Positions 1 through 64,000 of a stretch of DNA of 64,000 nt are shown one piece after another. The DNA comes from Mastigocoleus testarum BC008. Lineage in GTDB: Bacteria > Cyanobacteriota > Cyanobacteriia > Cyanobacteriales > Nostocaceae. Position numbers and translations under genes: made by a program. The stretch lies in assembly GCF_001456025.1 (NCBI RefSeq), contig NZ_LMTZ01000001.1:62001-126000 (forward strand), written 5' to 3'. The notes beneath the pieces are model-generated. The model did not search any database. It had not been told where the DNA came from and was given only the letters and a program-made list of their open reading frames with translations. How positions within the stretch are numbered: the first letter of the stretch is position 1; each line of letters starts with the position of its first letter.

Positions 1-2
1 GG

Positions 3-371
3 GAACATGCACCCCAAGCCATATCTAAATGGGGTATCCAAGCTTTAATTGGTGAAAGTTTTGCTGAAATCTTTTTTGGTAACTGTGTGGCGATGGGTAT
101 TCCTTGCGTCACTATGGATCCTGAAAAAGTCAAAGAGATACAACAAATTTTAACTAACAATCCTCAAGCAGGGGTGAGCATAAATCTAGAAATGATGCAG
201 GTACTATGCGGTGATTTTTCTGCATCGGTTTCAATCGATCAAGGTGCCCGAAATATGTTTATCTCCGGAACTTGGGATGCTTGCGGTCAGTTAGTAGCTA
301 ATGCAGGTAGGATTCGGGAGACAGCGATGCAATTACCTTATGTAAGTTGGAGTAATTTGGCTGCAGGTTAG
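3..371 (+). CDS. leuD: 3-isopropylmalate dehydratase small subunit, C-terminal part (cut by window start)
   Basis: The reading frame is already open at base 3 and ends at TAG 369-371, so the 5' part of the gene lies outside the window. The visible part begins [20 protein letters not shown] and continues [18 protein letters not shown], the highly conserved swivel-domain signature of LeuD. LeuD pairs with LeuC, an iron-sulfur aconitase-type enzyme, to isomerise 2- and 3-isopropylmalate in leucine synthesis in the cytoplasm. About 122 residues are visible of a usual 200 or so. The ATG at 87 is internal and not the start. A strong hairpin terminator follows 44 bases downstream. Confidence 0.93.
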
Positions 372-414
372 TTAAGATTTTGATATTTTCTGGTACTAAA
401 TAGTCTTATGTAAT

Positions 415-435
415 GTGGGCGAATGCCCACTTTTT
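415..435 (+). terminator. Rho-independent terminator of leuD
   Basis: A perfect 6-bp stem (GTGGGC 415-420, loop GAAT, GCCCAC 425-430) is followed directly by five T residues. It sits 44 bases after the leuD stop, which fits simple termination of the leu transcript. Confidence 0.8.
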
Positions 436-999
436 ATTAATTTACTTGCAGATACATATCATAGTTGTAATTGAATATGTATTCAAAGTTATGACTCTTG
501 AATAAAATTAATATTTTTTTATCAAGAGTCAGAATTTAGTTGCTATTAATCTCTACATATACCTGAAACACTTGTTTACAGCTTTTGTAACACTTCTGTA
601 ACAATACGCCAATACCCCACAAAACCCCCCTTTTTTTTCCTTCCGATAATGGGAACATTAAGTTGTGATGAACCACAAACCCAAAATGTATGAGCTACCG
701 TACTCCAACTAATTTGAAAACTTGAGTTTTCGCCAAATTATTTTAAAAATCAGGATGTATTTTAGGTTAATATCGGGGCTGCTTTTCTGTTCCATGATAT
801 CTGTTAGGTCATCACTAAAATAAACAATCAATATCTCATTTTTACAAATTATTACTGATACAAACGAGTAAAGTTGTGTCAAGGGAATATAACACTTTTA
901 TCTGTTAATTAGCCCTCGATATCTTTAGGGCTATTACCGCGAATATGCTCCTGATCGACATAGCTAACTAAAAGTTGAATAAAATACAATATTTGACAG
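436..999. other. Intergenic region between leuD and the peptide exporter
   Basis: AT-rich spacer with a C-run/T-run near 619-640. I see no convincing gene. It must hold the promoter of the exporter operon starting at 1000, but no specific promoter elements can be assigned by eye. No strong ribosome binding site precedes the ATG at 1000. Confidence 0.5.
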
Positions 1000-3900
1000 A
1001 TGCCACCAATATTTTCACAAGTTGAACTGGGCGAATATATTGCCAAGGTGTTGGGTGAAGCACTCTCAGAACAAGAACTACAAAAATGCCTGCGGGTTAT
1101 AGAAATTATAGAACCAGCAGTTGCGACTCAGTTTTGGCAAACAACAATTGCCGAGCCAGGTATATGCATAGTACTGGGGGGTAAAGTTCGCCTACTTGAT
1201 GGGGCAGAGAATTTAATTGCAACCCTCCAAGTTGGTTCGTCATTTGGAGAAGCAACTTTATTTAGTGAAACTGAGTTTCAAGCTTATGCAGCAAGGTCTT
1301 CAATAGATTTGAAGCTTTGTTATTTTAAGCAAGAGGGAATTGACAATTTAATTAATGAATACCCCCAAATTCGCGATCGCCTAAGGAAGCGAGCTGAAAG
1401 TTGGGATTTACTGATGTTGTGTCGCCAAAATTCACAACTTCTGGGGAGTAATTCCACAGAAGCCACAATGCAAGCTTTATCATTATTTAAATCCCATCCT
1501 TTAAATACTTTGGATGAAATATTTTTTCCCAAGGAAGCCAAGTTGTGGGTACTGCGACAAGGAGAACTTATTAATTCTGAGGGGAACAAATTAAATCCTG
1601 GAATTATTTATGAATCTTCTGTTCTGGAAGCTAAAAATTGGCAAGCAACAAAGACTACAATCCTCTACAGTCTAAATGATTCTGATTGGATTGAAGCTCT
1701 AAAATATTGTCCGGCGTTAGCAAACTTTACTGAGTCTGAATTATCAGAAGAATCTGTAAAAGATAGACAAGAAGGACAAAATATTAAACTTAAGTCTTTA
1801 CCAGACAGATTTAATAGAAGTACAAATGTAATTCCTTTTCGCCACCCAAGCAAAAAGCAGGTTAAAAAATCAGAAAAACAACCTTTATTTCCTACACCAA
1901 GGGTAAAGGTTAAACATTGGTGGGAACGTTTGACCAAAACCTACCCATTTTATGCCCAACAAAGTGCCTCGGATTGTGGTGCTGCTTGTTTAGTAATGAT
2001 TAGTCGTCATTGGGGTAAACGTTTAAGTGCAAGTCGTCTCAGAGATTTAGCCAACATTAACCGCAATGGAGCATCATTACAAAGTTTAGCTGCAGCAGGA
2101 GAAAATATCGGGTTTGTAACTAGACCCGTCAAAGCTAGTTTTGATAAATTAGCACAGCAAAGTTTACCTTTAATTGCTCACTGGGAAGGCAAACACTACA
2201 TTACCGTATTTGAAATTAATCGCAAACAGTTAATTGTATGCGATCCAGCCATCGGTCAACGGACTCTCACCCATAAAGAATTTAAAACTGGATGGACTGG
2301 TTATGCGTTGTTGCTCCAACCAACAGTTCAATTTAAGGAAACAGAAGAAGAGAGGAGTTCTTTATGGCAATTCTTTGAATTGCTCAAACCTCATACTAAA
2401 GTATTACTAGAAATTTTTGTTGCTTCTCTATTACTTCAAATATTTGGACTGATTACCCCAATATTTACCCAATTATTACTAGATAGAGTCATTGTTCAAG
2501 GTAGTACGGTGACCTTAACAGCTATTAGCTTGGGGTTAATTATTTTTGGGTTATTTCGCATAGTTATTAGCGCCCTGCGCCAATATATGCTGGCTCATAC
2601 CGCCAATCGCGTCAGTGTAGCTTTATTAGTAGGTTTTATTAAACATACTTTTAGTTTACCCTTGGGGTATTTCGAGTCTCGTTATGTTGGCGATATAGTC
2701 TCACGCATCCAGGAAAACAAAAAAATCCAACGTTTTCTTACAGGGGAGACTCTGTCAATATTGCTAGATTTATTGACGGTGTGCATTTATCTTGCAGTGA
2801 TGTTCTGGTACAACTGGCAGATGACATTGCTAGTACTATTGATTGTGCCTCCATTTTTTATCTTGGCATTCGCAAGTACTAATATTTTACGTCGGATGTC
2901 GCGGGAGATTTTTAATGCAGGAGCCGCACAAAGTAGTTATTTGATTCAATCTCTTACAGGCGTACGCTCAATTCGGTCAATGGCTATCGAGCAAACTGTA
3001 AGATGGCATTGGGAAGAACTACTCAATGATGCGATTAAAAAAAGCTTTCGGGCTGAAGTTATCGGTAACCGCTTACAAATTATCAGCGGTAGCATCGATA
3101 CTATAATGACTACCGGATTACTCTGGTATGGTGCATCCTTAGTTATTAATAATCAGCTAACTATTGGACAGTTAATTGCCTTCAATATGTTGATGGGTAA
3201 TGTTATCAGTCCATTCAAACGACTCTCTGTAGTCTGGAACCAATTACAGGAAATTTTTATTTCTGTAGAGCGAATTAATGATGTACTCGATGCAAAACCA
3301 GAAGAAGATTTATTATCCTCACCACGTAAACCCTTACCTAATCTTCAAGGTCATATTCGCTTTGATAATGTCACTTTTCGTTATCACCCGGAAAGCGAGA
3401 TTAATATTCTGGAAAATATTAGCTTTGAAATTCAGCCCGAGCAGATGGTTGCAGTTGTCGGACGTAGTGGTTCGGGTAAAACTACCTTATCAAAGCTAAT
3501 TTTGGGGTTATATCCCCCGAGTGACGGTAGAGTTTTAATTGATGGTAATAATATCACTGATATTGCTCTCAAATCTTTGCGATCGCAAATTGGTGTTGTC
3601 GATCAAGAAAGCTTTTTGTTTGGCGGTACAATTCGGGAAAATATCAGTATTGCTCATCCGGATGCATCTCTAGAGGAAATTATTGAAGCCGCTTCTCTAG
3701 CTGGAGCCCATGAATTTATTCAAGACCTACCCATGGGATATGAAACTGAAATTGGCGAAGGTGGAGGAATGTTATCCGGAGGACAGCGTCAACGTTTGAC
3801 TATTGCTCGCGCATTACTAGGTAATCCTCAGCTATTAATTTTTGACGAAGCAACTAGTAACCTTGATGCGGAATCAGAACGTATTATTCAGAATAATCTC

Positions 3901-4086
3901 AAGACTATCTTGAAAGGTCGTACTAGTTTGATCATTGCCCATCGCCTATCAACTGTTCGGAATGCTGATATGATTCTAGTATTAGATCGGGGTGTAGTGG
4001 TTGAAAGCGGTACCCATGAAGAGTTAATAACTCAAAAAGGTCATTACTACTACCTTAACGAACAGCAATTGGCACAAGCTGGTTAG
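1000..4086 (+). CDS. cNMP-binding / C39-peptidase / ABC exporter (SunT/HetC-type peptide transporter)
   Basis: A 1028-residue inner-membrane protein predicted to cut double-glycine leaders and export the released peptides with ATP. Domain order: an N-terminal cyclic-nucleotide-binding-like beta roll (about residues 1-140, with GSSFGEATLFSETEF); a less conserved linker; a C39 cysteine peptidase (about 315-440) with QQSASDCGAAC, catalytic Cys326, then HWEGKHY and CDPAIG supplying His and Asp; a six-helix ABC membrane domain (about 455-740); and the ATPase with Walker A GRSGSGKTT (near 821-829), signature LSGGQRQR and Walker B LLIFDEATS. The layout matches HetC-like proteins and cyanobacterial bacteriocin exporters. 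HlyD-type and parvulin-like genes follow, then two GG-leader peptide genes, which are the likely substrates. HetC itself is possible, but the neighbours favour peptide export. Confidence 0.9.
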   Translation: MPPIFSQVELGEYIAKVLGEALSEQELQKCLRVIEIIEPAVATQFWQTTIAEPGICIVLGGKVRLLDGAENLIATLQVGSSFGEATLFSETEFQAYAARSSIDLKLCYFKQEGIDNLINEYPQIRDRLRKRAESWDLLMLCRQNSQLLGSNSTEATMQALSLFKSHPLNTLDEIFFPKEAKLWVLRQGELINSEGNKLNPGIIYESSVLEAKNWQATKTTILYSLNDSDWIEALKYCPALANFTESELSEESVKDRQEGQNIKLKSLPDRFNRSTNVIPFRHPSKKQVKKSEKQPLFPTPRVKVKHWWERLTKTYPFYAQQSASDCGAACLVMISRHWGKRLSASRLRDLANINRNGASLQSLAAAGENIGFVTRPVKASFDKLAQQSLPLIAHWEGKHYITVFEINRKQLIVCDPAIGQRTLTHKEFKTGWTGYALLLQPTVQFKETEEERSSLWQFFELLKPHTKVLLEIFVASLLLQIFGLITPIFTQLLLDRVIVQGSTVTLTAISLGLIIFGLFRIVISALRQYMLAHTANRVSVALLVGFIKHTFSLPLGYFESRYVGDIVSRIQENKKIQRFLTGETLSILLDLLTVCIYLAVMFWYNWQMTLLVLLIVPPFFILAFASTNILRRMSREIFNAGAAQSSYLIQSLTGVRSIRSMAIEQTVRWHWEELLNDAIKKSFRAEVIGNRLQIISGSIDTIMTTGLLWYGASLVINNQLTIGQLIAFNMLMGNVISPFKRLSVVWNQLQEIFISVERINDVLDAKPEEDLLSSPRKPLPNLQGHIRFDNVTFRYHPESEINILENISFEIQPEQMVAVVGRSGSGKTTLSKLILGLYPPSDGRVLIDGNNITDIALKSLRSQIGVVDQESFLFGGTIRENISIAHPDASLEEIIEAASLAGAHEFIQDLPMGYETEIGEGGGMLSGGQRQRLTIARALLGNPQLLIFDEATSNLDAESERIIQNNLKTILKGRTSLIIAHRLSTVRNADMILVLDRGVVVESGTHEELITQKGHYYYLNEQQLAQAG

Positions 4087-4309
4087 ATATATACATAATT
4101 AATGCTGGTTCATTAAAACATAAATTCGACCCGCCGATGCCATAATTTTAGATCTTGCAGCAGTAAATAATTAGAAAAATAAAGCGAGTCTGTAAGGATT
4201 AGTTTTCTATGTGTGTTTTCATTGCTCGCACAACCATTATTTAATATGTGCCAGATCTATGGGATCTACTTGTTAATACCACTTGCTTACTTTATGAGGC
4301 AAAGTATTT

Positions 4310-5911
4310 ATGCCACAACCATCACGCCATCACTATAACAATGATGCCCTTGCAAAATTGGAAATTAGAGAATTTCAATCTTCTACTATTTCTGGTAACT
4401 CTGAGGGAATTACAAATAATTTAATCCAAGAATGTAAGACCCATCAAGACATGGGTCAAACAGATCGAAAACCTCTAGGAAATGGAGATTGGCATTATGG
4501 TACGGAAGAATTATTAGATGCTTTACCGCGACTTTGGAGTCGTTCCTTGCTCTATCTGCTAGTAACCTTTACTGCGGTTATTTTACCTTGGTCAATGCTC
4601 TCTAAAGTTGATGAAACTGGTAGGGCAAAAGGACGTATAGAACCTCAAGGTGCGACACAAAAATTGGATACTCAAGCAGGTGGTAGTGTTAGTGCTGTTA
4701 ACGTCAAAGAAGGAGATATTGTTAAGGCTGGTCAAGTTTTACTGGAGTTGAAGTCAGATGTAATCGAGAATCATCTCGAAGAAGTACAAGCAAGGTTATC
4801 TGGATACCAAAGCCAATTAGTACAACTAAAATTATTAAAGAATCAACTTCGGCTAACAATTAGCATTCAAGAACAGCAAAACCAATCTCAGCAATCGGAA
4901 AAAGTTGCCCAAATAGATCGGGCGCAGCAACAATTAGACTCTAAGCAAAATCTCTATAATATCCAAAAATTAGAAAAACAAGCTTTAGTTGAACAAGCAA
5001 AACAAAACGTTCTATCTACTCAGAACACCTACAAACTTACTAAAAATCGTTTGCGACGCAATCAAGCAGAAGTACAACGCTATCAAAAACTTTTTCAAGT
5101 AGGAGCAGTTCCACAAATAAAAATTGTTGAACTCGAGGATAAAGCTGAGGAGAGTCAGCAATTACATCAAAATTCTCTGTCTGAAGTCAAACAATCTCAA
5201 CTACGCCTTAAAGAAGAACAGAATCGATATCAAGCAGTAATAAATCAAGCTGCTTCGGAAATCAAACAAGCCAAGCTTCGCCTAATCGAACAAAAAAATA
5301 GTTATAAAAGTTTGATTAATGGTGGAAAATTAGCATTATTGCAAACTCAGGAGCAATTGAAAGATATAGAACGCCAAATAATTCATTTGCGATCGCAAGC
5401 CTCTCAAGCTAAAAGTCAAAGTGCATCTTTACAAACGAGATTACAGCAGCATATAGTGCGCTCTCCAATTGACGGTATCATTTTTGAGCTACCTGTATCC
5501 AAAGCAGGAGAAGTATTACAGCCCGGTCAACGAATTGCTCAAATTGCACCCAAAAATGCTCAATTCATTCTCAAAGCTCACATACCAAGTCATGAAAGTG
5601 GTTTTGTGAAAGTAGGAATGCCGGTAAAAATCAAGTTTGATGCTTATCCCTTCCAAGAATATGGGGTAGTCACAGGTCAGGTAAACTGGATTTCGCCGGA
5701 TTCAAAGCCTAAACAAACTTTACAAGGTAATATCGAAAGCTATCAGTTAGAAATCTCTCTTAATAAGCAGTTCATTGAAAATGGCAACAAACAAATCAAT
5801 TTAACTCCCGGTCAAACTGCAACAGCAGAAATAGTTGTCCGTCAACGTCGGGTAATTGATTTTATTCTCGATCCTTTCAAAAAGTTACACAAAGGTGCTC
5901 TGGAACTTTAG
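4310..5911 (+). CDS. HlyD-family periplasmic adaptor (membrane fusion protein)
   Basis: A 533-residue adaptor linking the ABC exporter upstream to an outer-membrane channel. One N-terminal membrane helix lies near residues 80-100 (LLYLLVTFTAVILPW). It is followed by a biotinyl-lipoyl-like half-motif (GGSVSAVNVKEGDIVKAGQV), a long Gln-rich coiled-coil hairpin (about 150-375), the second lipoyl half (IVRSPIDGIIFELPV), and a beta-barrel region ending in the typical RQRRVIDFILDPFKKL. It is somewhat longer than classical HlyD because of an N-terminal cytoplasmic extension. The gene lies 223 bases after the exporter and 42 bases before the parvulin-like gene, so co-transcription is likely. Confidence 0.9.
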   Translation: MPQPSRHHYNNDALAKLEIREFQSSTISGNSEGITNNLIQECKTHQDMGQTDRKPLGNGDWHYGTEELLDALPRLWSRSLLYLLVTFTAVILPWSMLSKVDETGRAKGRIEPQGATQKLDTQAGGSVSAVNVKEGDIVKAGQVLLELKSDVIENHLEEVQARLSGYQSQLVQLKLLKNQLRLTISIQEQQNQSQQSEKVAQIDRAQQQLDSKQNLYNIQKLEKQALVEQAKQNVLSTQNTYKLTKNRLRRNQAEVQRYQKLFQVGAVPQIKIVELEDKAEESQQLHQNSLSEVKQSQLRLKEEQNRYQAVINQAASEIKQAKLRLIEQKNSYKSLINGGKLALLQTQEQLKDIERQIIHLRSQASQAKSQSASLQTRLQQHIVRSPIDGIIFELPVSKAGEVLQPGQRIAQIAPKNAQFILKAHIPSHESGFVKVGMPVKIKFDAYPFQEYGVVTGQVNWISPDSKPKQTLQGNIESYQLEISLNKQFIENGNKQINLTPGQTATAEIVVRQRRVIDFILDPFKKLHKGALEL

Positions 5912-5953
5912 TTATCTATCTCTAGAAATAATCCATTCAATAATACATTTGAT

Positions 5954-6733
5954 ATGCAAGATTCTTTATCAATTTCTAGCCATGATGCAATCCACTACAT
6001 CAAAATCTCTTGTCAGCTTCCTGGAGTAATTGAAGCTATTGCTTCAGAGAAAATCATGACACAGGCTGCTCAAAAATTAGGTATTAAGGTGGAAGAAGCC
6101 CAAATACAACAAGAAGGCGATCGATTTCGGGCAGCTAAAAAACTGGTAAAAGCACAAGATACGTGGATTTGGTTACAACAGCATCATTTGTCTGTAGATA
6201 ACTTTGAGGAATTGATTTATAAAAAAATACTCTCTCAAAAACTTGCAACTCATTTATTTGAGGATAAGGTTGAAAGTTTCTTTTTTCAAAACAAGCTTGA
6301 TTATCTTGCAGCAGTTACCTATGAAATTATTCTCGATGACAAAGATTTAGCTTTGGAATTATTTTATGCATTACAAGAGGGTGAAACTACTTTTATAGAT
6401 GTTACGAGGGAGTACATTTCTAACCCAGATATTCGTCGTACTGGTGGTTACCAAGGAATTAGACGACGAATAGATTTTAGACCAGAAATTGCATCTGCTG
6501 TATTTGCTGCTAAACCTCCACAAGCTATCAAGCCTATAACCACGAATCAAGGAGTCTATTTAATCTGGGTGGAGGAGATAATTCAACCAGAATTAGATGA
6601 TAAATTAAGACAACAAATAATTACTGAATTGTTTAACACCTGGCTAAAACAAGAGATTTCAAGAATGCAAATAATAACTCAATTTGACTCCGTAGTAAAT
6701 ACTCAGAAATCACCCTTTGTGTTGGGTGCATAA
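5954..6733 (+). CDS. Parvulin-type (PpiC/SurA-like) peptidyl-prolyl isomerase-like protein
   Basis: A 259-residue protein with an N-terminal helical SurA-like segment and a C-terminal parvulin-like domain (about 120-215: YEIILDDKDLALELFYALQ, then TGGYQG, then FRPEIASAVF, then VYLIWVEEI). No signal peptide is seen, so it is probably cytoplasmic. In cyanobacterial C39-exporter loci such proteins commonly accompany HlyB/HlyD genes. Here it is the third gene of the apparent operon, 42 bases after the adaptor gene, and may chaperone or maturate the exported precursors (inference). Isomerase activity is not certain because parvulin active-site residues are only partly recognisable. Confidence 0.75.
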   Translation: MQDSLSISSHDAIHYIKISCQLPGVIEAIASEKIMTQAAQKLGIKVEEAQIQQEGDRFRAAKKLVKAQDTWIWLQQHHLSVDNFEELIYKKILSQKLATHLFEDKVESFFFQNKLDYLAAVTYEIILDDKDLALELFYALQEGETTFIDVTREYISNPDIRRTGGYQGIRRRIDFRPEIASAVFAAKPPQAIKPITTNQGVYLIWVEEIIQPELDDKLRQQIITELFNTWLKQEISRMQIITQFDSVVNTQKSPFVLGA

Positions 6734-7166
6734 TTAAGTAACTTACATGTTAGAAAATCATCCTTAATTAATCTGTTTTTTTATTGTTTTAAGCAATATT
6801 ATTTGAACGGTAAAAATAGAAAAAATTAATTAATTAATTAATTAAGTATTTTTCTGATTGTCTACTTTTAATATTCTGAGCTATTTAAAATAAATAGTTT
6901 TTATCTCATCGTTTGACCTATCTTCATGAAGTTAAATCTATACTTGGACAATGTTTATCATAAATATTGTCCATATTTTGCTGCTTAAAAAATGATGATT
7001 TTGTGTTGTATAAAAATGTCATAAAATTATATTTTTATTCCTAAAAAACATCTCAAATACTATTGTTTTTATTGAGTAATTGTTTTACATTAAGAATGTA
7101 AGAGAAAACAAGTTCTTTTCAAAAACTTTTCTCGTAAATAGCTTTTTTATTCCCAGGAGAAATACA
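6734..7166. other. AT-rich leader region before the peptide genes
   Basis: Very AT-rich, with tandem TTAA/AATT units at about 6826-6846. A promoter for the peptide genes is likely here, since 433 bases separate them from the transporter operon. No coding sequence is supported. An upstream extension of the first peptide frame to 7080 lacks a ribosome binding site and is not conserved in the second copy. Confidence 0.45.
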
Positions 7167-7484
7167 ATGAATATCTCTGATTTAAATCACTTAGAAGTGG
7201 TTGAGACATCTAGTGTTGTTGGTGGTACCAGCTATGGTTACACTACTTACGACAATGAATATATTAATGTTGATGTCAACTTTGATTTTGATAACAAATT
7301 TAAGAGTTTAGTTTATTTACAGGGTAATACTGCTTCTTCCAAATCACTTGCTGATGCACTCGGTCCTTACAGTAAAGCTGATACCTTCAATCAAACTAAA
7401 ACTATAGCTGGTTACGGTTCTTCATCTGTTGGAATATCCGGCTCTGCATCTAGCTTCTACCCCTCTTACAACCCTTACCACTAA
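7167..7484 (+). CDS. Double-glycine-leader secreted peptide precursor, copy 1
   Basis: A 105-residue precursor. The start at 7167 is chosen because CAGGAGA lies just upstream and the same arrangement precedes copy 2. The leader MNISDLNHLEVVETSSVVGG has the hydrophobic spacing and GG end of C39-peptidase substrates, predicting an 85-residue product starting TSYGYTTYDNEY. The product is rich in Tyr, Ser, Asn and Gly and has no Cys, so lanthionine or disulfide chemistry is excluded. No modifying enzyme gene is adjacent. It is likely an unmodified class-II-like bacteriocin, signal or adhesive peptide exported by the 1000-6733 machinery. Its function is not recognised. Confidence 0.85.
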   Translation: MNISDLNHLEVVETSSVVGGTSYGYTTYDNEYINVDVNFDFDNKFKSLVYLQGNTASSKSLADALGPYSKADTFNQTKTIAGYGSSSVGISGSASSFYPSYNPYH

Positions 7485-7566
7485 GAAGTTATTAGCGTAA
7501 GAGACAACTAACTAGTTTCTTTCAAAACTTTTCTCAAAACATAATTTAATTCCCAGGAGAAATACA

Positions 7567-7884
7567 ATGAATATCTCTGACTTAAATCACTTAGAAGTAG
7601 TTGAAGTATCTAGTGTTGTTGGTGGTACCAGCTATGGTTATACTACTTACGACAATGAATATATTAATGTTGATGTCAACTTTGATTTTGATAACAAATT
7701 TAAGAGTTTAGTTTATTTGCAGGGTAATACTGCTTCTTCCAAGTCACTTGCTGATGCATTCGGTCCTTACAGTAAAGCTGATACCTTCAACCAAACTAAA
7801 ACTATAGCTGGTTACGGTTCTTCATCTGTTGGAATATCCGGTTCTGCATCTAGCTTCTACCCCTCTTACAACCCCTACCACTAA
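7567..7884 (+). CDS. Double-glycine-leader secreted peptide precursor, copy 2
   Basis: A 105-residue tandem duplicate of the preceding gene, 82 bases downstream, with the same CAGGAGA ribosome binding site. The two proteins differ at only two positions: leader residue 14 is Thr in copy 1 and Val here, and SLADALGP becomes SLADAFGP. The duplication also covers the 5' untranslated stretch (CAAAACTTTTCTC... through the start codon), so it is recent or kept alike by gene conversion. The predicted product is 85 residues after VVGG, without Cys. Confidence 0.86.
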   Translation: MNISDLNHLEVVEVSSVVGGTSYGYTTYDNEYINVDVNFDFDNKFKSLVYLQGNTASSKSLADAFGPYSKADTFNQTKTIAGYGSSSVGISGSASSFYPSYNPYH

Positions 7885-8559
7885 GCAGAAGGTTTAAGTC
7901 AAAGCTAATTTGCAAACTGTAGGACTTAGGTTGTCATAGGGTAATGGATAATGGAAATTTATAGTATCATTCAGGGTTTTAATCCCAGGTATGTATGCTA
8001 CCAACAAAATTTTTCATCCTCTCTAGTATCTCCAGTATTTTGGAAAAATCAGCCTGAGTCCTGATTTCAACTTCAAGCAAAGCTCCGTTCTACTTAGTAG
8101 ATAATATTCCTAGTTCTGATTTATAAAAACTTAACTCATAGCAGACATATACTCTACTTTGTGAAGCAGCGCGGTCTTGGGGGTCTCCCCCATGAGCGAC
8201 AACTGAACCCGTAAGGGTGTAAATCTGACATATATAGGCGGCTAATACTCTATTCCGGACATGAGATTTAAGGTCTGGAATAGATTTTTCATTAGGAGGG
8301 AAATATCTTATGTAGCAGTCCTAAATCATTTGTAAAAATAAATAGAATCGCTATATATAGAATTTATTCTTCTAATAAAATGTGTTTAAGTTGGTAATTT
8401 AATATAAATCCCTCGCACTAAATGAGCAAGGGTAAGTATGTACAGATATTGGCAGTTTTATAATTAGCAGAAAACTATTTTTGCTAGTATAGAAAATGTG
8501 GTACTAATAGATTTAAAAAAATCACTACGATCAGACCTATTTTTTATTATGTTCGATAA
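7885..8559. other. Spacer with dispersed-repeat pieces
   Basis: No gene is supported. It contains GCAGCGCGGTCTTGGGGGTC followed by TCCCCCATGAGCGAC (about 8167-8201), a piece of a repeat common in Nostocales genomes. It also contains a hairpin at 8250-8283 and a copy of the TAGCAGTCCTAAATCAT terminal sequence near 8311-8327, shared with the MITE at 48095. Confidence 0.5.
8250..8290 (+). terminator. Stem-loop, possible terminator
   Basis: CTATTCCGGAC (8250-8260) pairs with GTCTGGAATAG (8273-8283) with one G-U pair, and ATTTTTC follows. It lies 366 bases after the second peptide gene and could end that transcript, or the read-through from either strand. Confidence 0.4.
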
Positions 8560-8865
8560 CTATAAATTGAATCTGAAAAAATAAGAGATGCTAGTACTTG
8601 AAGCAAGATGAACAGTATTATTAGTTATTGCTGCGGCACTTGCATCAGCGAATGCAAAACCTCCTGAGAATAAATTCGTTTTATAATTTATAGTCGAAGT
8701 CTGAACATTTGTAGAAGATAAATCACCAAAAGCAACACCTGAAGCTATTGCAAAGCTTGAATATGGAGATGTTGTTGCGATAGCTTGAGCCTTAGCAAAC
8801 ATTCCTCCAAATATTTGATTTTTTTCTTCTACTATTCCTAAAAAATCTAAGTCATTAATAATCAT
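8560..8865 (-). CDS. Third GG-leader peptide precursor, unrelated core
   Basis: A 101-residue precursor on the minus strand. The leader MIINDLDFLGIVEEKNQIFGG resembles the leaders of the tandem pair in length and in its N-x-x-x-L-x-x-L-x-x-V pattern and ends in GG. The remaining 80 residues (MFAKAQAIATTSPYSSFAIA...) are rich in Ala, Ser and Thr and have no Cys. A second GG occurs at FSGG in the core. The sequence looks like small Ala/Ser-rich bacteriocin-leader proteins known from Nostocales. It is probably exported by the same C39 transporter but is separately transcribed. Confidence 0.7.
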   Translation of the reverse strand: MIINDLDFLGIVEEKNQIFGGMFAKAQAIATTSPYSSFAIASGVAFGDLSSTNVQTSTINYKTNLFSGGFAFADASAAAITNNTVHLASSTSISYFFRFNL

Positions 8866-9339
8866 CTTTCACAAAAGATATCATTTATATAATAAAATAT
8901 TAACATGGATTTATGTTTAAATAATTGACTTCATTAGTGGCTAAACAAAAATTATAAATAAAATAATGAGAAATAAATCATATTTTTATATACAGTTAAT
9001 TGATTGCATTTTATGAAAAATTCCAAAATTAATAAATTATTTAAACAACAAAATAAGTTCGACTTTTATTGTTTATTTAGACTTTTTTAATAACCCTTTT
9101 TACTATTTATATACATAATAGAACGCAAATATTTATTTAAAAATTACTTATTAAATTTGATTTACAAAAAATAAGATGCATCATACATTTATCTAATATT
9201 CTGTTTATATAATGTTTCAATGGATTGACATGTATGCGATTGCTAAATAAAGATAATTATTCTTAAATGAAGTTTTTGGGCGTTAGTCAAGCGTATTTAT
9301 CTTAAAACATCTCTCTAAAATCTCACATTCATAGTTTTT
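8866..9339. other. AT-rich spacer upstream of the minus-strand peptide gene
   Basis: Very AT-rich with no supported gene on either strand. It must contain the promoter for the minus-strand peptide gene ending at 8560. Confidence 0.4.
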
Positions 9340-9664
9340 AGGACTTACGCAAAATTAACCTAATGGCGTCATTACGTTAGCACGCACCTACAGTGTTCAG
9401 CGTAGCTGCGTCAACAAACAGCTTTGCTGCGGGCTAGCGACAGCGACGTATATGTCCTGCGGACACGCTATAGCTATAGCTGCGCTACTTACAGAGTCGC
9501 TACCTGCGGATCCGCTAACACGAAAACTCTGGGATTGTTATCTCCTAAACGGAGACGCCGTCTTCTGCGCTACCTTACGGATCCGCTAACCCTGCACTGC
9601 GTTTCGGTCGCAATGACAAATCTATGTCCTACGGACACGCTACGAAGACCGTTGCGTAAGTCCT
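9340..9664. mobile_element. MITE-like element with 13-bp terminal inverted repeats
   Basis: AGGACTTACGCAA (9340-9352) is matched by its exact reverse complement TTGCGTAAGTCCT (9652-9664). The 325-bp interior is packed with short cyanobacterial dispersed repeats, such as CTATAGCTATAGCTGCGCTA, GCGGATCCGCTAAC and CTACGGACACGCTA. It encodes no transposase, so it would be non-autonomous. A shorter element with related ends is at 52354-52445. The open frame across it (9424-9720) is only repeat translation. Confidence 0.7.
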
Positions 9665-10152
9665 GGTTTTATACGGGAACAGTTTTCATGGGAGAGTTTA
9701 TAAACCTGAAATTTAGCTAGCAAATGAATATTTAATGTATTACCCAAGATAGATAATGGTGAATCAAGTATGGCTGGCTAAGAGTAAATAAAGATAATGC
9801 TAGTTTTTTATATCATGGGATTCCAAAATATAATGTACGGATAGGCTAGCAAAAATTATTTGCTCTTGTTACAAATAAACTAAGCTGGTCTCTAATCTTT
9901 GTGTTAATCTTATCCACAGGTGCAATTCTAGTATTTGCGATCTGCTAGTACGACTTCTGTTAAGTATTAATACTCTATATGCGCTGCAACGCCACTTGTG
10001 ATCGTATTGTGCGATCTATTTTTTATCACCTTCAAAACAGGTAAAAGTATATCTTCATCAGAGAAATTTGAAAGATTGCTGTAATTCTCAAAGCCGGATA
10101 TAAAAGAAAAATAACTTCGTATAAATACTATGTTTATAGAATCATAAATAAC
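9665..10152. other. Spacer upstream of the basic membrane protein gene
   Basis: No coding or RNA gene is recognised. It presumably carries the promoter of the gene at 10153. Confidence 0.4.
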
Positions 10153-11607
10153 ATGGAGAATTGTTCGCGTAAGCCGACACGAAAGTCATCAAAAAGAAAA
10201 GCCATCAAAAAAATTTATAAAAGAATCCAACAAAAAAGAATTCAACGCAAAAAAATTCACAAACGTCGCCAAAAGAGAATATCACTTTTTACAGCTTTTG
10301 CAATTGTATTATTGTTTGCTGGTGGTGCTCTTGCGATTACCTCTATTCGGATTGGTTTTTTATTAATTGTCAGACCAAGTGAGGTTCTCTGGGTCAATCA
10401 TTTACTACCTGAATGGGCAAAAATTAAGGATGTAGATCTCGACTTACCCCAAAGTCGCAAACAAATCGAAAATGCTATATATCACCAAGGACAAATTGCA
10501 GGAAAAGTCTTACCCTTAGCAAAAACTACTGACCAATCCTTTCTACTTCCTATTTTTCAAAAAAGACCCAACTGTCAGTCAGATTGTCAGAAAATTGTTG
10601 AATTAAGGGCTTACAATCGTTCCAAGCGAACTGGAGAAACGCCAGAAAAATACTATGAAATGGTTGCACGCTTAGCAATTGATGGTCCAGAAGAATCTTT
10701 TGTTATCGCTCCCTTGGTAAATATTACTAACGAAACCCAAGGTGCTAATATTGCCTTACCCTTAAGTCAGATTGAGTCCTTTCGAGGAAATAATCTTCCA
10801 CCAGGAAAGTGGTTTTATCTCCAGGGTCAGCATAATTCCGGCAACCACAGTGTGACTTACGGTCATATTATTTACTACAATCCAAAACGCAAACACTTGA
10901 AAGTAATGCAGCCTTGGAGTAGTCCATCAGGAGACCTTCCAAAATGGCAGCAAGTAACAGGGGACAAGATAAAAGAACTAGTTGTTAACCAAACAGTTGG
11001 TTTTGAGCCTCGAGTTCGCGTTTATCAGGCTAAGTACTTTAACTCTATTCGCAACCCAATTAGACTTCGCTCGATCACCCTTAAACCTCCAACCTTCAAA
11101 GATAGGGGTTACCAAAAAGCTTTACTAATTGCTCGCAAGGGTTTGTGGACTCCAGCCTTTAAGTGGTTACAATTTATCCAAAAGCAACACAAAGGCAAAA
11201 TATCTGCAGATTCCATCGCTCAAATTGACTTAATTCGCTTGCACTCAGAACTTAGTACCAAGCAAGCAAATATCAATTGGGCAAGTCCCAGCCAACAAAT
11301 ACAAGTCTATTTAATTGATGGTCGCTGGGAAAAAGCTTTACAAGTATTTGAGAAGTCGCCAAGCAATTCCAAAGAAATAGTCAGCTTGCTCAAAGCAGAT
11401 AGAGGTAGATTGTGGGATCGCGTTAAAGCCGCGCTACAAGTCAATCCCAATCGCCCCCAAGTTCAAACATGGGGGGCTCTAATTTTAGCTGCAAAATTTG
11501 GAGATTCGCGTGCAAAATCATGGTTAACAACGCAAAAAAGGTTAAATAAAAGTAACCTTGCACGCCTTGAAATTTTGCTGGCAAGACTTGAGGATGGGAC
11601 AGAATAA
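10153..11607 (+). CDS. Conserved hypothetical protein, basic N terminus and one membrane helix
   Basis: A 484-residue protein I do not recognise by family. The first 43 residues are extremely Lys/Arg-rich (KKIYKRIQQKRIQRKKIHKR), then a single hydrophobic helix (about 45-70: LFTAFAIVLLFAGGALAI), so most of the protein should lie on the far side of the membrane. The middle (about 150-290) looks beta-rich with Trp and Gly. The C-terminal 170 residues are predicted helical in a TPR-like pattern (YQKALLIARKGLWTPAFKWL, then WEKALQVFEKSP). The gene is free-standing, between a repeat element and an opposing small gene. Confidence 0.65.
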   Translation: MENCSRKPTRKSSKRKAIKKIYKRIQQKRIQRKKIHKRRQKRISLFTAFAIVLLFAGGALAITSIRIGFLLIVRPSEVLWVNHLLPEWAKIKDVDLDLPQSRKQIENAIYHQGQIAGKVLPLAKTTDQSFLLPIFQKRPNCQSDCQKIVELRAYNRSKRTGETPEKYYEMVARLAIDGPEESFVIAPLVNITNETQGANIALPLSQIESFRGNNLPPGKWFYLQGQHNSGNHSVTYGHIIYYNPKRKHLKVMQPWSSPSGDLPKWQQVTGDKIKELVVNQTVGFEPRVRVYQAKYFNSIRNPIRLRSITLKPPTFKDRGYQKALLIARKGLWTPAFKWLQFIQKQHKGKISADSIAQIDLIRLHSELSTKQANINWASPSQQIQVYLIDGRWEKALQVFEKSPSNSKEIVSLLKADRGRLWDRVKAALQVNPNRPQVQTWGALILAAKFGDSRAKSWLTTQKRLNKSNLARLEILLARLEDGTE

Positions 11608-11827
11608 TTACAATAATGTCTTATTGCTGTCCTGGGAAGCTTTATCTGAAATTAGATGGATCTCCAATTAGAAGTGACATGCTGCCACACTCGCTGAATC
11701 AAATATGGGGTGGAAACATGTCACATATGGAAAAATACTGATGGATATTGTCTAAGACATTAATCCTTTTAAATCATAGATTGGAGTAATTGGTGTTTTA
11801 TATTTGGATTCAGAAAAAGTGATTTTT

Positions 11828-12013
11828 TTATTCTTGTTTGGTATTCGCAGCCAATCTTTTGAGTTGTAAATGTTTTAGCTCTTGAAGTAGACAATCCACC
11901 TCAGCTTGTAAATGCATGAACTTGACCTGTTGGTCAACCTTATAAGGAGATTGATTTAACTTCGTTGCCACCATAGTTTGAGATTCTCGATCGGACACAC
12001 TGGATATAGACAT
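11828..12013 (-). CDS. Small coiled-coil protein conserved in cyanobacteria
   Basis: A 61-residue protein beginning MSISSVSDRESQTMVATKLN, followed by a short heptad helix (VKFMHLQAEVDCLLQELKHL). Similar short proteins occur widely in filamentous cyanobacteria as far as I recall. Function is unknown. It is transcribed away from thrC, and the 470-base gap on its 5' side serves as a divergent promoter region. Confidence 0.6.
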   Translation of the reverse strand: MSISSVSDRESQTMVATKLNQSPYKVDQQVKFMHLQAEVDCLLQELKHLQLKRLAANTKQE

Positions 12014-12483
12014 TTTTAACTGAATTAAAATTTAACTCACACCATAAGAAATATTATAATGGTGCAATATAAAGTAATCATTAAATTATTATATATTTGC
12101 CATTGTCATCCGTAATTATTGCGAATTAAATAAATACTGAGTCACTTAAGTACATAGCGCAACAAAAGCTACATGCGCACCAAGTGAAACTCAATGAAAA
12201 TTAAACCATGGGAGTCTAACTAAATCCTGTGGAATTGAATCGAATAAATTTGGAAAAATATTAAATATTGAAAAATATTAAATCCTGAAGAAATGGATCC
12301 CGGCTGTTGATCTATACATGTTAAAGGATACAATAATATATTGCATTGCTTGATAATTAAAGCGGCAATTATCTTGTAGATCCATCTTGTAAATTCAAGA
12401 TTTCGGTTACAGGATACGTAACAATTGCCTGCATTTTTTTATTTAAAGTTTTTTATTTCTGACTAAGAGGCCTATTAAAAACC
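12014..12483. other. Divergent promoter region before thrC
   Basis: AT-rich, no coding sequence. It must supply promoters for the small minus-strand gene and for thrC. No riboswitch fold was recognised. Confidence 0.4.
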
Positions 12484-13575
12484 GTGACTTTAAGCCTGTC
12501 TGCTGCGACATCTCAACGCCAACCGTGGCGTGGATTGATAGAGCAATATCGTGAATACTTGCCTGTAAGCGAAGAAACTCCGGTAGTAACTCTGTTAGAG
12601 GGTAATACTCCCCTTATCCCAGTTCCTGCGATCGCAAAACGTATTGGCAGACAAGTAAACGTTTTTGTTAAATACGATGGTCTCAATCCCACCGGTAGCT
12701 TTAAGGACCGAGGGATGACAATGGCAATTTCTAAAGCCAAAGAAGCTGGAGCAAAAGCAGTAATTTGTGCCAGTACCGGAAATACCTCAGCAGCAGCTGC
12801 TGCTTATGCAAAGCGTGGGGGGATGAAAGCTTTTGTCTTGATTCCGGATGGCTATGTTGCTTTGGGTAAATTAGCACAGGCTTTACTCTACGGAGCTGAG
12901 GTGCTGGCGATCGAGGGTAACTTTGATGAAGCTTTAGAAATTGTGCAAAAAATAGCCCGTAATTATCCCGTCACCTTGGTGAATTCTGTTAATCCCTATC
13001 GTTTAGAGGGACAAAAAACAGCAGCCTTTGAAATTGTAGATACTTTGGGAAATGTTCCAGACTGGTTGTGTATCCCAGTTGGTAACGCCGGTAATATTTC
13101 TGCTTACTGGATGGGATTTTGTGAATATCATCAAGACCAAAAATGCGACCGTTTACCTAAAATGCTCGGCTTTCAGGCTGCGGGTTCTGCACCTTTAGTT
13201 AAGGGCGAACGAGTGATGCATCCGGAAACCATCGCTACGGCGATTCGTATCGGTAACCCAGCCAGTTGGGAAAAAGCAGTTGCTGTAAAATCAGCTAGTA
13301 TGGGTAATTTCTATGCTGTAAGCGACGAAGAAATTCTTGATGCTTATCGATTACTTGCATCGACAGAAGGTATTTTTTGCGAACCTGCAAGCGCTTCTTC
13401 TGTAGCAGGTTTATTGAAAGTAAAAGACCAAGTACCCACTGGAGCAACAGTTGTTTGTGTCTTGACGGGAAATGGCTTAAAAGACCCAGATACAGCAATT
13501 AATCATAGTAATCCCCAGTTTAAAAAAGGTATAAAACCAAATATCAACGCTGTTGCTAAAGCTATGGGATTTTGA
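12484..13575 (+). CDS. thrC: Threonine synthase
   Basis: A 363-residue PLP enzyme converting O-phospho-L-homoserine to threonine and phosphate. The PLP lysine motif is GSFKDRGMT near residue 72, with [15 protein letters not shown] and [12 protein letters not shown] for phosphate and cofactor binding, and [12 protein letters not shown] near the C terminus. Length fits the short bacterial class. The start is GTG at 12484, preceded by AAGAGG. It is a single gene with opposing neighbours on both sides. Confidence 0.95.
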
Positions 13576-13680
13576 GTATCAGTGATAGCTTAATGTCCTA
13601 CTGTACACACAATATCTAGGGTACGCTTTGTCCTTAGGCTAGCAATTTATTTCTAACGCCAAGCCCTCACGGACTGCTGT

Positions 13681-14151
13681 TTACTGTTCGCTCCTCCCAT
13701 TACTAACTTTAGTTTTCTGTTGTTTAAAACCATCAATCGCATCGCCCAAAGCTGTAGTAAGGCTTTTACGGGTTTGAATATGCACCTCTTGTTCCGTTTT
13801 TAAAGCTTGCTGTAAGCGATCGCGTTCTTTCATTACACCAATTAGTTTGACTTTCAGTTCTTTAATCGAATTAAGTTTTTCTACTTCATCCTGAATTTTC
13901 GTAGCTGTTTGAGCATCTGGTAACTTTCCATCATCGGTACCTTTTATTTGTCGAATTTCTGACTTTAAAGAAGCTATAGTTTCTTGAAATAATTGTACGT
14001 CTGTACGACGTTGTTCTGCCTCAGTATTATAAAGCTTACGCCATTTCTCCGAACTCTCCCAAGCCGATGTCAGTTGGGTTTGTAAATCAATTATAGTTTG
14101 TTTCAATCTCTGAATTTCTGTCAGCCATTTTTGTGTTAAGTCTTGACTCAT
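13681..14151 (-). CDS. Coiled-coil hypothetical protein
   Basis: About 156 residues, almost wholly helical with heptad pattern (WLTEIQRLKQTIIDLQTQL; then DEVEKLNSIKELKVKLIGVM), soluble, without a signal peptide. The ATG at 14151 is preferred; an alternative GTG in frame at 14163 adds MDFF. It is convergent with thrC, 105 bases apart. I do not recognise a named family. Proteins of this look are common single-copy hypotheticals in cyanobacteria. Confidence 0.65.
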   Translation of the reverse strand: MSQDLTQKWLTEIQRLKQTIIDLQTQLTSAWESSEKWRKLYNTEAEQRRTDVQLFQETIASLKSEIRQIKGTDDGKLPDAQTATKIQDEVEKLNSIKELKVKLIGVMKERDRLQQALKTEQEVHIQTRKSLTTALGDAIDGFKQQKTKVSNGRSEQ

Positions 14152-14733
14152 AAAAAAATCCACATATATTTATGTTAGCTTGCATTTTCTCACAAAAATC
14201 CAGAATTCAACCTGGAATGAAGCTCAAAAATTTTTAAAATAGCTAATAAGTAAAATTGTAATTTTAAGATATTCTACTGGAGTTATTTGAACTTTGATAA
14301 AATATAAGACAAAATTTCAAAGCTGTAACGAGAAGTTGGAATCAAAAATATCTTTATAGATTACAAGAACTACAATAGTTATCAAGTATCGTAGACATCA
14401 AAAATTATACAAATCACTAAAGTAGAATGTGAAGTCTGTACGCAAGAATTTAATCGCTTAATCCATGATTTAATTCAATATAATGTGTAACTCTATGGTT
14501 TTGAATTTGATACTTTCAATACAATGTTCTCAATAATTATTTTGAACTCTCAATAATTAATTTTCAATCAATTAATTATTATAAATTTATAACTTCTTGT
14601 ATTGATACATTGTAGAAATCTTAGGATTACTACTGTCATCATATTAATGATGAATTTCTGATTCACCAAAAATATAATGACTCAGCAAAAATACTCTAAT
14701 AATTAACATAATCATTCAAACAAGCTGCTTACT
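14152..14733. other. Divergent intergenic region
   Basis: About 580 AT-rich bases with tandem-like TCAATAATTA(T/A)TTT units near 14529-14580. No gene is supported. It probably holds the divergent promoters of the coiled-coil gene and the DUF389 gene. Confidence 0.4.
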
Positions 14734-16515
14734 ATGATTCGAAACTGGTTATCTAATAACTTGGGTGTAAGTCCAGTTCGCAAAGAACAGGTTTATACAG
14801 AAATATACAAATCGGTAAGTTTGAAAGATGTCAGCTACTGGATTGAAGTTCTGTTTTCTGCGGGAATTGCGACTTTGGGATTGGTACTCAATAGCCCTGC
14901 GGTAATTATTGGTGCAATGTTGATATCACCATTAATGGGATCTATTCTCGCTAATGGGTTATCACTAGCAGCAGGCGATGTGATTTTAGCTTGGCGGGCA
15001 CTAATTAAGCTAATTTTGAGTTGTGGTGTGGCTATTTCATTTGCATTGTTTTTGGTATGGTTGCTTCCATTTAAGGAAATGACACCCGAAATTTTAGCCC
15101 GCACTCGCCCTAATGTTTTAGATTTGGTTGTGGCTTTATTTTCTGGTGCAGTTGGTTCTGTAGCGATTTGTAAACAGCCAAAGGGTGTCGTTACTTCTAT
15201 TCCTGGAGTTGCGATCGCTGTTGCCCTCATGCCACCATTATGTGTGGTGGGCTACGGTTTAGGGATTGCAGCAAGTCAAGGTTTTACTAATGGATTACAG
15301 GTTGCTAGCGGTGGTGGATTGTTATTTTTTACTAATTTAGTAGCCATCACTTTCACTGCAATGATAGTTTTTCTGGCATTAAATGTTGACAGCGCGCGTG
15401 CAAAACAAAGTATTAGAGAATGGCGTCAACAAGATAAAGAAACTATCTGGATGCGAAATATCCTAGAAAACTTACCAGCTTCCAAGAAATTAAGGAAGAT
15501 TGGTACGCTTCCAGCGCGGTTTATGTTGATTTTATTCACTATAGTTGCAATTTTTATTCCTCTCAATCAATCATTTAGGCAGCTAAAGCGAGAAGTTGCG
15601 CGCCAACAAGAGGAAAATTCGATTAATTCAGCAGTAAAGGAGATATGGCAAGAAAATTTTGCTAATTTACCAAATGGTGAGCCGCGTTCTTTTATTGGTG
15701 GAATGGAAACCCGACCAAAAGAGCAGAGATTATTCATTCAAATTCAGGTTTTTACTAGTAAGTTGTACACACCAGAAGAACAAAATAGTTATGTAAAAAA
15801 ACTTGCTCGGCGTTTGAATAAGCTACCAGAATTATTAACTCTCAAATTAATTGAGATCCCTACAGCATCCAATGAGGTAATTCGCTCTTTACCGCAGCAG
15901 GAACCAGAAACAGTAGAACCAGCAGTTGTTACAATTGCTCAGCTACATGCTAATTTCACTCAAGAAATACAAACAGCTATGAGCAGTCTGCGATTACCAC
16001 CACCAGCTGAAATAGTTAATTATGAGGTTACTACTACTCCCACTACACCATTAAAAGTCCAGGTCATATATTTAAGCGAACGTGACATTAGTTCGGATGC
16101 TCAGTTGTTATTAGCGGATGACATTAAAACCAGATTGGCTTATCCATCTGCGATGGTCAGTATGAACAGAATTTCTCCTGCGGTGGGAGATATATCATTT
16201 ACCCGTAATGAATCTCAACTTACTCAAATAGATATCCAAAGATTGGATCGGGTCGCAGATATCTTACAACAACAGTCGGCTTTACGTTTACAAGTAACTA
16301 CTCACAGACAAGCTGACGAACCCAAAGAAATTTTACTGGCTCGTTTTCAAACAATAAAAGAATACCTAGAATCGAAACGACAAATCAGAGCTGAAAGAAT
16401 TGCAATAGTAAATGGAGATACCTCTCGATTCAATGCAGTACTTCGATTAACAACAAAATCCTCAAATCAGACTTTCGTCGCCCAATCTTTTGATAATTCC
16501 GATAATGATCTCTAG
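14734..16515 (+). CDS. DUF389 membrane protein with OmpA-like C-terminal domain
   Basis: A 593-residue protein. Residues 30-240 form the DUF389 multi-helix membrane domain, recognisable from NSPAVIIGAMLISPLMGSI and IPGVAIAVALMPPLCVVGYG. A further helix lies near 262-280, followed by a soluble region. The last 110 residues resemble an OmpA-type peptidoglycan-associating fold (ISFTRNESQLTQIDIQRLDR, then LRLQVTTH, then RFQTIKEYLESK), though the usual Asp/Arg diaminopimelate-binding pair is not clearly present. Function is unknown. DUF389 proteins are thought to be transporters. The gene is monocistronic with a long upstream gap. Confidence 0.85.
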   Translation: MIRNWLSNNLGVSPVRKEQVYTEIYKSVSLKDVSYWIEVLFSAGIATLGLVLNSPAVIIGAMLISPLMGSILANGLSLAAGDVILAWRALIKLILSCGVAISFALFLVWLLPFKEMTPEILARTRPNVLDLVVALFSGAVGSVAICKQPKGVVTSIPGVAIAVALMPPLCVVGYGLGIAASQGFTNGLQVASGGGLLFFTNLVAITFTAMIVFLALNVDSARAKQSIREWRQQDKETIWMRNILENLPASKKLRKIGTLPARFMLILFTIVAIFIPLNQSFRQLKREVARQQEENSINSAVKEIWQENFANLPNGEPRSFIGGMETRPKEQRLFIQIQVFTSKLYTPEEQNSYVKKLARRLNKLPELLTLKLIEIPTASNEVIRSLPQQEPETVEPAVVTIAQLHANFTQEIQTAMSSLRLPPPAEIVNYEVTTTPTTPLKVQVIYLSERDISSDAQLLLADDIKTRLAYPSAMVSMNRISPAVGDISFTRNESQLTQIDIQRLDRVADILQQQSALRLQVTTHRQADEPKEILLARFQTIKEYLESKRQIRAERIAIVNGDTSRFNAVLRLTTKSSNQTFVAQSFDNSDNDL

Positions 16516-17061
16516 TTATCGATTTATTGCTTAATACGAATCTGTTACTTAGGGCTTACTGAATAAAACTTAAACCTATAACAGACAAGGTTTTTAAGCT
16601 TTTTTGTGTCAAACAAGTGCAAGGAAATAATGTTTATAGTCTCAAAAACCTTGCACTTTATTCCCTGATATCTTTAGGTAAATTAGAAACCAAAGGACGA
16701 AACTAATATTTTGTACGCTGTGTGGCTTCTAGATTCGCGAAACTCTACTTTTTTAGCTAACGCTACGCTGTGCGAACAGCAAGCCCTACTTAGGATGATG
16801 CTAAGAAATACGAGGTTATTTTGGAAACTCAATTTGTAGGAAATCAAGTTTAAAGAAAGGGGTTTTTTCTTGAAAGACTGGACAGAGGCTGAGCCGCACC
16901 TGCAGTTTAAGCGCAGCTACACCGCACGGAAAATCTGTTGCAATGATTTATTAGTGATTTATTAAATTGATGTGATTTCCATTTTAATCTTGGAAAGTGC
17001 TAATAGGCAGCTACTAATAAATTAATTACGCAGATATCCCTTTCAGATAAATCAAATAAAC
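16516..17061. other. Convergent spacer with hairpins and repeat pieces
   Basis: No gene. Besides the hairpins at 16586-16658 it contains TTAGCTAACGCTACGCTGTG and GCGAACAGCAAGCC (about 16753-16786) and a second repeat-like stretch at 16880-16940. Both are typical of cyanobacterial dispersed repeats. Confidence 0.45.
16586..16658. terminator. Two mutually exclusive hairpins after the DUF389 gene
   Basis: AAGTGCAAGG (16615-16624) pairs perfectly with CCTTGCACTT (16649-16658). CAAGGTTTTT (16586-16595) pairs perfectly with AAAAACCTTG (16644-16653). The two right arms overlap by five bases, so only one stem can form at a time. The location 70-140 bases after the stop suggests a bidirectional terminator. 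Confidence 0.5.
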
Positions 17062-18852
17062 TTAATCTTTTCCTTCAGTTGTTTTCTGAGTAGATGAAGA
17101 CTGAGATTGATTATTAAGGTAATTAAATATCCCATTTAAGGGGGAAATTCTTATTCCTGGTGGGGTGTAATCTGCAGGAAGGTAACTTTCTGGAATAGTT
17201 ATTTGATTACCATCTCTGATCGCAGAGTAGTGGGGAGAAAGAATTTCAATACCATTTTCGTTACATTTGTCCTGAATATTTTGGTGCAATTCCGAGTAAA
17301 TTCGCGCCATAATAGCAGGACGTTTGGTATAAGCATTTAACTCATAGCTGACATAAAAGTCATCTAAACTTTTTTGCAATACAAAAGGTACTGGTTCAGT
17401 AAGAATATCTTGTGTTACTTTTGCTGCATCAATCAAGACTTCATGGACTTTACGCCACGGTACATCGTAGCCCAAAGTGATATTAGTGTGAAGCACTAGC
17501 GGTGGATGTTCGGGATCGGACTGAGCCGCACTATAATTAACGATTTGACTCGTTAAAACCGTAGAATTGGGCAAAGTGATTACAACATTTTTTATCGTTC
17601 GGATCCGCGTAACTAACAAAGTTTTTTCTGCAATATCCCCAATCGCATCAGCAATTTTCACGCGATCGCCAATTTGAAATGCTCTGGTGTAAATCAAAAT
17701 AATCCCAGCAACTATATTTGCGACAACAGCTGTGGAACCTAAGGAAAAAAGTACACCTAGGAACAAAGAAACTCCCTGAAAAGCTGGAGAACCAAATCCT
17801 GGTAAATAAGGGAAAGCTACTACTGCAGCTAAAATTATCATTAAAAAGACAGACAATTTATAAGTTGGTCTTGCCCATTCTCGATAAAAACCTTGAATGG
17901 TCAGGTTACCACGTTCAATTGCTATAAAGAAATTGCCAAGCAGTTTAATTAAATAAAAAGTAACAAAAATAACAATAAATAAAGCAAAAATATTTGGTAG
18001 ATACTTGATAAATTCTTCCCAAGAGGTTACAGCAGCTTTGACAAAGTATTGAAAAACCTGTCTTCCAAATTGTTTAGTCCAAGGAAAGAAACTTAAAACT
18101 AAAGGTATATAAAACGCTAAAGCTCCCAAGGTTAAAATCCATCTTAGGAACTTGAGTATGGAAATTAGTAACGAGGAAATTCGAGTTGCAGGTAACAAGT
18201 CAAAATTTTGAATTCGCAATGCGGGAATTCTCGTGCTCCCGAAAGTATTGACTTGGGTATAAAGTTTGGGGAATAAGAAAGCAAATAAAATTAATGTCGC
18301 TAAAAATATTACTGTGGCGATCGCAGTATTGATAATTCCTTGACGTATAAATTCTGGACTGCGTTCTTGACGATATTGAACTACTTGTGTCTGAATTTTT
18401 GCTAGATAGCTTCTTGCTAGTGCTTGTCGTGTTTGGTCAAAAGCTCTAGCATCCGCATCGGTTACCGTTAACAGTACCCGATTTCCCACAGTTAAATTAG
18501 TAGTTTCGGGTTTATCATCCACAGCAAATGTGTTTACTTTGACTGTTGGGTCTTCTGCGATCGCTTTTAAACGATTTGTTACAGCTCTGGCGCGTTCCTC
18601 TGCTGTAAAAGCCCCAACCCCTGCTCGAATATCAAAAAGTTTTTCTCCTCCAAGTATTACTCCCATCGCTTCAGGGTTAGAATTTGGAGTTGTGGTTACA
18701 TTTGGCGTAGGGTTTGCTGGTGCTTGGGCGTAGCTACCTGAAAATGGAACAATAAATAGTGATATACATAAAGCTATGACTGCAAAAAAAAACTTCAGAG
18801 CTTGAAATTTAAGGAAGTTTTTTTTCCTGGTGATTTTACTCAAACGTTTCAT
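17062..18852 (-). CDS. MscS-family mechanosensitive channel, long form with signal peptide
   Basis: A 596-residue membrane protein. The N terminus looks like a signal peptide ending FSGSYAQA, then a periplasmic stretch of about 110 residues, several membrane helices, the pore-lining TM3-like segment (FSLGSTAVVANIVAGIILIY) and the MscS beta domain (FQIGDRVKIADAIGDIAEKT, VVITLPNSTVLTSQIVNYS). A C-terminal cytoplasmic cage domain runs to about residue 560. It gates on membrane tension and releases solutes in osmotic downshock. It is the last gene of a minus-strand set of four, 102 bases after the previous gene. Confidence 0.88.
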   Translation of the reverse strand: MKRLSKITRKKNFLKFQALKFFFAVIALCISLFIVPFSGSYAQAPANPTPNVTTTPNSNPEAMGVILGGEKLFDIRAGVGAFTAEERARAVTNRLKAIAEDPTVKVNTFAVDDKPETTNLTVGNRVLLTVTDADARAFDQTRQALARSYLAKIQTQVVQYRQERSPEFIRQGIINTAIATVIFLATLILFAFLFPKLYTQVNTFGSTRIPALRIQNFDLLPATRISSLLISILKFLRWILTLGALAFYIPLVLSFFPWTKQFGRQVFQYFVKAAVTSWEEFIKYLPNIFALFIVIFVTFYLIKLLGNFFIAIERGNLTIQGFYREWARPTYKLSVFLMIILAAVVAFPYLPGFGSPAFQGVSLFLGVLFSLGSTAVVANIVAGIILIYTRAFQIGDRVKIADAIGDIAEKTLLVTRIRTIKNVVITLPNSTVLTSQIVNYSAAQSDPEHPPLVLHTNITLGYDVPWRKVHEVLIDAAKVTQDILTEPVPFVLQKSLDDFYVSYELNAYTKRPAIMARIYSELHQNIQDKCNENGIEILSPHYSAIRDGNQITIPESYLPADYTPPGIRISPLNGIFNYLNNQSQSSSTQKTTEGKD

Positions 18853-18954
18853 TTACAACTAAGACAGAAGTTTAATAATCATAGGGTTTAACTGAACCGA
18901 ACAAAATAAGTTATTTGTAAAACGTAATCGTAAACAAACCAAAATTTTCAATAA

Positions 18955-20091
18955 TTAAATTGGAATTGGTGAATCTACATAAATTGTTGGTTCACTGATT
19001 GAGAATCTTATACCATTTTTCTCAAGCATTTGAGAAATTTTTGTATTGGCTAACTCTAATAAACGCTTACGCAGTTGAGTAGAATCTTCACTTGAACCTA
19101 AGATAAAAAAAGTTATCCTCGCACGACTTCCAGGTCTCTCGTCAATTTGAAAAAAATTAATCTCCGTACTACCGGGGTCGATACCAAATACAGCATTAGT
19201 GCTTTCTTGAATCACTTTGACCACGAAAGATTGCTGATGTTTTTCCAATACTCGAACAAAATCTAGATAGAGTAGTACCATTACCTTTTTACCCCTGGTA
19301 ATGTTTTCAATATCCTTAGTTGCCATCAGAGAATTAGGAACAATTAAAAGAGTATTTTTTGCAGCTAGTCGAATTTTTGTCGAACGCAAGCCTATTGATT
19401 CTACTCGACCGTATATATCTTCAGCATGAGGATTAAAATTGACGCGGATATATTCTCCTGGAACATAAGGACGGTCTAAGTATAATACAATTGTACCTAA
19501 TAATTGTTCTAAAACTCTTTGGGCAGCAAAAGCAAGCGCAATACCACTTATACCCAAGCCAGTAATTAAAGCCAGCAAATTTACATTATTAGTTTGGGCA
19601 AAAAATACAATTGCAGTGAATCCAATAATAACATTGAAAACAGTCTCAGCAACTAAAATAAAATCATCTGCAGACTTTCCTAGTTTGTCAATTATAACAA
19701 CTCCATAAATACGCACAAACTGTTTAAATAAACGAGACACAAGCCACGCAATACTGACTATCAATCCCAAGTCAATAAAAAACTTTAAAAACTGATATAG
19801 ATTTTGATAACTAGAAATTATTTTTAAACAAAAATTCCACAGAAGAAGTGTACCTGTCAGTTTAATTAAATGACCTAAAGGGTCAAGTAAATTCTCGTAA
19901 ATTTTTATGGATTTCTTTGGAAATAATTGTTTAACAATCAGCCTAACAAGTAAGAGTGTATAGCGACCTAATAGTAAAGAAAATATTACAAGTATTAGGA
20001 ATATTACTAGTCTCAGTCCTAGAATAACTAAAAATTTTTGAGCTTCTTCGTCAAAACGAATAAAATCATTTAGTATCGATTCTATATCCAT
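18955..20091 (-). CDS. MscS-family mechanosensitive channel
   Basis: A 378-residue channel. It has four to five hydrophobic helices, then the pore helix GLGISGIALAFAAQRVLEQL and beta domain (YLDRPYVPGEYIRVNFNPH, YGRVESIGLRSTKIR, LLIVPNSLMATKDIENIT). The stop codon of the next-upstream gene lies only 12 bases before this start, so the two are surely co-transcribed. It is a clear paralogue of that gene, which suggests hetero-oligomers or differing gating thresholds (inference). Confidence 0.9.
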   Translation of the reverse strand: MDIESILNDFIRFDEEAQKFLVILGLRLVIFLILVIFSLLLGRYTLLLVRLIVKQLFPKKSIKIYENLLDPLGHLIKLTGTLLLWNFCLKIISSYQNLYQFLKFFIDLGLIVSIAWLVSRLFKQFVRIYGVVIIDKLGKSADDFILVAETVFNVIIGFTAIVFFAQTNNVNLLALITGLGISGIALAFAAQRVLEQLLGTIVLYLDRPYVPGEYIRVNFNPHAEDIYGRVESIGLRSTKIRLAAKNTLLIVPNSLMATKDIENITRGKKVMVLLYLDFVRVLEKHQQSFVVKVIQESTNAVFGIDPGSTEINFFQIDERPGSRARITFFILGSSEDSTQLRKRLLELANTKISQMLEKNGIRFSISEPTIYVDSPIPI

Positions 20092-20103
20092 TGTATTTAA
20101 TTT

Positions 20104-21243
20104 TTATAAATTAATAGGTGAAGAGACATTGATAGTTTTCTCTTTGATATCAAAGATGATGCCATATTCCTTTAATTTATAACTAATATTTTGTCTAGCG
20201 ATATCCAGGAGTTGCTTGCGTAATTCCATTGATATTTCTCCCGAACCTAGTAAAAATAAAGTAACTTGTGCTTCTACAATATTTTGATCTAAGTCATCAA
20301 CTATATCTTTAAAATTTACTTTTGTAATACGATTATCTAAGCCAAAAATATCTTTAGTGCTATCCAAAATTACTTGACGAATTAAAGCTCTTTCTTCTTG
20401 AGATATAGCCTTATATAAAGTCAAATAAATTAAGGAAATTACCTTTTTAGCATTAGTCAAATTTTCAATACTAACCTGAGTAAGGATATTATTTGGAATA
20501 ATAACTAAACTACCTTTACCAGAAGTACGAATCTTTGTAGAACGCCAACCAATGGACTCAACTCTACCAAAGGTGCGATCAGGTAAGTGTACATAATCAT
20601 CAATAACAAAAGGACGATCCAGATGAAGTACAACACCCCCTAACAATTGTTCTAAGGTTTTTTGAGCGGCAAAAGCAACTGCTAAACCTCCAATTCCCAA
20701 ACTTGCTAACAAACCGACTAAATTAATTCTATGTGTTTGAGCAAATAGAAAAATAATAATTAAAACGATAGTAGCATTAGCCAAAAATTTTGCGAGAATT
20801 AAAATCTCACTATCTAATTTTCTTTGAGTCCTCAGGGCTGCATTAAGCAAATAAACATCAAAAAATTGTCTAAATATACGCAGCGCTAACCAAATGAAAA
20901 TAATTGCGATTACGAGTCCAAAGATAAATTCAAATAATTTTAGCCATTCTTCTAAGGGAGAAAGTAAAATGATGATGTCAATAATTGTTAGTAACACTAC
21001 CAAAATTATCTGATTTTGATAAGGTGTCAATACCTGCTGATAAACTTCTTGAAATTGAAGGGAAATTAAGCGCTCGGTGACTGACTCACTAATTTTAGGA
21101 AGGAAAATACTAACAGCAATCGTAACTATTCCAACTATACCAACTAAACAAATAATCTTAGCTATATTAAAGATACTATTACTTGGTAAATTACTGATTA
21201 CAAAACTTAGAGCTAATTGAGCATCCATAACAGCAGGAAACAT
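20104..21243 (-). CDS. MscS-family mechanosensitive channel
   Basis: A 379-residue paralogue of the downstream channel. The pore helix is SLGIGGLAVAFAAQKTLEQL and the beta domain HLDRPFVIDDYVHLPD, FGRVESIGWRSTKIRTSGKG, LVIIPNNILTQVSIENLT. The C-terminal cage ends in a basic/hydrophobic stretch. It is separated by 147 bases (with a 16-bp tandem repeat) from the small membrane-anchored gene upstream. The set of three channels in one minus-strand block suggests an osmotic-stress operon. Confidence 0.9.
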   Translation of the reverse strand: MFPAVMDAQLALSFVISNLPSNSIFNIAKIICLVGIVGIVTIAVSIFLPKISESVTERLISLQFQEVYQQVLTPYQNQIILVVLLTIIDIIILLSPLEEWLKLFEFIFGLVIAIIFIWLALRIFRQFFDVYLLNAALRTQRKLDSEILILAKFLANATIVLIIIFLFAQTHRINLVGLLASLGIGGLAVAFAAQKTLEQLLGGVVLHLDRPFVIDDYVHLPDRTFGRVESIGWRSTKIRTSGKGSLVIIPNNILTQVSIENLTNAKKVISLIYLTLYKAISQEERALIRQVILDSTKDIFGLDNRITKVNFKDIVDDLDQNIVEAQVTLFLLGSGEISMELRKQLLDIARQNISYKLKEYGIIFDIKEKTINVSSPINL

Positions 21244-21273
21244 ATTTATCCAGATCGAGATAGAGAATTGAAA

Positions 21274-21337
21274 AAAATTGTCTGATTATAAAATTGTCTG
21301 ATTATAAAATTGTCTAATTATAAAATTGTCTAATTAT
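21274..21337. repeat. Tandem repeat, four copies of a 16-bp unit
   Basis: The unit AAAATTGTCTRATTAT occurs four times head to tail (21274, 21290, 21306, 21322), with G then A at the variable position. It lies between a channel gene and the small gene upstream, within their presumed shared transcript. Confidence 0.85.
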
Positions 21338-21390
21338 TTTGAGACGAGAAAAAATTTTTATCACTTTAAAATTGATGAAGTCGAATGTTA

Positions 21391-21828
21391 TTAATGTTCA
21401 TAAACAGTAATGGTGAGACGAACATTGTGAGAGAGAGGATTCTGTACCCAAAATTCCTGAATTAGATTACTTGGTTCTGCAGTGATATTCAGATTTTTTC
21501 CTGATACGCAAGTATAAATTTTCAGGTTACAGCCACAGGGAATGGCAACATCACCTGGTTTTACAGCTATTACAATCTTTCTTGCTGGTGGATTTAGCTT
21601 GATTACTTGCTTGGATATTTCCGGCAATACCGTAAGATAGTATACCTTGGTGGGTTTAGGACATTCTGAATCTTGCTTCCTAGAAGTAGTTGATAAAAAG
21701 ATACTGGCTTGTATTAATGGAACTACAGGTAACATTAAGAACCAAATTAGTGAGAATAATATTCTGCGCCTAAATTCTATGGATGAATTAGATTTTGATG
21801 CAGAAAAGCTCTTAGACACTTTTTGCAA
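21391..21828 (-). CDS. Small membrane-anchored hypothetical protein
   Basis: A 145-residue protein with one N-terminal hydrophobic helix (about 25-48: ILFSLIWFLMLPVVPLIQAS) preceded by basic residues, and an exported beta-rich domain with Cys residues (SECPKP, then IPCGCNLKIYTCVSGK). I do not recognise the family. The Cys pattern could form disulfides outside the cytoplasm. It is first in the minus-strand block with three MscS channels, so an accessory role in that operon is possible. Confidence 0.6.
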   Translation of the reverse strand: MQKVSKSFSASKSNSSIEFRRRILFSLIWFLMLPVVPLIQASIFLSTTSRKQDSECPKPTKVYYLTVLPEISKQVIKLNPPARKIVIAVKPGDVAIPCGCNLKIYTCVSGKNLNITAEPSNLIQEFWVQNPLSHNVRLTITVYEH

Positions 21829-22702
21829 AAACCCCTCAGCTAAAACATACTAAAGCGAAGAACAAGTTGTAGCTGTTTTATTTACCCTAGTTCCTTGCTA
21901 GCGCCTCTATACAAATTTTCCCTTGCTTTTGTCTAAGTTTGTGATTTCTTTTAAAGTTCTTTACGAATTCTTCTGAGTAAGTTGTTACACAATCTGTTTG
22001 TTGCATCATCTAGCAAGAATTATATTGTGCCAATATGCGAAGTGTCACACATTGTATTACTTTTGCTGAAGATCGGCTAAGATGAGAGGTTAGGAAGAAC
22101 AAATTATTTAAATATACTATCTTCCACAGGAGGAGAAAATAAAGGTAAGTTAACGGGTAACACAAGAGGGTTTAATTAGAATTTTACTTTCTGCTTGCCT
22201 ATAGTCGACAGCGTCTGAGAGAAGAAATCGAAGACCGGGTGTTGTACGGCAAAAAGATTGCTTATCTACCTGCTCTTGGTGGATACTTAAATACATAAAG
22301 TCAGTTTGAATAAGCTACCCAGAGTAAATTTCTTGGGTACCTAGATACTTATTGAATTTTGATTATAACTATATACACTTTGATGATTGCGCAAGGAGTC
22401 TAAAATCCAGGCGATCTTAGAGGTTTTGGATTTTTCGAAATAGATGATTGTAGTACATTTCAACTACTATCTCTTGATATTGCTATGAGACTAATCCACA
22501 CTCATCCAACAAATAGTGAAAATTAGTCAGGTTACCTATGAAATGACTAATACTTTGCTGTGGAAATAGAGTGTCAAAAAATACTGAATTTCTTGAGCTT
22601 GCTTAATTTAATCACAGCTTGCTCTTACAGTTACCAGTATTTTTTACCAACATCAACTCACATCCGTAACAGATAAATTTATTACAATTTAAGGCATAAG
22701 CA
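21829..22702. other. Long spacer upstream of the shortened glycosyltransferase
   Basis: About 870 bases between divergent genes. It contains ACAGGAGGAGAA (22127-22138), which looks like a strong ribosome binding site with no ATG following. It also holds an open frame without a usual start (22176-22298). See that entry. Otherwise no gene is recognised. Confidence 0.4.
22176..22298 (+). pseudogene. Possible gene relic (coding-like frame without start)
   Basis: A 40-codon frame opens after TAA and closes at TAA 22296-22298. Its translation includes SRQRLREEIEDRVLYGKKIA followed by YLPALGGYLNT, which has protein-like composition quite unlike the surrounding AT-rich spacer. There is no ATG, GTG or TTG start. 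It could be the remnant of a deleted gene. I do not recognise the parent. Confidence 0.3.
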
Positions 22703-23659
22703 ATGGCTTTCCCCTATCGACAACATATTGCTTTAATTTCTGTTTATGACGATCCAGCGCTTGAGAATCCTACGGAAGAAGGTGGGGGACAAAATCTCTA
22801 TGTGCGCCAATTGGGAGAAATTTTAGCTCAAAAAGGTTGGCAAGTGGATATGTTTACCCGCAAAGTTGACCCCAACCAAGCAAACATAGTAGAACATAGA
22901 CCTAACTGCCGGACGATTCGCCTCAAAGCTGGACCAGAAAAATATATTTCCCGCGATTGGATTTTTGGTTACTTACCGGCTTTCACAAATGCAATTTTAG
23001 ATTTTCAGAAACAGAAGGGTATTTATTATCCGATAGTTCACACTAATTATTGGCTTTCAGGTTGGGTTGGTTTGAAACTTAAAAAAATCCAAAGTTTAAA
23101 GCTAATTCATACATATCATTCTCTTGCTAATGATAAATATGAACCAATAGAAAGGTTTGCTTGTGTTAACAACATTCGCCTACATGCAGAGAAAGCTTGT
23201 TTGCAGACCGCAGATTACATTGTAGCTACTACTCCACAAGAGCAAAAAGATATATATTCTTTGGCTTCTTCCTACAAAAATATCAAGATCCTGCCTTCCA
23301 GTGTTGACATGAAAAGGCTTGCTTGTATTCCTAACCCAGGAGCTTTAGACCTTACTGTTGTTTCAGAAGAAACTGGTTTATCAGCTCAAGGACAAAATAA
23401 ATTTGCGATCGCAAACGCAATTGATAATATTTTAGACAACCCCGAATGGCAAAAAAACTTAGCAGAGATCCCAAGAAAGCAGGTTGAAGAATACTTTAGT
23501 TGGGAGCAAGTTGGATCACAATTAAACGAGCTTTATATCCAACTACTTCAACAACCATCACTCCCATTACCATCTAGTAATTCTGGACTGTTGAAAAACT
23601 GGCTTGGGCGCTTAGTAACAACTCAGGCTAGTTCCAAATCGAAAATTAAAGCCTCATAA
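22703..23659 (+). pseudogene. GT4-type glycosyltransferase with most of the donor-binding domain missing
   Basis: 318 residues where about 420 are usual. The N-terminal acceptor half is intact: HIALISVYDDPALENP, TEEGGGQNLYVRQLGEILAQ, HTNYWLSGWVG, HTYHSLANDKY, then ILPSSVDMKRL. After that point the sequence jumps to AIANAIDNILDNPEWQ, the C-terminal helix region. The intervening Rossmann domain, with the K/R and E-x7-E sugar-nucleotide residues, is absent. The frame stays open, so an in-frame deletion of roughly 100 codons is inferred. Intact relatives are sucrose-phosphate-synthase/phosphatidylinositol-mannosyltransferase-like GT4 enzymes. Catalysis is unlikely. Confidence 0.7.
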
Positions 23660-23680
23660 ATTTTCGGAATTGCTCTTAAT

Positions 23681-23703
23681 TGGGGGATGGTTTGATTCCC
23701 CCT
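23681..23703. terminator. Hairpin after the shortened glycosyltransferase gene
   Basis: GGGGGAT and ATTCCCCC can pair around a TGGTTTG loop, 22 bases after the stop. There is no long T-run, so termination is plausible but not certain. Confidence 0.4.
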
Positions 23704-23911
23704 AACCTCCCATCCTAAGTGCTTTGCGACTATAGGTAATTACCTTGCAGTCAGGCTATAGCCTGTGGTTTCGGCGGAGAGAGCCATGTGCATTAGCCAT
23801 AAGGTGAGTTAAACCTTAACTACAAAATTCAGAGAATTCATTTTTAGATTCACTCGCCAATTCTGTAACACCAAATTTTCCAACTCTATCTCAAAAATAT
23901 TCGAGTTATTT

Positions 23912-24493
23912 ATGGATATCCAATTGACAGCAATCCGTAGAAGCGAGTTACTAAATCTACCAGTAATCGATATTGAAAGTAAAGAAGAGATTGGTCGTGT
24001 AGACCAAGTATGGCTTGATATCAAAGCCCATAAGGTTACAGGTCTAACTTGTACTCGTAAACTCTTATGGCAATCTGGTCAAAGGCAATCTTATTTTCAT
24101 TGGGCACAAGTTGAGAAAATAGGAACTAAAGCTGTTTTAGTTAATACCAAACGTCAAGTCAATTTTAATTTATCAGAGTTAGTTGACTCCATAGCATGTA
24201 ACGAACTATTTACAGAGAACGATAGTAAAATTGGCAGCACCATCGGTTATCAATTCGAGACAAAAACGGGTTCTGTCATTAGTTACCTATTTGTTTTTCA
24301 GAATTCTTTATGTTTACCCTCTGGAATTTATCAACTTTCACCCGCAGATGTGATCGGTATCGATTATACAAAAGTAATTGCCTTTGAAACTGCAATTCGA
24401 AGTGCCGAAAAATATGGCTCAAGTATTGTTGAAAAAATTACTTCTACAGTTGAATTTTTCAAGGAAGACTATATTCCTTCTACAGCATTATAG
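23912..24493 (+). CDS. PRC-barrel domain protein
   Basis: A 193-residue soluble protein. Residues 8-80 read as a PRC-barrel (RRSELLNLPVIDIESKEEIG, RVDQVWLDIKAHKVTGL), and residues 85-165 as a second, more diverged barrel (DVIGIDYTKVIAFE). Such two-barrel proteins are common in cyanobacteria. Functions range from photosynthetic assembly to RNA processing, and none can be assigned here. It is a single gene, followed by a large repeat hairpin. Confidence 0.8.
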   Translation: MDIQLTAIRRSELLNLPVIDIESKEEIGRVDQVWLDIKAHKVTGLTCTRKLLWQSGQRQSYFHWAQVEKIGTKAVLVNTKRQVNFNLSELVDSIACNELFTENDSKIGSTIGYQFETKTGSVISYLFVFQNSLCLPSGIYQLSPADVIGIDYTKVIAFETAIRSAEKYGSSIVEKITSTVEFFKEDYIPSTAL

Positions 24494-24521
24494 ATCTCTA
24501 GTAGAGCGATAAGTAGGTTAG

Positions 24522-24725
24522 TGAAGAAGGCAGAAGGCAGGAGGCAGAGGGCTTTTATGGAGCAATTGGTAGGGGCTAGACCTGCGGTCACGCTGCGCTA
24601 ACCGACCCACTACCAATTGCAGACCACCAAATTTCATTTTGGTGGGGGCCTTAAACCCTTGCTCCCTCCGGTCACCAGAAGCCTTACGGCACAGGCCTTC
24701 TGCCTTCTGCCGTCGTACTTCTGCC
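24522..24725. repeat. Nested inverted-repeat element
   Basis: Outer arms GAAGGCAGAAGGCAGGAGGC (from about 24526) and CCTTCTGCCTTCTGCC (24695-24711) are inverted. Inside them GCAATTGGTAG (24562-24572) is the inverse of CTACCAATTGC (24610-24620). A third small hairpin CCACCAAA/TTTTGGTGG lies at 24625-24645. The whole could fold as a branched structure. No coding sequence. It lies between the PRC-barrel and sigma-factor genes. Confidence 0.65.
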
Positions 24726-24866
24726 TTTCTTGGTAAGAAAAATCATAACTTGTTTGTAATAGCGCTTTAGCCCTAAAGCGCTACTAAGAAAAACCAATTT
24801 GTACGCTCTAGGTTAGCTTTTGATTGTAAATAAACATCCAATTTATCTACAAAAAACAGTTGAATC

Positions 24867-25871
24867 ATGAATATTACAAAGACTAAAAGTAATTCTATCA
24901 GCGGCACTCAAACAGAAGAAAAATATCATTCATCAAATGATATTGTTAAAAGTTATCTTCGTGAAGTTGGGCGTATACCAGTTTTAACCCACGAACAAGA
25001 AATTTGTTATGGGAAACAAGTCCAACAGATGATGATTTTGCTTGAAGGAAAGAGGAATTTGGAGCTTGAATTAAATCATGAACCAACAATTTCACAATGG
25101 GCTGATAAAATGCAATTGAGTCAGGAAATACTATTAAAACAGTTCGAGCAAGGACGAATAGCAAAACAAAAAATGATCCGGAGTAATTTACGACTGGTAG
25201 TGTATGTCGCGAAGAAATACCAGAAGCGTAATATGGAATTTTTAGACTTAATTCAAGAAGGTTCATTAGGATTAGAGCGTGGGGTAGAAAAATTCGATCC
25301 AACTCGAGGATATAAGTTTTCAACTTATGCTTATTGGTGGATTCGTCAGGGTATTACAAGAGCAATAGCCCAACAAGGACGCACCATCAGTTTACCGATT
25401 CATATCACAGAGAAGTTAAACAAAATTAAGCGAATTCAAACGAAGTTATCTCAAGAATTAGGTCGTACTCCAAAGGTAGCAGAGATAGCCCAAGCATTAT
25501 CTTTAGAACCACAAAAAATTCGAGAATATTTGTCTTTGATTCGTCAACCAATATCTTTAGCTACATCGATTAGTTCGGAAAGAGATATAGAATTACAAGA
25601 TATTTTGAAAGATGAGGGACTTTCAAGTGAATTTTATGTTGACCGAGAATTACTAAGTGAAGACATTAATAAATTATTATTAAAGTTAACCCCTCAGGAA
25701 CGGAAAGTTTTAACCTTACGCTTTGGTTTAGTAGATGGGAAAGAGCTAACTTTAGCACAAGTTGGGAAACATATGGATATGAGCCGCGAACGAGTACGAC
25801 AGTTAGAAAAACAGGCGATCGGTAAGTTAGGAAGACATCGAGATAAAATACGCAGTCATCTATCTTATTAA
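24867..25871 (+). CDS. RNA polymerase sigma-70 factor, group 2
   Basis: A 334-residue sigma factor. It lacks the acidic region 1.1 and starts with region 1.2 (DIVKSYLREVGRIPVLTHEQ). Region 2 has MIRSNLRLVVYVAKKY, DLIQEGSLGLERGVEKFDPT and YKFSTYAYWWIRQGITRAI. Region 3 has LPIHITEKLNKI, and region 4 ends in RERVRQLEKQAIGKLGRHR. The -10 and -35 recognition segments are intact, so it should recognise ordinary sigma-70-like promoters under stress or stationary conditions, as cyanobacterial group-2 factors do. Which Sig letter applies cannot be told by eye. Confidence 0.92.
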   Translation: MNITKTKSNSISGTQTEEKYHSSNDIVKSYLREVGRIPVLTHEQEICYGKQVQQMMILLEGKRNLELELNHEPTISQWADKMQLSQEILLKQFEQGRIAKQKMIRSNLRLVVYVAKKYQKRNMEFLDLIQEGSLGLERGVEKFDPTRGYKFSTYAYWWIRQGITRAIAQQGRTISLPIHITEKLNKIKRIQTKLSQELGRTPKVAEIAQALSLEPQKIREYLSLIRQPISLATSISSERDIELQDILKDEGLSSEFYVDRELLSEDINKLLLKLTPQERKVLTLRFGLVDGKELTLAQVGKHMDMSRERVRQLEKQAIGKLGRHRDKIRSHLSY

Positions 25872-25932
25872 GATCCCAAATATATCCTTTTGCGATCCTT
25901 GCTATTGTCTTAACATTAGCAATTCAATTTCT

Positions 25933-27462
25933 TCAACCATAAACTGAAGTGACTCCCGGTCCCCAAGGTAAACCAAATATAAACCAAGCAATAAATAAAA
26001 TTATCCACCCAACAAAAAATGCAATTGAATAGGGTAACATCAGAGAAATTAATGTACCTAAACCTAAACTTTTGTCATACTTTTGGGCAAATGCTAATAC
26101 TACCGGTAAATACGGCATTAATGGTGTAATAATATTTGTTGTGGAATCACCGATTCTATAAGCTGCTTGAATTAATTCTGGTGAATAACCAACCAACATA
26201 AACATTGGTATAAACACGGGAGCCATAATTGCCCATTTGGCCGATGCTGAACCTACAAATAAGTTAATTACTAAGCTCACTAAAATAAATAATATCAATA
26301 ATGGCACCCCCGTAAGACCGGTTGCTTTAAGAAAATTCGCACCATTTACCGCCATAATTATTCCTAAATTACTCCAAGAAAAATAAGCAATAAATTGTGC
26401 GGCAAAAAACGCCAAAACAATGTAATATCCCATTGATGACATTGAATTGCTCATGGCTTTAGCAACATCTTTGTCATTTGTGATACTGCCGGAAAATTTA
26501 CCGTAAACGATTCCAGTTATCAAAAATAGTAAGGCGATAATAAATACAATACTGTTAATGAAAGGTGAAGGAATCAGGGTAAATGTTTTTGGTTCGCGTA
26601 AAATTCCTTGACTTGGTAATACTAGCGTCGAAATCAAAACTGTAAATGCAAGTAAAGTGTATCCCGCCCAACGCAAACCTTTTCTTTCTGCTGCGGTAAG
26701 TTGTTGCATTTGGGCTTCTTCTTCTTGATCGTAACTACCCAGACGCGGTTCAATAATTTTTTCGGTAACAAACCAACCGATCCCAGTAATTAAGAAAGTG
26801 GACACCACCATGAAGTAATAATTGGCGGTAGCATTTACTTGATACTCCGGTTTTATTAATTGTGCTGCACTTTGGGATAAACCAGCAAGTAAGGGATCGA
26901 GAGGATTAATAATTAAATTAGCACTGAATCCACCGGATACTCCTGCGAACACAGCAGCTAAACCAGCTAGAGGATGACGATTATATGCAAGATAAATTAC
27001 TGCTCCCAGGGGTACGAGTACCACATATCCTGCATCGGCTGCGATATTACTCATTACACCAGCGAATACAAGGAAAGGACAAATGAATTTTCCTGGCGCA
27101 ATTAATACTAGTTGTTTGAGTAAAGCCGAAAGTAAACCCGTGTATTCAGCAACACCAACCCCCAACATTGCAACTAAAACAATACCAAGGGGCTTGAACC
27201 CAGTAAAGTTCTCAACCGCTTTAGTAAATATTTGACGGATCCCATCAGGGGTGAGTAAAGATACCGCAGAGATCGTTTTGCCGTCTCCTGGATTAACTAC
27301 AGATATTTGTAGCCAAGCAGCGATCGCACTGATTATAATTACCGCGAGGGATAATATAAAAAATAATGTGATGGGATCGGGTAATTTATTTCCTAGTATT
27401 TCGATAAAAGCGAGAAATCGATCTATCCAGCCAGATTTTTTACGTTGAGTATTTGGTTCCAT
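25933..27462 (-). CDS. AbgT-family transporter
   Basis: A 509-residue inner-membrane protein of 11-13 helices. The family signature is clear: NKLPDPITLFFILSLAVIII at the start, GFKPLGIVLVAMLGVGVAEY, ADAGYVVLVPLGAVIY, and a C-terminal GDSTTNIITPLMPYLPVVLA. Known members import p-aminobenzoyl-glutamate or export sulfonamide-like compounds by proton coupling. Substrate here is unknown. It is convergent with the sigma-factor gene, 61 bases apart. Confidence 0.92.
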   Translation of the reverse strand: MEPNTQRKKSGWIDRFLAFIEILGNKLPDPITLFFILSLAVIIISAIAAWLQISVVNPGDGKTISAVSLLTPDGIRQIFTKAVENFTGFKPLGIVLVAMLGVGVAEYTGLLSALLKQLVLIAPGKFICPFLVFAGVMSNIAADAGYVVLVPLGAVIYLAYNRHPLAGLAAVFAGVSGGFSANLIINPLDPLLAGLSQSAAQLIKPEYQVNATANYYFMVVSTFLITGIGWFVTEKIIEPRLGSYDQEEEAQMQQLTAAERKGLRWAGYTLLAFTVLISTLVLPSQGILREPKTFTLIPSPFINSIVFIIALLFLITGIVYGKFSGSITNDKDVAKAMSNSMSSMGYYIVLAFFAAQFIAYFSWSNLGIIMAVNGANFLKATGLTGVPLLILFILVSLVINLFVGSASAKWAIMAPVFIPMFMLVGYSPELIQAAYRIGDSTTNIITPLMPYLPVVLAFAQKYDKSLGLGTLISLMLPYSIAFFVGWIILFIAWFIFGLPWGPGVTSVYG

Positions 27463-27537
27463 TCAAAAATCCAGAGTTTATAGGTAATTGTTCACAGTTA
27501 ACAATTAACACTTACCGCTAAACTGTCAACCCCTGAG

Positions 27538-27712
27538 ACTAAATCTGGGTGAATTACGCCTTTCTTTTTGGAATGAGAGGGAAGTGTGGGGAGTGTGGGA
27601 AGTGTGGGGAGGTGTGGGAAGTGTGGGAAGTGTGGGGAGGTGTGGGAAGTGTGGGAAGTGTGGGGGGGAAATCGCAAAAAACAAAAGGGTTTGAAAAATC
27701 GGATTTTGTATG
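27538..27712. mobile_element. Repeat element with minisatellite core, copy A
   Basis: The ends ACTAAATCTGGGTGAATTA (27538-27556) and AAAATCGGATTTTGTAT (27695-27711) are imperfect inverted repeats. The interior is a GGGAAGTGTGGGGAGGTGT-type minisatellite (about 27579-27668). Copy B lies inverted at 39124-39246 with the same order of parts (GGAATGAGAGGGAAGTGTGG corresponds to the reverse complement there). A short frame reading TSHTSHTSPHFPHFPH on the minus strand is repeat translation, not a gene. Confidence 0.65.
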
Positions 27713-27873
27713 ATATTAAATTCAAGTCAAAATTCAAAATTACTTAAACCCCCTCAAAATGAAGGAAATTAGCACTTTTTCTCGCTTTTGCTAAAATCTC
27801 TAATATTTAAGGGTTATAAAATGTACGAGTTGATAGATAACTTATTTTTTTACATTTTTCGATCTATCTTCCC

Positions 27874-27902
27874 AATCCCTAATCCCTAATCCCTAATCCC
27901 TG
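27874..27902. repeat. Heptamer tandem repeat AATCCCT
   Basis: Four head-to-tail copies of AATCCCT directly upstream of the hydrolase gene at 27917, leaving it without a recognisable ribosome binding site. Simple repeats of this type are common in Nostocales spacers. Confidence 0.75.
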
Positions 27903-27916
27903 ATCGCCAATCACCA

Positions 27917-28738
27917 ATGCACCTTAACGTTAATATTCAAGGAAAAGGTTTTCCCATTCTTTGCTTACACGGTCATCCTGGTTCCGGTAATAGCATGTCA
28001 GTCTTTACCGAACATCTATCACAACACTTTCAAACCATTGCTCCCGACTTACGGGGATATGGAAAAAGTCGAACCAAGCAAGATTTTGTAATGACAGACC
28101 ACTTACAGGATCTTGAAGAACTTTTAGATCGCTTACAAATAAAAAAATGTTTAATTCTGGGATGGTCCCTGGGTGGTATCGTGGGGATCGAATTAGCGTT
28201 AAAACTACCACACCGAGTAACAGGACTAATCCTTGTTGCAACTGCTGCAAAACCCCGCAGCAATCATCCACCAATTTCTTTACAAGATAATTTATTTACT
28301 GGTATTGCCGCACTATTAAATTACGTAAAACCAGGCTGGGACTGGAATATTCAAACTTTTGGTAAAAAATCTCTTTTCCGTTATTTAATTAATCAACATA
28401 CTCCCAGTACCTATAGCTATATTGCAAAGTATGCCGTACCAGCCTATTTACAAACTTCTAGTTTTGCAACTCGAGCTTTAAACAGAGCGATCAAAACTGA
28501 CCGGAATCGAATACCGGATTTATACCAAATACGATCCCCTTCACTAATGCTAACTGGTGCTGCAGACCGTCATATCACCGCCCTAAGTAGCTTAGAAACC
28601 TCACAAAACCTCAGCAATTGTAAGTATAAATGCTATCCTCAAACGGCCCATTTGTTCCCTTGGGAAATTCCCGGACAAGTCCTAGGAGATATTGATAATT
28701 GGCTGGGAGAAAATCTGTCAGTAGTTTGCAATCAGTAG
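27917..28738 (+). CDS. Alpha/beta hydrolase
   Basis: A 273-residue alpha/beta-hydrolase fold enzyme. The oxyanion motif LCLHGHPGSG is near residue 16, the nucleophile elbow GWSLGG near residue 84, the acid in LTGAADRHITA, and the base His in CYPQTAHLFPWE. The cap region (about 130-200) is helical. The substrate is unknown; members cleave esters, epoxides or C-C bonds. The start ATG at 27917 follows repeat sequence and lacks a Shine-Dalgarno. Confidence 0.85.
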   Translation: MHLNVNIQGKGFPILCLHGHPGSGNSMSVFTEHLSQHFQTIAPDLRGYGKSRTKQDFVMTDHLQDLEELLDRLQIKKCLILGWSLGGIVGIELALKLPHRVTGLILVATAAKPRSNHPPISLQDNLFTGIAALLNYVKPGWDWNIQTFGKKSLFRYLINQHTPSTYSYIAKYAVPAYLQTSSFATRALNRAIKTDRNRIPDLYQIRSPSLMLTGAADRHITALSSLETSQNLSNCKYKCYPQTAHLFPWEIPGQVLGDIDNWLGENLSVVCNQ

Positions 28739-28810
28739 CCTCAGCAGAAAAAGTATTTCTATCTACCAAGGACTATTGATTGCCTATTTCATGTAGCCCT
28801 ATCAAGCAAA

Positions 28811-29113
28811 TTAAAGTTGACCGCTAAAGACAGGCTTTACTTTGCGGTCAACCCATTCCCCCAAGTCATCTGCAACTGTTAATGCACTTGGTTTACAGCG
28901 CTTGACGTTTACATATATTCCTATTGCTCCCTCGGCTTCTAAATCCTCTACATAACCCTTCATTGCAGCTTTTGCTTCTGTTGCATCTAGGAAAGGACCA
29001 AAGTAATAGGTGCACTTAGGATGTTGGGTATGTACTTCTACCCACCAAGCCATACCAACACCTTGGGCAACATTGGTTAATACTTCCTTGAAATTATTCC
29101 AAATCATACTCAT
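28811..29113 (-). CDS. DUF1816 protein
   Basis: A 100-residue soluble protein with the DUF1816 signature: MAWWVEVHTQHPKCTYYFGP, then FLDATEAKAAMKGYVEDLEA and INVKRCKP-like VNVKRCKPSAL. The family is nearly restricted to cyanobacteria and is short and single-domain. Its role is unknown; proximity to phycobilisome-linker-like folds has been suggested. It is minus-strand, 170 bases from rlmB, probably its own unit. Confidence 0.85.
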   Translation of the reverse strand: MSMIWNNFKEVLTNVAQGVGMAWWVEVHTQHPKCTYYFGPFLDATEAKAAMKGYVEDLEAEGAIGIYVNVKRCKPSALTVADDLGEWVDRKVKPVFSGQL

Positions 29114-29283
29114 AGTTTTCCTGGTAACTTACTAAATCTGGTTGGAGTTTGTTAAATTTTTTGTTGTTGCTTTTACATTTCTTTATACTCTGTTACCCGA
29201 ACTTTTTCAAAACATTCTTGGTTACTAATGTTTTGGCTCAAATTTAGTTTTTGACTCAAATTTGAGCGGGTAACCAGTTGTAG

Positions 29284-30249
29284 TTAATCTAAATGCAGTG
29301 TATTTGACCAACGTTGACGATAAATTTCATACAGAACCATTCCCGATGCTACGGAAGCATTAAAACTAGGAGTTTTACCCATTGTCGGAATGGATACCAA
29401 GAAATCGCAGGAGCGTTGGGTTAACATACTCAGACCTTCTCCTTCGGAACCAATTACCACAACTATTGCACCATTAAAATTAACTGTGTGTAAAGATTGA
29501 CTTGCTGAATCATCAGTGCCATAAATCCAAAAACCAGCTGATTTTAATTCTTCTAATGCACGGTGTAGGTTAACTACCCTCGCTACGGGAAAGTTTTCTA
29601 ATGCGCCTGCTGCAACTTTTATTACTGTAGAAGTAATTCCGGCAGATCTCCTCTGGGGAATCACCAAACCTTGAGCGCCGATGGCTTCAGCTGTGCGAAT
29701 AATTGCTCCTAAGTTGTGAGGATCGGTAATTCCATCAGCAGCAATAATTACGGGATCGGATACAGATTTTATTTTTTCGAGTAATTCTTGCAAATCTAGA
29801 TATTCATGGGGTGCGACCTGCGCAGCTACACCTTGATGATTTGCTCCATGGGTGATTCGATCCAAGCGCTTTGGTTCAACTTCATCAACAATACTGCCAT
29901 TTTCCTTTGCCTGTAAAATTAACGAATGAAAACGAGGATCGTAGCGAAGACGGGGAGCAATCCAGATACGATTGAGAAGACGCTTGTTTTCCAGAGCTGT
30001 AAGTACGGGATGACGTCCGTAAATCAAATCTTGATTTTCTCGATCCCTCATTTCTGGGTTTGTTGTCCTGTTAGAGGGCTGGAAGTTAGAATTTCGTTCC
30101 CGCAGTCCATCGTTATGAGTCCGTTCTTTTTTCGATTCATTATTGCGTGGTTTTCCAGAGTTACGGGAAACAATTCGCTTACCTTTAATTTTTAAGGGCT
30201 GACCATTTTTTGGGCGTTCGGATTTGATTTTTTTTGATTTGTTAGTCAT
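29284..30249 (-). CDS. rlmB: 23S rRNA (guanosine-2'-O)-methyltransferase, TrmH/RlmB family
   Basis: About 321 residues. A basic, low-complexity N-terminal extension precedes the substrate-binding domain ([17 protein letters not shown]) and the SPOUT knot domain with its three motifs: [31 protein letters not shown] and [19 protein letters not shown]. The family methylates G2251 of 23S rRNA. An upstream GTG at 30270 is also in frame; the ATG at 30249 is preferred. It follows mrnC on the same strand, a pairing seen in cyanobacteria and Firmicutes. Confidence 0.92.
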
Positions 30250-30318
30250 ACATCTACACAGTAGAAACACCGCTTGAGCGAATGCATCAATTTAGTTTTC
30301 CGAAATCGTGATAGCTGT

Positions 30319-30798
30319 TTAGTTCTCCAAATTCAGTTTGTTTAATAATTCATTTAAACGTTGAATATCAGTTAGATATAAATAGCCGATTAAAGTTTCT
30401 AAACTTGTTGCTTGTTGATAAGTTTGGGGATCTAAACGTTTGGGACGTCCCGTAGCCGCATTACGACCTTTACGGACGATCTCCAACTCAGTTGCAGTTA
30501 AATACTCCCAGAGCGATCGCAGTAATTTAGCTTGAGTTTCTGCCCTCACCTGTGTGACCACCAAATGGTGGTAAGTTTTTGCTTGCTTTTGGGGAATGAG
30601 ATAAAAAGTCCGAACATAGAGTTCATAAACTGCATCTCCCAAATATGCCAGTGCTGTAGGAGAAATTCGCTGCAACTGTGACCGATCTACCATGTTGGAG
30701 AATTGCTCTAGTTTATTCGCGAGCGTTTCACACGTCGATGAGTGTTTCCTCGGAGATTCGTCTTTTTTCCCCAAGTGCTCTTCCCCCTTTAATGTCAC
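30319..30798 (-). CDS. mrnC: Mini-ribonuclease III
   Basis: A 159-residue RNase III catalytic domain without a double-strand RNA-binding domain. Core motifs are SPTALAYLGDAVYELYVRTF (metal-binding Asp/Glu), KTYHHLVVTQVRAETQAKLL, VRKGRNA and TSLETLIGYLYL. It matures 23S rRNA ends in known systems. The GTG at 30798 gives a 35-residue polar extension before the conserved part; an internal ATG at 30693 would give a shorter form. It lies just upstream of rlmB, also acting on 23S rRNA, and is probably co-transcribed with it. Confidence 0.9.
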   Translation of the reverse strand: MTLKGEEHLGKKDESPRKHSSTCETLANKLEQFSNMVDRSQLQRISPTALAYLGDAVYELYVRTFYLIPQKQAKTYHHLVVTQVRAETQAKLLRSLWEYLTATELEIVRKGRNAATGRPKRLDPQTYQQATSLETLIGYLYLTDIQRLNELLNKLNLEN

Positions 30799-31218
30799 AA
30801 GATAACTGTCCCTTTAATTAAATCAAGAAGATTGTTTGTCAGATAAAAAAAATTATTAAAATACTGCCGCGACACTCTACCAAGGATAATCGCAGTTAAA
30901 AGAGTTGTTTCAAATCATTTTAGCTCGACAATAAGAACTTGGGAGAGATTTTGATGATAAATTTCCAAAAATTTTCCAGAATTTTTTCAGAATTTTCCCA
31001 AAAATATTCCAGAAATTTTTTAGAATGTTCCCAGAGATTTTCTAAAATCTTTTCAGAATCTTGTCAGAATTTTTTAGTTAATTATGTAAACACAAATATT
31101 TAAGTCGGATATTAAACTTTAGACATAATACTAGATCGAATCGAATTTTGAAAAAAATTAAGCTATCCAGATTCTGGGATCGGATAGCTATACTAAGCAT
31201 TTACTCAAGGGAGTAAAA
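30799..31218. other. Spacer with degenerate tandem repeats
   Basis: From about 30967 to 31070 the sequence repeats a T/A-rich unit of roughly 11-14 bases like CAGAATTTTT(C/T). At least eight loosely related units occur. No gene is supported in the rest. Confidence 0.6.
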
Positions 31219-31581
31219 CTACTTGATATTTTCTAAAGCCTGGTCAACCGATGGTTGTAAGGCAAGAAACTTCTCTAAGCGAACTAGCTTGACAGTTTGA
31301 GTTACACGAGCATTAGTAACAATTTGAAAAGTGCCTCCAGAAGTCTGTGCTTGCTTGGCTAGCTGTACTAAAGCACCTAGACCGGAGCTATCGACAAAGT
31401 CGATTTGTGAGAGATCCAAAATAATGTGCTTTGGTCCTTCATCCATTTTGGTTCCCAACACTTTTCGAAATGTTGGCTCGGAAAAAGCATCTAATAGACC
31501 TGTGAGGCGGAATAACTGAGAACTATCCCTGACTTCGCGAGTACCTCTCAGGCTGACGGTGAGATTCAGTGGCTCAGCAAT
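31219..31581 (-). CDS. STAS-domain anti-sigma factor antagonist
   Basis: A 120-residue single STAS domain. The phosphorylatable site is in LSQIDFVDSSGLGALVQLAK. The protein is read from a rare ATT at 31579-31581: between an in-frame TAA upstream and the internal ATG at 31461 there is no usual start in front of the conserved N-terminal beta strands (IAEPLNLTVSLRGTREVRDS). AAGGAGGGAG precedes the ATT at normal spacing. Starting at 31461 would remove the first third of the domain. It probably takes part in partner switching with a serine kinase and phosphatase located elsewhere. Confidence 0.85.
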   Translation of the reverse strand: MAEPLNLTVSLRGTREVRDSSQLFRLTGLLDAFSEPTFRKVLGTKMDEGPKHIILDLSQIDFVDSSGLGALVQLAKQAQTSGGTFQIVTNARVTQTVKLVRLEKFLALQPSVDQALENIK

Positions 31582-31989
31582 AACTCCCTCCTTATTAAAT
31601 TACAAACGCTCCAGTATAGATGTTTTTTGTGCATCTTGTCTACATCTCTTAAAGACTTGATTGTAAACCGCAAGTAACATTTAAAACATTTCAGTCAAAC
31701 ATTTGGGGGTCATGAGGAAATTTGTAATCCTTAAAGTTTGGTATAAATTTCTCATATTTATCGAGTTAATTTTGCTCCCTCCCTGTCGGACAATAAGGCA
31801 TTTTTATCTTATAGCAGAATTGTGCGCCTTCTTTACTCCACTTTGCAGACCCACCGATTTGTTAACAGAAACCAGGAATGGAAGCTGTTTGACACCTACA
31901 TAATTTTTAGGTTTTTAGTAGTTTAGGTTTTTAGTTGTATATACCTCACTTACTTGTAATCCTGTATAAATCCCCAATTAGGCTCACCT
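31582..31989. other. Spacer between the STAS gene and carA
   Basis: About 400 bases with no supported gene. It should contain the promoter for the STAS gene (minus strand) and any carA terminator. A frame on the plus strand at 31703-31903 has no protein-like features. Confidence 0.45.
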
Positions 31990-33162
31990 TTAACTGATTT
32001 CAACTTTATCTGAATGACGAGCAGCATGCATTGCTTGAACAAATTTCTCAAATAAATAATCAGCATCGTGTGGACCGGGACTCGCTTCGGGATGATATTG
32101 TACGGAGAATATTGGTAAATTTTTGTGACGCATCCCCGCAACTGTAGAATCATTCAAGTTCAAATGGCTAATTTCGATTTCTGCTGTTTGTACAGAATCT
32201 TTTTCAATTGCAAAGCTGTGATTCTGACTGGTGATTTCTACTTTTTGCTTTAGACCAGCAGGATGATTTAAACCACGGTGACCAAACTTGAGTTTAAAAG
32301 TCTCAGCACCCAAAGCATGACCAATAATTTGATGTCCCATACAGATACCGAACATTGGTTTTTGACTTTTTAACAGTTCTTTAGCTGTTTCAATTCCTTC
32401 ACTCACAGCAGATGGATCTCCGGGTCCATTGGACAGAAAAATACCATCTGGTTTGTAATTGAGAATTTCTGCTGCTGATGTATGTGCGGGAACGACAACG
32501 ATCCGACAACCATAACTAGCTAAACGTCGTAGAATATTACGCTTGATCCCAAAATCCAAAACTACGACTGTAAAAGTTTCTTGTTTTTTGTTTGGTTGAA
32601 GTAATTCTGAATTAAACTCCCAACTAGGAGCAGTTGATTGGTCCCATTCATAAACAGTGGAAGTTGTTACTTCCTTCACCAAATTTAGACCATTCATGTT
32701 GGGAGCGTCCTGCACCCGGAGTAATAGTTCTCCAGGATCGAGAATTTCTGTGGAAATACCACCGTTCATGGCTCCATGAACGCGAATTTTACGTGTCAAA
32801 GCCCGGGTGTCAATCCCATATATCCCAGGTATTTGATGCTTGTGTAAGTAATCAGGTAAAGACTGAGTTGATCGCCAGTTACTAGGTCTATTACAAATAT
32901 TACGTGCGATCGCACCCCTCACTTGGGGTTTTTCCGATTCTTCGTCGTCAGGATTAACACCGGTATTCCCTAATTCAGGATAGGTGAAGACGACTATCTG
33001 ACCGCAGTAACTTGGATCTGTGAGAACTTCTTGATAACCAGTTATCCCAGTGTTGAACACTACTTCTCCGATGGTAGTTCCCGTAGAACCAAATGACCAT
33101 CCACGATAAGTAGTCCCATCTGCGAGAACGAGCAAAGCAGGTATTGCGTCAAACAGGGGCAT
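31990..33162 (-). CDS. carA: Carbamoyl-phosphate synthase small (glutaminase) subunit
   Basis: About 390 residues. The N-terminal domain starts [20 protein letters not shown] and includes [20 protein letters not shown]. The class I glutamine amidotransferase domain has the nucleophile in [16 protein letters not shown] and His/Glu in [13 protein letters not shown]. It supplies ammonia to CarB for arginine and pyrimidine synthesis. A TTG at 33198 extends the frame by 12 residues, but homologues usually start at MPL, so 33162 is preferred. It stands alone, without carB nearby, as is common in cyanobacteria. Confidence 0.93.
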
Positions 33163-34096
33163 AAGCAAGTGAGTATGAAAGCCTTTCATCAGCTGCAATT
33201 ATTAGCTGCAACTATTTACAGTTCGATGCTAATTATCCCATAGTTAATTGTTTCTGATAAATTGCACCATTTTATATAAGATTTGTAGGAGCATTATTCT
33301 ATAGCCCTACGTAATTAGGTCAGGAAATTCATAAATACTAAAACCTGTGATTATTGAACTTTTGGTCGCCTTCTTGTGCGGTCTGTTTTGCTGTGCTTTG
33401 CACCACTGCAAGCCCACAACACCTGGAATATGTTTTCGCGAACTGAAGGTTTCGTGAACTGTTAGCTCTGATGCAATCTGTTATGTTCTACGGACACGCC
33501 CTTAGCTTTTAGTTATTGCTGTGCTGCTACGGTCCACTAATGACTTGTGCATAGCCCTATATTTCTTATTCTCCGTTTTCCGTTTACCATTTCCTATGTC
33601 TAAAAGTAATTAATCAAAAATAAAGAATTAACCTATAAGAATCTATAAATGAGAAGATTAAGGACCAAGAAATTAAAATCAAATATTTAATTTTGAATTA
33701 CAAATGGTGCTAGTCACTTGACTTTGTATTCCTTACGTGTTTACTCACTTTTGTTTGATGTAAATTGGTCAAATATATGACTATCTACTACTTGAAAGTT
33801 GATTATTCTGAGGTATTTCAGGAAAATGTAATTCTCCAATTGGGGAATGACAATAAATCCGGATCGCACCTTGTAGGAGTAAGTATGAGAAGTATGAAGG
33901 ATATGGATAAATCCCAATAATAATGGAACATTTTCAAGGTCAGATTTGTATAGGATTAATTTTTTCCGGTTACTTCACTTAATATCTCTCGTTCGCGTTT
34001 TCTCGGGGTTCCAAATTTTCTTCAAATTCATTCATACTCTTCTCCAGATTTTCTTCACTCATCTCACAAGTTGAAATTAATTAAGCAAAGGTAGAT
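33163..34096. other. Long repeat-bearing spacer
   Basis: About 930 bases between divergent genes. Around 33380-33550 there are dispersed-repeat pieces such as TGCTTTGCACCACTGCAAG followed by CCCACAACA, and TTCTACGGACACGCCCTTAG. The remainder is AT-rich with no supported gene. Confidence 0.5.
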
Positions 34097-35446
34097 TTGA
34101 AGAATAATACCCAGGTAAAATTAAAACTTATTATGCTGCAGCCTCTATTGTCTCGTTCTGGCTTATTTTTTCTTTCCGCAATGCTAACACTATTAACTAT
34201 TGCTTGTAGTAGGGAAAATGAAAGTCTGAAAACTCAAAATCAACAAAAATTAGGACACAATCAGCCCAATACACAAACATCTACTCCTGAAATTAACCCT
34301 CAAATTGAATCTGGACTTAACCCGTCCCCGATTAAAACTCAAAATAATGTGGGTCATTCCCCTGACTATGCCAGTAATTCTGTTTCCGAGCAAAATACGA
34401 GACTTGATTTATTGGAACAAGCACTCGATAAAGCTGCAAATGCCTCAAATATTAGTCATACTGCACAATCTAGAGATGATTGGCGACTGGTTATTACTCA
34501 ATATCAAGATGCGATCGCCTTGTTGAAACAAGTTGGACGGCAAAGTATCAACTACACTATGGCACAAATTAAAATTGCCGAATATCAGCAGCAGATCCAA
34601 TATGCTCAACAACAAGCTCGTTTAGTACAACCCAGGGATGTGGTTGTATCGCGATCACCAAAATCTATATCAGGGGTAGCAGGATTCAATATCCCCCAAA
34701 TCATACCTGAATCAAAGAAACAGCCATCATTAACAACTCCAGAAGAAAGTTCTTTTAAAGAAGAATTATCTCTTGAGAAAATAAAATCACCTGCCCATCT
34801 TAATCAACAAATATCTTCCCAACCAATATCTTCCCAGCAAACATCTCCCTCACAACAAACATCTCCCCAAAAAATACCTTCAAAAGCCGAAAATCAAGGA
34901 GAAGTTTTTGCTCAACAACAAGATAGACAAAAATTAGAACGTGATCGAGAAGAAATTGTTTTTACTGTTCCCATTAAAAGGCGTGTTGGTGGAACTCCGG
35001 TGATTGAAGTTAATTTTAATGGCGATCAGCAATTTGACATGATTGTCGATACAGGAGCATCTGGGACAGTTATCACTCAAAATATGGCAAAATCTTTGGG
35101 AGTTGAAGCTGTCGGGAAAGCACAAGCAAATACTGCCAGTGCCAAAGCTGTAGAATTTTCCATTGGCTATGTTGATTCCATGGAAACAGCTGGAGTTCAG
35201 GTAAATCAAGTAGCAGTAGCAATTGCTGGTAAGGAATTAGAAGTAGGACTTCTAGGGCACGATTTTTTCGGAAATTACGATCTCACAATTAAACGTGACG
35301 TTGTTGAATTACGCCCACAGTCCGATTCACAAGTCGATCCGCCAATTGAAACTCCAATTCATTCCCCAAGAATTATTACTTCTCCAAAAATTCAACCAAC
35401 TGTTCCAACTTCTTCCAAGCAGCCCCAGACTGCAGAATCTCTTTAG
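34097..35446 (+). CDS. Lipoprotein with C-terminal retropepsin-like aspartic protease domain
   Basis: About 449 residues from TTG 34097 (AAAGG upstream); an ATG at 34133 would still keep the signal peptide. The lipobox LTIACS marks lipid anchoring at Cys. A long polar linker, rich in Gln, Ser and Pro, leads to a retropepsin-like domain (about 305-415): [19 protein letters not shown], catalytic [14 protein letters not shown], and [15 protein letters not shown]. One DTGA motif means it would act as a dimer. The 3' end overlaps the 3' end of trpD by 71 bases. A short paralogue lies at 36860. Confidence 0.85.
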
Positions 35447-36431
35447 CTTTTTTGATACCCTCAGTATAATTATTTAGAGTCACTGCTTCACCAACTTGTA
35501 GCGCCATTGCAGTATTTAATGCAACCACATCTTGTTGTGCTTGTGTCCCTTGACCTTGCAAAACGTTTTTCAGAATTTCACAATTTTCTTTTATATCTCC
35601 TCCTCTTAATGCTGTTGTTGGTGCAGAATGTAAACCTAATTCTTCAGGATTGATGCTTGCTAACTTCACTTCACCTTCTGCTAGCAGCGCCAGATCTGTT
35701 AAATCTGCCAAACCCGCCTCATCCAGTTTTTCTCGCCCGTGAACTACAATTGCCGTTGGAGTACCCAATAACTGAAGTGACTCAGCGATTATTTTTACTA
35801 GTTTGGGATCGGAAACCCCAACTACCTGTCCTTTAGGACGTAAGGGATTCACTAAAGGTCCAATCAAATTAAATATCGTCCTAATTTTCAAAGTTCGTCG
35901 CAACTGAGCAACTGATTTGAGAGCTGGATGCCACCCAGGAGCGAACAAAAAGGTTACTCCCACTTCTTCTAGAGCAGCCCGGACTTTTTCCGCAGGTGCA
36001 TTGAGATTGATACCCAAAGCTTCTAAAACATCAGCACTACCGACACGACTAGAAGCAGAACGATTGCCATGTTTGGCGACAGATAAGCCAGCGGCTGCGG
36101 CAACAAATGATACTGCAGTGGAAATATTAAAAGTTGATGCTCCATCTCCTCCAGTCCCGCAGGTATCGATGGCATTAATATATCTTGAATCAGGGGTACT
36201 TGATTGGGAAGATTGGGCTTGCACAACAGATGCCATACCTGCTAATTCAGGAGCAGAAACACCTTTGCATTGTAAAGCGGACAAAATAGCTCCTGATAAC
36301 TCAGGAGGAATTGATTCATTTAACCATCCCTGCATTAATTCTGCTGCTTGGGTGCGCTCGAGAGATTGATAGTCCAACAATTGTTGTAATATTTGAGACC
36401 AATCTTCATAAGATTGTGGTGAATTATTCAT
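35376..36431 (-). CDS. trpD: Anthranilate phosphoribosyltransferase
   Basis: About 351 residues from the ATG at 36431. It transfers phosphoribosyl from PRPP to anthranilate in tryptophan synthesis. Conserved motifs: [18 protein letters not shown] (PRPP binding), [20 protein letters not shown], and [24 protein letters not shown] at 36479 extends the frame by 16 residues translated from PNP-type spacer repeat, which is unlikely to be real. Its 3' end overlaps the convergent protease gene by 71 bases. Confidence 0.94.
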
Positions 36432-36579
36432 AGGTAGTTGGGGATTAGGAACTGGGGATAGCACTGGGTTAGGCAACAAGTAGCATATGTTTTAAGAAGT
36501 AATTACTATTTATAAGTACTTTTACTCTCAGGAGAGCATATGCCAATGTAACACTAGCGACACTTTCCGAACAAAAAGC

Positions 36580-36648
36580 ACAAATTACAAGTTTACAAAT
36601 TTACAAATTTACAAATTCACAAGTTTACAAATTTACAAGTTTACAAAT
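36580..36648. repeat. Tandem decamer repeat TTTACAAATT
   Basis: About seven head-to-tail copies of a 10-base unit TTTACAARTT with single-base variants, upstream of trpD on its 5' side. No coding role. It is AT-rich and may affect local DNA structure. Confidence 0.8.
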
Positions 36649-36859
36649 AATGAATTATTTAAATATCTACCGTCTTTTCCCATTAGACAACGTTTTTGAT
36701 ATTTTATTCAAACAATATTCAAAAAAATTTTCCCAGGGTATAATCTGAGAAATCTATGGAATTTGGGTAAATTTTTCAAAACTTATTATTGAATTCAAAC
36801 TTCAAATTCAAAACATAAAATAAAATAATTGAAATTATATTATTCAAAAATAATAATAG

Positions 36860-37399
36860 TTAAACCCGGCGATGGAACTCAACAATATTTTGCAGAATTT
36901 TTACATCATAATTACCAAAAAAGTCATGTCCTAATAGTCCAATCTCTGCTTTTGGGGCGATCGCAACTTCAACATCTTTTACAACAACTTTACCCGCGCC
37001 AATCGAACGAACCTTACCTGTTTGCAGTTCGATTTGAGAACCGTCAGCAATAATCGCATTTATGATCCCTGAGGGAGTCAGGTTTAAAGTGCTCGCCATC
37101 CCTTGGGTAATAAGAGTTTTACTTGCACCTGTATCAACAATCATTTCAAAAGACTGACGGCCATTGAAAGTAACATCTATAACAGGAGTTCTGCCACTGC
37201 GACGTTTAATTGGGACTCTAAAAACTCTTGTATCTGCAGGGGTAACACCGCAAAGATTTCCCAAGCTGATGCTCTTCCCAGATGAAGTAACCATAAAACA
37301 GACACCTTGATTTTCAGCACTTGCTGTATCTGAAGAGATCGAAAAAATTAGAGGGATAAGTGCAACGATTTTTATCCACTCTTTGGTAGTCTTATTCAC
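36860..37399 (-). CDS. Secreted retropepsin-like aspartic protease
   Basis: A 179-residue protein. The signal peptide (IVALIPLIFSISSDTASA) is followed by a short Cys-containing region and one retropepsin-like domain: RVPIKRRSGRTPVIDVTFNG, catalytic [14 protein letters not shown], and [15 protein letters not shown]. It is clearly paralogous to the C-terminal domain of the lipoprotein gene at 34097, and the two flank trpD. It would act as a homodimer or heterodimer in the periplasm. The substrate is unknown. Confidence 0.87.
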   Translation of the reverse strand: MNKTTKEWIKIVALIPLIFSISSDTASAENQGVCFMVTSSGKSISLGNLCGVTPADTRVFRVPIKRRSGRTPVIDVTFNGRQSFEMIVDTGASKTLITQGMASTLNLTPSGIINAIIADGSQIELQTGKVRSIGAGKVVVKDVEVAIAPKAEIGLLGHDFFGNYDVKILQNIVEFHRRV

Positions 37400-37800
37400 A
37401 GCTTTTTCTCCTAGGTTATCCTAAATCGGTTTATTGTTTAGGTTACCCAAATCGCTCAAAAAATAAGTCTTCGGTTATCAGTTAATGCGCAATACTTACA
37501 GTACGCTTACGCTAGGTAGCGCACGCTATAGCTATAGCTGCGCTACCTACGGATCCGCTAACAGTTAGTAGTTGTCAATTAATGGATTGCTGTCAGCGCT
37601 GTACCTACTGTAGAGTTTGGGTTTATACCAATTACCAATTACCAATTACCAATTACCCATTACCCATTACCCATTACCCATTACCAATTCTATTGCCCAT
37701 TATCAACAATAACTAATGACAATCTTGAAAGCATATGTTACAGATCTAATACATAAATTATTTTTGATTGTGATTTTAAAGTTGTAGTAAATTGGCGGCG
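37400..37800. other. Spacer with palindromic repeats and heptamer minisatellite
   Basis: CGCTATAGCTATAGCTGCG and CTACCTACGGATCCGCTAAC lie at about 37528-37562 and match pieces of the element at 9340-9664 and the region at 46800-46915. A tandem heptamer follows (separate entry). No gene. Confidence 0.6.
37627..37689. repeat. Tandem heptamer repeat ACCAATT / ACCCATT
   Basis: About nine head-to-tail 7-base units: first ACCAATT, then ACCCATT, then ACCAATT again. The clean switch between unit types suggests slippage expansion. Confidence 0.85.
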
Positions 37801-38169
37801 ATGGAACTTAGCCAACAGGATCGGAACTTACTAGAGCGCCTTGAAGAATCTTTATGGCGCGAGGAAACGCGTTTTGATATTGCGTTAATTAAAGAAATTA
37901 TAGCTGAAGATTTTATTGAATTTGGAAAGTCAGGTCGTATTTATCACAGAAGTGATGCTTTATCGATCTCAGCACAACCAATAGAAGCAATAATTCCACT
38001 TCCAGATTTTGAAGCGCGTTTGCTTGCCGAAAATGTTGCACAAGTCACATACAACAGTGCAGTTACATACCGAGGTGTTATCAATAGGGCGCGGAGAAGT
38101 TCTATTTGGACGCGATCGCCATCGCCCCACGGTTGGATTTTAAGGTTTCATCAGGGCACCCCATATTAG
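37801..38169 (+). CDS. DUF4440 / NTF2-like protein
   Basis: About 122 residues from the ATG at 37801 (a TTG at 37792 is also in frame). The pattern LLERLEESLWREETRFD, LIKEIIAEDFIEFGKSGRIY, and the C-terminal GWILRFHQGTPY are typical of DUF4440 cone-fold proteins. Relatives bind small ligands or catalyse isomerisations; no function is assigned here. It is possibly co-transcribed with the next gene, 94 bases downstream. Confidence 0.85.
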   Translation: MELSQQDRNLLERLEESLWREETRFDIALIKEIIAEDFIEFGKSGRIYHRSDALSISAQPIEAIIPLPDFEARLLAENVAQVTYNSAVTYRGVINRARRSSIWTRSPSPHGWILRFHQGTPY

Positions 38170-38263
38170 CAGGCTAAAGGGGCAAAGAACATCTGAAATT
38201 TGGAAATATAAAATTGGGTTATTATTTGAGACTAGTAATATCTCTTATTTAAAGAAAATTAAA

Positions 38264-39118
38264 ATGTCTCCCTGGCTTTCCCTGTTACAAAAACCCAAAA
38301 ATCTTCGAGATAAAGGTGTTGCACAAAATTGGTTTACAGAAATTGGGAACTATCTGCTTAATGGTTCCGATTTAATTGTTGGAAATCAAGTGCACCGAAT
38401 TATTGAGATTGAATTTTACTGTTTTGCACCCGAACATCCCGACTACTTTGCTCACAGAGATCCACTGCAGAAAGAATGCGGAAGTTGGTATTTTCATCGC
38501 AGTGGTGGAAAGTATAAAAATGGCAGCTTCAAAGGGTTAGATTTAACTTTTGGCGATGGCGAAATGTTCTGTGGAGTATTATTTCGTACCATTGAGTCAT
38601 CAACAGGAAAGTTAATCTGTGGACCTTCTCTCTGTGTCGATTATTTACTTGCATCAAGCGATCATGATGATGTGAAATCTTTAGATGAAGCGATTGCTGG
38701 GAAAAAAGCTTGGGATCCTCAAAACCCGGTTTTCCTCAGGGAAAAAAATATACAGGAGGAAAATCAGATTTTTCGTTCGGGAAGAGTAGGTTTGACCCTA
38801 AGAAAAGCTAAGTCATTTCCCAGTTTGACGGAATATATTCTCAAACCCTATCGCTACTTTGTTGAACCAAGAAAAGTTAGTAAAGGTAAGCCCTACATCG
38901 TACTTTCTATGTATCTTCAAGGACTAAGTCAAGAAGATATAAAACAAAATACAGGTAGCCCTAATTCAAGTATTGAGCGATACATCAATGATTTTGAAGT
39001 TGGAAAACAAGAAGAAGATTTTTCTCCTTATTTTGTTAAGAATTTGAATACCAAAGCACTCTGTAAACTTCATGGAACTTGGTATCAGCATTTTTTGAGT
39101 AATGTTAGCGCACAGTAA
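38264..39118 (+). CDS. Conserved hypothetical protein, possibly methylpurine-DNA-glycosylase-like fold
   Basis: A 284-residue soluble protein. The N-terminal half has conserved-looking blocks: YLLNGSDLIVGNQVHRIIEI, HRDPLQKECGSWYFHRSGG, GSFKGLDLTFGDGEMFCGVL and CGPSLCVDYLL. Their order (RIIEIE..., HRD, YFHR, VLFRTIE) recalls alkyladenine DNA glycosylase, but I cannot confirm the catalytic Glu, so this is weak. The C-terminal part is helical. The gene is followed by a minisatellite element. Confidence 0.5.
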   Translation: MSPWLSLLQKPKNLRDKGVAQNWFTEIGNYLLNGSDLIVGNQVHRIIEIEFYCFAPEHPDYFAHRDPLQKECGSWYFHRSGGKYKNGSFKGLDLTFGDGEMFCGVLFRTIESSTGKLICGPSLCVDYLLASSDHDDVKSLDEAIAGKKAWDPQNPVFLREKNIQEENQIFRSGRVGLTLRKAKSFPSLTEYILKPYRYFVEPRKVSKGKPYIVLSMYLQGLSQEDIKQNTGSPNSSIERYINDFEVGKQEEDFSPYFVKNLNTKALCKLHGTWYQHFLSNVSAQ

Positions 39119-39123
39119 TGAGT

Positions 39124-39246
39124 AATACCAAATCCGATTTTTAAAATCCCTTTATATTTTTTGGGATTTCCCCCCCCACACCTCCCACACCTCCCACACT
39201 TCCCTCTCTCATTCTAAAAAGGGGTAATTAATCCGGATTTAGTATA
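39124..39246. mobile_element. Repeat element with minisatellite core, copy B (inverted relative to copy A)
   Basis: The ends AATACCAAATCCGATTTTT (39124-39143) and ATCCGGATTTAGTAT (39231-39245) are imperfect inverted repeats. Between them lies CACACCTCCCACACCTCCCA, the complement of the copy A core, and CATTCTAAAAAGGGGTAATTA. A further run of CTCCCACACTCCCCACAC at 39261-39281 suggests internal expansion beyond the right end. Confidence 0.65.
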
Positions 39247-39393
39247 ATTTAGTCTTCCCCATCCTCCCACACTCCCCACACTTTCCCCAAGTCTCCAGTC
39301 CCTAGTGACAAATATATCAACATGTAATACAATCATAATACATAAATCTTTTTTGATTTAGAGGTTGTAATTAATTAACAAAAAGGAAGTCTT

Positions 39394-41406
39394 ATGATTC
39401 CCCGAACGCGTATCCGTAATATTGGTATATCTGCCCACATTGACTCTGGTAAAACTACATTAACAGAGCGGATTCTCTTCTACACTGGTAGAATTCACGC
39501 TGTGGGAGAAGTTCGGGGAGGTGGTAAGGGAGCTACTATGGACTTCATGGATTTGGAAAAAGAACATGGTATTACCATCGCCTCAGCTGCTACTACTTGT
39601 ACTTGGAAAGATTCTCAAATCAACATAATTGATACTCCAGGTCATGTGGATTTTACAATTGAAGTCGAACGAGCTTTAAGAGTACTTGACGGTGCAGTCA
39701 TGGTGTTATGTGCTGTGGCTGGGGTACAGTCACAGTCGGTGACTGTAGATCGTCAGATGAAGCGCTATCGCGTTCCTCGTTTAGCCTTTGTCAATAAGAT
39801 GGATCGAGTCGGAGCAAACCCATTTGAAGTTGTGCAAGCTTTAAAGGATAAACTACAACTCAATCCTGTTTTGCTGCAATATCCTATTGGTGCTGAAGAT
39901 AAATTTGAAGGTGTTATCGACCTCATTGAAATGAAGGCTCATTACTTTGAGGGTGAAAAGGGAGAAAGATGGTTGAAAAAATCTATTCCTGAAGATTTGT
40001 TGGATCGAGTCCAAGAAGCACGGGAGGAAATGCTTGATACCCTCTCTTTATTTTCTGAAGAGTTAACAGAAGTATTATTAGTAGGTGAAGATGTTCCTCA
40101 AGAACTAGTTTGGCGAACAATTCGTCAAGCAACTTTGAGTTTGAATATTACTCCTATTCTCCTTGGTTCGGCTTTCAAAAATAAAGGCGTACAAAATTTA
40201 TTGGATGCAATTCATCTGTATCTACCATCTCCCATTGATAGGGAAGTAGTTAAAACCATAGAGGGAATAAATATCAACCCCGAGCCAGAAGTGCCTTTAG
40301 TTGCTTTAGTATTTAAACTGACTTTAGAGCAGTTTGGACAGTTAACTTATACTCGGATTTATTCCGGTAGCTTAAAATCGGGGGATAGAGTTTATAACTC
40401 CCGTACTGGAGAAAAAATCCAAATTGGTCGGTTATTAAGAATGCACGCTAACAAGCGAGAAGAGCTTGATATTGCAGTTGCAGGAGATATTATTGCTTTT
40501 ACTGGTGTCGAGTGTGCCTCTGGCGATACTTTATATACTGGGAATTCACAAGTGTTCCTAGAAGAAATCTTTGTTCCTGAACCAGTTATTTCTCTAGCGA
40601 TTGCGCCGAAGAAACAAGAGGATACAGAGCGTCTTGCGAAAGCACTCAACCGCTTTCGACGGGAAGATCCGACTTTTCACGTTAGCATTGACTCAGAGAC
40701 AAAAGAAACCTTAATCTCTGGAATGGGAGAACTCCATCTAGATATTTATCTCGAACGCATTCAGCGAGAATACAAAACGCCAGTGTATGTTGGTAATCCG
40801 GCTGTAGCTTACCGGGAAACAATCTCCCAAAAAGCTAGTTTTGACTACCGACTCAAAAAACAATCAGGTGGTCCCGGACAATATGCTCATGTCTCTGGTT
40901 GGATTGAACCATCCGATGAAGAGTTTGTATTTGAGAATCATGTCTTCGGCGGTATGATTCCTAAAGAATATATTCCTGCTTGTGAAAAAGGTTTTCTTGA
41001 AGTGATGATGTCAGGGGTAATTGATGGTTATCCTGTAACTGGGTTAAAAGTCATTTTGAATGGTGGTTCCTATCACCCTGTCGATTCTTCAGAATTTGCA
41101 TTTCAAAGAGCCGCTCATCAAGCTTTAGAACAAGCACTTACCAAAGCTAAACCTTATCTACTCGAACCAATTATGCTGGTAGAGGTTGAGACACCAAATA
41201 AATTTTTGGGAAGAGTTCAGGGTGACCTTTGTCGCAGGATGGGTTTGATTTTAGGTTCTCAAATCATGCCCGATTATACTGTGATTCGGGCTGAGGCTCC
41301 TCTAGCACAAATGTTTAAGTATTCCCAAGATTTACGCTCCTTGACTTCTGGTATGGCGACTTTCTCTATGCAGTTTGCTTGTTACCGACAAAAGTTCGAA
41401 GGTTAA
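39394..41406 (+). CDS. Elongation factor G paralogue (spd/mitochondrial EFG1-like)
   Basis: A 670-residue translational GTPase; canonical EF-G is about 692. G1 is AHIDSGKTT (Ser where ordinary bacterial EF-G has Ala), G2 [16 protein letters not shown]3 [17 protein letters not shown]4 NKMDR. Domain IV has [16 protein letters not shown] and the C-terminal domain is present. The first 60 residues resemble the spdEFG1/mtEFG1 branch more than cyanobacterial FusA, so this is probably a second EF-G rather than the main one. No rpsL/rpsG/tuf genes are near, which supports that. The start at 39394 follows AAAAAGGAAG. Confidence 0.88.
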
Positions 41407-41467
41407 ACGAAAACAAGTTGTGTTACTGATGTAAAACATCATACAAAACGGTTATCCGCATTCGCTG

Positions 41468-41520
41468 ATAGAGACGCGTTCTTCTTTGCGTTCCCGCAGG
41501 GAAACATATCGCGTCTCTAC
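41468..41520. repeat. Palindromic dispersed repeat, copy 1 (TAGAGACGCG family)
   Basis: TAGAGACGCG (41468-41477) pairs with CGCGTCTCTA (41510-41519), with TTCCCGCAGGGAAACAT in the interior. The same element occurs twice inside the downstream gene (43874-43928 and, inverted, 44668-44719). Confidence 0.8.
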
Positions 41521-41702
41521 AATATTATTTTTACTTAATCTTAACTCTTCAATAATTATCAATCAAAGGTATTAAGTCTTACTTACATTGATTATATTTA
41601 CAATCTATAACATAGTATGTCTTGAAATTTTTATTGCTGTTTAAATCGGGATTTTATTTGAATAGGTGTCAGATCATATCAGAAAATTAATAGACAAAGA
41701 TT

Positions 41703-43085
41703 ATGACAATAGATTTACGTCGTTTTTTTCAAGTTACAAACCCCAGTAAAACTTTAGCAATTGAAAATTTAGAAGACCAAAAGTACTACATCGATTTTTC
41801 CTCTGTACGCGGTGGTAAAATCATTGCAGAATTAAAGGATAAAATTACATTTTTTTCCCCAGATGAACCCACATGTATGTTATTCACCGGACATATAGGC
41901 TGTGGTAAATCTACAGAATTGTTAAGATTAAAGGTTGAACTGGAAAAAGAGGGTTTTCATGTAGTCTATTTTGAATCTAGTGAAGACCTAGAAATGGCTG
42001 ATGTAGATACTGCTGATGTGTTATTGGCGATCGCTCGTCGTGTCAGTCAAAGTTTAAATCTTATCGACATCAATATTAATCCCAATCGAGTCAGTAAACT
42101 TAAGCAATTACTACAAGGGGCTGTAGATATTTTAAATAGTGATTTGCAGTCTGTAAAATTTAAGATTCCAGGGTTAGGGGATGTTGGTATATCTTCCCAA
42201 GATGAAAGCAATGGAGAAAAATTCTCTCTTGCTTTTGGGATTGGTGAAATCACCACCAGGATAAAAAGTGATGTTAAACTACGACAAAAGCTTAACCAGT
42301 ATTTGGGACCGCAGAAAAATCAACTCGTCGAAGCAATTAATCAAGAATTACTCCAACCGGCGATCGCAGCTTTAAAGACAATAGGGAAAAAAGGCTTAGT
42401 AGTAATCGTAGATAACCTTGACCGAGTTGACAGTCGAGCTAAAGCTTGGGGACGTCCTCAACAAGAATATTTATTTATCGATCAAAGTGAATATCTAACT
42501 AAACTTGATTGTCATCTAGTTTATACCATGCCTTTAGCCTTAATGTTTTCCGATGGTTATGGAAATCTAACTCAACGTTTTCCTGAGGATCCAAAAGTTT
42601 TACCAATGGTACCAGTGCAATTAAAGGATGGTAGTGATGATACAACTGGAATGATGTTATTGCAGCAAATGGTTTTAGCAAGAGCTTTTCCTGAAGTTAA
42701 ACCCCAAGAGCGTCTCAATAAAATAACAGAAATATTTGATGAAGCAGCAAGTTTAGATCGGTTATGTCGCATCAGTGGTGGTCATGTACGAGATCTACTG
42801 AGACTATTGAATAACTGGATTCAAAAACAAAGAGATTTACCATTACGTCGTCAAACTTTAGAAACATTAATTCGTTCTCGTTGCAATGAAATGACAATGC
42901 AGATTTCCGATGATGAGTGGGAATTACTTCGTCAGGTCAAGGAACGAAAAAAAGTTGGAGGCGATCAAGAATATCAAAAGTTAATTCACTCTCGACTGGT
43001 ATTTGAATATCGCGATCGCCATGGTGAGTCTTGGTTTGATATTAACCCAATTATTGCCCAAGCAACTGAGTTAAAGAGTAAGTAA
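41703..43085 (+). CDS. P-loop NTPase, first gene of a two-gene module
   Basis: A 460-residue soluble AAA/STAND-type ATPase. Walker A is FTGHIGCGKSTELLRLK (near residue 62-78) and Walker B LVVIVDNLDRVDSR (near 236). A helical region with ISGGHVRDLLRLLNNW follows, and the C-terminal part looks like a winged helix (DDEWELLRQVKERKKVGGDQ, RLVFEYRDRHGESW). It ends one base before the next gene's ATG, so translational coupling is likely. Similar NTPase plus TPR pairs occur in Nostocales. The role is unknown; conflict or stress signalling is an inference from architecture. Confidence 0.8.
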   Translation: MTIDLRRFFQVTNPSKTLAIENLEDQKYYIDFSSVRGGKIIAELKDKITFFSPDEPTCMLFTGHIGCGKSTELLRLKVELEKEGFHVVYFESSEDLEMADVDTADVLLAIARRVSQSLNLIDININPNRVSKLKQLLQGAVDILNSDLQSVKFKIPGLGDVGISSQDESNGEKFSLAFGIGEITTRIKSDVKLRQKLNQYLGPQKNQLVEAINQELLQPAIAALKTIGKKGLVVIVDNLDRVDSRAKAWGRPQQEYLFIDQSEYLTKLDCHLVYTMPLALMFSDGYGNLTQRFPEDPKVLPMVPVQLKDGSDDTTGMMLLQQMVLARAFPEVKPQERLNKITEIFDEAASLDRLCRISGGHVRDLLRLLNNWIQKQRDLPLRRQTLETLIRSRCNEMTMQISDDEWELLRQVKERKKVGGDQEYQKLIHSRLVFEYRDRHGESWFDINPIIAQATELKSK

Positions 43086-43086
43086 A

Positions 43087-45765
43087 ATGGGAACCGAAAA
43101 ATCAGAAAATTGGGAAACAACTCCATCTAATGAAGAAGTATTAGACGAACTTGTTTGGACTTTGGAAAGTTCTAGAGGTGAATTTAAATTAATTTTGGCG
43201 CGTTGTAACTATTTACGGTTACGATCACAATTGGTAAAACGCTTGCAATCTCTCACAAATATTGACATCCAGGTTCTCCAACTCCAACGAAGTGATAAAA
43301 CACTTTACACCACAATTCATGCTCAACTGCAAGCTCGACTCAAAAATCAGCTTGATTGCAAACAACCAGAAGCTTTAATGGTTTTTAATTTAGAGTCGGT
43401 TTCTGACATTACCCAAATGTTTAGTACCACCAACCAAGTAAGGGAAGAATTCCGCAAACATTTTCACTTTCCCGTTGTTTTATGGGTAACAGACGAAGTT
43501 CTACATCAATTTTTGCATTCAGCCAGTGATTTTGAAAGTTGGGCTACAAGTATTGAATTTTCTCTTTCCACACCAGAGTTAATTAGATTTTTGCAAAAAG
43601 ATACCGATGCATTATTTACCAGCGCGATGGCTGCAGATATGTACGATATTGGCTGGGAAATGGGTTATTTACGACGTCGAGAAATTACCAGTGCTCTACA
43701 AGATTTAGAAGGACGCAAACAAAAACTCGAACCAGTCCTCAAAGCAAATGTGGAATTTGTGCAGGGACAGAACGCCTATCTCAAGAATCAAATTACTGTA
43801 GCTTTGAAACATTATCACCAAAGTCTGAATTTTTGGTGTAGATATGTAGCTTGTCCTAGAGACATTATTTACTGTAGAGATGCGTTAGCAAAGCAACATT
43901 CCCGCAGGAAAATATGTCGTGTCTCTACAATGAAACGAAAAAAATTCACTGCTAAATTGAAGATAGGTTTGATTATGTTTAATATCGGGTTGTGTTATTG
44001 GGAAGAAGCACAAACCCATCGAGTCCAATCCCAGGATGATTTGGAGAAAGCCAAAAGTTACTTTCAGCAAAGTATCAATACCTTTACAGAAACTGACCGT
44101 CCTCATTTAGTCGCTAAATTTATCAACTCCCTAGGTGAAGTTTTGCGACAGTTAAAAGCTTGGCGTGAATTACTTTCCCTTGCAGAAAATTCTTTGGGAT
44201 TGCAACAATTATATGGGAACCCTATACAACTAGCTCAAACCTACAGTTTTTTTGCAGAAGTTGCATATCAGCACAAATGTTGGCTAGATACAAAACATTA
44301 CATATATAAAGCACTACATAACCTTAGTAAAGTTAAATCACCACCCCAATCGCACCGTAGCTTATATCTGATGTTATTAGCTCAAGCGGAAAATAAGCTT
44401 GGACAAGTACCAAGAGCCTTAAAACATCTGCAAATGGCTGCAGATATTGGAATCCAAAGCAATCCACATCAATATATACAGATTTTGCGATCGCTACGAT
44501 CGTTACATTGGGAGCAAAAACACTATCTCCAAGCTTTTCGCACTAAACTTCAAGAGCGTTTCGTCGAACAACAATATGGTTGGCGAGCATTTGTTGGTCC
44601 AGGAATATTACAATCGGTACAACAATCAAAGTTAAAAAATTTTGTTGAGACGCGACACAATAATTTTGTAGAGACGCCACATGTTTCCCTGCGGGAACGC
44701 TTTGCTAACGCGTCTCTACATGGGGTTGCACCAGAAATTTTTGCATCCGGTAGAAAGCGCAATATCGAGGATTTATTAGAAAGAATAGCCCGTCCTGACT
44801 ATAAACTCATAGTAATTCATGGATATCCCGGTGTCGGTAAAAGCTCTTTAGTACAAGCCGGACTTTTACCCGCAGTCAGACAAAGATACCTTGGGACTCA
44901 AGATATAGTTCCCATACAGATAACTGATTATCATTACTGGACGAAACAATTAGTAGATCTCTTATTAAATACTCTTAAACAGAAAAATATAATTGTTGAG
45001 AATCAAGACCACTCATTTGATAATATTCTTAAATTACTCAAGAAGTGTGAAGAAAAGAATATCCGCATATTATTGATTTTTGATCATTTAGAAGAACTTT
45101 TATCAATTGAAAACTTACCAATTAAAAGAAAACTCTTTTTTCACTTTATCTCTAAATGTTTAAATATCCTCACCGTTAAAATAATTATCCTTTTAAGACA
45201 AGAATATTTATATATTTTATCTGATATCAATTCACGTTATACTTCTAGTGTTATTCATGATATCTACCATAGTGATGTTCTTTATCGGGTTGGGAATATT
45301 TCCATTAATGAAGTCAAGCCATTAATTAAGAATCTAACTAAATTATCTAACTTTCATTTAGAAGAAGCTTTAATAGAACACTTGGTAGAAGAATTAGCAA
45401 CAGAATCAGTAGAAGTTAGTCCTTTAGAGTTACAAGTTTTGGGAACACAATTACAGACAGAAAATATTACCACATTAGAGCAATATCTTAATTGGGGGCC
45501 GAAATCAAGGTTTATCCAACGTTATATTCAAGAAGTCATTACCGATTGTGGCGATGAGAATAAACAAGCTGCCGAATTAGTAATTGAGTTGCTTACAAAT
45601 AATATTAGTAACTTTACTATTCAAACCAACACAGAATTAGCAGAAAAACTATCTTTATTAGCCGTCAATCTAAAAGTCAAAAAAATAAATATCCAGAAAA
45701 GTCAACTCAATTTGGTATTACAAATTTTTATTGAGTCAGGTGTGGTCTCCCTATTATCATCATAA
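43087..45765 (+). CDS. TPR-STAND NTPase with dispersed repeats inserted in frame
   Basis: 892 residues, one base after the partner NTPase. Residues 1-190 form a P-loop-like or effector region without a clear Walker A. Then come TPR-like helices (about 200-490: IGLIMFNIGLCYWEEAQTHR, LYLMLLAQAENKLG), and a STAND NTPase with Walker A VIHGYPGVGKSSLVQAG (near 576-592) and Walker B ILLIFDHLEEL (near 661), ending in a helical domain. Two stretches are translated dispersed repeat: CRDALAKQHSRRKICRVST (near 263-281) and FVETPHVSLRERFANASLHG (near 527-546). Both keep the frame. Whether the product is functional is unclear. Confidence 0.75.
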   Translation: MGTEKSENWETTPSNEEVLDELVWTLESSRGEFKLILARCNYLRLRSQLVKRLQSLTNIDIQVLQLQRSDKTLYTTIHAQLQARLKNQLDCKQPEALMVFNLESVSDITQMFSTTNQVREEFRKHFHFPVVLWVTDEVLHQFLHSASDFESWATSIEFSLSTPELIRFLQKDTDALFTSAMAADMYDIGWEMGYLRRREITSALQDLEGRKQKLEPVLKANVEFVQGQNAYLKNQITVALKHYHQSLNFWCRYVACPRDIIYCRDALAKQHSRRKICRVSTMKRKKFTAKLKIGLIMFNIGLCYWEEAQTHRVQSQDDLEKAKSYFQQSINTFTETDRPHLVAKFINSLGEVLRQLKAWRELLSLAENSLGLQQLYGNPIQLAQTYSFFAEVAYQHKCWLDTKHYIYKALHNLSKVKSPPQSHRSLYLMLLAQAENKLGQVPRALKHLQMAADIGIQSNPHQYIQILRSLRSLHWEQKHYLQAFRTKLQERFVEQQYGWRAFVGPGILQSVQQSKLKNFVETRHNNFVETPHVSLRERFANASLHGVAPEIFASGRKRNIEDLLERIARPDYKLIVIHGYPGVGKSSLVQAGLLPAVRQRYLGTQDIVPIQITDYHYWTKQLVDLLLNTLKQKNIIVENQDHSFDNILKLLKKCEEKNIRILLIFDHLEELLSIENLPIKRKLFFHFISKCLNILTVKIIILLRQEYLYILSDINSRYTSSVIHDIYHSDVLYRVGNISINEVKPLIKNLTKLSNFHLEEALIEHLVEELATESVEVSPLELQVLGTQLQTENITTLEQYLNWGPKSRFIQRYIQEVITDCGDENKQAAELVIELLTNNISNFTIQTNTELAEKLSLLAVNLKVKKINIQKSQLNLVLQIFIESGVVSLLSS
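43874..43928 (+). repeat. Dispersed repeat inside a coding sequence, copy 2
   Basis: GTAGAGATGCGTTAGCAAAG followed by CATTCCCGCAGG and closed by GTGTCTCTAC is the same palindromic family as 41468-41520. It interrupts the TPR region of the 43087 gene without closing the frame. Confidence 0.8.
44668..44719 (-). repeat. Dispersed repeat inside a coding sequence, copy 3, inverted
   Basis: GTAGAGACGCC followed by TTTCCCTGCGGGAACGCTTT and closing with ACGCGTCTCTAC is the reverse complement of the family unit. An extra arm GTTGAGACGCGACAC lies just upstream (44644-44658). It is translated as part of the 43087 gene. Confidence 0.8.
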
Positions 45766-45878
45766 AATTGTCACATATTATGATTTTCCATCTCTAAAAA
45801 ACCCACAAAGTGAACACCCTAGGTTAAGAGCATTTAGGGAGTTTAGAAGGGAATTGGGGAAACCTGACTAACAAAAAT

Positions 45879-46748
45879 ATGAAACACAAACATTTTATTG
45901 TCCCACCTGACAAACAAATTTCTTTGGATAAAGACTACGATCCCGCTTACATTGATGACTATAGCAAGAAGAAAGATGCTAAAGAAAAGTTAAAAGCAGG
46001 TATCGAACAACTAGCGATTTATCAAGATATTCTCTACGCCCAAAACACCTATGCTTTATTATTAGTTTTTCAAGCAATGGATGCTGCGGGAAAAGACAGC
46101 ACCATTAAACATGTAATGTCTGGTGTTAATCCCCAAGGTTGTCAAGTGTTTAGTTTTAAAGCTCCTTCAGAAGAAGAACTGGATCATGATTATCTTTGGC
46201 GAAGTTATAAAGCATTACCCGAGCGCGGTAGAATTGGCATTTTTAACCGTTCCTATTATGAAGAAGTATTAATAGTGCGGGTTCATCCGGAAATACTCCA
46301 TAAACAACAACTTCCGAAATTTCCCGACGGAGATAAAATTTGGCTTTCTCGGTTTGAGGAAATTAATGACTTTGAAAAATATTTAGTGAACAATGGGATT
46401 ATTGTTCTCAAATTCTTTCTCAACGTATCAAAAGAAGAACAGAAAAAACGCTTTTTAAAACGGATAGACACACCAGAAAAAAACTGGAAGTTTTCTAGAA
46501 GTGATGTACGGGAGCGGAAATTTTGGGATAAATACATGCACGCTTATGAAGAAGTTTTTAACCACACCAGTACCCCTTGGGCTCCTTGGTATATAATTCC
46601 TGCAGATCGCAAATGGTTTACTCGGCTTACTGTAGCTGATATTATCTGCACAAAATTAGAAAAACTCAATTTAAAATATCCCAGCGTTACAGAAGAAAAA
46701 AAACAACATCTTTTAGAAGCAAAAGAAATGCTCGAGAGAGAAGAGTAA
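45879..46748 (+). CDS. Polyphosphate kinase 2 family protein
   Basis: A 289-residue PPK2. The Walker A is [20 protein letters not shown], the Walker B-like [17 protein letters not shown], and the lid region [20 protein letters not shown]. It uses polyphosphate to phosphorylate nucleotides; class (AMP or ADP acceptor) cannot be fixed by eye, although the single domain fits classes I or III. It is an independent gene, 113 bases after the STAND gene. Confidence 0.92.
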
Positions 46749-46975
46749 ACAGTTATTCAGTTAATGCGCTATGTACACTTATGTGTCCCGCAATACCTAG
46801 AGCTTTTATGGCGACGGCAGATCCGTTCGGAACGTAGCGCAGCAATAGGTAACGGCTCCGGATCCGTAGGTAGCGCAGCTATAGTTATAGCCTCTAGCTG
46901 CGTGTATAGCGGTTAAGCTTGCGGCACGGGATTTAAACAAAAATTAAGCCCAAACGAATCCTATTTTAACTAAAA
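46749..46975. repeat. Cyanobacterial palindromic repeat cluster
   Basis: ACGGCTCCGGATCCGTAGGT, AGCGCAGCTATAGTTATAGC and GGAACGTAGCGCAGCAATAG lie between convergent genes. They share units with the repeats near 9450-9600 and 37500-37560. Confidence 0.65.
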
Positions 46976-47623
46976 TCAGTTGTCGTTTACTAACCTAAGA
47001 TATTCACTTAAAATATTTTCCTCAGTTTCTAAATGATTTCGATATTGAGAAAATATAATACTCTCTTTTCGGTCGAGAATTGCTTGAAATAATTTACAAT
47101 GAACATCAAAATAAATACAACCAAATTTTTGAATTATAGAATTGTTAAAAACAATATTTAAATAAAGTTCCTGGTAGGATTGATACATTAGTCTTTTGGC
47201 AATAATTTTATTGCTTATGCTGGTGTATTTAAGCAGAAATTGATGAATGTGAAGCTCACAATCTACGTAGTCATCAATCGTATCAAACTTTTTGAAAATT
47301 TTAAACATTTGCTCAAATTTTTCCAGGTCTTTCAGATTCTTATTCTCGATAAACATTTTCACTGCCTGTACTTCTCTTTCATATTTTTCTCTAATTATTT
47401 CATAGATGTTTATATTCGCCAGTTCTGGATATAATTGACAAGCTCTTACACCCAAAGTTTGACTGAGTTTTATAAGATTCTTAATGCTAGGATACCTACA
47501 ACCTTTTTCATATAATTGGATAGTTCTAGTTGCCAGATTTGACTCGAATGCTAGTTGTTCTTGGGAGTAGGAGTTTTGTTTTCTAGCGATTTTTAAATTT
47601 TGGGGAAAAGAATAAAAACTCAT
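46976..47623 (-). CDS. XRE-type helix-turn-helix regulator with FCD-like C-terminal domain
   Basis: A 215-residue protein. Residues 8-62 form an XRE HTH: LKIARKQNSYSQEQLAFESN, RTIQLYEKGCRYPSIKNLIK. The C-terminal part (about 80-210) is all-helical with HIHQFLLKYT, and FDVHCKLFQAILDRKESIIF then NHLETEENILSEYL, reminiscent of the FCD ligand-binding domain of GntR regulators. XRE plus FCD-like is an unusual pairing and I hold the FCD assignment loosely. It is oriented away from the biosynthetic region and could regulate it. Confidence 0.75.
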   Translation of the reverse strand: MSFYSFPQNLKIARKQNSYSQEQLAFESNLATRTIQLYEKGCRYPSIKNLIKLSQTLGVRACQLYPELANINIYEIIREKYEREVQAVKMFIENKNLKDLEKFEQMFKIFKKFDTIDDYVDCELHIHQFLLKYTSISNKIIAKRLMYQSYQELYLNIVFNNSIIQKFGCIYFDVHCKLFQAILDRKESIIFSQYRNHLETEENILSEYLRLVNDN

Positions 47624-48094
47624 AGTAGATATAGACCTATTTGGCTGTATTAATTTCTTAATTTAGAACTAGTAAAAGATATTCTTGACAGTCAAATTTA
47701 TATGTTTTTAAATATGTAATTAGAATATAAATTCATTAAATGAATATACTAAAAAATAATTCGTATCTGAAGACCAGTATTAATTTATCAAAATTTTTGG
47801 TTATTTAATTTTATGTAGTTCAAATAAAAGAACTAATTCTCAATTCTTAGGAATAGTGAGATATTTCTAGACTTTACCCTAACCGTACAATAATTACAGC
47901 AATATCCTATCCTTTGTATCCTTCTTCCATAACTCTGGAGAAGTAAAAATATCAGACTATTTTTTAACCTCAAACAGGGACTGAGTTTGGAGCTTTATTT
48001 TCTAACACTATGAATAAAATAATCACTTTTGACTAAAAGTATTATGCAGCAGGAATTTCATTTTTTACTCTGATGAGTAGTGATAGAAAAGCGA

Positions 48095-48232
48095 TATAGC
48101 AGTCCTAAATGAATCGTGAGATTATTAGTAACAAGCAGTATGAACATCTTGGCTCCCAGTTGATAGAGAAAAGACACTTCCACTATAATCTTATATATTA
48201 TTATTTTTCAAAAATGATTTAGGATTGCTATA
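48095..48232. mobile_element. MITE-like element, TATAGCARTCCTAAAT termini
   Basis: TATAGCAGTCCTAAATGA (48095-48112) and ATGATTTAGGATTGCTATA (48214-48232) are near-perfect inverted repeats at the ends of a 138-bp segment with no coding capacity. A single end of the same family is at about 8311-8327, and a diverged pair at 52602-52688. Confidence 0.75.
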
Positions 48233-48441
48233 CTCTAATCATAATTTTTGCATATAGGTAATTAGCTAAAAATTATCTGTATTTACTTGACACTGGAAAA
48301 ATAAGTTCTAGCACAATTTATTCTTGAACTTGGAAATCTCGATTTATTGGATTTTTAACTGAGAAAAAATGTAAATCCTCTTTCTGTATCCCTATTTGTA
48401 TAGGGATAATTGAAATTAACTTATGCACTAAGGCGATTTAT

Positions 48442-48606
48442 ATGTCATACATTAGAAGGGAAGCATCTCAACTTGCAATAATAGAAGCCTTTGCAGGGCT
48501 AGAAGATTCTCGTAGTTGTGGCAGACAGCGTCGTAATAGCACTATTTACCTTGGCATGGCAACGTATAGCGGATTGCAAGTAAGTGAGGTACAGCCAAAA
48601 AGCTAG
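48442..48606 (+). pseudogene. Probable transposase N-terminal fragment
   Basis: A 54-codon frame starting MSYIRREASQ, then IIEAFAGLEDSRSCGRQRRN. The IIEAFAGLEDSR segment resembles the start of ISAs1/H-repeat-type transposases, in which an E-x-LEDPR-like block precedes the DDE domain. The frame ends far too early, so at best it is a relic. No terminal repeats were identified around it. Confidence 0.35.
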
Positions 48607-49013
48607 AAGTTATACCTAAAGCAGGTTTCACTCCTGACTCTTGTATCCTGTCTCCTGACTCCTGCTATATTGTGTGGTTATCATCAAATAGAAAAGAATT
48701 TTCATGTTTTTTTAGTGTTTTCAGAAGCCGTTCTCTCTTTTTTTGAGAAAGACGATTTTGACTGGCATACGTGGCTGGAATTGAAAAAATACTGTTTTTA
48801 TATAATACAATCAAGCTGCGTATTTTATATAGTACAATCAAGCAACTTAGCAGCTTAACTCATACCTTCTGTTTCTAGAGTTAAAATCTTACCGTCAAAA
48901 AAAAACACACACACGTACAAAAGATCGTAGACATTCTTATGAAAACTAACTATGTTTATTTCATAACAAACAAAACTATCTTTTGTGATTCTGAGGAGAG
49001 AAATACATAACCT

Positions 49014-49200
49014 ATGACTCTTCTGAACTTAAGAAAATATTGTGAATTGTGTGGTCGTATTGAATCTTTAAATTTAGATGACCTTAAGTAAATCACTTAG
49101 AAACAAAGGTTATAAGTTACTCTGTGTGGAAAAACTATGCCGTCCCTTGTGTAAAGCTGGCTTAAGTGCTTTTGCGGTCCAAAAAAATTCAAATTTATAA
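49014..49200 (+). pseudogene. Two overlapping small Cys-bearing frames, possible frameshifted mini-gene
   Basis: Frame 1 (49014-49091, 25 aa, GAGGAGAG upstream) contains RKYCELCGRIESLNLDD. Frame 2 (49078-49200, 40 aa, ATG overlapping frame 1) contains KGYKLLCVEKLCRPLCKAGL. Joined by a one-base shift they would give a protein of about 60 residues with a CxxC plus Cys cluster, like a small zinc ribbon. It may be a frameshifted gene, a programmed overlap or chance. Confidence 0.3.
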
Positions 49201-49722
49201 GTGTCAATATTTTGTTTTTATCTAGATATAGTTGTTTGATTCATATATCTAGGTTTAGGTAACTTATTTAGGTTTTGGTGTATATCCCTTTTCCTAATTG
49301 TGTCTAAAGTTTTTTTATACTAATACTTTTTCATTAATTTACTTGGATAATATCTATCTAAGGCAAATTGGGTGTCTTGTTTCTTGCTCTATCTACATTA
49401 AAGGCTTTGCTGGAATAGCTTTAATACTGATTACTGTTTAAAGCTTTCTTCACAAAATTTCAGATCACTTATTGCAGAAAGTGATGCAAGAAAACTAAAT
49501 TCATTCAGTACCGCTGTGACGTCAGGCATAAAACTTGACGCTAAAATATCAATGTTGAGAAATAATACTTCGACATTCTTTAGGCATTTGTAATGTTCTT
49601 CGCAGAGACTAAAGAGAAACTGCTTCTAAATCTGGGTATCGACAAGATATTCCAGTTAAATCCAGTTTAATAACATTTTCTCAGTTAGATTTTTGTGTAA
49701 ACTTCTCACAATTTCAAATCCG

Positions 49723-50229
49723 ATGAAAGAATCTAGTAATAATCTCTATATACCCGAACAGACAACTAAAAAATCTTTAGAAACCTTTAAGGTTTTACCC
49801 CATTTCGTTGGTAGATGGGAAGGAAATTGGGTATGTATGGATGCAGATGCAATAGAGATAAAAAGATTCACGGCGATTTTAAATCAGAACATAGTTGATA
49901 ATCAGTGGGTTCAAACAAATGAAAATTTTTTTGCTGATGGTAAAACAGAGACTCTACACTTCTTTGGTAAACCCATATCTGATGACATAGTTTTTTTAGA
50001 AAGTCCCGATATACCCTATTGTAATTTCAAAATGTTAATTCAAGAATTGTCAGATAATATAATCCTTCTTAGGGTGTGGGATAAACTAACAGGAGCACCT
50101 TTAGCGACTGAAACAATACACTTAATTAGCCTAAATCATAGAGTTAGGACAATTCAACAGTTTAATCCGCCAGATGGTAATCTTCGTGGTTTTATGATAA
50201 TAAATGAAAAAAGAACAAATGATATATAA
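49723..50229 (+). CDS. Calycin/lipocalin-like protein at the edge of the biosynthetic cluster
   Basis: About 168 residues from ATG 49723 (a TTG at 49693 would add ten). The pattern FVGRWEGNWVCMDADAIEI, then alternating strands (HFFGKPISDDIVFLE, ILLRVWDKLTGAP) and the C-terminal RGFMIINEKR suggest an 8-10-stranded barrel with the G-x-W lipocalin start signature. There is no signal peptide, so it is cytoplasmic. It lies 205 bases before the first halogenase-like gene. Such barrels can bind or cyclise lipophilic intermediates; no reaction can be assigned. Confidence 0.6.
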   Translation: MKESSNNLYIPEQTTKKSLETFKVLPHFVGRWEGNWVCMDADAIEIKRFTAILNQNIVDNQWVQTNENFFADGKTETLHFFGKPISDDIVFLESPDIPYCNFKMLIQELSDNIILLRVWDKLTGAPLATETIHLISLNHRVRTIQQFNPPDGNLRGFMIINEKRTNDI

Positions 50230-50434
50230 ATATAGTATTAATATTTTGTAAATTAAAATTAAATTATTTTGTCTCTTGAATTATCATAATTTAAAAGACA
50301 ATTTTCGAATGAATAATGCAAATTAAATCTCATAAAAAATATAAAATTTTGCCTTCTCACTATATGGGATCAACATTTTTTATTAATTTATGAAGTATAT
50401 AAATTTCAACAAATAAAAGGAGTGTAAACTAAAT

Positions 50435-51235
50435 ATGGCTACTATAACTTCTGATTTCTTCACCCTCAATAAAGATTCACTGAAAAACTATCCAGATGCA
50501 ATTAATCAGATATACAGAGGTAATATTGATGGTATTTGTATCAAAAATGTTTTTTCAAAAGAAGATATGCTCAAAGTCAAACATAACCTTGAGAACAAAA
50601 AAGATTATTTGAAAGATTATACTTATACTCAAGGTTATGGTAAGTTTATCGGTGCGATTTTACAAGCGAACACAGATGATAAAACAGCATATTTTAAAGA
50701 TGCTGCAGCTTTAAGAGTGAGATTGAAAAATATTTTCGAACATAGAGACTATGAAACCACAATTCAAGCTGTATTCAGTCAGATATCTGGTGGTAGAGAA
50801 GTTCAAGCAGCCCAAGAAAGCTCTAATAAAGTATACTCTCCAGCCATAACTAGATACACTTCTCCCAGTCAGGGAGGTATCAAAGTACACAAAGGAAATG
50901 AATTTATCGATCATCCAGCTTTTGATGGGTTAAAGCAAGTTGCTAAAGTCAGAAATAGCCTTAGTTATTTCATAGTAGTTGATAAGCCAGAAGATGGTGG
51001 AGAGTTAGTTCTCTATGATGGCTTACCAGACAAATTAACTGTTCCGAAACAGGATTTAGATTTAGATAATTGTCAAAAAAGATCCTTTCAGCCTGATGCT
51101 GGAGATATGACTATTTTTCATGGTGCCACTATATGGCATGCAATTTCTGATGTAAAAGGTAAGAAAAATCGTATAAGCATAGGAGGTTTTGTTGGTTTAT
51201 CAGCAGACGAGCGTAAAGTAGTCTACTGGAGTTAA
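50435..51235 (+). CDS. WelO5-type Fe(II)/2-oxoglutarate enzyme with HxG site, putative halogenase A
   Basis: A 266-residue cupin-fold protein. The metal motif is VHKGNEF: His152 and Gly154, where a hydroxylase would have Asp or Glu. The distal ligand is His235 (IFHGATIWHAISDV), and Arg246 in NRISIGG should bind 2-oxoglutarate. GGELVLYDG and the C-terminal end VVYWS match the WelO5 family. In WelO5 the same Gly opens a site for chloride on iron, so free-substrate C-H halogenation is predicted. The ribosome binding site AAAGGAG is good. A near paralogue follows at 51458. Not seen: any proof of substrate. Confidence 0.8.
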   Translation: MATITSDFFTLNKDSLKNYPDAINQIYRGNIDGICIKNVFSKEDMLKVKHNLENKKDYLKDYTYTQGYGKFIGAILQANTDDKTAYFKDAAALRVRLKNIFEHRDYETTIQAVFSQISGGREVQAAQESSNKVYSPAITRYTSPSQGGIKVHKGNEFIDHPAFDGLKQVAKVRNSLSYFIVVDKPEDGGELVLYDGLPDKLTVPKQDLDLDNCQKRSFQPDAGDMTIFHGATIWHAISDVKGKKNRISIGGFVGLSADERKVVYWS

Positions 51236-51457
51236 TCAGAAACAAACATTCATGCTCTGCATATATATTTCTCATTGTTCCGCTCGAGAAGTTTTTGGTT
51301 CAGATTTTCACTCTTCACTACTTTTTCAATTCTTATAAGTCTCCAATCGAACTGTTTGATAGAGCATGTTCATATCTCATTTTTGAATTTAACTTGCACT
51401 TGAAGAATTTGCTCTTGTTTTAGAATTCCCACTAGATAGTTTATACTTCAAAAAATA

Positions 51458-52282
51458 ATGGAAACTAAATACCAAGAAAATATAGACTTGATAAGTCCAG
51501 AGATAATTGATAGAAAGTGGATTACTCTAAAAACCGACTCTTTAAGCAATTATCCTGATGGGATCAATCAAATTTACAAACATGATATTCATGGGATAAT
51601 TATAAAAGAAGCATTCACTCCAGAAGAAATACTCAAAATAAGTTCAAAAATTAAGCATCGCAAAGATAATAGGAAACGGGAAATTTATGGAGAAACATTA
51701 GGAACTGTTTTAGTAGCAAATAAAGGAGGTGACAAAACCGAATACTTTAGAAATGCAAACATACTAAGAGAAGATTTAAATAATATATTTGAAACCTCAT
51801 TTGAGACTACTATTCAAACGATATGTTCTCAGATCTCAGGAGGAAGAATAGTAGAAGTACCTCAAGAATATAATCAAACGTATACATCAGCTACTATTCG
51901 TTTTGTACATCCAAATCAAGGTGGGATGCCTTTACATAAAGGTAATCAGTTTATTGACGATCCTGCTTACAATCACTTGAAACAAATTGCCAAAATGGTA
52001 AATGGTCTCAGTTATTTCATTGTCATTTCCGAACCTGAAGAAGGAGGCGAACTATTAATCTATTATCCATCACAAGAACAAATGACAATGGCAAGGCAAG
52101 ATTTAGACTTTGACAAAGGTTATAAAAAATACATTAAACTTGCTGCAGGAGATATGCTGTTATTCCAAGGTGGTAACATATGGCATCAGGTGTGTGATGT
52201 TCAAGGGCAAAAGGAGAGAATTACAATCGGAGGTTTTATGGCGATATCTAAATGCGAACGAAAAATTTACTATTGGAGCTAA
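51458..52282 (+). CDS. WelO5-type Fe(II)/2-oxoglutarate enzyme with HxG site, putative halogenase B
   Basis: A 274-residue paralogue of the preceding gene, 222 bases downstream. It has PLHKGNQF (His160, Gly162), distal His243 in GGNIWHQV, and Arg254 in RITIGGF. GGELLIYYP and the end IYYWS match the family. The Asp/Glu is again missing, so it should also be a halogenase. Its N terminus is longer by about eight residues. The two copies differ along the whole length, so duplication is not recent, and distinct sites or substrates are likely (inference). Confidence 0.8.
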   Translation: METKYQENIDLISPEIIDRKWITLKTDSLSNYPDGINQIYKHDIHGIIIKEAFTPEEILKISSKIKHRKDNRKREIYGETLGTVLVANKGGDKTEYFRNANILREDLNNIFETSFETTIQTICSQISGGRIVEVPQEYNQTYTSATIRFVHPNQGGMPLHKGNQFIDDPAYNHLKQIAKMVNGLSYFIVISEPEEGGELLIYYPSQEQMTMARQDLDFDKGYKKYIKLAAGDMLLFQGGNIWHQVCDVQGQKERITIGGFMAISKCERKIYYWS

Positions 52283-52353
52283 CTTAATTATTTGTGGTTC
52301 TTCAGTCTTTGTTATGCCAAACTATTAGTTAAACATCATGAATTGACTTTATC

Positions 52354-52445
52354 AGGACTTACACACGGACAACATAATTACAGTCATTGCGACCTAAGGA
52401 AACAATCCCAAACCACTGAGAATTGATAGCGAGTGCGTAAGTTCT
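52354..52445. mobile_element. Short MITE-like element related to 9340-9664
   Basis: AGGACTTACACAC (52354-52366) and GTGCGTAAGTTCT (52433-52445) are inverted with two mismatches. The interior has GTCATTGCGACC, whose complement also occurs in the 9340 element (GGTCGCAATGAC at 9606-9617). The element is 92 bases long, with no coding sequence. Confidence 0.65.
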
Positions 52446-52601
52446 ATTGATAACGAAAAGTCCAAATACCCAACTTGTGTCAAAAGTCTAAAATGTTAAC
52501 TTAGTAAGTTAAACTTCCTTGCATGGCAAAGGTTCCAGGTTGTTCAATCAATTTCTAGGCACAGTACGTACTGAAGACCCTTGTTTGTCTAGTGATACTA
52601 C

Positions 52602-52688
52602 AGCAGTCCTATTGAATGGGTGAAGATTACTTACCACTGAGAGTCTATTTCAAGGAACTTGACCTTAGTTCTCATGTAGGATTGCTGA
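52602..52688. mobile_element. Diverged MITE-like element, CAGCARTCCTA ends
   Basis: CAGCAGTCCTA (52602-52612) is matched by TAGGATTGCTG (52678-52688), inverted with one mismatch. It resembles the 48095-48232 element ends but is shorter (87 bases). Confidence 0.5.
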
Positions 52689-52801
52689 TTTGCATAAAAT
52701 CTTCATTTTCCAAGAGTGATAAAAGCTGTTTGTGGTTGATAGCATCAAGCATTATGTATAAAAGAAATCATTATGTCTTCTTAGAAGAGGAATAAGCTTA
52801 T

Positions 52802-54427
52802 ATGAGCCTGATTCAACTTCTCTTACGCAAATCCTGGCATACCCTTGCTGTAACAATACTGACTAGTCTGGTCAGTGGTGCCAGTAGCACGGGGTTGATT
52901 GCGATGACTAACAAAGTTTTGAACAGCGGCAAATTGGGGGAGGTAGAAGTTGTAGGAAGTTTCATATATCTCTGCCTACTAATGCTGATTGCAAATATCT
53001 TATCGCAGGTATTAATAGCCAAATTTTCGCAGAGCACTATATTTGACATGAGGGTTCAAATTAGTCGTCGCATTCTTGCTTCTCCCCTTCAGCAGTTAGA
53101 AATGATTGGCGGTCACAGATTACTAGCAACACTGACAAATGACGTTCAATCTGTTTCCACTGCACTATCTGGACTTCCTTCCCTATGTACTAACCTTGCT
53201 ATAGTTATTTGTTGCCTTTTCTACTTAAGTATGCTTTCTTTGAGTGTATTTTTAATAGTAGTAGGATCCATGGCTCTGGGTATTCTCAGTTTACAAGTAA
53301 TAATTGCCAGGGGTAGAAACTTATTTAAATTGGCACGAGAAGAACAAGATCAATTATTCAATCATTTTCGTGCGATCGTTAATGGGATTAAGGAATTAAA
53401 GTTGAACAGCACTCGGCGGCAGACTTTTTTTTATGACGACCTAGTCGCAACAGGAGTTAAATATCGGGAGCATATGATATCTGGTGCAACGTATTTTGCG
53501 ATGGCTTCAAGTTTTGGGCTGCTAACGTTGTTTACAACCATAGGTATACTATTATTCGTTATTCCGAGATTAGTAGAAATAACTCCATCAATCTTATCTG
53601 GTTATGCACTAGTTCTTATTTATATAGTTATACCCCTTAATTCAGTCTTAAACTTTTCCCCAGTTTTGAGTAAAGCTAAAATAGCTTTGGATAAAGTAGA
53701 ATCTCTTGGTCTTGCTTTGGTTCCCCAAGCCAATGAAATGAGTTTTTCAGATTTACGAAATAAACAATTTTCCTCAAATTCAATCAGACTATCTGAAGTT
53801 ACTCATGATTATGGCTGGGAAAAAGATGGAAGTGGTTTTATGCTCGGACCACTTAGTTTATTTGTCAAGCCAGGAGAATTAATTTTTATTATTGGAGGAA
53901 ACGGAAGTGGAAAGTCTACACTTGCTAAACTTTTGACTGGTTTATATGAACCTAAATCCGGACAAATTTATTTTGGAACAGAATGTATAAATACTGAGAA
54001 TAGAGACTCTTATCGTCAATTCTTTTCTACTGTATTCTCAGATTTCTACTTATTTGAGCGTCTGATTGGTTTAGAAGATCCAAATTGCGAGCAGCAAGTT
54101 AACGAATATCTAATTCGGCTGCAACTCGATCACAAAGTCAAAATTTGTGATGGTAAACTTTCAACTACCGCATTATCTCAAGGGCAACGTAAAAGGTTAG
54201 CATTATTAAATGCTTATCTGGAAGATCGTTCAGTTTACTTATTTGATGAATGGGCTGCCGACCAAGATCCAATTTTTAAAGATGTTTTCTATACCCAGCT
54301 TTTGCCAGAACTTCAAGGTAAAGGAAAAACTGTACTTGTTATTAGTCACGACGATCGATATTTTCATATAGCTGATAGAGTAATTAGGTTAGAGGAAGGA
54401 AGATTAAAAGAGAATATCAAAGTTTAG
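52802..54427 (+). CDS. Cyclic-peptide-type ABC exporter (SyrD/PvdE-like), membrane and ATPase domains fused
   Basis: A 541-residue half-transporter. Six membrane helices occupy about residues 15-290. The ATPase follows: Walker A FIIGGNGSGKSTLAKLL, signature LSQGQRKRLALL (Gln for the usual second Gly of LSGGQ), Walker B-like SVYLFDEWAADQDPIF, and switch His in VLVISHDDRYF. This Walker B (DEWAADQDP) is the hallmark of the cyclic-peptide/siderophore-export subfamily. It probably exports the cluster product. It starts after GAGGAATAAGCTT. Confidence 0.88.
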   Translation: MSLIQLLLRKSWHTLAVTILTSLVSGASSTGLIAMTNKVLNSGKLGEVEVVGSFIYLCLLMLIANILSQVLIAKFSQSTIFDMRVQISRRILASPLQQLEMIGGHRLLATLTNDVQSVSTALSGLPSLCTNLAIVICCLFYLSMLSLSVFLIVVGSMALGILSLQVIIARGRNLFKLAREEQDQLFNHFRAIVNGIKELKLNSTRRQTFFYDDLVATGVKYREHMISGATYFAMASSFGLLTLFTTIGILLFVIPRLVEITPSILSGYALVLIYIVIPLNSVLNFSPVLSKAKIALDKVESLGLALVPQANEMSFSDLRNKQFSSNSIRLSEVTHDYGWEKDGSGFMLGPLSLFVKPGELIFIIGGNGSGKSTLAKLLTGLYEPKSGQIYFGTECINTENRDSYRQFFSTVFSDFYLFERLIGLEDPNCEQQVNEYLIRLQLDHKVKICDGKLSTTALSQGQRKRLALLNAYLEDRSVYLFDEWAADQDPIFKDVFYTQLLPELQGKGKTVLVISHDDRYFHIADRVIRLEEGRLKENIKV

Positions 54428-54475
54428 ATTATTAAGTTTTACACGTTCGTATTCGAACTCTTGGGAAATAACTCC

Positions 54476-54624
54476 AGAGGATGTTTTAAAAGTTTCACTA
54501 GGTACAGTTTTACTATTTTGAATTGGCTTTAATTTAATTAATTAAAAATAAATATTTCAAGCTTGTACTTAAATATCTAACAGTCTTAACAAGACAATTA
54601 AAAGACTTTGTTAAAACATCCTCT
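54476..54624. mobile_element. MITE-like element, AGAGGATGTTTTAA ends
   Basis: AGAGGATGTTTTAA (54476-54489) has an exact inverse TTAAAACATCCTCT (54611-54624) across a 149-base segment between the exporter and adaptor genes. There is no coding capacity inside. The perfect 14-bp ends suggest a recent insertion. Confidence 0.7.
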
Positions 54625-54682
54625 AAAATTATACGTACGCGTATTATGCTTAAAATTATGTAAGTACAAAGTTTTATAGACT

Positions 54683-55954
54683 ATGATTTTTAACAGAAAA
54701 AGCCTACAAAAGTATATACCTCAACATTTAATAAAGGTAATTGCTTTCAAAAAAGAATCGGCAGTTAATATAGTTGCGCCTTTAGCTTTGATACTCTTCT
54801 CTTTGCCGTTATATATAATTTTTACAAATATAATTTTTACAGATTCTCAAAAAGCTGTTAAAAATGTTGAAAAAGTTGAAAATAACAAAACTATTTCTCA
54901 AACTCCAAGTATTAGTAAATCAAATATTATTAAGACCAAGGTTTCAGCTCTTGGGCGCATACAACCAAAGAATAAGATTATTACAATATCTGGTTCCTCT
55001 AATTTTCAATATGCAAGAGTAGGTAAGATCTTTATAAAAGAAGGAGATAAGGTTCGCGTCGGTCAAGCAGTTGCAGTTTTAGATAATTTGAATCAGCTAC
55101 AAACAACGCTGGAAGGAGCAAGAAAAGATTTGATGGTTTCTCAAGCAGAACTTAGCCAAGTTAAAGCTGGAGAATCAAAAAAAGCAGAAATCAGTGCTCA
55201 AAAAGCAGCTATTTCAGATCTCAAAGCTGAATTTCAAGGAGAAACTGCAATTCAAGAAGCAAAAATTGCTCGTTTACGAGCAAATTTAAAAATTAACAGA
55301 GCCGAAAGATTACGTTTCCAGCAACTATACCAAAGTGGAGCGATATCAGTTTCCGAACTCGATAGCAAAATTCTTGCAGAAAAAACTGTTCAAGAAGAAC
55401 TGAATGAGGCTCAAGAAACTCGCAAGAAATTGTTGTCAACTTATCCTAAACGAATTACTCAAGCTCAAGCGAATCTAAATAAGCTTAATGAAGTTCGTCC
55501 AGTAGACGTTAAAGTTGCTCAAGCCAAAGTTGAAAAAGCAATGACTCAAGTCAAGATAGCGAAAGCAGATCTTGACTTAGCCTATGTTCGAGCACCTGTA
55601 GACGGTAAGATTCTCAAAATTCATACTTTTGCAGGTGAAAATATCACTGATAAAGGAATTATTGATATAGGTGAAACTGGAAATATGTATGTCATTGCAG
55701 AAGTTTACCAAACTGATATTAGTAAACTTAAAATCGGTCAGAAAGCTATTATTTCTGGTGACGCTTTAAATCACAAGTTTCAAGGAGTTGTAGAGCATAT
55801 TAGCTCTGCAATCGGCAAAAAAGAAGTTTTTAATGATGATCCAATATTAGATATAGATTCTCGAGTTTTTGAAGTCAAAATAAAAATCGATCCAAAATAT
55901 AACCAGGAAGCAGCACAGCTCATAAATCTACAAGTAGATGTCAAAATTTATTGA
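54683..55954 (+). CDS. DevB-type (HlyD-family) membrane fusion protein
   Basis: A 423-residue adaptor. One membrane helix lies near residues 35-55 (LALILFSLPLYIIFTNI), then the lipoyl half-motif with VGKIFIKEGDKVRVGQAVAV, a coiled-coil hairpin (about 140-280), the second half YVRAPVDGKILKIHTFAGEN, and IGETGNMYVIAEVYQTDISK. The pattern is that of cyanobacterial DevB/HlyD proteins, which link a DevC-DevA pump to TolC. The permease follows after 27 bases, but no ATPase of DevA type follows. Confidence 0.88.
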   Translation: MIFNRKSLQKYIPQHLIKVIAFKKESAVNIVAPLALILFSLPLYIIFTNIIFTDSQKAVKNVEKVENNKTISQTPSISKSNIIKTKVSALGRIQPKNKIITISGSSNFQYARVGKIFIKEGDKVRVGQAVAVLDNLNQLQTTLEGARKDLMVSQAELSQVKAGESKKAEISAQKAAISDLKAEFQGETAIQEAKIARLRANLKINRAERLRFQQLYQSGAISVSELDSKILAEKTVQEELNEAQETRKKLLSTYPKRITQAQANLNKLNEVRPVDVKVAQAKVEKAMTQVKIAKADLDLAYVRAPVDGKILKIHTFAGENITDKGIIDIGETGNMYVIAEVYQTDISKLKIGQKAIISGDALNHKFQGVVEHISSAIGKKEVFNDDPILDIDSRVFEVKIKIDPKYNQEAAQLINLQVDVKIY

Positions 55955-55981
55955 ATTTTATAAAACCTAAACAAACTTATT

Positions 55982-57139
55982 ATGATTTATAAAATTCCTA
56001 CTCACTGGCTCCAATTAACTTATCGTAAGGCTCGCCTACTGGTTAGTATTTTAGGTGTAGCTTCTGCTGCAATCCTTATGTTTGTGCAACTTGGTTTTCG
56101 AGATGGACTTTTTGAAACTTCCATATCGATACATAAGCATTTAAAAGCAGATTTAGTTTTACTACATTCTAAAACTGAGTATTTTGAGGGGATGAAGGAA
56201 TTTCCTCTTCGTTTCCTATACCTAGTTTCATCAATAGATGGAGTGGAATCTGTTAGTCCATTTTATTATTCTGAAGGAAATTTTAAAAATCCCGAGAATG
56301 CTAAAACAAAACCAATCACTGTTTATGCGTTTACACCAGAGAAACCTGTTTTCAATTTACCTGAAGTAAATCAACAATTAAATGTACTTACAAAAGCTAA
56401 AACCGTATTGTTTGATCGGCTTTCACGTTCTGAATATGGTCCAATATCCTTAGAGTTTTTAGGTCGGGAATTTTTAACTACTGAATTATCTAATAGAAGA
56501 ATCAGAATTGGTGGTTTGTTCTCTTTAGGAAGTGGTGTATTAGCTTCTGATGGCACCCTGATTATGAGTGATTTGAACTATTCCAAAATATTAGATAAGC
56601 CGTTGGAAAAAGTTCATATGGGTTTACTACAGCTAGAGCCTGGCATAGAGCCAGAAAGTGTCGTTCAAAAACTGTCATTGCAAATACCAGAAAATTTAAA
56701 GTTAATGACTTTAGAAAAATTCATGGAGGAAGAAAAAAAATATTGGATAAGGTCAACACCTATTGGATTTATTTTTAATGCTGGAACAGTAATTGGTTGT
56801 TTTTTTGGAGGAATAATCGTATATCAAATACTTTATACACAAATATCAGATAATTTATACGTCTATGCAATATTTAAGGCTGTTGGGTATTCAAACCATT
56901 ATTTAGTAACAACTGTTATGAAACAGTCTTTTCTGATGTGCGTGATGGGTTATATCCCTGGATTTCTTACCTGTTTGTATTTATATAATTTCATTGGAGG
57001 TGCAACTCGTATGCCCATAACAATGACTTTGAGTCGTGCCGGATTAGTGTTTTTCCTTACTGCTGCTATGTGTTCTTTTGCTGGCATAATATCTATTAAT
57101 AAACTTCGTTCCGCAAATCCAGCAGATCTTTTCCGATAA
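55982..57139 (+). CDS. DevC-type ABC permease
   Basis: A 385-residue permease of the FtsX/MacB fold: one helix at the N terminus (ARLLVSILGVASAAILMFVQ), a large periplasmic domain (about 45-265), and three helices at the C terminus (IGFIFNAGTVIGCFFGGIIV; CVMGYIPGFLTCLYLYNFIG; FFLTAAMCSFAGII), ending RSANPADLFR. DevC-type permeases normally need DevA, but the next 590 bases are non-coding. It may use an ATPase encoded elsewhere. Confidence 0.88.
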   Translation: MIYKIPTHWLQLTYRKARLLVSILGVASAAILMFVQLGFRDGLFETSISIHKHLKADLVLLHSKTEYFEGMKEFPLRFLYLVSSIDGVESVSPFYYSEGNFKNPENAKTKPITVYAFTPEKPVFNLPEVNQQLNVLTKAKTVLFDRLSRSEYGPISLEFLGREFLTTELSNRRIRIGGLFSLGSGVLASDGTLIMSDLNYSKILDKPLEKVHMGLLQLEPGIEPESVVQKLSLQIPENLKLMTLEKFMEEEKKYWIRSTPIGFIFNAGTVIGCFFGGIIVYQILYTQISDNLYVYAIFKAVGYSNHYLVTTVMKQSFLMCVMGYIPGFLTCLYLYNFIGGATRMPITMTLSRAGLVFFLTAAMCSFAGIISINKLRSANPADLFR

Positions 57140-57732
57140 AGATAAAGAATATGCTTATTGACATTTAATTATTTGTATAAATGTTTGTTTATTAATCATA
57201 AGTTGTTTTGACTTATAATAGATATGCATAATAAAATTGAGTTAGATATCAAACATTTCCTGTAGATCAAAAATATATTTACTGGTAAGATTTTTTGATT
57301 TTAATTAGCACAAGTAGATATATTTAATTATTCAAAAGGTACGAGTATTTTGCTCAACACAGATAAATATATCAAATCAATAAAAGATAATTAAGGATTT
57401 ATCATAAATACAGCTCAGTATTTAATATAAAAGTAATAGTTTCAGTGCTATTTAGTTTTTTCAGTTTAACAAATCACCACTTTACTCAATAAAATATTGG
57501 TTTTTATTGTGAAATGGCAAAATTTTTTAAATTAATACAAATAAATCATTCATGAGATATTTAATAATGAATTATCCGAACGAGTAAATGACACATTTCG
57601 TTGAAAGTAAAATCAATAAAGTAATTTTTCTGCATATATTATCGATTTATTTCTAAATAGTTTATTTATTGTTACTTCTTAAATGCAAAGAAGTGTGTTA
57701 ACTAATTTATATTTGACATTCATGGAGGTCTA
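57140..57732. other. AT-rich spacer where devA would be expected
   Basis: About 590 bases with no open frame of useful length and no trace of a Walker motif or LSGGQ that I can see. It should contain the promoter of the downstream biosynthetic operon. The ribosome binding site CATGGAGGTC precedes the ATG at 57733. Confidence 0.5.
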
Positions 57733-58593
57733 ATGGTAGCTACAACATCTGTAAATACTCTCTATAATTTTGTTGAACTTGATATCACCGATCTTGGTCT
57801 TTATCCAGATGGCATTAAAGATATCTGCGAGCGCAAAATAGATGGCTTGATAATACATAATTTCTTCACTCAAAACGAAGTATCCAGTGTTGTTGACAAA
57901 CTAACAAGGAAAGGTGCTTTTCCTGATTCACCATTTGGTGACATCCTGATTTATGGTCCAGCATTGTATGTGTCAGATAAAGATATTGCTCAATATTGCG
58001 AACAAGCAGCACAATTTCGTGATTTCTGCAGCAAACTCTTCAGTGAAGGAAGAGAATTCGAGACTAATTTACAAGAAACATTAAAAGTGATTTCTGGTGG
58101 ACGTCCAGTTGAAGTTCCTCATGCTCCCAACGGTTTACCATATACTCCAACAACAATTCGGGTATTAGAAGAAGAACAATTCATGGGCTGGCACTTTGAA
58201 AATCAGTTTCTGCATTGCACTCCTGGATACCAGCATCTTTTGACCCAGATTGAGCATGAAGATCATTTAAGCTACTTCGCGATGCTCAGCGCTTCAGAAG
58301 TAGGGGGAGATCTTATTCTCTATGATATAGAATGGTCAGACACTGAGTGGCCAGATACTGGAAATAGTGGACGAGAAAGAACAGGCACCGTAGGAGGTAA
58401 ACCAATCCCATCCGTGATGGAAAACTATGACAAAATGTATCTTAATCCATCTCCTGGGGACTTAGTGATTTTTGATGGTGCTCGAATTTTACACCGTGTT
58501 TCTGCTGTAGAAAAAGGTTCCCAGCGCAGAATATCCATAGGCGGATTCTTAGCTTTTTCGAATAATCGTGAAAAACTTTACTACTGGAGTTAA
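57733..58593 (+). CDS. WelO5-family Fe(II)/2-oxoglutarate enzyme with intact HxE site (predicted hydroxylase or desaturase)
   Basis: A 286-residue paralogue of the two HxG enzymes and the one closest overall to WelO5. The motif is WHFENQF with His154 and Glu156, distal His254 (FDGARILHRVS) and Arg266 (RRISIGGF), ending KLYYWS. The Glu should occupy the halide position, so ordinary oxygenation is predicted. An extra segment near 200-235 (WSDTEWPDTGNSGRERTG) lies where WelO5 also has an extended loop. It is translated from a strong ribosome binding site and followed by a hairpin and FAAL. Confidence 0.8.
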   Translation: MVATTSVNTLYNFVELDITDLGLYPDGIKDICERKIDGLIIHNFFTQNEVSSVVDKLTRKGAFPDSPFGDILIYGPALYVSDKDIAQYCEQAAQFRDFCSKLFSEGREFETNLQETLKVISGGRPVEVPHAPNGLPYTPTTIRVLEEEQFMGWHFENQFLHCTPGYQHLLTQIEHEDHLSYFAMLSASEVGGDLILYDIEWSDTEWPDTGNSGRERTGTVGGKPIPSVMENYDKMYLNPSPGDLVIFDGARILHRVSAVEKGSQRRISIGGFLAFSNNREKLYYWS

Positions 58594-58625
58594 TAGCACA
58601 ATACTTATCTAATCCAAAAAAGCTT

Positions 58626-58650
58626 AGAGGCGTTCTATTAGAACGTCTCT
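58626..58650 (+). promoter_or_regulatory. Stem-loop between the HxE enzyme and FAAL genes
   Basis: AGAGGCGTTCT (58626-58636) and AGAACGTCTCT (58640-58650) form an 11-bp stem with one G-U pair and a three-base loop. There is no T-run after it, so it is more likely a processing or stability site, or a weak terminator adjusting expression of FAAL relative to the upstream gene. Confidence 0.45.
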
Positions 58651-58690
58651 AACAGAGAAATACATTACCTTTATTTAGCTAGGTCAAGCT

Positions 58691-60400
58691 ATGTTGGAAG
58701 AAACTTCTAATTTAGTAGAAATTTTAACTAAACGAGCACTCTATCAACCAGAGCAGAGAGCTTACACCTTTATCCAAAATGGAGAGTTGGAGTCGGGTTC
58801 TTTAACTTATCAACAATTGGACAGACAAGCACGGGCAATTGCAGCAAAACTACAAAGCTATGGAGCGGTAGGAAAAAGAGCTCTACTTTTGTATCCACCG
58901 GGCTTAGAATTTATATCAGCCTTTTTCGGATGTTTATATGCTGGAGTTGTTGCTATACCAGCTTATCCCCCTCGCCCGAACCAGTCAATCAACAGACTGA
59001 AGGCTATAGTTACAGATGCACAATCTAGTTTTGCTTTAACTACTACCAATTCTTTGGCCAATATAGAAGATAAATGCGCCCAATATCCAGAGCTAGCTTT
59101 ACTAAATTGGGTCAACACCGATAAAATTGACAATAAATTTGCTGCATCATGGCAGGAACCCAAAGTAAATAATAATACTCTCGCCTTTCTTCAGTATACT
59201 TCAGGGTCTACTGGAATCCCCAAAGGAGTCATGGTAAGCCATGGTAATTTATTACACAATTGTCGCGATCTTGATTTAGGATGGAAGCATACAGAAAACA
59301 GTGTAATCGTTAGCTGGTTACCAACTTTTCATGATATGGGACTCATTTACGGCATTATCGAGCCATTATATAAAGCATGTCCCTGTTATCTAATGTCGCC
59401 ACTATCTTTTGTGATGAAACCTTTTAGATGGTTGCAGGCGATCTCGCGTTATCAAGGGACTCATAGTGGCGCACCAAATTTTGCCTATGAGCTTTGCGTG
59501 CGCAAAATCACACCAGAACAGCGAGCAAGTTTGGACCTCAGTACTTGGTGTATGGCATTAAATGGCTCAGAGCCAGTTAGGGCAGACATTCTTAAGAAGT
59601 TTGCAGAAACTTTCAAGCCTTGTGGTTTTAATCAGAATGCTTTCTGTCCTGGTTACGGATTGGCTGAAGCAACCTTGAAGGTAGCTGCCGTGCGACACAA
59701 TCACGCACCAAATTTATACAGAGTTCGGTCAGATGCACTGCAACAAAATCAAGTTGAAGAAATCACCAGTGAAGATAATAGTCAAATTTTGGTAGGATGT
59801 GGATGGAGTGAAATTGATACTAAGATTGTTATAGTAAATCCTGATACTTTATTAAAGTGTGAGTCTGAAGAAATCGGAGAAATTTGGGTGTCAGGTAAGA
59901 CGGTTGCTCAAGGATACTGGCAGCGACCTGAAGAAACAAAGCATACTTTTCAAGCTTATATTGCAAATACTGGAGAAGGGCCATTTCTACGCACAGGCGA
60001 TCTAGGTTTTATTAGGAATCTCGATCTAATAGTCACAGGACGTCTCAAGGATGTAATTATTATCGAAGGTCGCAATCACTATCCCCAAGATATTGAATTA
60101 ACAGTTGAGGCAAGCCATCCTGGATTGCGTTGTAATTCTGGTGCGGCGTTTACTGTTGAAACTAATGGCAAACAACGCCTAGTTGTCGTTCAGGAAGTAG
60201 AACGAAGTTATTTGCGAGATATTAATATCAAGCAAGTAATTGCAGATATCTGTCAATCTGTAGCAACAGAACACGATCTTCGGATTCATAGAGTGGTATT
60301 AGTCAAAACTGGAAGTATTCCCAAGACTTCTAGTGGCAAAATTCAGCGCAAAGCTTGTCGTGCTAATTTTCTCAACCAAACTTTGGTGCCATTGGGTTAA
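58691..60400 (+). CDS. Fatty acyl-AMP ligase (FAAL)
   Basis: A 569-residue adenylate-forming enzyme. Motifs: YTSGSTGIPKGVMVSHGN (P-loop A3), WLPTFHDMGLIYGIIEPLYK, PGYGLAEATLKVA (A5), and LRTGDLGFIRNLDLIVTGRL then KDVIIIEGRNHYPQDIE, typical of FAAL rather than acyl-CoA ligases. The ligase makes acyl-AMP and passes the acyl group to an ACP. The only carrier in the window is at the C terminus of the next gene, 140 bases downstream, which is the likely acceptor. FAAL genes start lipid-primed polyketide and lipopeptide pathways in cyanobacteria. Confidence 0.93.
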   Translation: MLEETSNLVEILTKRALYQPEQRAYTFIQNGELESGSLTYQQLDRQARAIAAKLQSYGAVGKRALLLYPPGLEFISAFFGCLYAGVVAIPAYPPRPNQSINRLKAIVTDAQSSFALTTTNSLANIEDKCAQYPELALLNWVNTDKIDNKFAASWQEPKVNNNTLAFLQYTSGSTGIPKGVMVSHGNLLHNCRDLDLGWKHTENSVIVSWLPTFHDMGLIYGIIEPLYKACPCYLMSPLSFVMKPFRWLQAISRYQGTHSGAPNFAYELCVRKITPEQRASLDLSTWCMALNGSEPVRADILKKFAETFKPCGFNQNAFCPGYGLAEATLKVAAVRHNHAPNLYRVRSDALQQNQVEEITSEDNSQILVGCGWSEIDTKIVIVNPDTLLKCESEEIGEIWVSGKTVAQGYWQRPEETKHTFQAYIANTGEGPFLRTGDLGFIRNLDLIVTGRLKDVIIIEGRNHYPQDIELTVEASHPGLRCNSGAAFTVETNGKQRLVVVQEVERSYLRDINIKQVIADICQSVATEHDLRIHRVVLVKTGSIPKTSSGKIQRKACRANFLNQTLVPLG

Positions 60401-60540
60401 GTGTAAAAATAACCAGTTATTCAGTTTCAGAGAAACTACAGAGAATTATATAAACATTTTCCAGATAAATATTTTCCAGAACATAAATACTGTAATTACG
60501 AATAAGTATACAAAATTCATATAACAGGAGAAATTAATTT

Positions 60541-62007
60541 ATGCTTACTGATGCTCAAATTAAACACTTCCAAGAAAAGGGATGGGTTGGTCCAATAGAT
60601 ATCTTCTCGCCTGGAGAAATTACTAAAGTCAGAGAATGCTTAGAAAATAATCATAAAATGATAGTAGAAGCCAACGGTCAGGAGATTATGGGTTTCTACA
60701 ATAACGTACTTAATATTGAAACTCCCCGCGACCATCATCTATTTTATGAACCATTAGCAAATATGTTCAGGCATCCCGATCTGATTTCGCGACTAAATCA
60801 GATTGCTGGTTTAGATTTATTGCTTTGGTATACCAATGTGTTTTGTAAAATGCCAGGACAAGGTGAAATAAAATGGCATCAAGCAATAGAGTTTTATACT
60901 TCCAGTGATATTGACTTTGAAAAGAAAACACTGGTTTATTCTCCAGATGATCGAGATCCCGTAAACTTAACAGTATGGGTCGCTTTAGAAGATTCAGACC
61001 GCGAAAATGGCTGCATGCGTTTTGCGAATGGTTCCCATAGGAAAGAATTTGAAATATTACAAGGAAGCATTCCTGCAGAAGAAGGGGTGTTTGCTGGGAT
61101 TAGTGCCCATAAAACTGTTTGGCAAAGAAAGCAAGAATACTCATTATCATACGATTTTGATGAAAATGACTGGGAAATAGAAGAAGTACCCGTAAAAGCA
61201 GGTCAAGTAGTAATTTTTACAGAGAGAGTAATGCATAGTTCTTTGCCAAACCATTCAGATCGACGGCGGATGGCAATTATTGGACGTTATATTCGTCCAC
61301 ATACTAAGGTTTATCCCTATAGACTCAAAGGGGATTTTATTGATGAGAATGGACATAACATCAAAAGACATTTTAATATTTTAGTCTCTGGACGCGATCG
61401 CTATGAATACAATGTTGTTAGAGATAAGCATGATTTAGATGAAACAGAAGTTAAATTTCAAGTTACATCTAATTTGATTCGTTTCGGTCGCGTCGAAATT
61501 CCAGAAGATAAACGTAAGTTAGAGATTTACGGTCTCGAGAAACAGGCCATTGAAGGTGATTGTCAAGAGCAGGAAATAAATCCCATCTTACATCCCCGCA
61601 AGTATATTGAGTGGCAAGCTTGGAATCAATTTAAAGGTATCAGCCGTGAGAAAGCGATGAAAATGTACTGCGAACTTGTAAGTACATTGCCCAGAAAAGA
61701 TACTCAAGTTTCGACAGCTAATAATATTGACGTAGCAAGAAAAGTACGCAAAGGACAATTAACAGTAGCGAGTATTCAAAATTGGTTAACATCTTATTTG
61801 GCTGAGCTATTAGAGATTGACGTTGATGAAATAGAAGAAAATACCCCTTTTGAACGCTATGGTTTATCCTCCTCTGAAGCTATCACTTTGATTAGCGATT
61901 TAGGAGATTGGCTTGGGTGCGAGCTTCCTCCGACCTTATTTTATAGCTACTCGACGATTGGAACTGTGGCTGAATATTTATGCCAAGCTTCGCTAGCAAA
62001 AGTGTAA
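60541..62007 (+). CDS. SyrB2-like non-heme iron enzyme (HxA site) fused to ACBP-like and ACP domains
   Basis: 488 residues in three parts. Part 1 (about 1-300) is PhyH/SyrB2-like: IKWHQAIEFY gives His113 and Ala115 (Ala replaces Asp as in SyrB2), then VNLTVWVALEDSDRENGCMR, distal His232 in ERVMHSSLPNH, and Arg near 241-243. Part 2 (about 303-388) reads like an acyl-CoA-binding protein: YGLEKQAIEGDCQ, then KYIEWQAWNQFKGISREKAM. Part 3 (about 405-482) is an ACP with YGLSSSEAITL, Ser444 for phosphopantetheine. Predicted: halogenation of an acyl chain on its own carrier. The ribosome binding site is ACAGGAGAAA. Confidence 0.82.
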   Translation: MLTDAQIKHFQEKGWVGPIDIFSPGEITKVRECLENNHKMIVEANGQEIMGFYNNVLNIETPRDHHLFYEPLANMFRHPDLISRLNQIAGLDLLLWYTNVFCKMPGQGEIKWHQAIEFYTSSDIDFEKKTLVYSPDDRDPVNLTVWVALEDSDRENGCMRFANGSHRKEFEILQGSIPAEEGVFAGISAHKTVWQRKQEYSLSYDFDENDWEIEEVPVKAGQVVIFTERVMHSSLPNHSDRRRMAIIGRYIRPHTKVYPYRLKGDFIDENGHNIKRHFNILVSGRDRYEYNVVRDKHDLDETEVKFQVTSNLIRFGRVEIPEDKRKLEIYGLEKQAIEGDCQEQEINPILHPRKYIEWQAWNQFKGISREKAMKMYCELVSTLPRKDTQVSTANNIDVARKVRKGQLTVASIQNWLTSYLAELLEIDVDEIEENTPFERYGLSSSEAITLISDLGDWLGCELPPTLFYSYSTIGTVAEYLCQASLAKV

Positions 62008-62025
62008 GTAAAGAGGAGTATTGTC

Positions 62026-64000
62026 ATGGAATCGATCGCAATTATAGGTTTAGGCTGCCGTTTCCCTGATGCTAATAATCCAGAAGCATTTTGGAACTTG
62101 CTGGAGAAGGGAACAGATGCCATATCTGAAGTTCCCCCCGAACGCTTTGACATAGATAGATTTTACGATTTAGAGCAGGGAAAACCGGGAAAAATGAATA
62201 CCCGTTGGGGGGGTTTTTTACGAGATGTAGATTCTTTTGATGCTGAGTTTTTTAATATTTCTCCCCGGGAAGCAGAGCATATGGATCCCCAGCAACGATT
62301 GCTGCAAGAAGTTGCTTGGGGGGCTTTAGAAGATGCTGGGATTGCTCCATACAATTTATCAGGTACCGATACAGGTGTTTTTATTGGCATCGGTAACACA
62401 GATTATACAAGGATTCTATGTAAGAATATAGATAATATAGATGCTTATAATGCTACTGGTGGAGCTCTAAGTATTGCCGCGAATCGTCTATCTTATCACT
62501 TAAATCTTAAGGGACCCAGTATTGGTCTAGAAACTGCCTGTTCTTCATCTTTAGTCGCAGTTCACCTAGCTTGTCAGAGTTTGCGGAGTGGAGAATCTAA
62601 TCTAGTTATTGCTGGTGGGGTGAATCTCGTTTTATCCCCAGATATGACCGTCACTTTCTCTCAAGCACGGATGATGTCTCCTGATGGTCGTTGTAAAACT
62701 TTTGATGCTAGTGCTAATGGTTATGTGCGCGGAGAGGGCTGTGGTGTAATCATTCTTAAACGCCTATCAGATGCTGTAAAAGATAAAAATCGGATTCTGG
62801 CATTGATTAGAGGTTCGGCAATTAATCAAGACGGTTTGAGTAATGGACTTACCGCCCCCAATGCATTAGCTCAACAAGCCGTTATTCGTAAAGCTTTAGA
62901 GAATGCCAAAGTTGAACCCGCACAAATTAGTTATATCGAAGCTCATGGTACCGGTACGACTTTGGGAGATCCAATAGAAATTGCTTCCATTAAGGCAGTT
63001 TTAATGGAGAATCGTTCCCAGGAGCAACCTTGTGGTATTGGTTCGGTAAAAACTAATATTGGTCATTTAGAAGCCGCTGCCGGAATAGCTGGAATCATCA
63101 AAGTGGTGCTATCTTTGCAACATAAAAAAATTCCACCACATCTTCATCTCAAACAACTGAATCCTTACATTTCTTTGGAAGAAACTCCGATGTTTATTCC
63201 AAAATTCCAGCAGCCCTGGAGTTGTCAGGGAACTCGCTTCGCGGGAGTAAGTGGTTTTAGTTTTGGTGGTACGAATTGCCATATAATTTTGCAAGAGGCA
63301 CCCTTAGAAAATCAAATAAGAGCAAGCACTGAGCGTCCTTTAAATGTTTTGGCACTTTCAGCAAAAACGAAAGAAGCACTAAAACAGCTAGCCCAAAAAT
63401 ATGAAAACTTCTTGGCTTCCAATCCAGAAGTATCTCTAGCAGATGTTTGTTTTACTGCCAATGTAGGACGATCGCATTTTACTCATCGTTTGGCGATCGT
63501 ATCAAAATCAATACCACAATTGGGCCAAAAGTTAAAAGCTTTTACTTCGCAGCAAGAAAATATCGATTCATGCAAGTATAAAACCAATAGTCGAAAGCCA
63601 CCGAAGATAGCTTTTTTATTTACTGGTCAGGGATCTCAGTATTTGGGAATGGGAAGTCAACTCTATCAAACCCAACCAGTTTTCCGCGAAACCATAGACT
63701 ATTGTGATCGCATTTTACGTCCTTACCTAAAAATACCTTTGCTGGAAGTTTTATATCCTGAGAAAACAGAAAATTCCAACTTTTCAGCAATCAATGAGAC
63801 CGTATACACCCAACCAGCTTTATTTGCCTTTGAATACGCACTTTACCAGTTATGGAAATCCTGGGGGATTGAACCAAATGCAGCGATCGGTCACAGTGTT
63901 GGTGAATATGTTGCTGCTTGCATTGCAGGAGTATTTAGTTTAGAAGATGGTTTAAAGCTAATTGCTTCTCGGGCTAGTTTAATGCAAGACTTACCCCGAA
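62026..64000 (+). CDS. Type I polyketide synthase, N-terminal KS-AT part (cut by window end)
   Basis: Frame open from ATG 62026 (AAGAGGAG upstream) through the window edge: 658 codons visible. The ketosynthase has [15 protein letters not shown], active Cys172 in [14 protein letters not shown], His307 in EAHGTGT and His347 in [12 protein letters not shown] linker leads to an acyltransferase with [12 protein letters not shown] and nucleophile Ser624 in [11 protein letters not shown]. The specificity-determining part of AT lies past the edge. It starts 18 bases after the fusion gene, so they are co-transcribed. It should extend the halogenated fatty acyl-ACP. Confidence 0.95.

What the first reader, a model, noticed from the sequence alone, without database searches (positions are those of the whole stretch)
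50435..62007. Three predicted iron/2-oxoglutarate halogenases of two lineages in one FAAL-PKS cluster
Two WelO5-type proteins carry HKG at the metal site (H152/G154 and H160/G162), and a SyrB2-like protein carries HQA (H113/A115). In both families, loss of the Asp/Glu ligand is what lets chloride bind iron. WelO5 itself acts on free substrates and SyrB2 on carrier-bound ones, so the cluster may halogenate at both stages. I know of no described pathway with this combination next to FAAL and PKS, though I cannot search.
Basis: partly seen in the sequence, partly recalled or inferred. Interest (0 to 1): 0.93.

Follow-up and report, generated by a model that had tools for sequence, protein, structure and literature searches.

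The report
Four-enzyme halogenation cassette in cyanobacteria
A cyanobacterial gene cluster carries four proteins of two iron-enzyme families, three with the metal site typical of chlorine-adding enzymes and one that keeps the oxygen-adding type, beside genes predicted to build a fatty peptide; the same set recurs in six other cyanobacterial genomes next to lanthipeptide-type genes, so it likely makes an undescribed chlorinated product and would offer natural pairs for testing how such enzymes switch chemistry.

Summary

The cluster runs past the window to about 88.9 kb. WelA/WelB-type genes, WelC, FAAL, HctB-like, PKS and NRPS genes recur in all 7 genomes found with this HxA class; 9 genomes with other HctB-like hits have no WelC.

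Two results reach further. (1) The syntenic WelC gene changed between HxE and HxG at least twice (one-clade tree rejected, p-AU 0.0056), each time with Gly at 189 and Asp at 254. (2) In all 6 relatives the cluster also holds a class II LanM and a Nif11-leader-like precursor; the window lacks both.

No chemistry is shown anywhere. Human AspH, also lacking the carboxylate, showed no halogenase activity, so HxG alone is not proof.

The parts
49693..50229 (+). DUF3598-like small protein, accessory gene of the conserved cluster
   Evidence: PF12204 26 bits against cut-off 22, a partial match; 47-60% identical homologues in the clusters of Fischerella, Trichodesmium, G172 and G778, not found in the Roholtiella and Nostoc MAG stretches examined
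50435..51235 (+). WelA: WelO5-family Fe/2OG protein, HxG, predicted halogenase
50888..50896 (+). codons H152-K153-G154 of WelA (metal site without carboxylate)
51458..52282 (+). WelB: WelO5-family Fe/2OG protein, HxG, predicted halogenase
   Evidence: PF22814 271.7 bits; WelO5 5j4r E 8.3e-33; not modelled
51935..51943 (+). codons H160-K161-G162 of WelB
52802..54427 (+). ABC exporter, cyclic peptide export family (TIGR01194)
   Evidence: 503.9 bits against cut-off 286.2
54683..55954 (+). DevB-family membrane fusion protein
   Evidence: TIGR02971 320.6 bits against 129
55982..57139 (+). DevC permease (an ABC ATPase of the DevA kind lies outside the window at window-scale 87089-87799)
   Evidence: TIGR01185 366.8 bits against 290.35; ATPase position and PF00005 match; its DevA assignment is by context
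57733..58593 (+).
   Evidence: PF22814 375.9 bits; HFE aligned to WelO5 HVG
58192..58200 (+). codons H154-F155-E156 of WelC
58691..60400 (+). FAAL, fatty acyl-AMP ligase
   Evidence: PF00501 214.2 bits, PF23024 53.2 bits; FAAL models of NCBIfam among the best hits, below their cut-offs
60541..62007 (+). HctB-like three-domain protein: PhyH/halogenase (HxA) - ACBP - ACP
   Evidence: PF05721, PF00887, PF00550; CytC3 E 7.9e-25, SyrB2 E 6.2e-24
60877..60885 (+). codons H113-Q114-A115 of the HctB-like protein
62026..64000 (+). PKS gene, first part; the whole gene runs to window-scale 69525 and encodes KS-AT-ACP-aminotransferase-MT-C

Best explanation
A conserved FAAL-PKS-NRPS cluster carries one HctB-like HxA-ACBP-ACP protein and three WelO5-family proteins (two HxG, one HxE), and is predicted to build a beta-amino lipopeptide whose acyl chain would be chlorinated on the HctB-like protein's own carrier, while the two HxG proteins would likely halogenate a later NRPS-side intermediate and the HxE protein would likely hydroxylate the acyl part. 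Shown from sequence: the four proteins, their metal-site residues, the WelO5 fold of the WelA model, the domain order of the FAAL, HctB-like, PKS and NRPS genes, and the recurrence of the set in seven genomes. Inferred: FAAL loads a free fatty acid onto the C-terminal ACP of the HctB-like protein; chloride fills the site left by Ala115; the PKS adds one unit and its aminotransferase leaves a beta-amino group; the Asp-type module, TauD-type oxygenase, racemase and two further A domains add the peptide; the TE releases it; the SyrD-like and DevBCA exporters carry it out. WelA and WelB keep the Ser that corresponds to WelO5 S189 and have Gly at 254, as WelO5 does, which favours halogenation over hydroxylation by analogy.
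For: Sites and folds. Domains of the continuation. Recurrence: 7 of 7 genomes with the three-domain HxA class have WelC (in G778 split between two frames) and WelA/WelB-type genes, against 0 of the 9 other genomes with HctB-like hits having WelC. The last A-domain pocket is alike in 6 of 6 relatives and the Asp-type pocket is read in 4 of 6. Gene order: WelC-FAAL-HctB-PKS on one strand in 7 of 7; WelB directly before the first NRPS gene on one strand in 4 of 6 relatives, with TauD between in a fifth. HctB acts on ACP-bound hexanoyl (PMC6218459, PMC8407142, passages). S189A in WelO5 gives equal hydroxylation and chlorination (PMC5350257, passage), and WelA and WelB keep that Ser.
Against: AspH lacks the carboxylate and showed no halogenase activity (PMC6817910, passage). 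HctB itself has Val at this place and also gave vinyl chloride and ketone (PMC6218459), so other outcomes are open. TIGR01762 is below its cut-off for the HxA protein. WelB has HxN in 3 of 6 relatives (Fischerella and two Nostoc), which need not halogenate. The Asp-type pocket is different in Fischerella and was not found in Roholtiella. No product, expression or assay is known. Where WelA and WelB act is read from gene order alone; in the window itself they stand next to exporters, not next to the NRPS, and in G172 LanM lies between them and the NRPS.
Confidence: 0.58

Rival explanations
1. The halogen is cryptic: the enzymes chlorinate, but the chlorine is lost in a later step (elimination, cyclisation), so the final product is not halogenated.
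For: CurA, CmaB, KtzD and JamE are cryptic halogenases (PMC8407142, passage); several halogenase-type proteins in one path would suit stepwise dehydrohalogenation.
Against: No enoyl-CoA hydratase or enoyl reductase of the curacin kind is among the Pfam matches listed for the cluster; three small or uncharacterised proteins (DUF3598-like, DUF6817, KamA-like) could still do other chemistry.
Confidence: 0.2
2. Two-His sites without halogenase activity: WelA and WelB are oxygenases (hydroxylation, desaturation) of the AspH type, and only the HctB-like protein halogenates.
For: AspH precedent (PMC6817910); WelB varies between HxG and HxN among relatives; in one WelA relative (L045) Glu stands at 254 with Gly at 189.
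Against: Window WelA and WelB have Ser189 and Gly254 like WelO5; within the family HxD occurs in other clades, so the carboxylate was available and is absent here.
Confidence: 0.25
3. The cluster is half of a hybrid: the lipopeptide is joined to a class II lanthipeptide, and the WelO5-type enzymes act on that ribosomal peptide.
For: LanM and a Nif11-leader-like precursor in 6 of 6 relatives, the precursor always between WelA and WelC.
Against: The window keeps WelA, WelB, WelC and the HctB-like gene but has neither LanM nor precursor in 142 kb, and no such precursor in its whole assembly, so the four enzymes do not need the ribosomal peptide there.
Confidence: 0.15
4. The product is a beta-hydroxyaspartate lipopeptide siderophore of the cyanochelin kind that happens to be halogenated.
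For: FAAL, PKS, an Asp-type A domain and TauD-type oxygenases with HxE; cyanochelin B has FAAL, PKS, NRPS and an Asp beta-hydroxylase (PMC12628792, passages).
Against: Only one Asp-type A domain; no TauD hit in the DNA examined of the Fischerella and the two Nostoc clusters.
Confidence: 0.15

Closest known systems
Hectochlorin (hct) pathway and its halogenase HctB
   Same: FAAL-type loading, a three-domain halogenase protein with acyl-CoA-binding and ACP parts, Glu four residues before the distal His, then PKS/NRPS (PMC6218459 and PMC4558948, passages)
   Different: HctB has Val113 where this has Ala115; the window's clade and the HctB-numbered HxV clade are separate. No WelO5-family protein is mentioned in the passages seen; PKS aminotransferase and different NRPS here
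WelO5 / AmbO5 / WelO5* alkaloid halogenases
   Same: Family PF22814, fold, two His, Gly at 166, Ser at 189 in WelA and WelB
   Different: 31% identity for WelA; separate clades in the tree; here beside FAAL/PKS/NRPS; WelC keeps Glu. In Fischerella sp. PCC 9431 WelO5 itself lies about 11.7 kb beyond the PKS of this cluster
SyrB2 / CytC3 carrier-dependent halogenases
   Same: H-x-A site and PhyH-type sequence match
   Different: Those act on amino acids on separate carriers (PMC8407142, passage); here a carrier is fused
Puwainaphycin / microginin FAAL-PKS-aminotransferase clusters
   Same: FAAL start, beta-amino acyl peptides (PMC4219810, search listing and abstract start only; aminotransferase and domain order recalled)
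   Different: CylC-type dimetal halogenases are named for clusters similar to these (PMC8406957, passages), not Fe/2OG ones
Lipolanthines and other lipidated ribosomal peptides (recalled, no paper read)
   Same: Lanthipeptide and fatty acid/PKS genes in one cluster, as in the six relatives
   Different: Recalled lipolanthines use class III synthetases; the relatives here have class II LanM, Nif11-like leader, FAAL, NRPS and four Fe/2OG proteins. The window lacks the ribosomal half
DAH, plant halogenase beside its HxD paralogue
   Same: HxG and carboxylate-bearing paralogues side by side, switch traced on a tree (PMC12346261, passages)
   Different: Plant, one switch; here at least two switches in one syntenic bacterial gene

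Membership tests
WelO5 family (PF22814) | Profile match over the curated cut-off | tested here: met
   269.8, 271.7 and 375.9 bits against 27 for WelA, WelB, WelC
WelO5 family (PF22814) | Fold of WelO5 | tested here: met
WelO5-type halogenase | Gly in place of Asp/Glu at 166 | tested here: met
   WelA G154 and WelB G162
WelO5-type halogenase (WelC) | Gly in place of Asp/Glu at 166 | tested here: not met
   Window WelC has E156: family member, not filed as a halogenase
WelO5-type halogenase | Chlorinates a free substrate | not testable with these tools
   needs enzyme assay
HctB-type halogenase | Three-domain build with halogenase, acyl-CoA-binding and ACP parts | tested here: met
   PF05721, PF00887, PF00550 in that order; three-domain build of HctB from PMC6218459
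HctB-type halogenase | Glu223 four residues before the distal His, and Arg245 | tested here: met
   E228/H232 and R249 aligned; Glu kept in all 62 rows of the tree
HctB-type halogenase | Val113 at the carboxylate place, as in HctB itself | tested here: not met
   Ala115; separate clade. Filed as HctB-like, not as HctB
HctB-type halogenase | Chlorinates an ACP-bound fatty acyl chain | not testable with these tools
   needs enzyme assay
Cyanochelin-type siderophore cluster | Asp-type A domain with Asp beta-hydroxylase | tested here: inconclusive
   pocket letters read by hand from recalled positions; TauD-type proteins with HNE; substrate not tested
Lanthipeptide hybrid (for the relatives) | LanM synthetase and precursor inside the cluster | tested here: met
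   6 of 6 relatives by homology; two LanM scanned, 921.7 and 931.7 bits against 304; Nif11 matches of the five precursors scanned are weak and under cut-off
Lanthipeptide hybrid (for the window) | LanM synthetase and precursor inside the cluster | tested here: not met
   no hit in 142 kb; in G000 LanM only on C33 and C34 at 41%, precursor none

The most novel reading that the evidence does not exclude
The window is the ribosome-free member of an undescribed family of clusters that join a class II, Nif11-led lanthipeptide to a halogenated FAAL-PKS-NRPS lipopeptide, and its WelC gene is a natural switch: the same syntenic enzyme has moved between hydroxylase (HxE) and halogenase (HxG) at least twice with one repeated set of second-site changes (189 and 254, with 186).
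Probability: 0.33. Interest if true: 0.88.

Novelty: new variant of a known kind. Interest (0 to 1): 0.74.

Why it matters
What makes an Fe/2OG enzyme chlorinate rather than hydroxylate is a long-standing question, usually met by mutating single enzymes. Here one gene at one place in a conserved cluster exists in both forms, with the same accompanying changes arising on separate branches: a natural paired experiment. The cluster also predicts an undescribed product family in named cyanobacterial strains (Fischerella sp. PCC 9431, Roholtiella LEGE 12411) and in a Trichodesmium MAG, and places WelO5-type proteins next to fatty-acid loading, where they are not described in the papers searched.

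Tried and rejected
Chance motif: rejected, since the motifs sit at the aligned metal site in full-length family matches. 'The HxA protein is HctB': rejected as stated, since HctB has Val113 and the window's clade is separate from the HxV clade with HctB's numbering. 'The set is unique to this window': rejected. Frameshift between NRPS genes at 80.1 kb: rejected, since the second gene has its own TubC docking domain. One origin of all HxG WelC: rejected by AU test, p 0.0056, though the fork that places P0097 is 96/85 and only 80/50, and P0097 is one metagenome protein on a 1,333-base contig. WelO5 from inside WelC: not supported, as the two form separate clades that group together (98/92; midpoint root).

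Led nowhere: the named scan with window WelC alone found nothing (the alignment scan found five loci). Plasmid searches with the HctB-like protein and WelC found no match. The distance of residue 254 to iron could not be measured because model coordinates were not in the Python box, so whether Asp254 of HxG WelC replaces the lost Glu as iron ligand stays open. A-domain pockets were read by hand from recalled GrsA positions; an epimerisation-type domain was called from a recalled motif. Aranazole cluster considered and set aside: thiazole-containing. No antiSMASH, MIBiG or subscription papers at hand.

Rows dropped: of the proteins, P0125, P0126 and P0128 were not put into; one search left out twelve more rows (P0124, P0127, P0011, P0012, P0103-P0105 and five distant proteins). 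Against my reading: P0127, a dropped 173-residue HxE fragment, has Thr at 186, so the loss of Asp186 is not confined to HxG; its 189 and 254 are as in other HxE rows. All nine HxG WelC proteins seen have Asp at 254, P0124 and P0128 included. For the HctB tree, eight fragments or partial rows of P0016-P0085 were left out, and P0086-P0094 (the HxD rows) were not used.

Full report

2. A third WelO5-family protein, WelC (57733-58593), lies inside the range and has the highest family score, 375.9 bits, but its site is H154-F-E156: the carboxylate is kept. HctB itself, however, has Val113 between His111 and His227. In the alignment (79 proteins plus the window's own again, 80 rows) the site reads HxA in 44, HxV in 22, HxD in 9, HxY in 3, and is missing in 2. 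In a tree of 62 of them the window sits in a clade of 31 rows, all HxA; Moorena proteins with HctB's numbering offset by one sit in a clade of 13 rows, all HxV (quick method; numbering). HxA also occurs outside the window's clade (P0041, P0072, P0074, P0082-P0085), and the fewest changes at the site are five. Glu223, which PMC6218459 says is not conserved in most reported halogenases and found only in HctB, is present in all 62 rows. So the protein is HctB-like, of a different clade.

3. The cluster. The window is G000:C1:62001-126000 of a 312-kb contig; the assembly is 12.7 Mb with 37.5% contamination, so I do not name the organism. Beyond the window the cluster runs on: PKS KS-AT-ACP-aminotransferase-MT-C to 69525, DUF6817, TauD-type oxygenase, an NRPS with A, T and three condensation-type domains, Asp/Glu racemase, A-T, TubC-C-A-T-TE, a KamA-like radical-SAM protein (my reading of its sequence; Pfam gave no match), a second TauD-type oxygenase, an ABC ATPase of the DevA kind by context, and an ACP-bearing protein at about 88.9 kb. 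Exporters inside the window: TIGR01194, DevB and DevC. By recalled pocket positions the first A domain reads DLTKIGHVGK (Asp-type) and the last DASTIAAVCK (Phe/Tyr-like).

4. Recurrence. PF22814 passes its cut-off in 13 of 386 sampled cyanobacterial genomes. All seven have WelC, FAAL, HctB-like, PKS with aminotransferase and methyltransferase-type domains, hits to the three NRPS A domains (the first only 39% identical in Roholtiella), the racemase, and WelA/WelB-type genes; for the Nostoc MAG the contig ends inside the PKS, so its aminotransferase could not be seen. In Trichodesmium a WelB-like gene lies before the NRPS and a decayed copy beside WelA. Genes of G778, WelC among them, are split between frames. 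The Asp-type pocket is read in G172, G778, the Nostoc MAG and Trichodesmium, differs in Fischerella and was not found in Roholtiella; the last pocket is alike in 6 of 6. The named-locus scan also gave a short contig titled Burkholderia multivorans with WelC and FAAL, too short for more. The nine other genomes have no WelC: six have no PF22814 match, G644 has two weak ones (42.5 and 41.1 bits), G486 one (26.5), and G360 a lone HVG protein on another contig. Seven contig lengths are shared by WelC and HxA proteins (19388, 68781, 19237, 34575, 213854, 58270, 1422190); this is suggestive only.

5. A natural switch. Of 38 WelC rows in the alignment, 29 are HxE and 9 HxG. All 9 HxG rows have Asp at WelO5 position 254, Gly at 189 and no Asp at 186; of the 29 HxE rows 0, 1 and 1 do. 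In the 33 rows used for the tree it is 8 of 8 against 0, 1 and 0 of 25. With columns 166, 189 and 254 left out, the HxG rows fall in two places: P0097 near the window's WelC, and a clade with Trichodesmium beside HxE sequences. Holding all HxG rows in one clade is rejected, p-AU 0.0056; the fewest changes are two. S189A in WelO5 gives equal hydroxylation and chlorination (PMC5350257, passage), so the loss of Ser in HxG WelC with gain of a carboxylate at 254 could mean a moved ligand rather than halogenation. I could not measure distances. For WelA and WelB of the window this doubt does not arise: both have Gly at 254 and Ser at 189. One WelA-type relative (L045) shows Gly189 and Glu254 as well.

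6. A ribosomal half in the relatives. In 6 of 6 relatives a gene of about 105 codons lies between WelA and WelC; the five aligned have a conserved end D-[ST]-[YF]-C-[SN]-[ST]-[ST]-C-H-x-G. These five match the Nif11 leader models weakly: Pfam E 7.2e-5 to 0.021 and NCBIfam E 2.7e-5 to 0.019, all below the cut-offs. A class II LanM lies in the same cluster in all six, 55-58% identical to the G172 copy, which was the query; the two scanned score 921.7 and 931.7 bits against 304. In four of the six (Fischerella, G778, Roholtiella, Nostoc MAG) LanM directly follows the NRPS-TE gene on the same strand. The window's cluster has neither: none in 142 kb, no precursor in the assembly, LanM only on two other contigs at 41%. 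The window instead has the TIGR01194 and Dev exporters, for which the relatives' cluster DNA gave no hit (two generic ATPase hits of 28-34% lie farther off in G172). Because the four oxygenase/halogenase genes persist without the ribosomal half, their substrates most likely lie on the PKS/NRPS side.

7. WelO5's own neighbourhood. In Fischerella sp. PCC 9431, which PMC4558948 equates with H. welwitschii UTEX B1830 (passage), a fourth PF22814 gene lies at 6305473-6306303. Its product has H164, G166, S189 and H259 at native numbers and reads like the PDB chain printed: WelO5. It is about 11.7 kb beyond the end of this cluster's PKS gene and 22.5 kb from WelC. In the tree the WelO5-type HVG proteins group with WelC (98/92).

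8. Literature. Ten searches of an open-licence library listed no paper that, by title, abstract start or the passages I opened, describes WelO5-type proteins with FAAL or HctB-type proteins. PMC8406957 (passages) surveyed cyanobacterial halogenases with WelO5 and HctB among its queries. PMC4558948 (passages) lists orphan NRPS/PKS clusters of Subsection V cyanobacteria, one with asparagine synthase and racemase, and counts LanM genes under bacteriocins; that this orphan is the cluster described here is my inference. PMC11837247 (passages) lists FAAL clusters, hectochlorin among them; WelO5 and lanthipeptides do not occur in its text. Papers were seen as passages or search listings only.

9. Verdict. 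Observation confirmed and enlarged; interpretation partly supported; new variant of a known kind. Halogenation is predicted, not shown.

Noticed in passing
L081:14-3205, L040:4282-7602, L082:201-3482; G778, G628, G637: A class II LanM lies inside all six related clusters but not in the window's.
   Followed up: yes
L040:10638-10946, L044:9525-9848, L045:9182-9493, L046:9523-9846, L047:6482-6802: Nif11-leader-like precursor with two conserved Cys between WelA and WelC in every relative; absent from the window's assembly.
   Followed up: partly
L080:1471-2343 (Fischerella sp. PCC 9431): WelO5 itself sits about 11.7 kb beyond the end of this cluster's PKS gene.
   Followed up: partly
P0049-P0078: HctB-like proteins with HxV (HctB's own residue), with HxY, and some with a TubC docking domain instead of the ACP; what HxY does is unknown.
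   Followed up: partly
L044, L046 and L107 (WelB): WelB has HxN instead of HxG in Fischerella and two Nostoc genomes.
   Followed up: no
L045:7274-8071 (WelA of Roholtiella): HRG with Gly189 and Glu254, the same pairing as in HxG WelC.
   Followed up: no
G778:C3:6643000-6682999: Several genes of this cluster (WelC, FAAL, PKS, an NRPS) are split between frames; not mended.
   Followed up: no
G672:C257:4499-4787 (Trichodesmium): Decayed WelO5-family copy next to WelA; an intact WelB-like gene with HTG lies between TauD and the NRPS.
   Followed up: partly
L089, L090, L092, L094 (G750, G681, G748, G745): WelO5-type HVG proteins in genomes without the HctB-like protein, three of them in one genus code shared with the Nostoc MAG; role unknown.
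   Followed up: no
G000 contigs C33 and C34: Two contigs carry LanM genes of the same score at nearly the same coordinates, which fits the 37.5% contamination figure of the assembly.
   Followed up: no
L048 (record titled Burkholderia multivorans WS-FJ9, 4,477-base contig): WelC (HxE) and FAAL on a short contig outside cyanobacteria.
   Followed up: no
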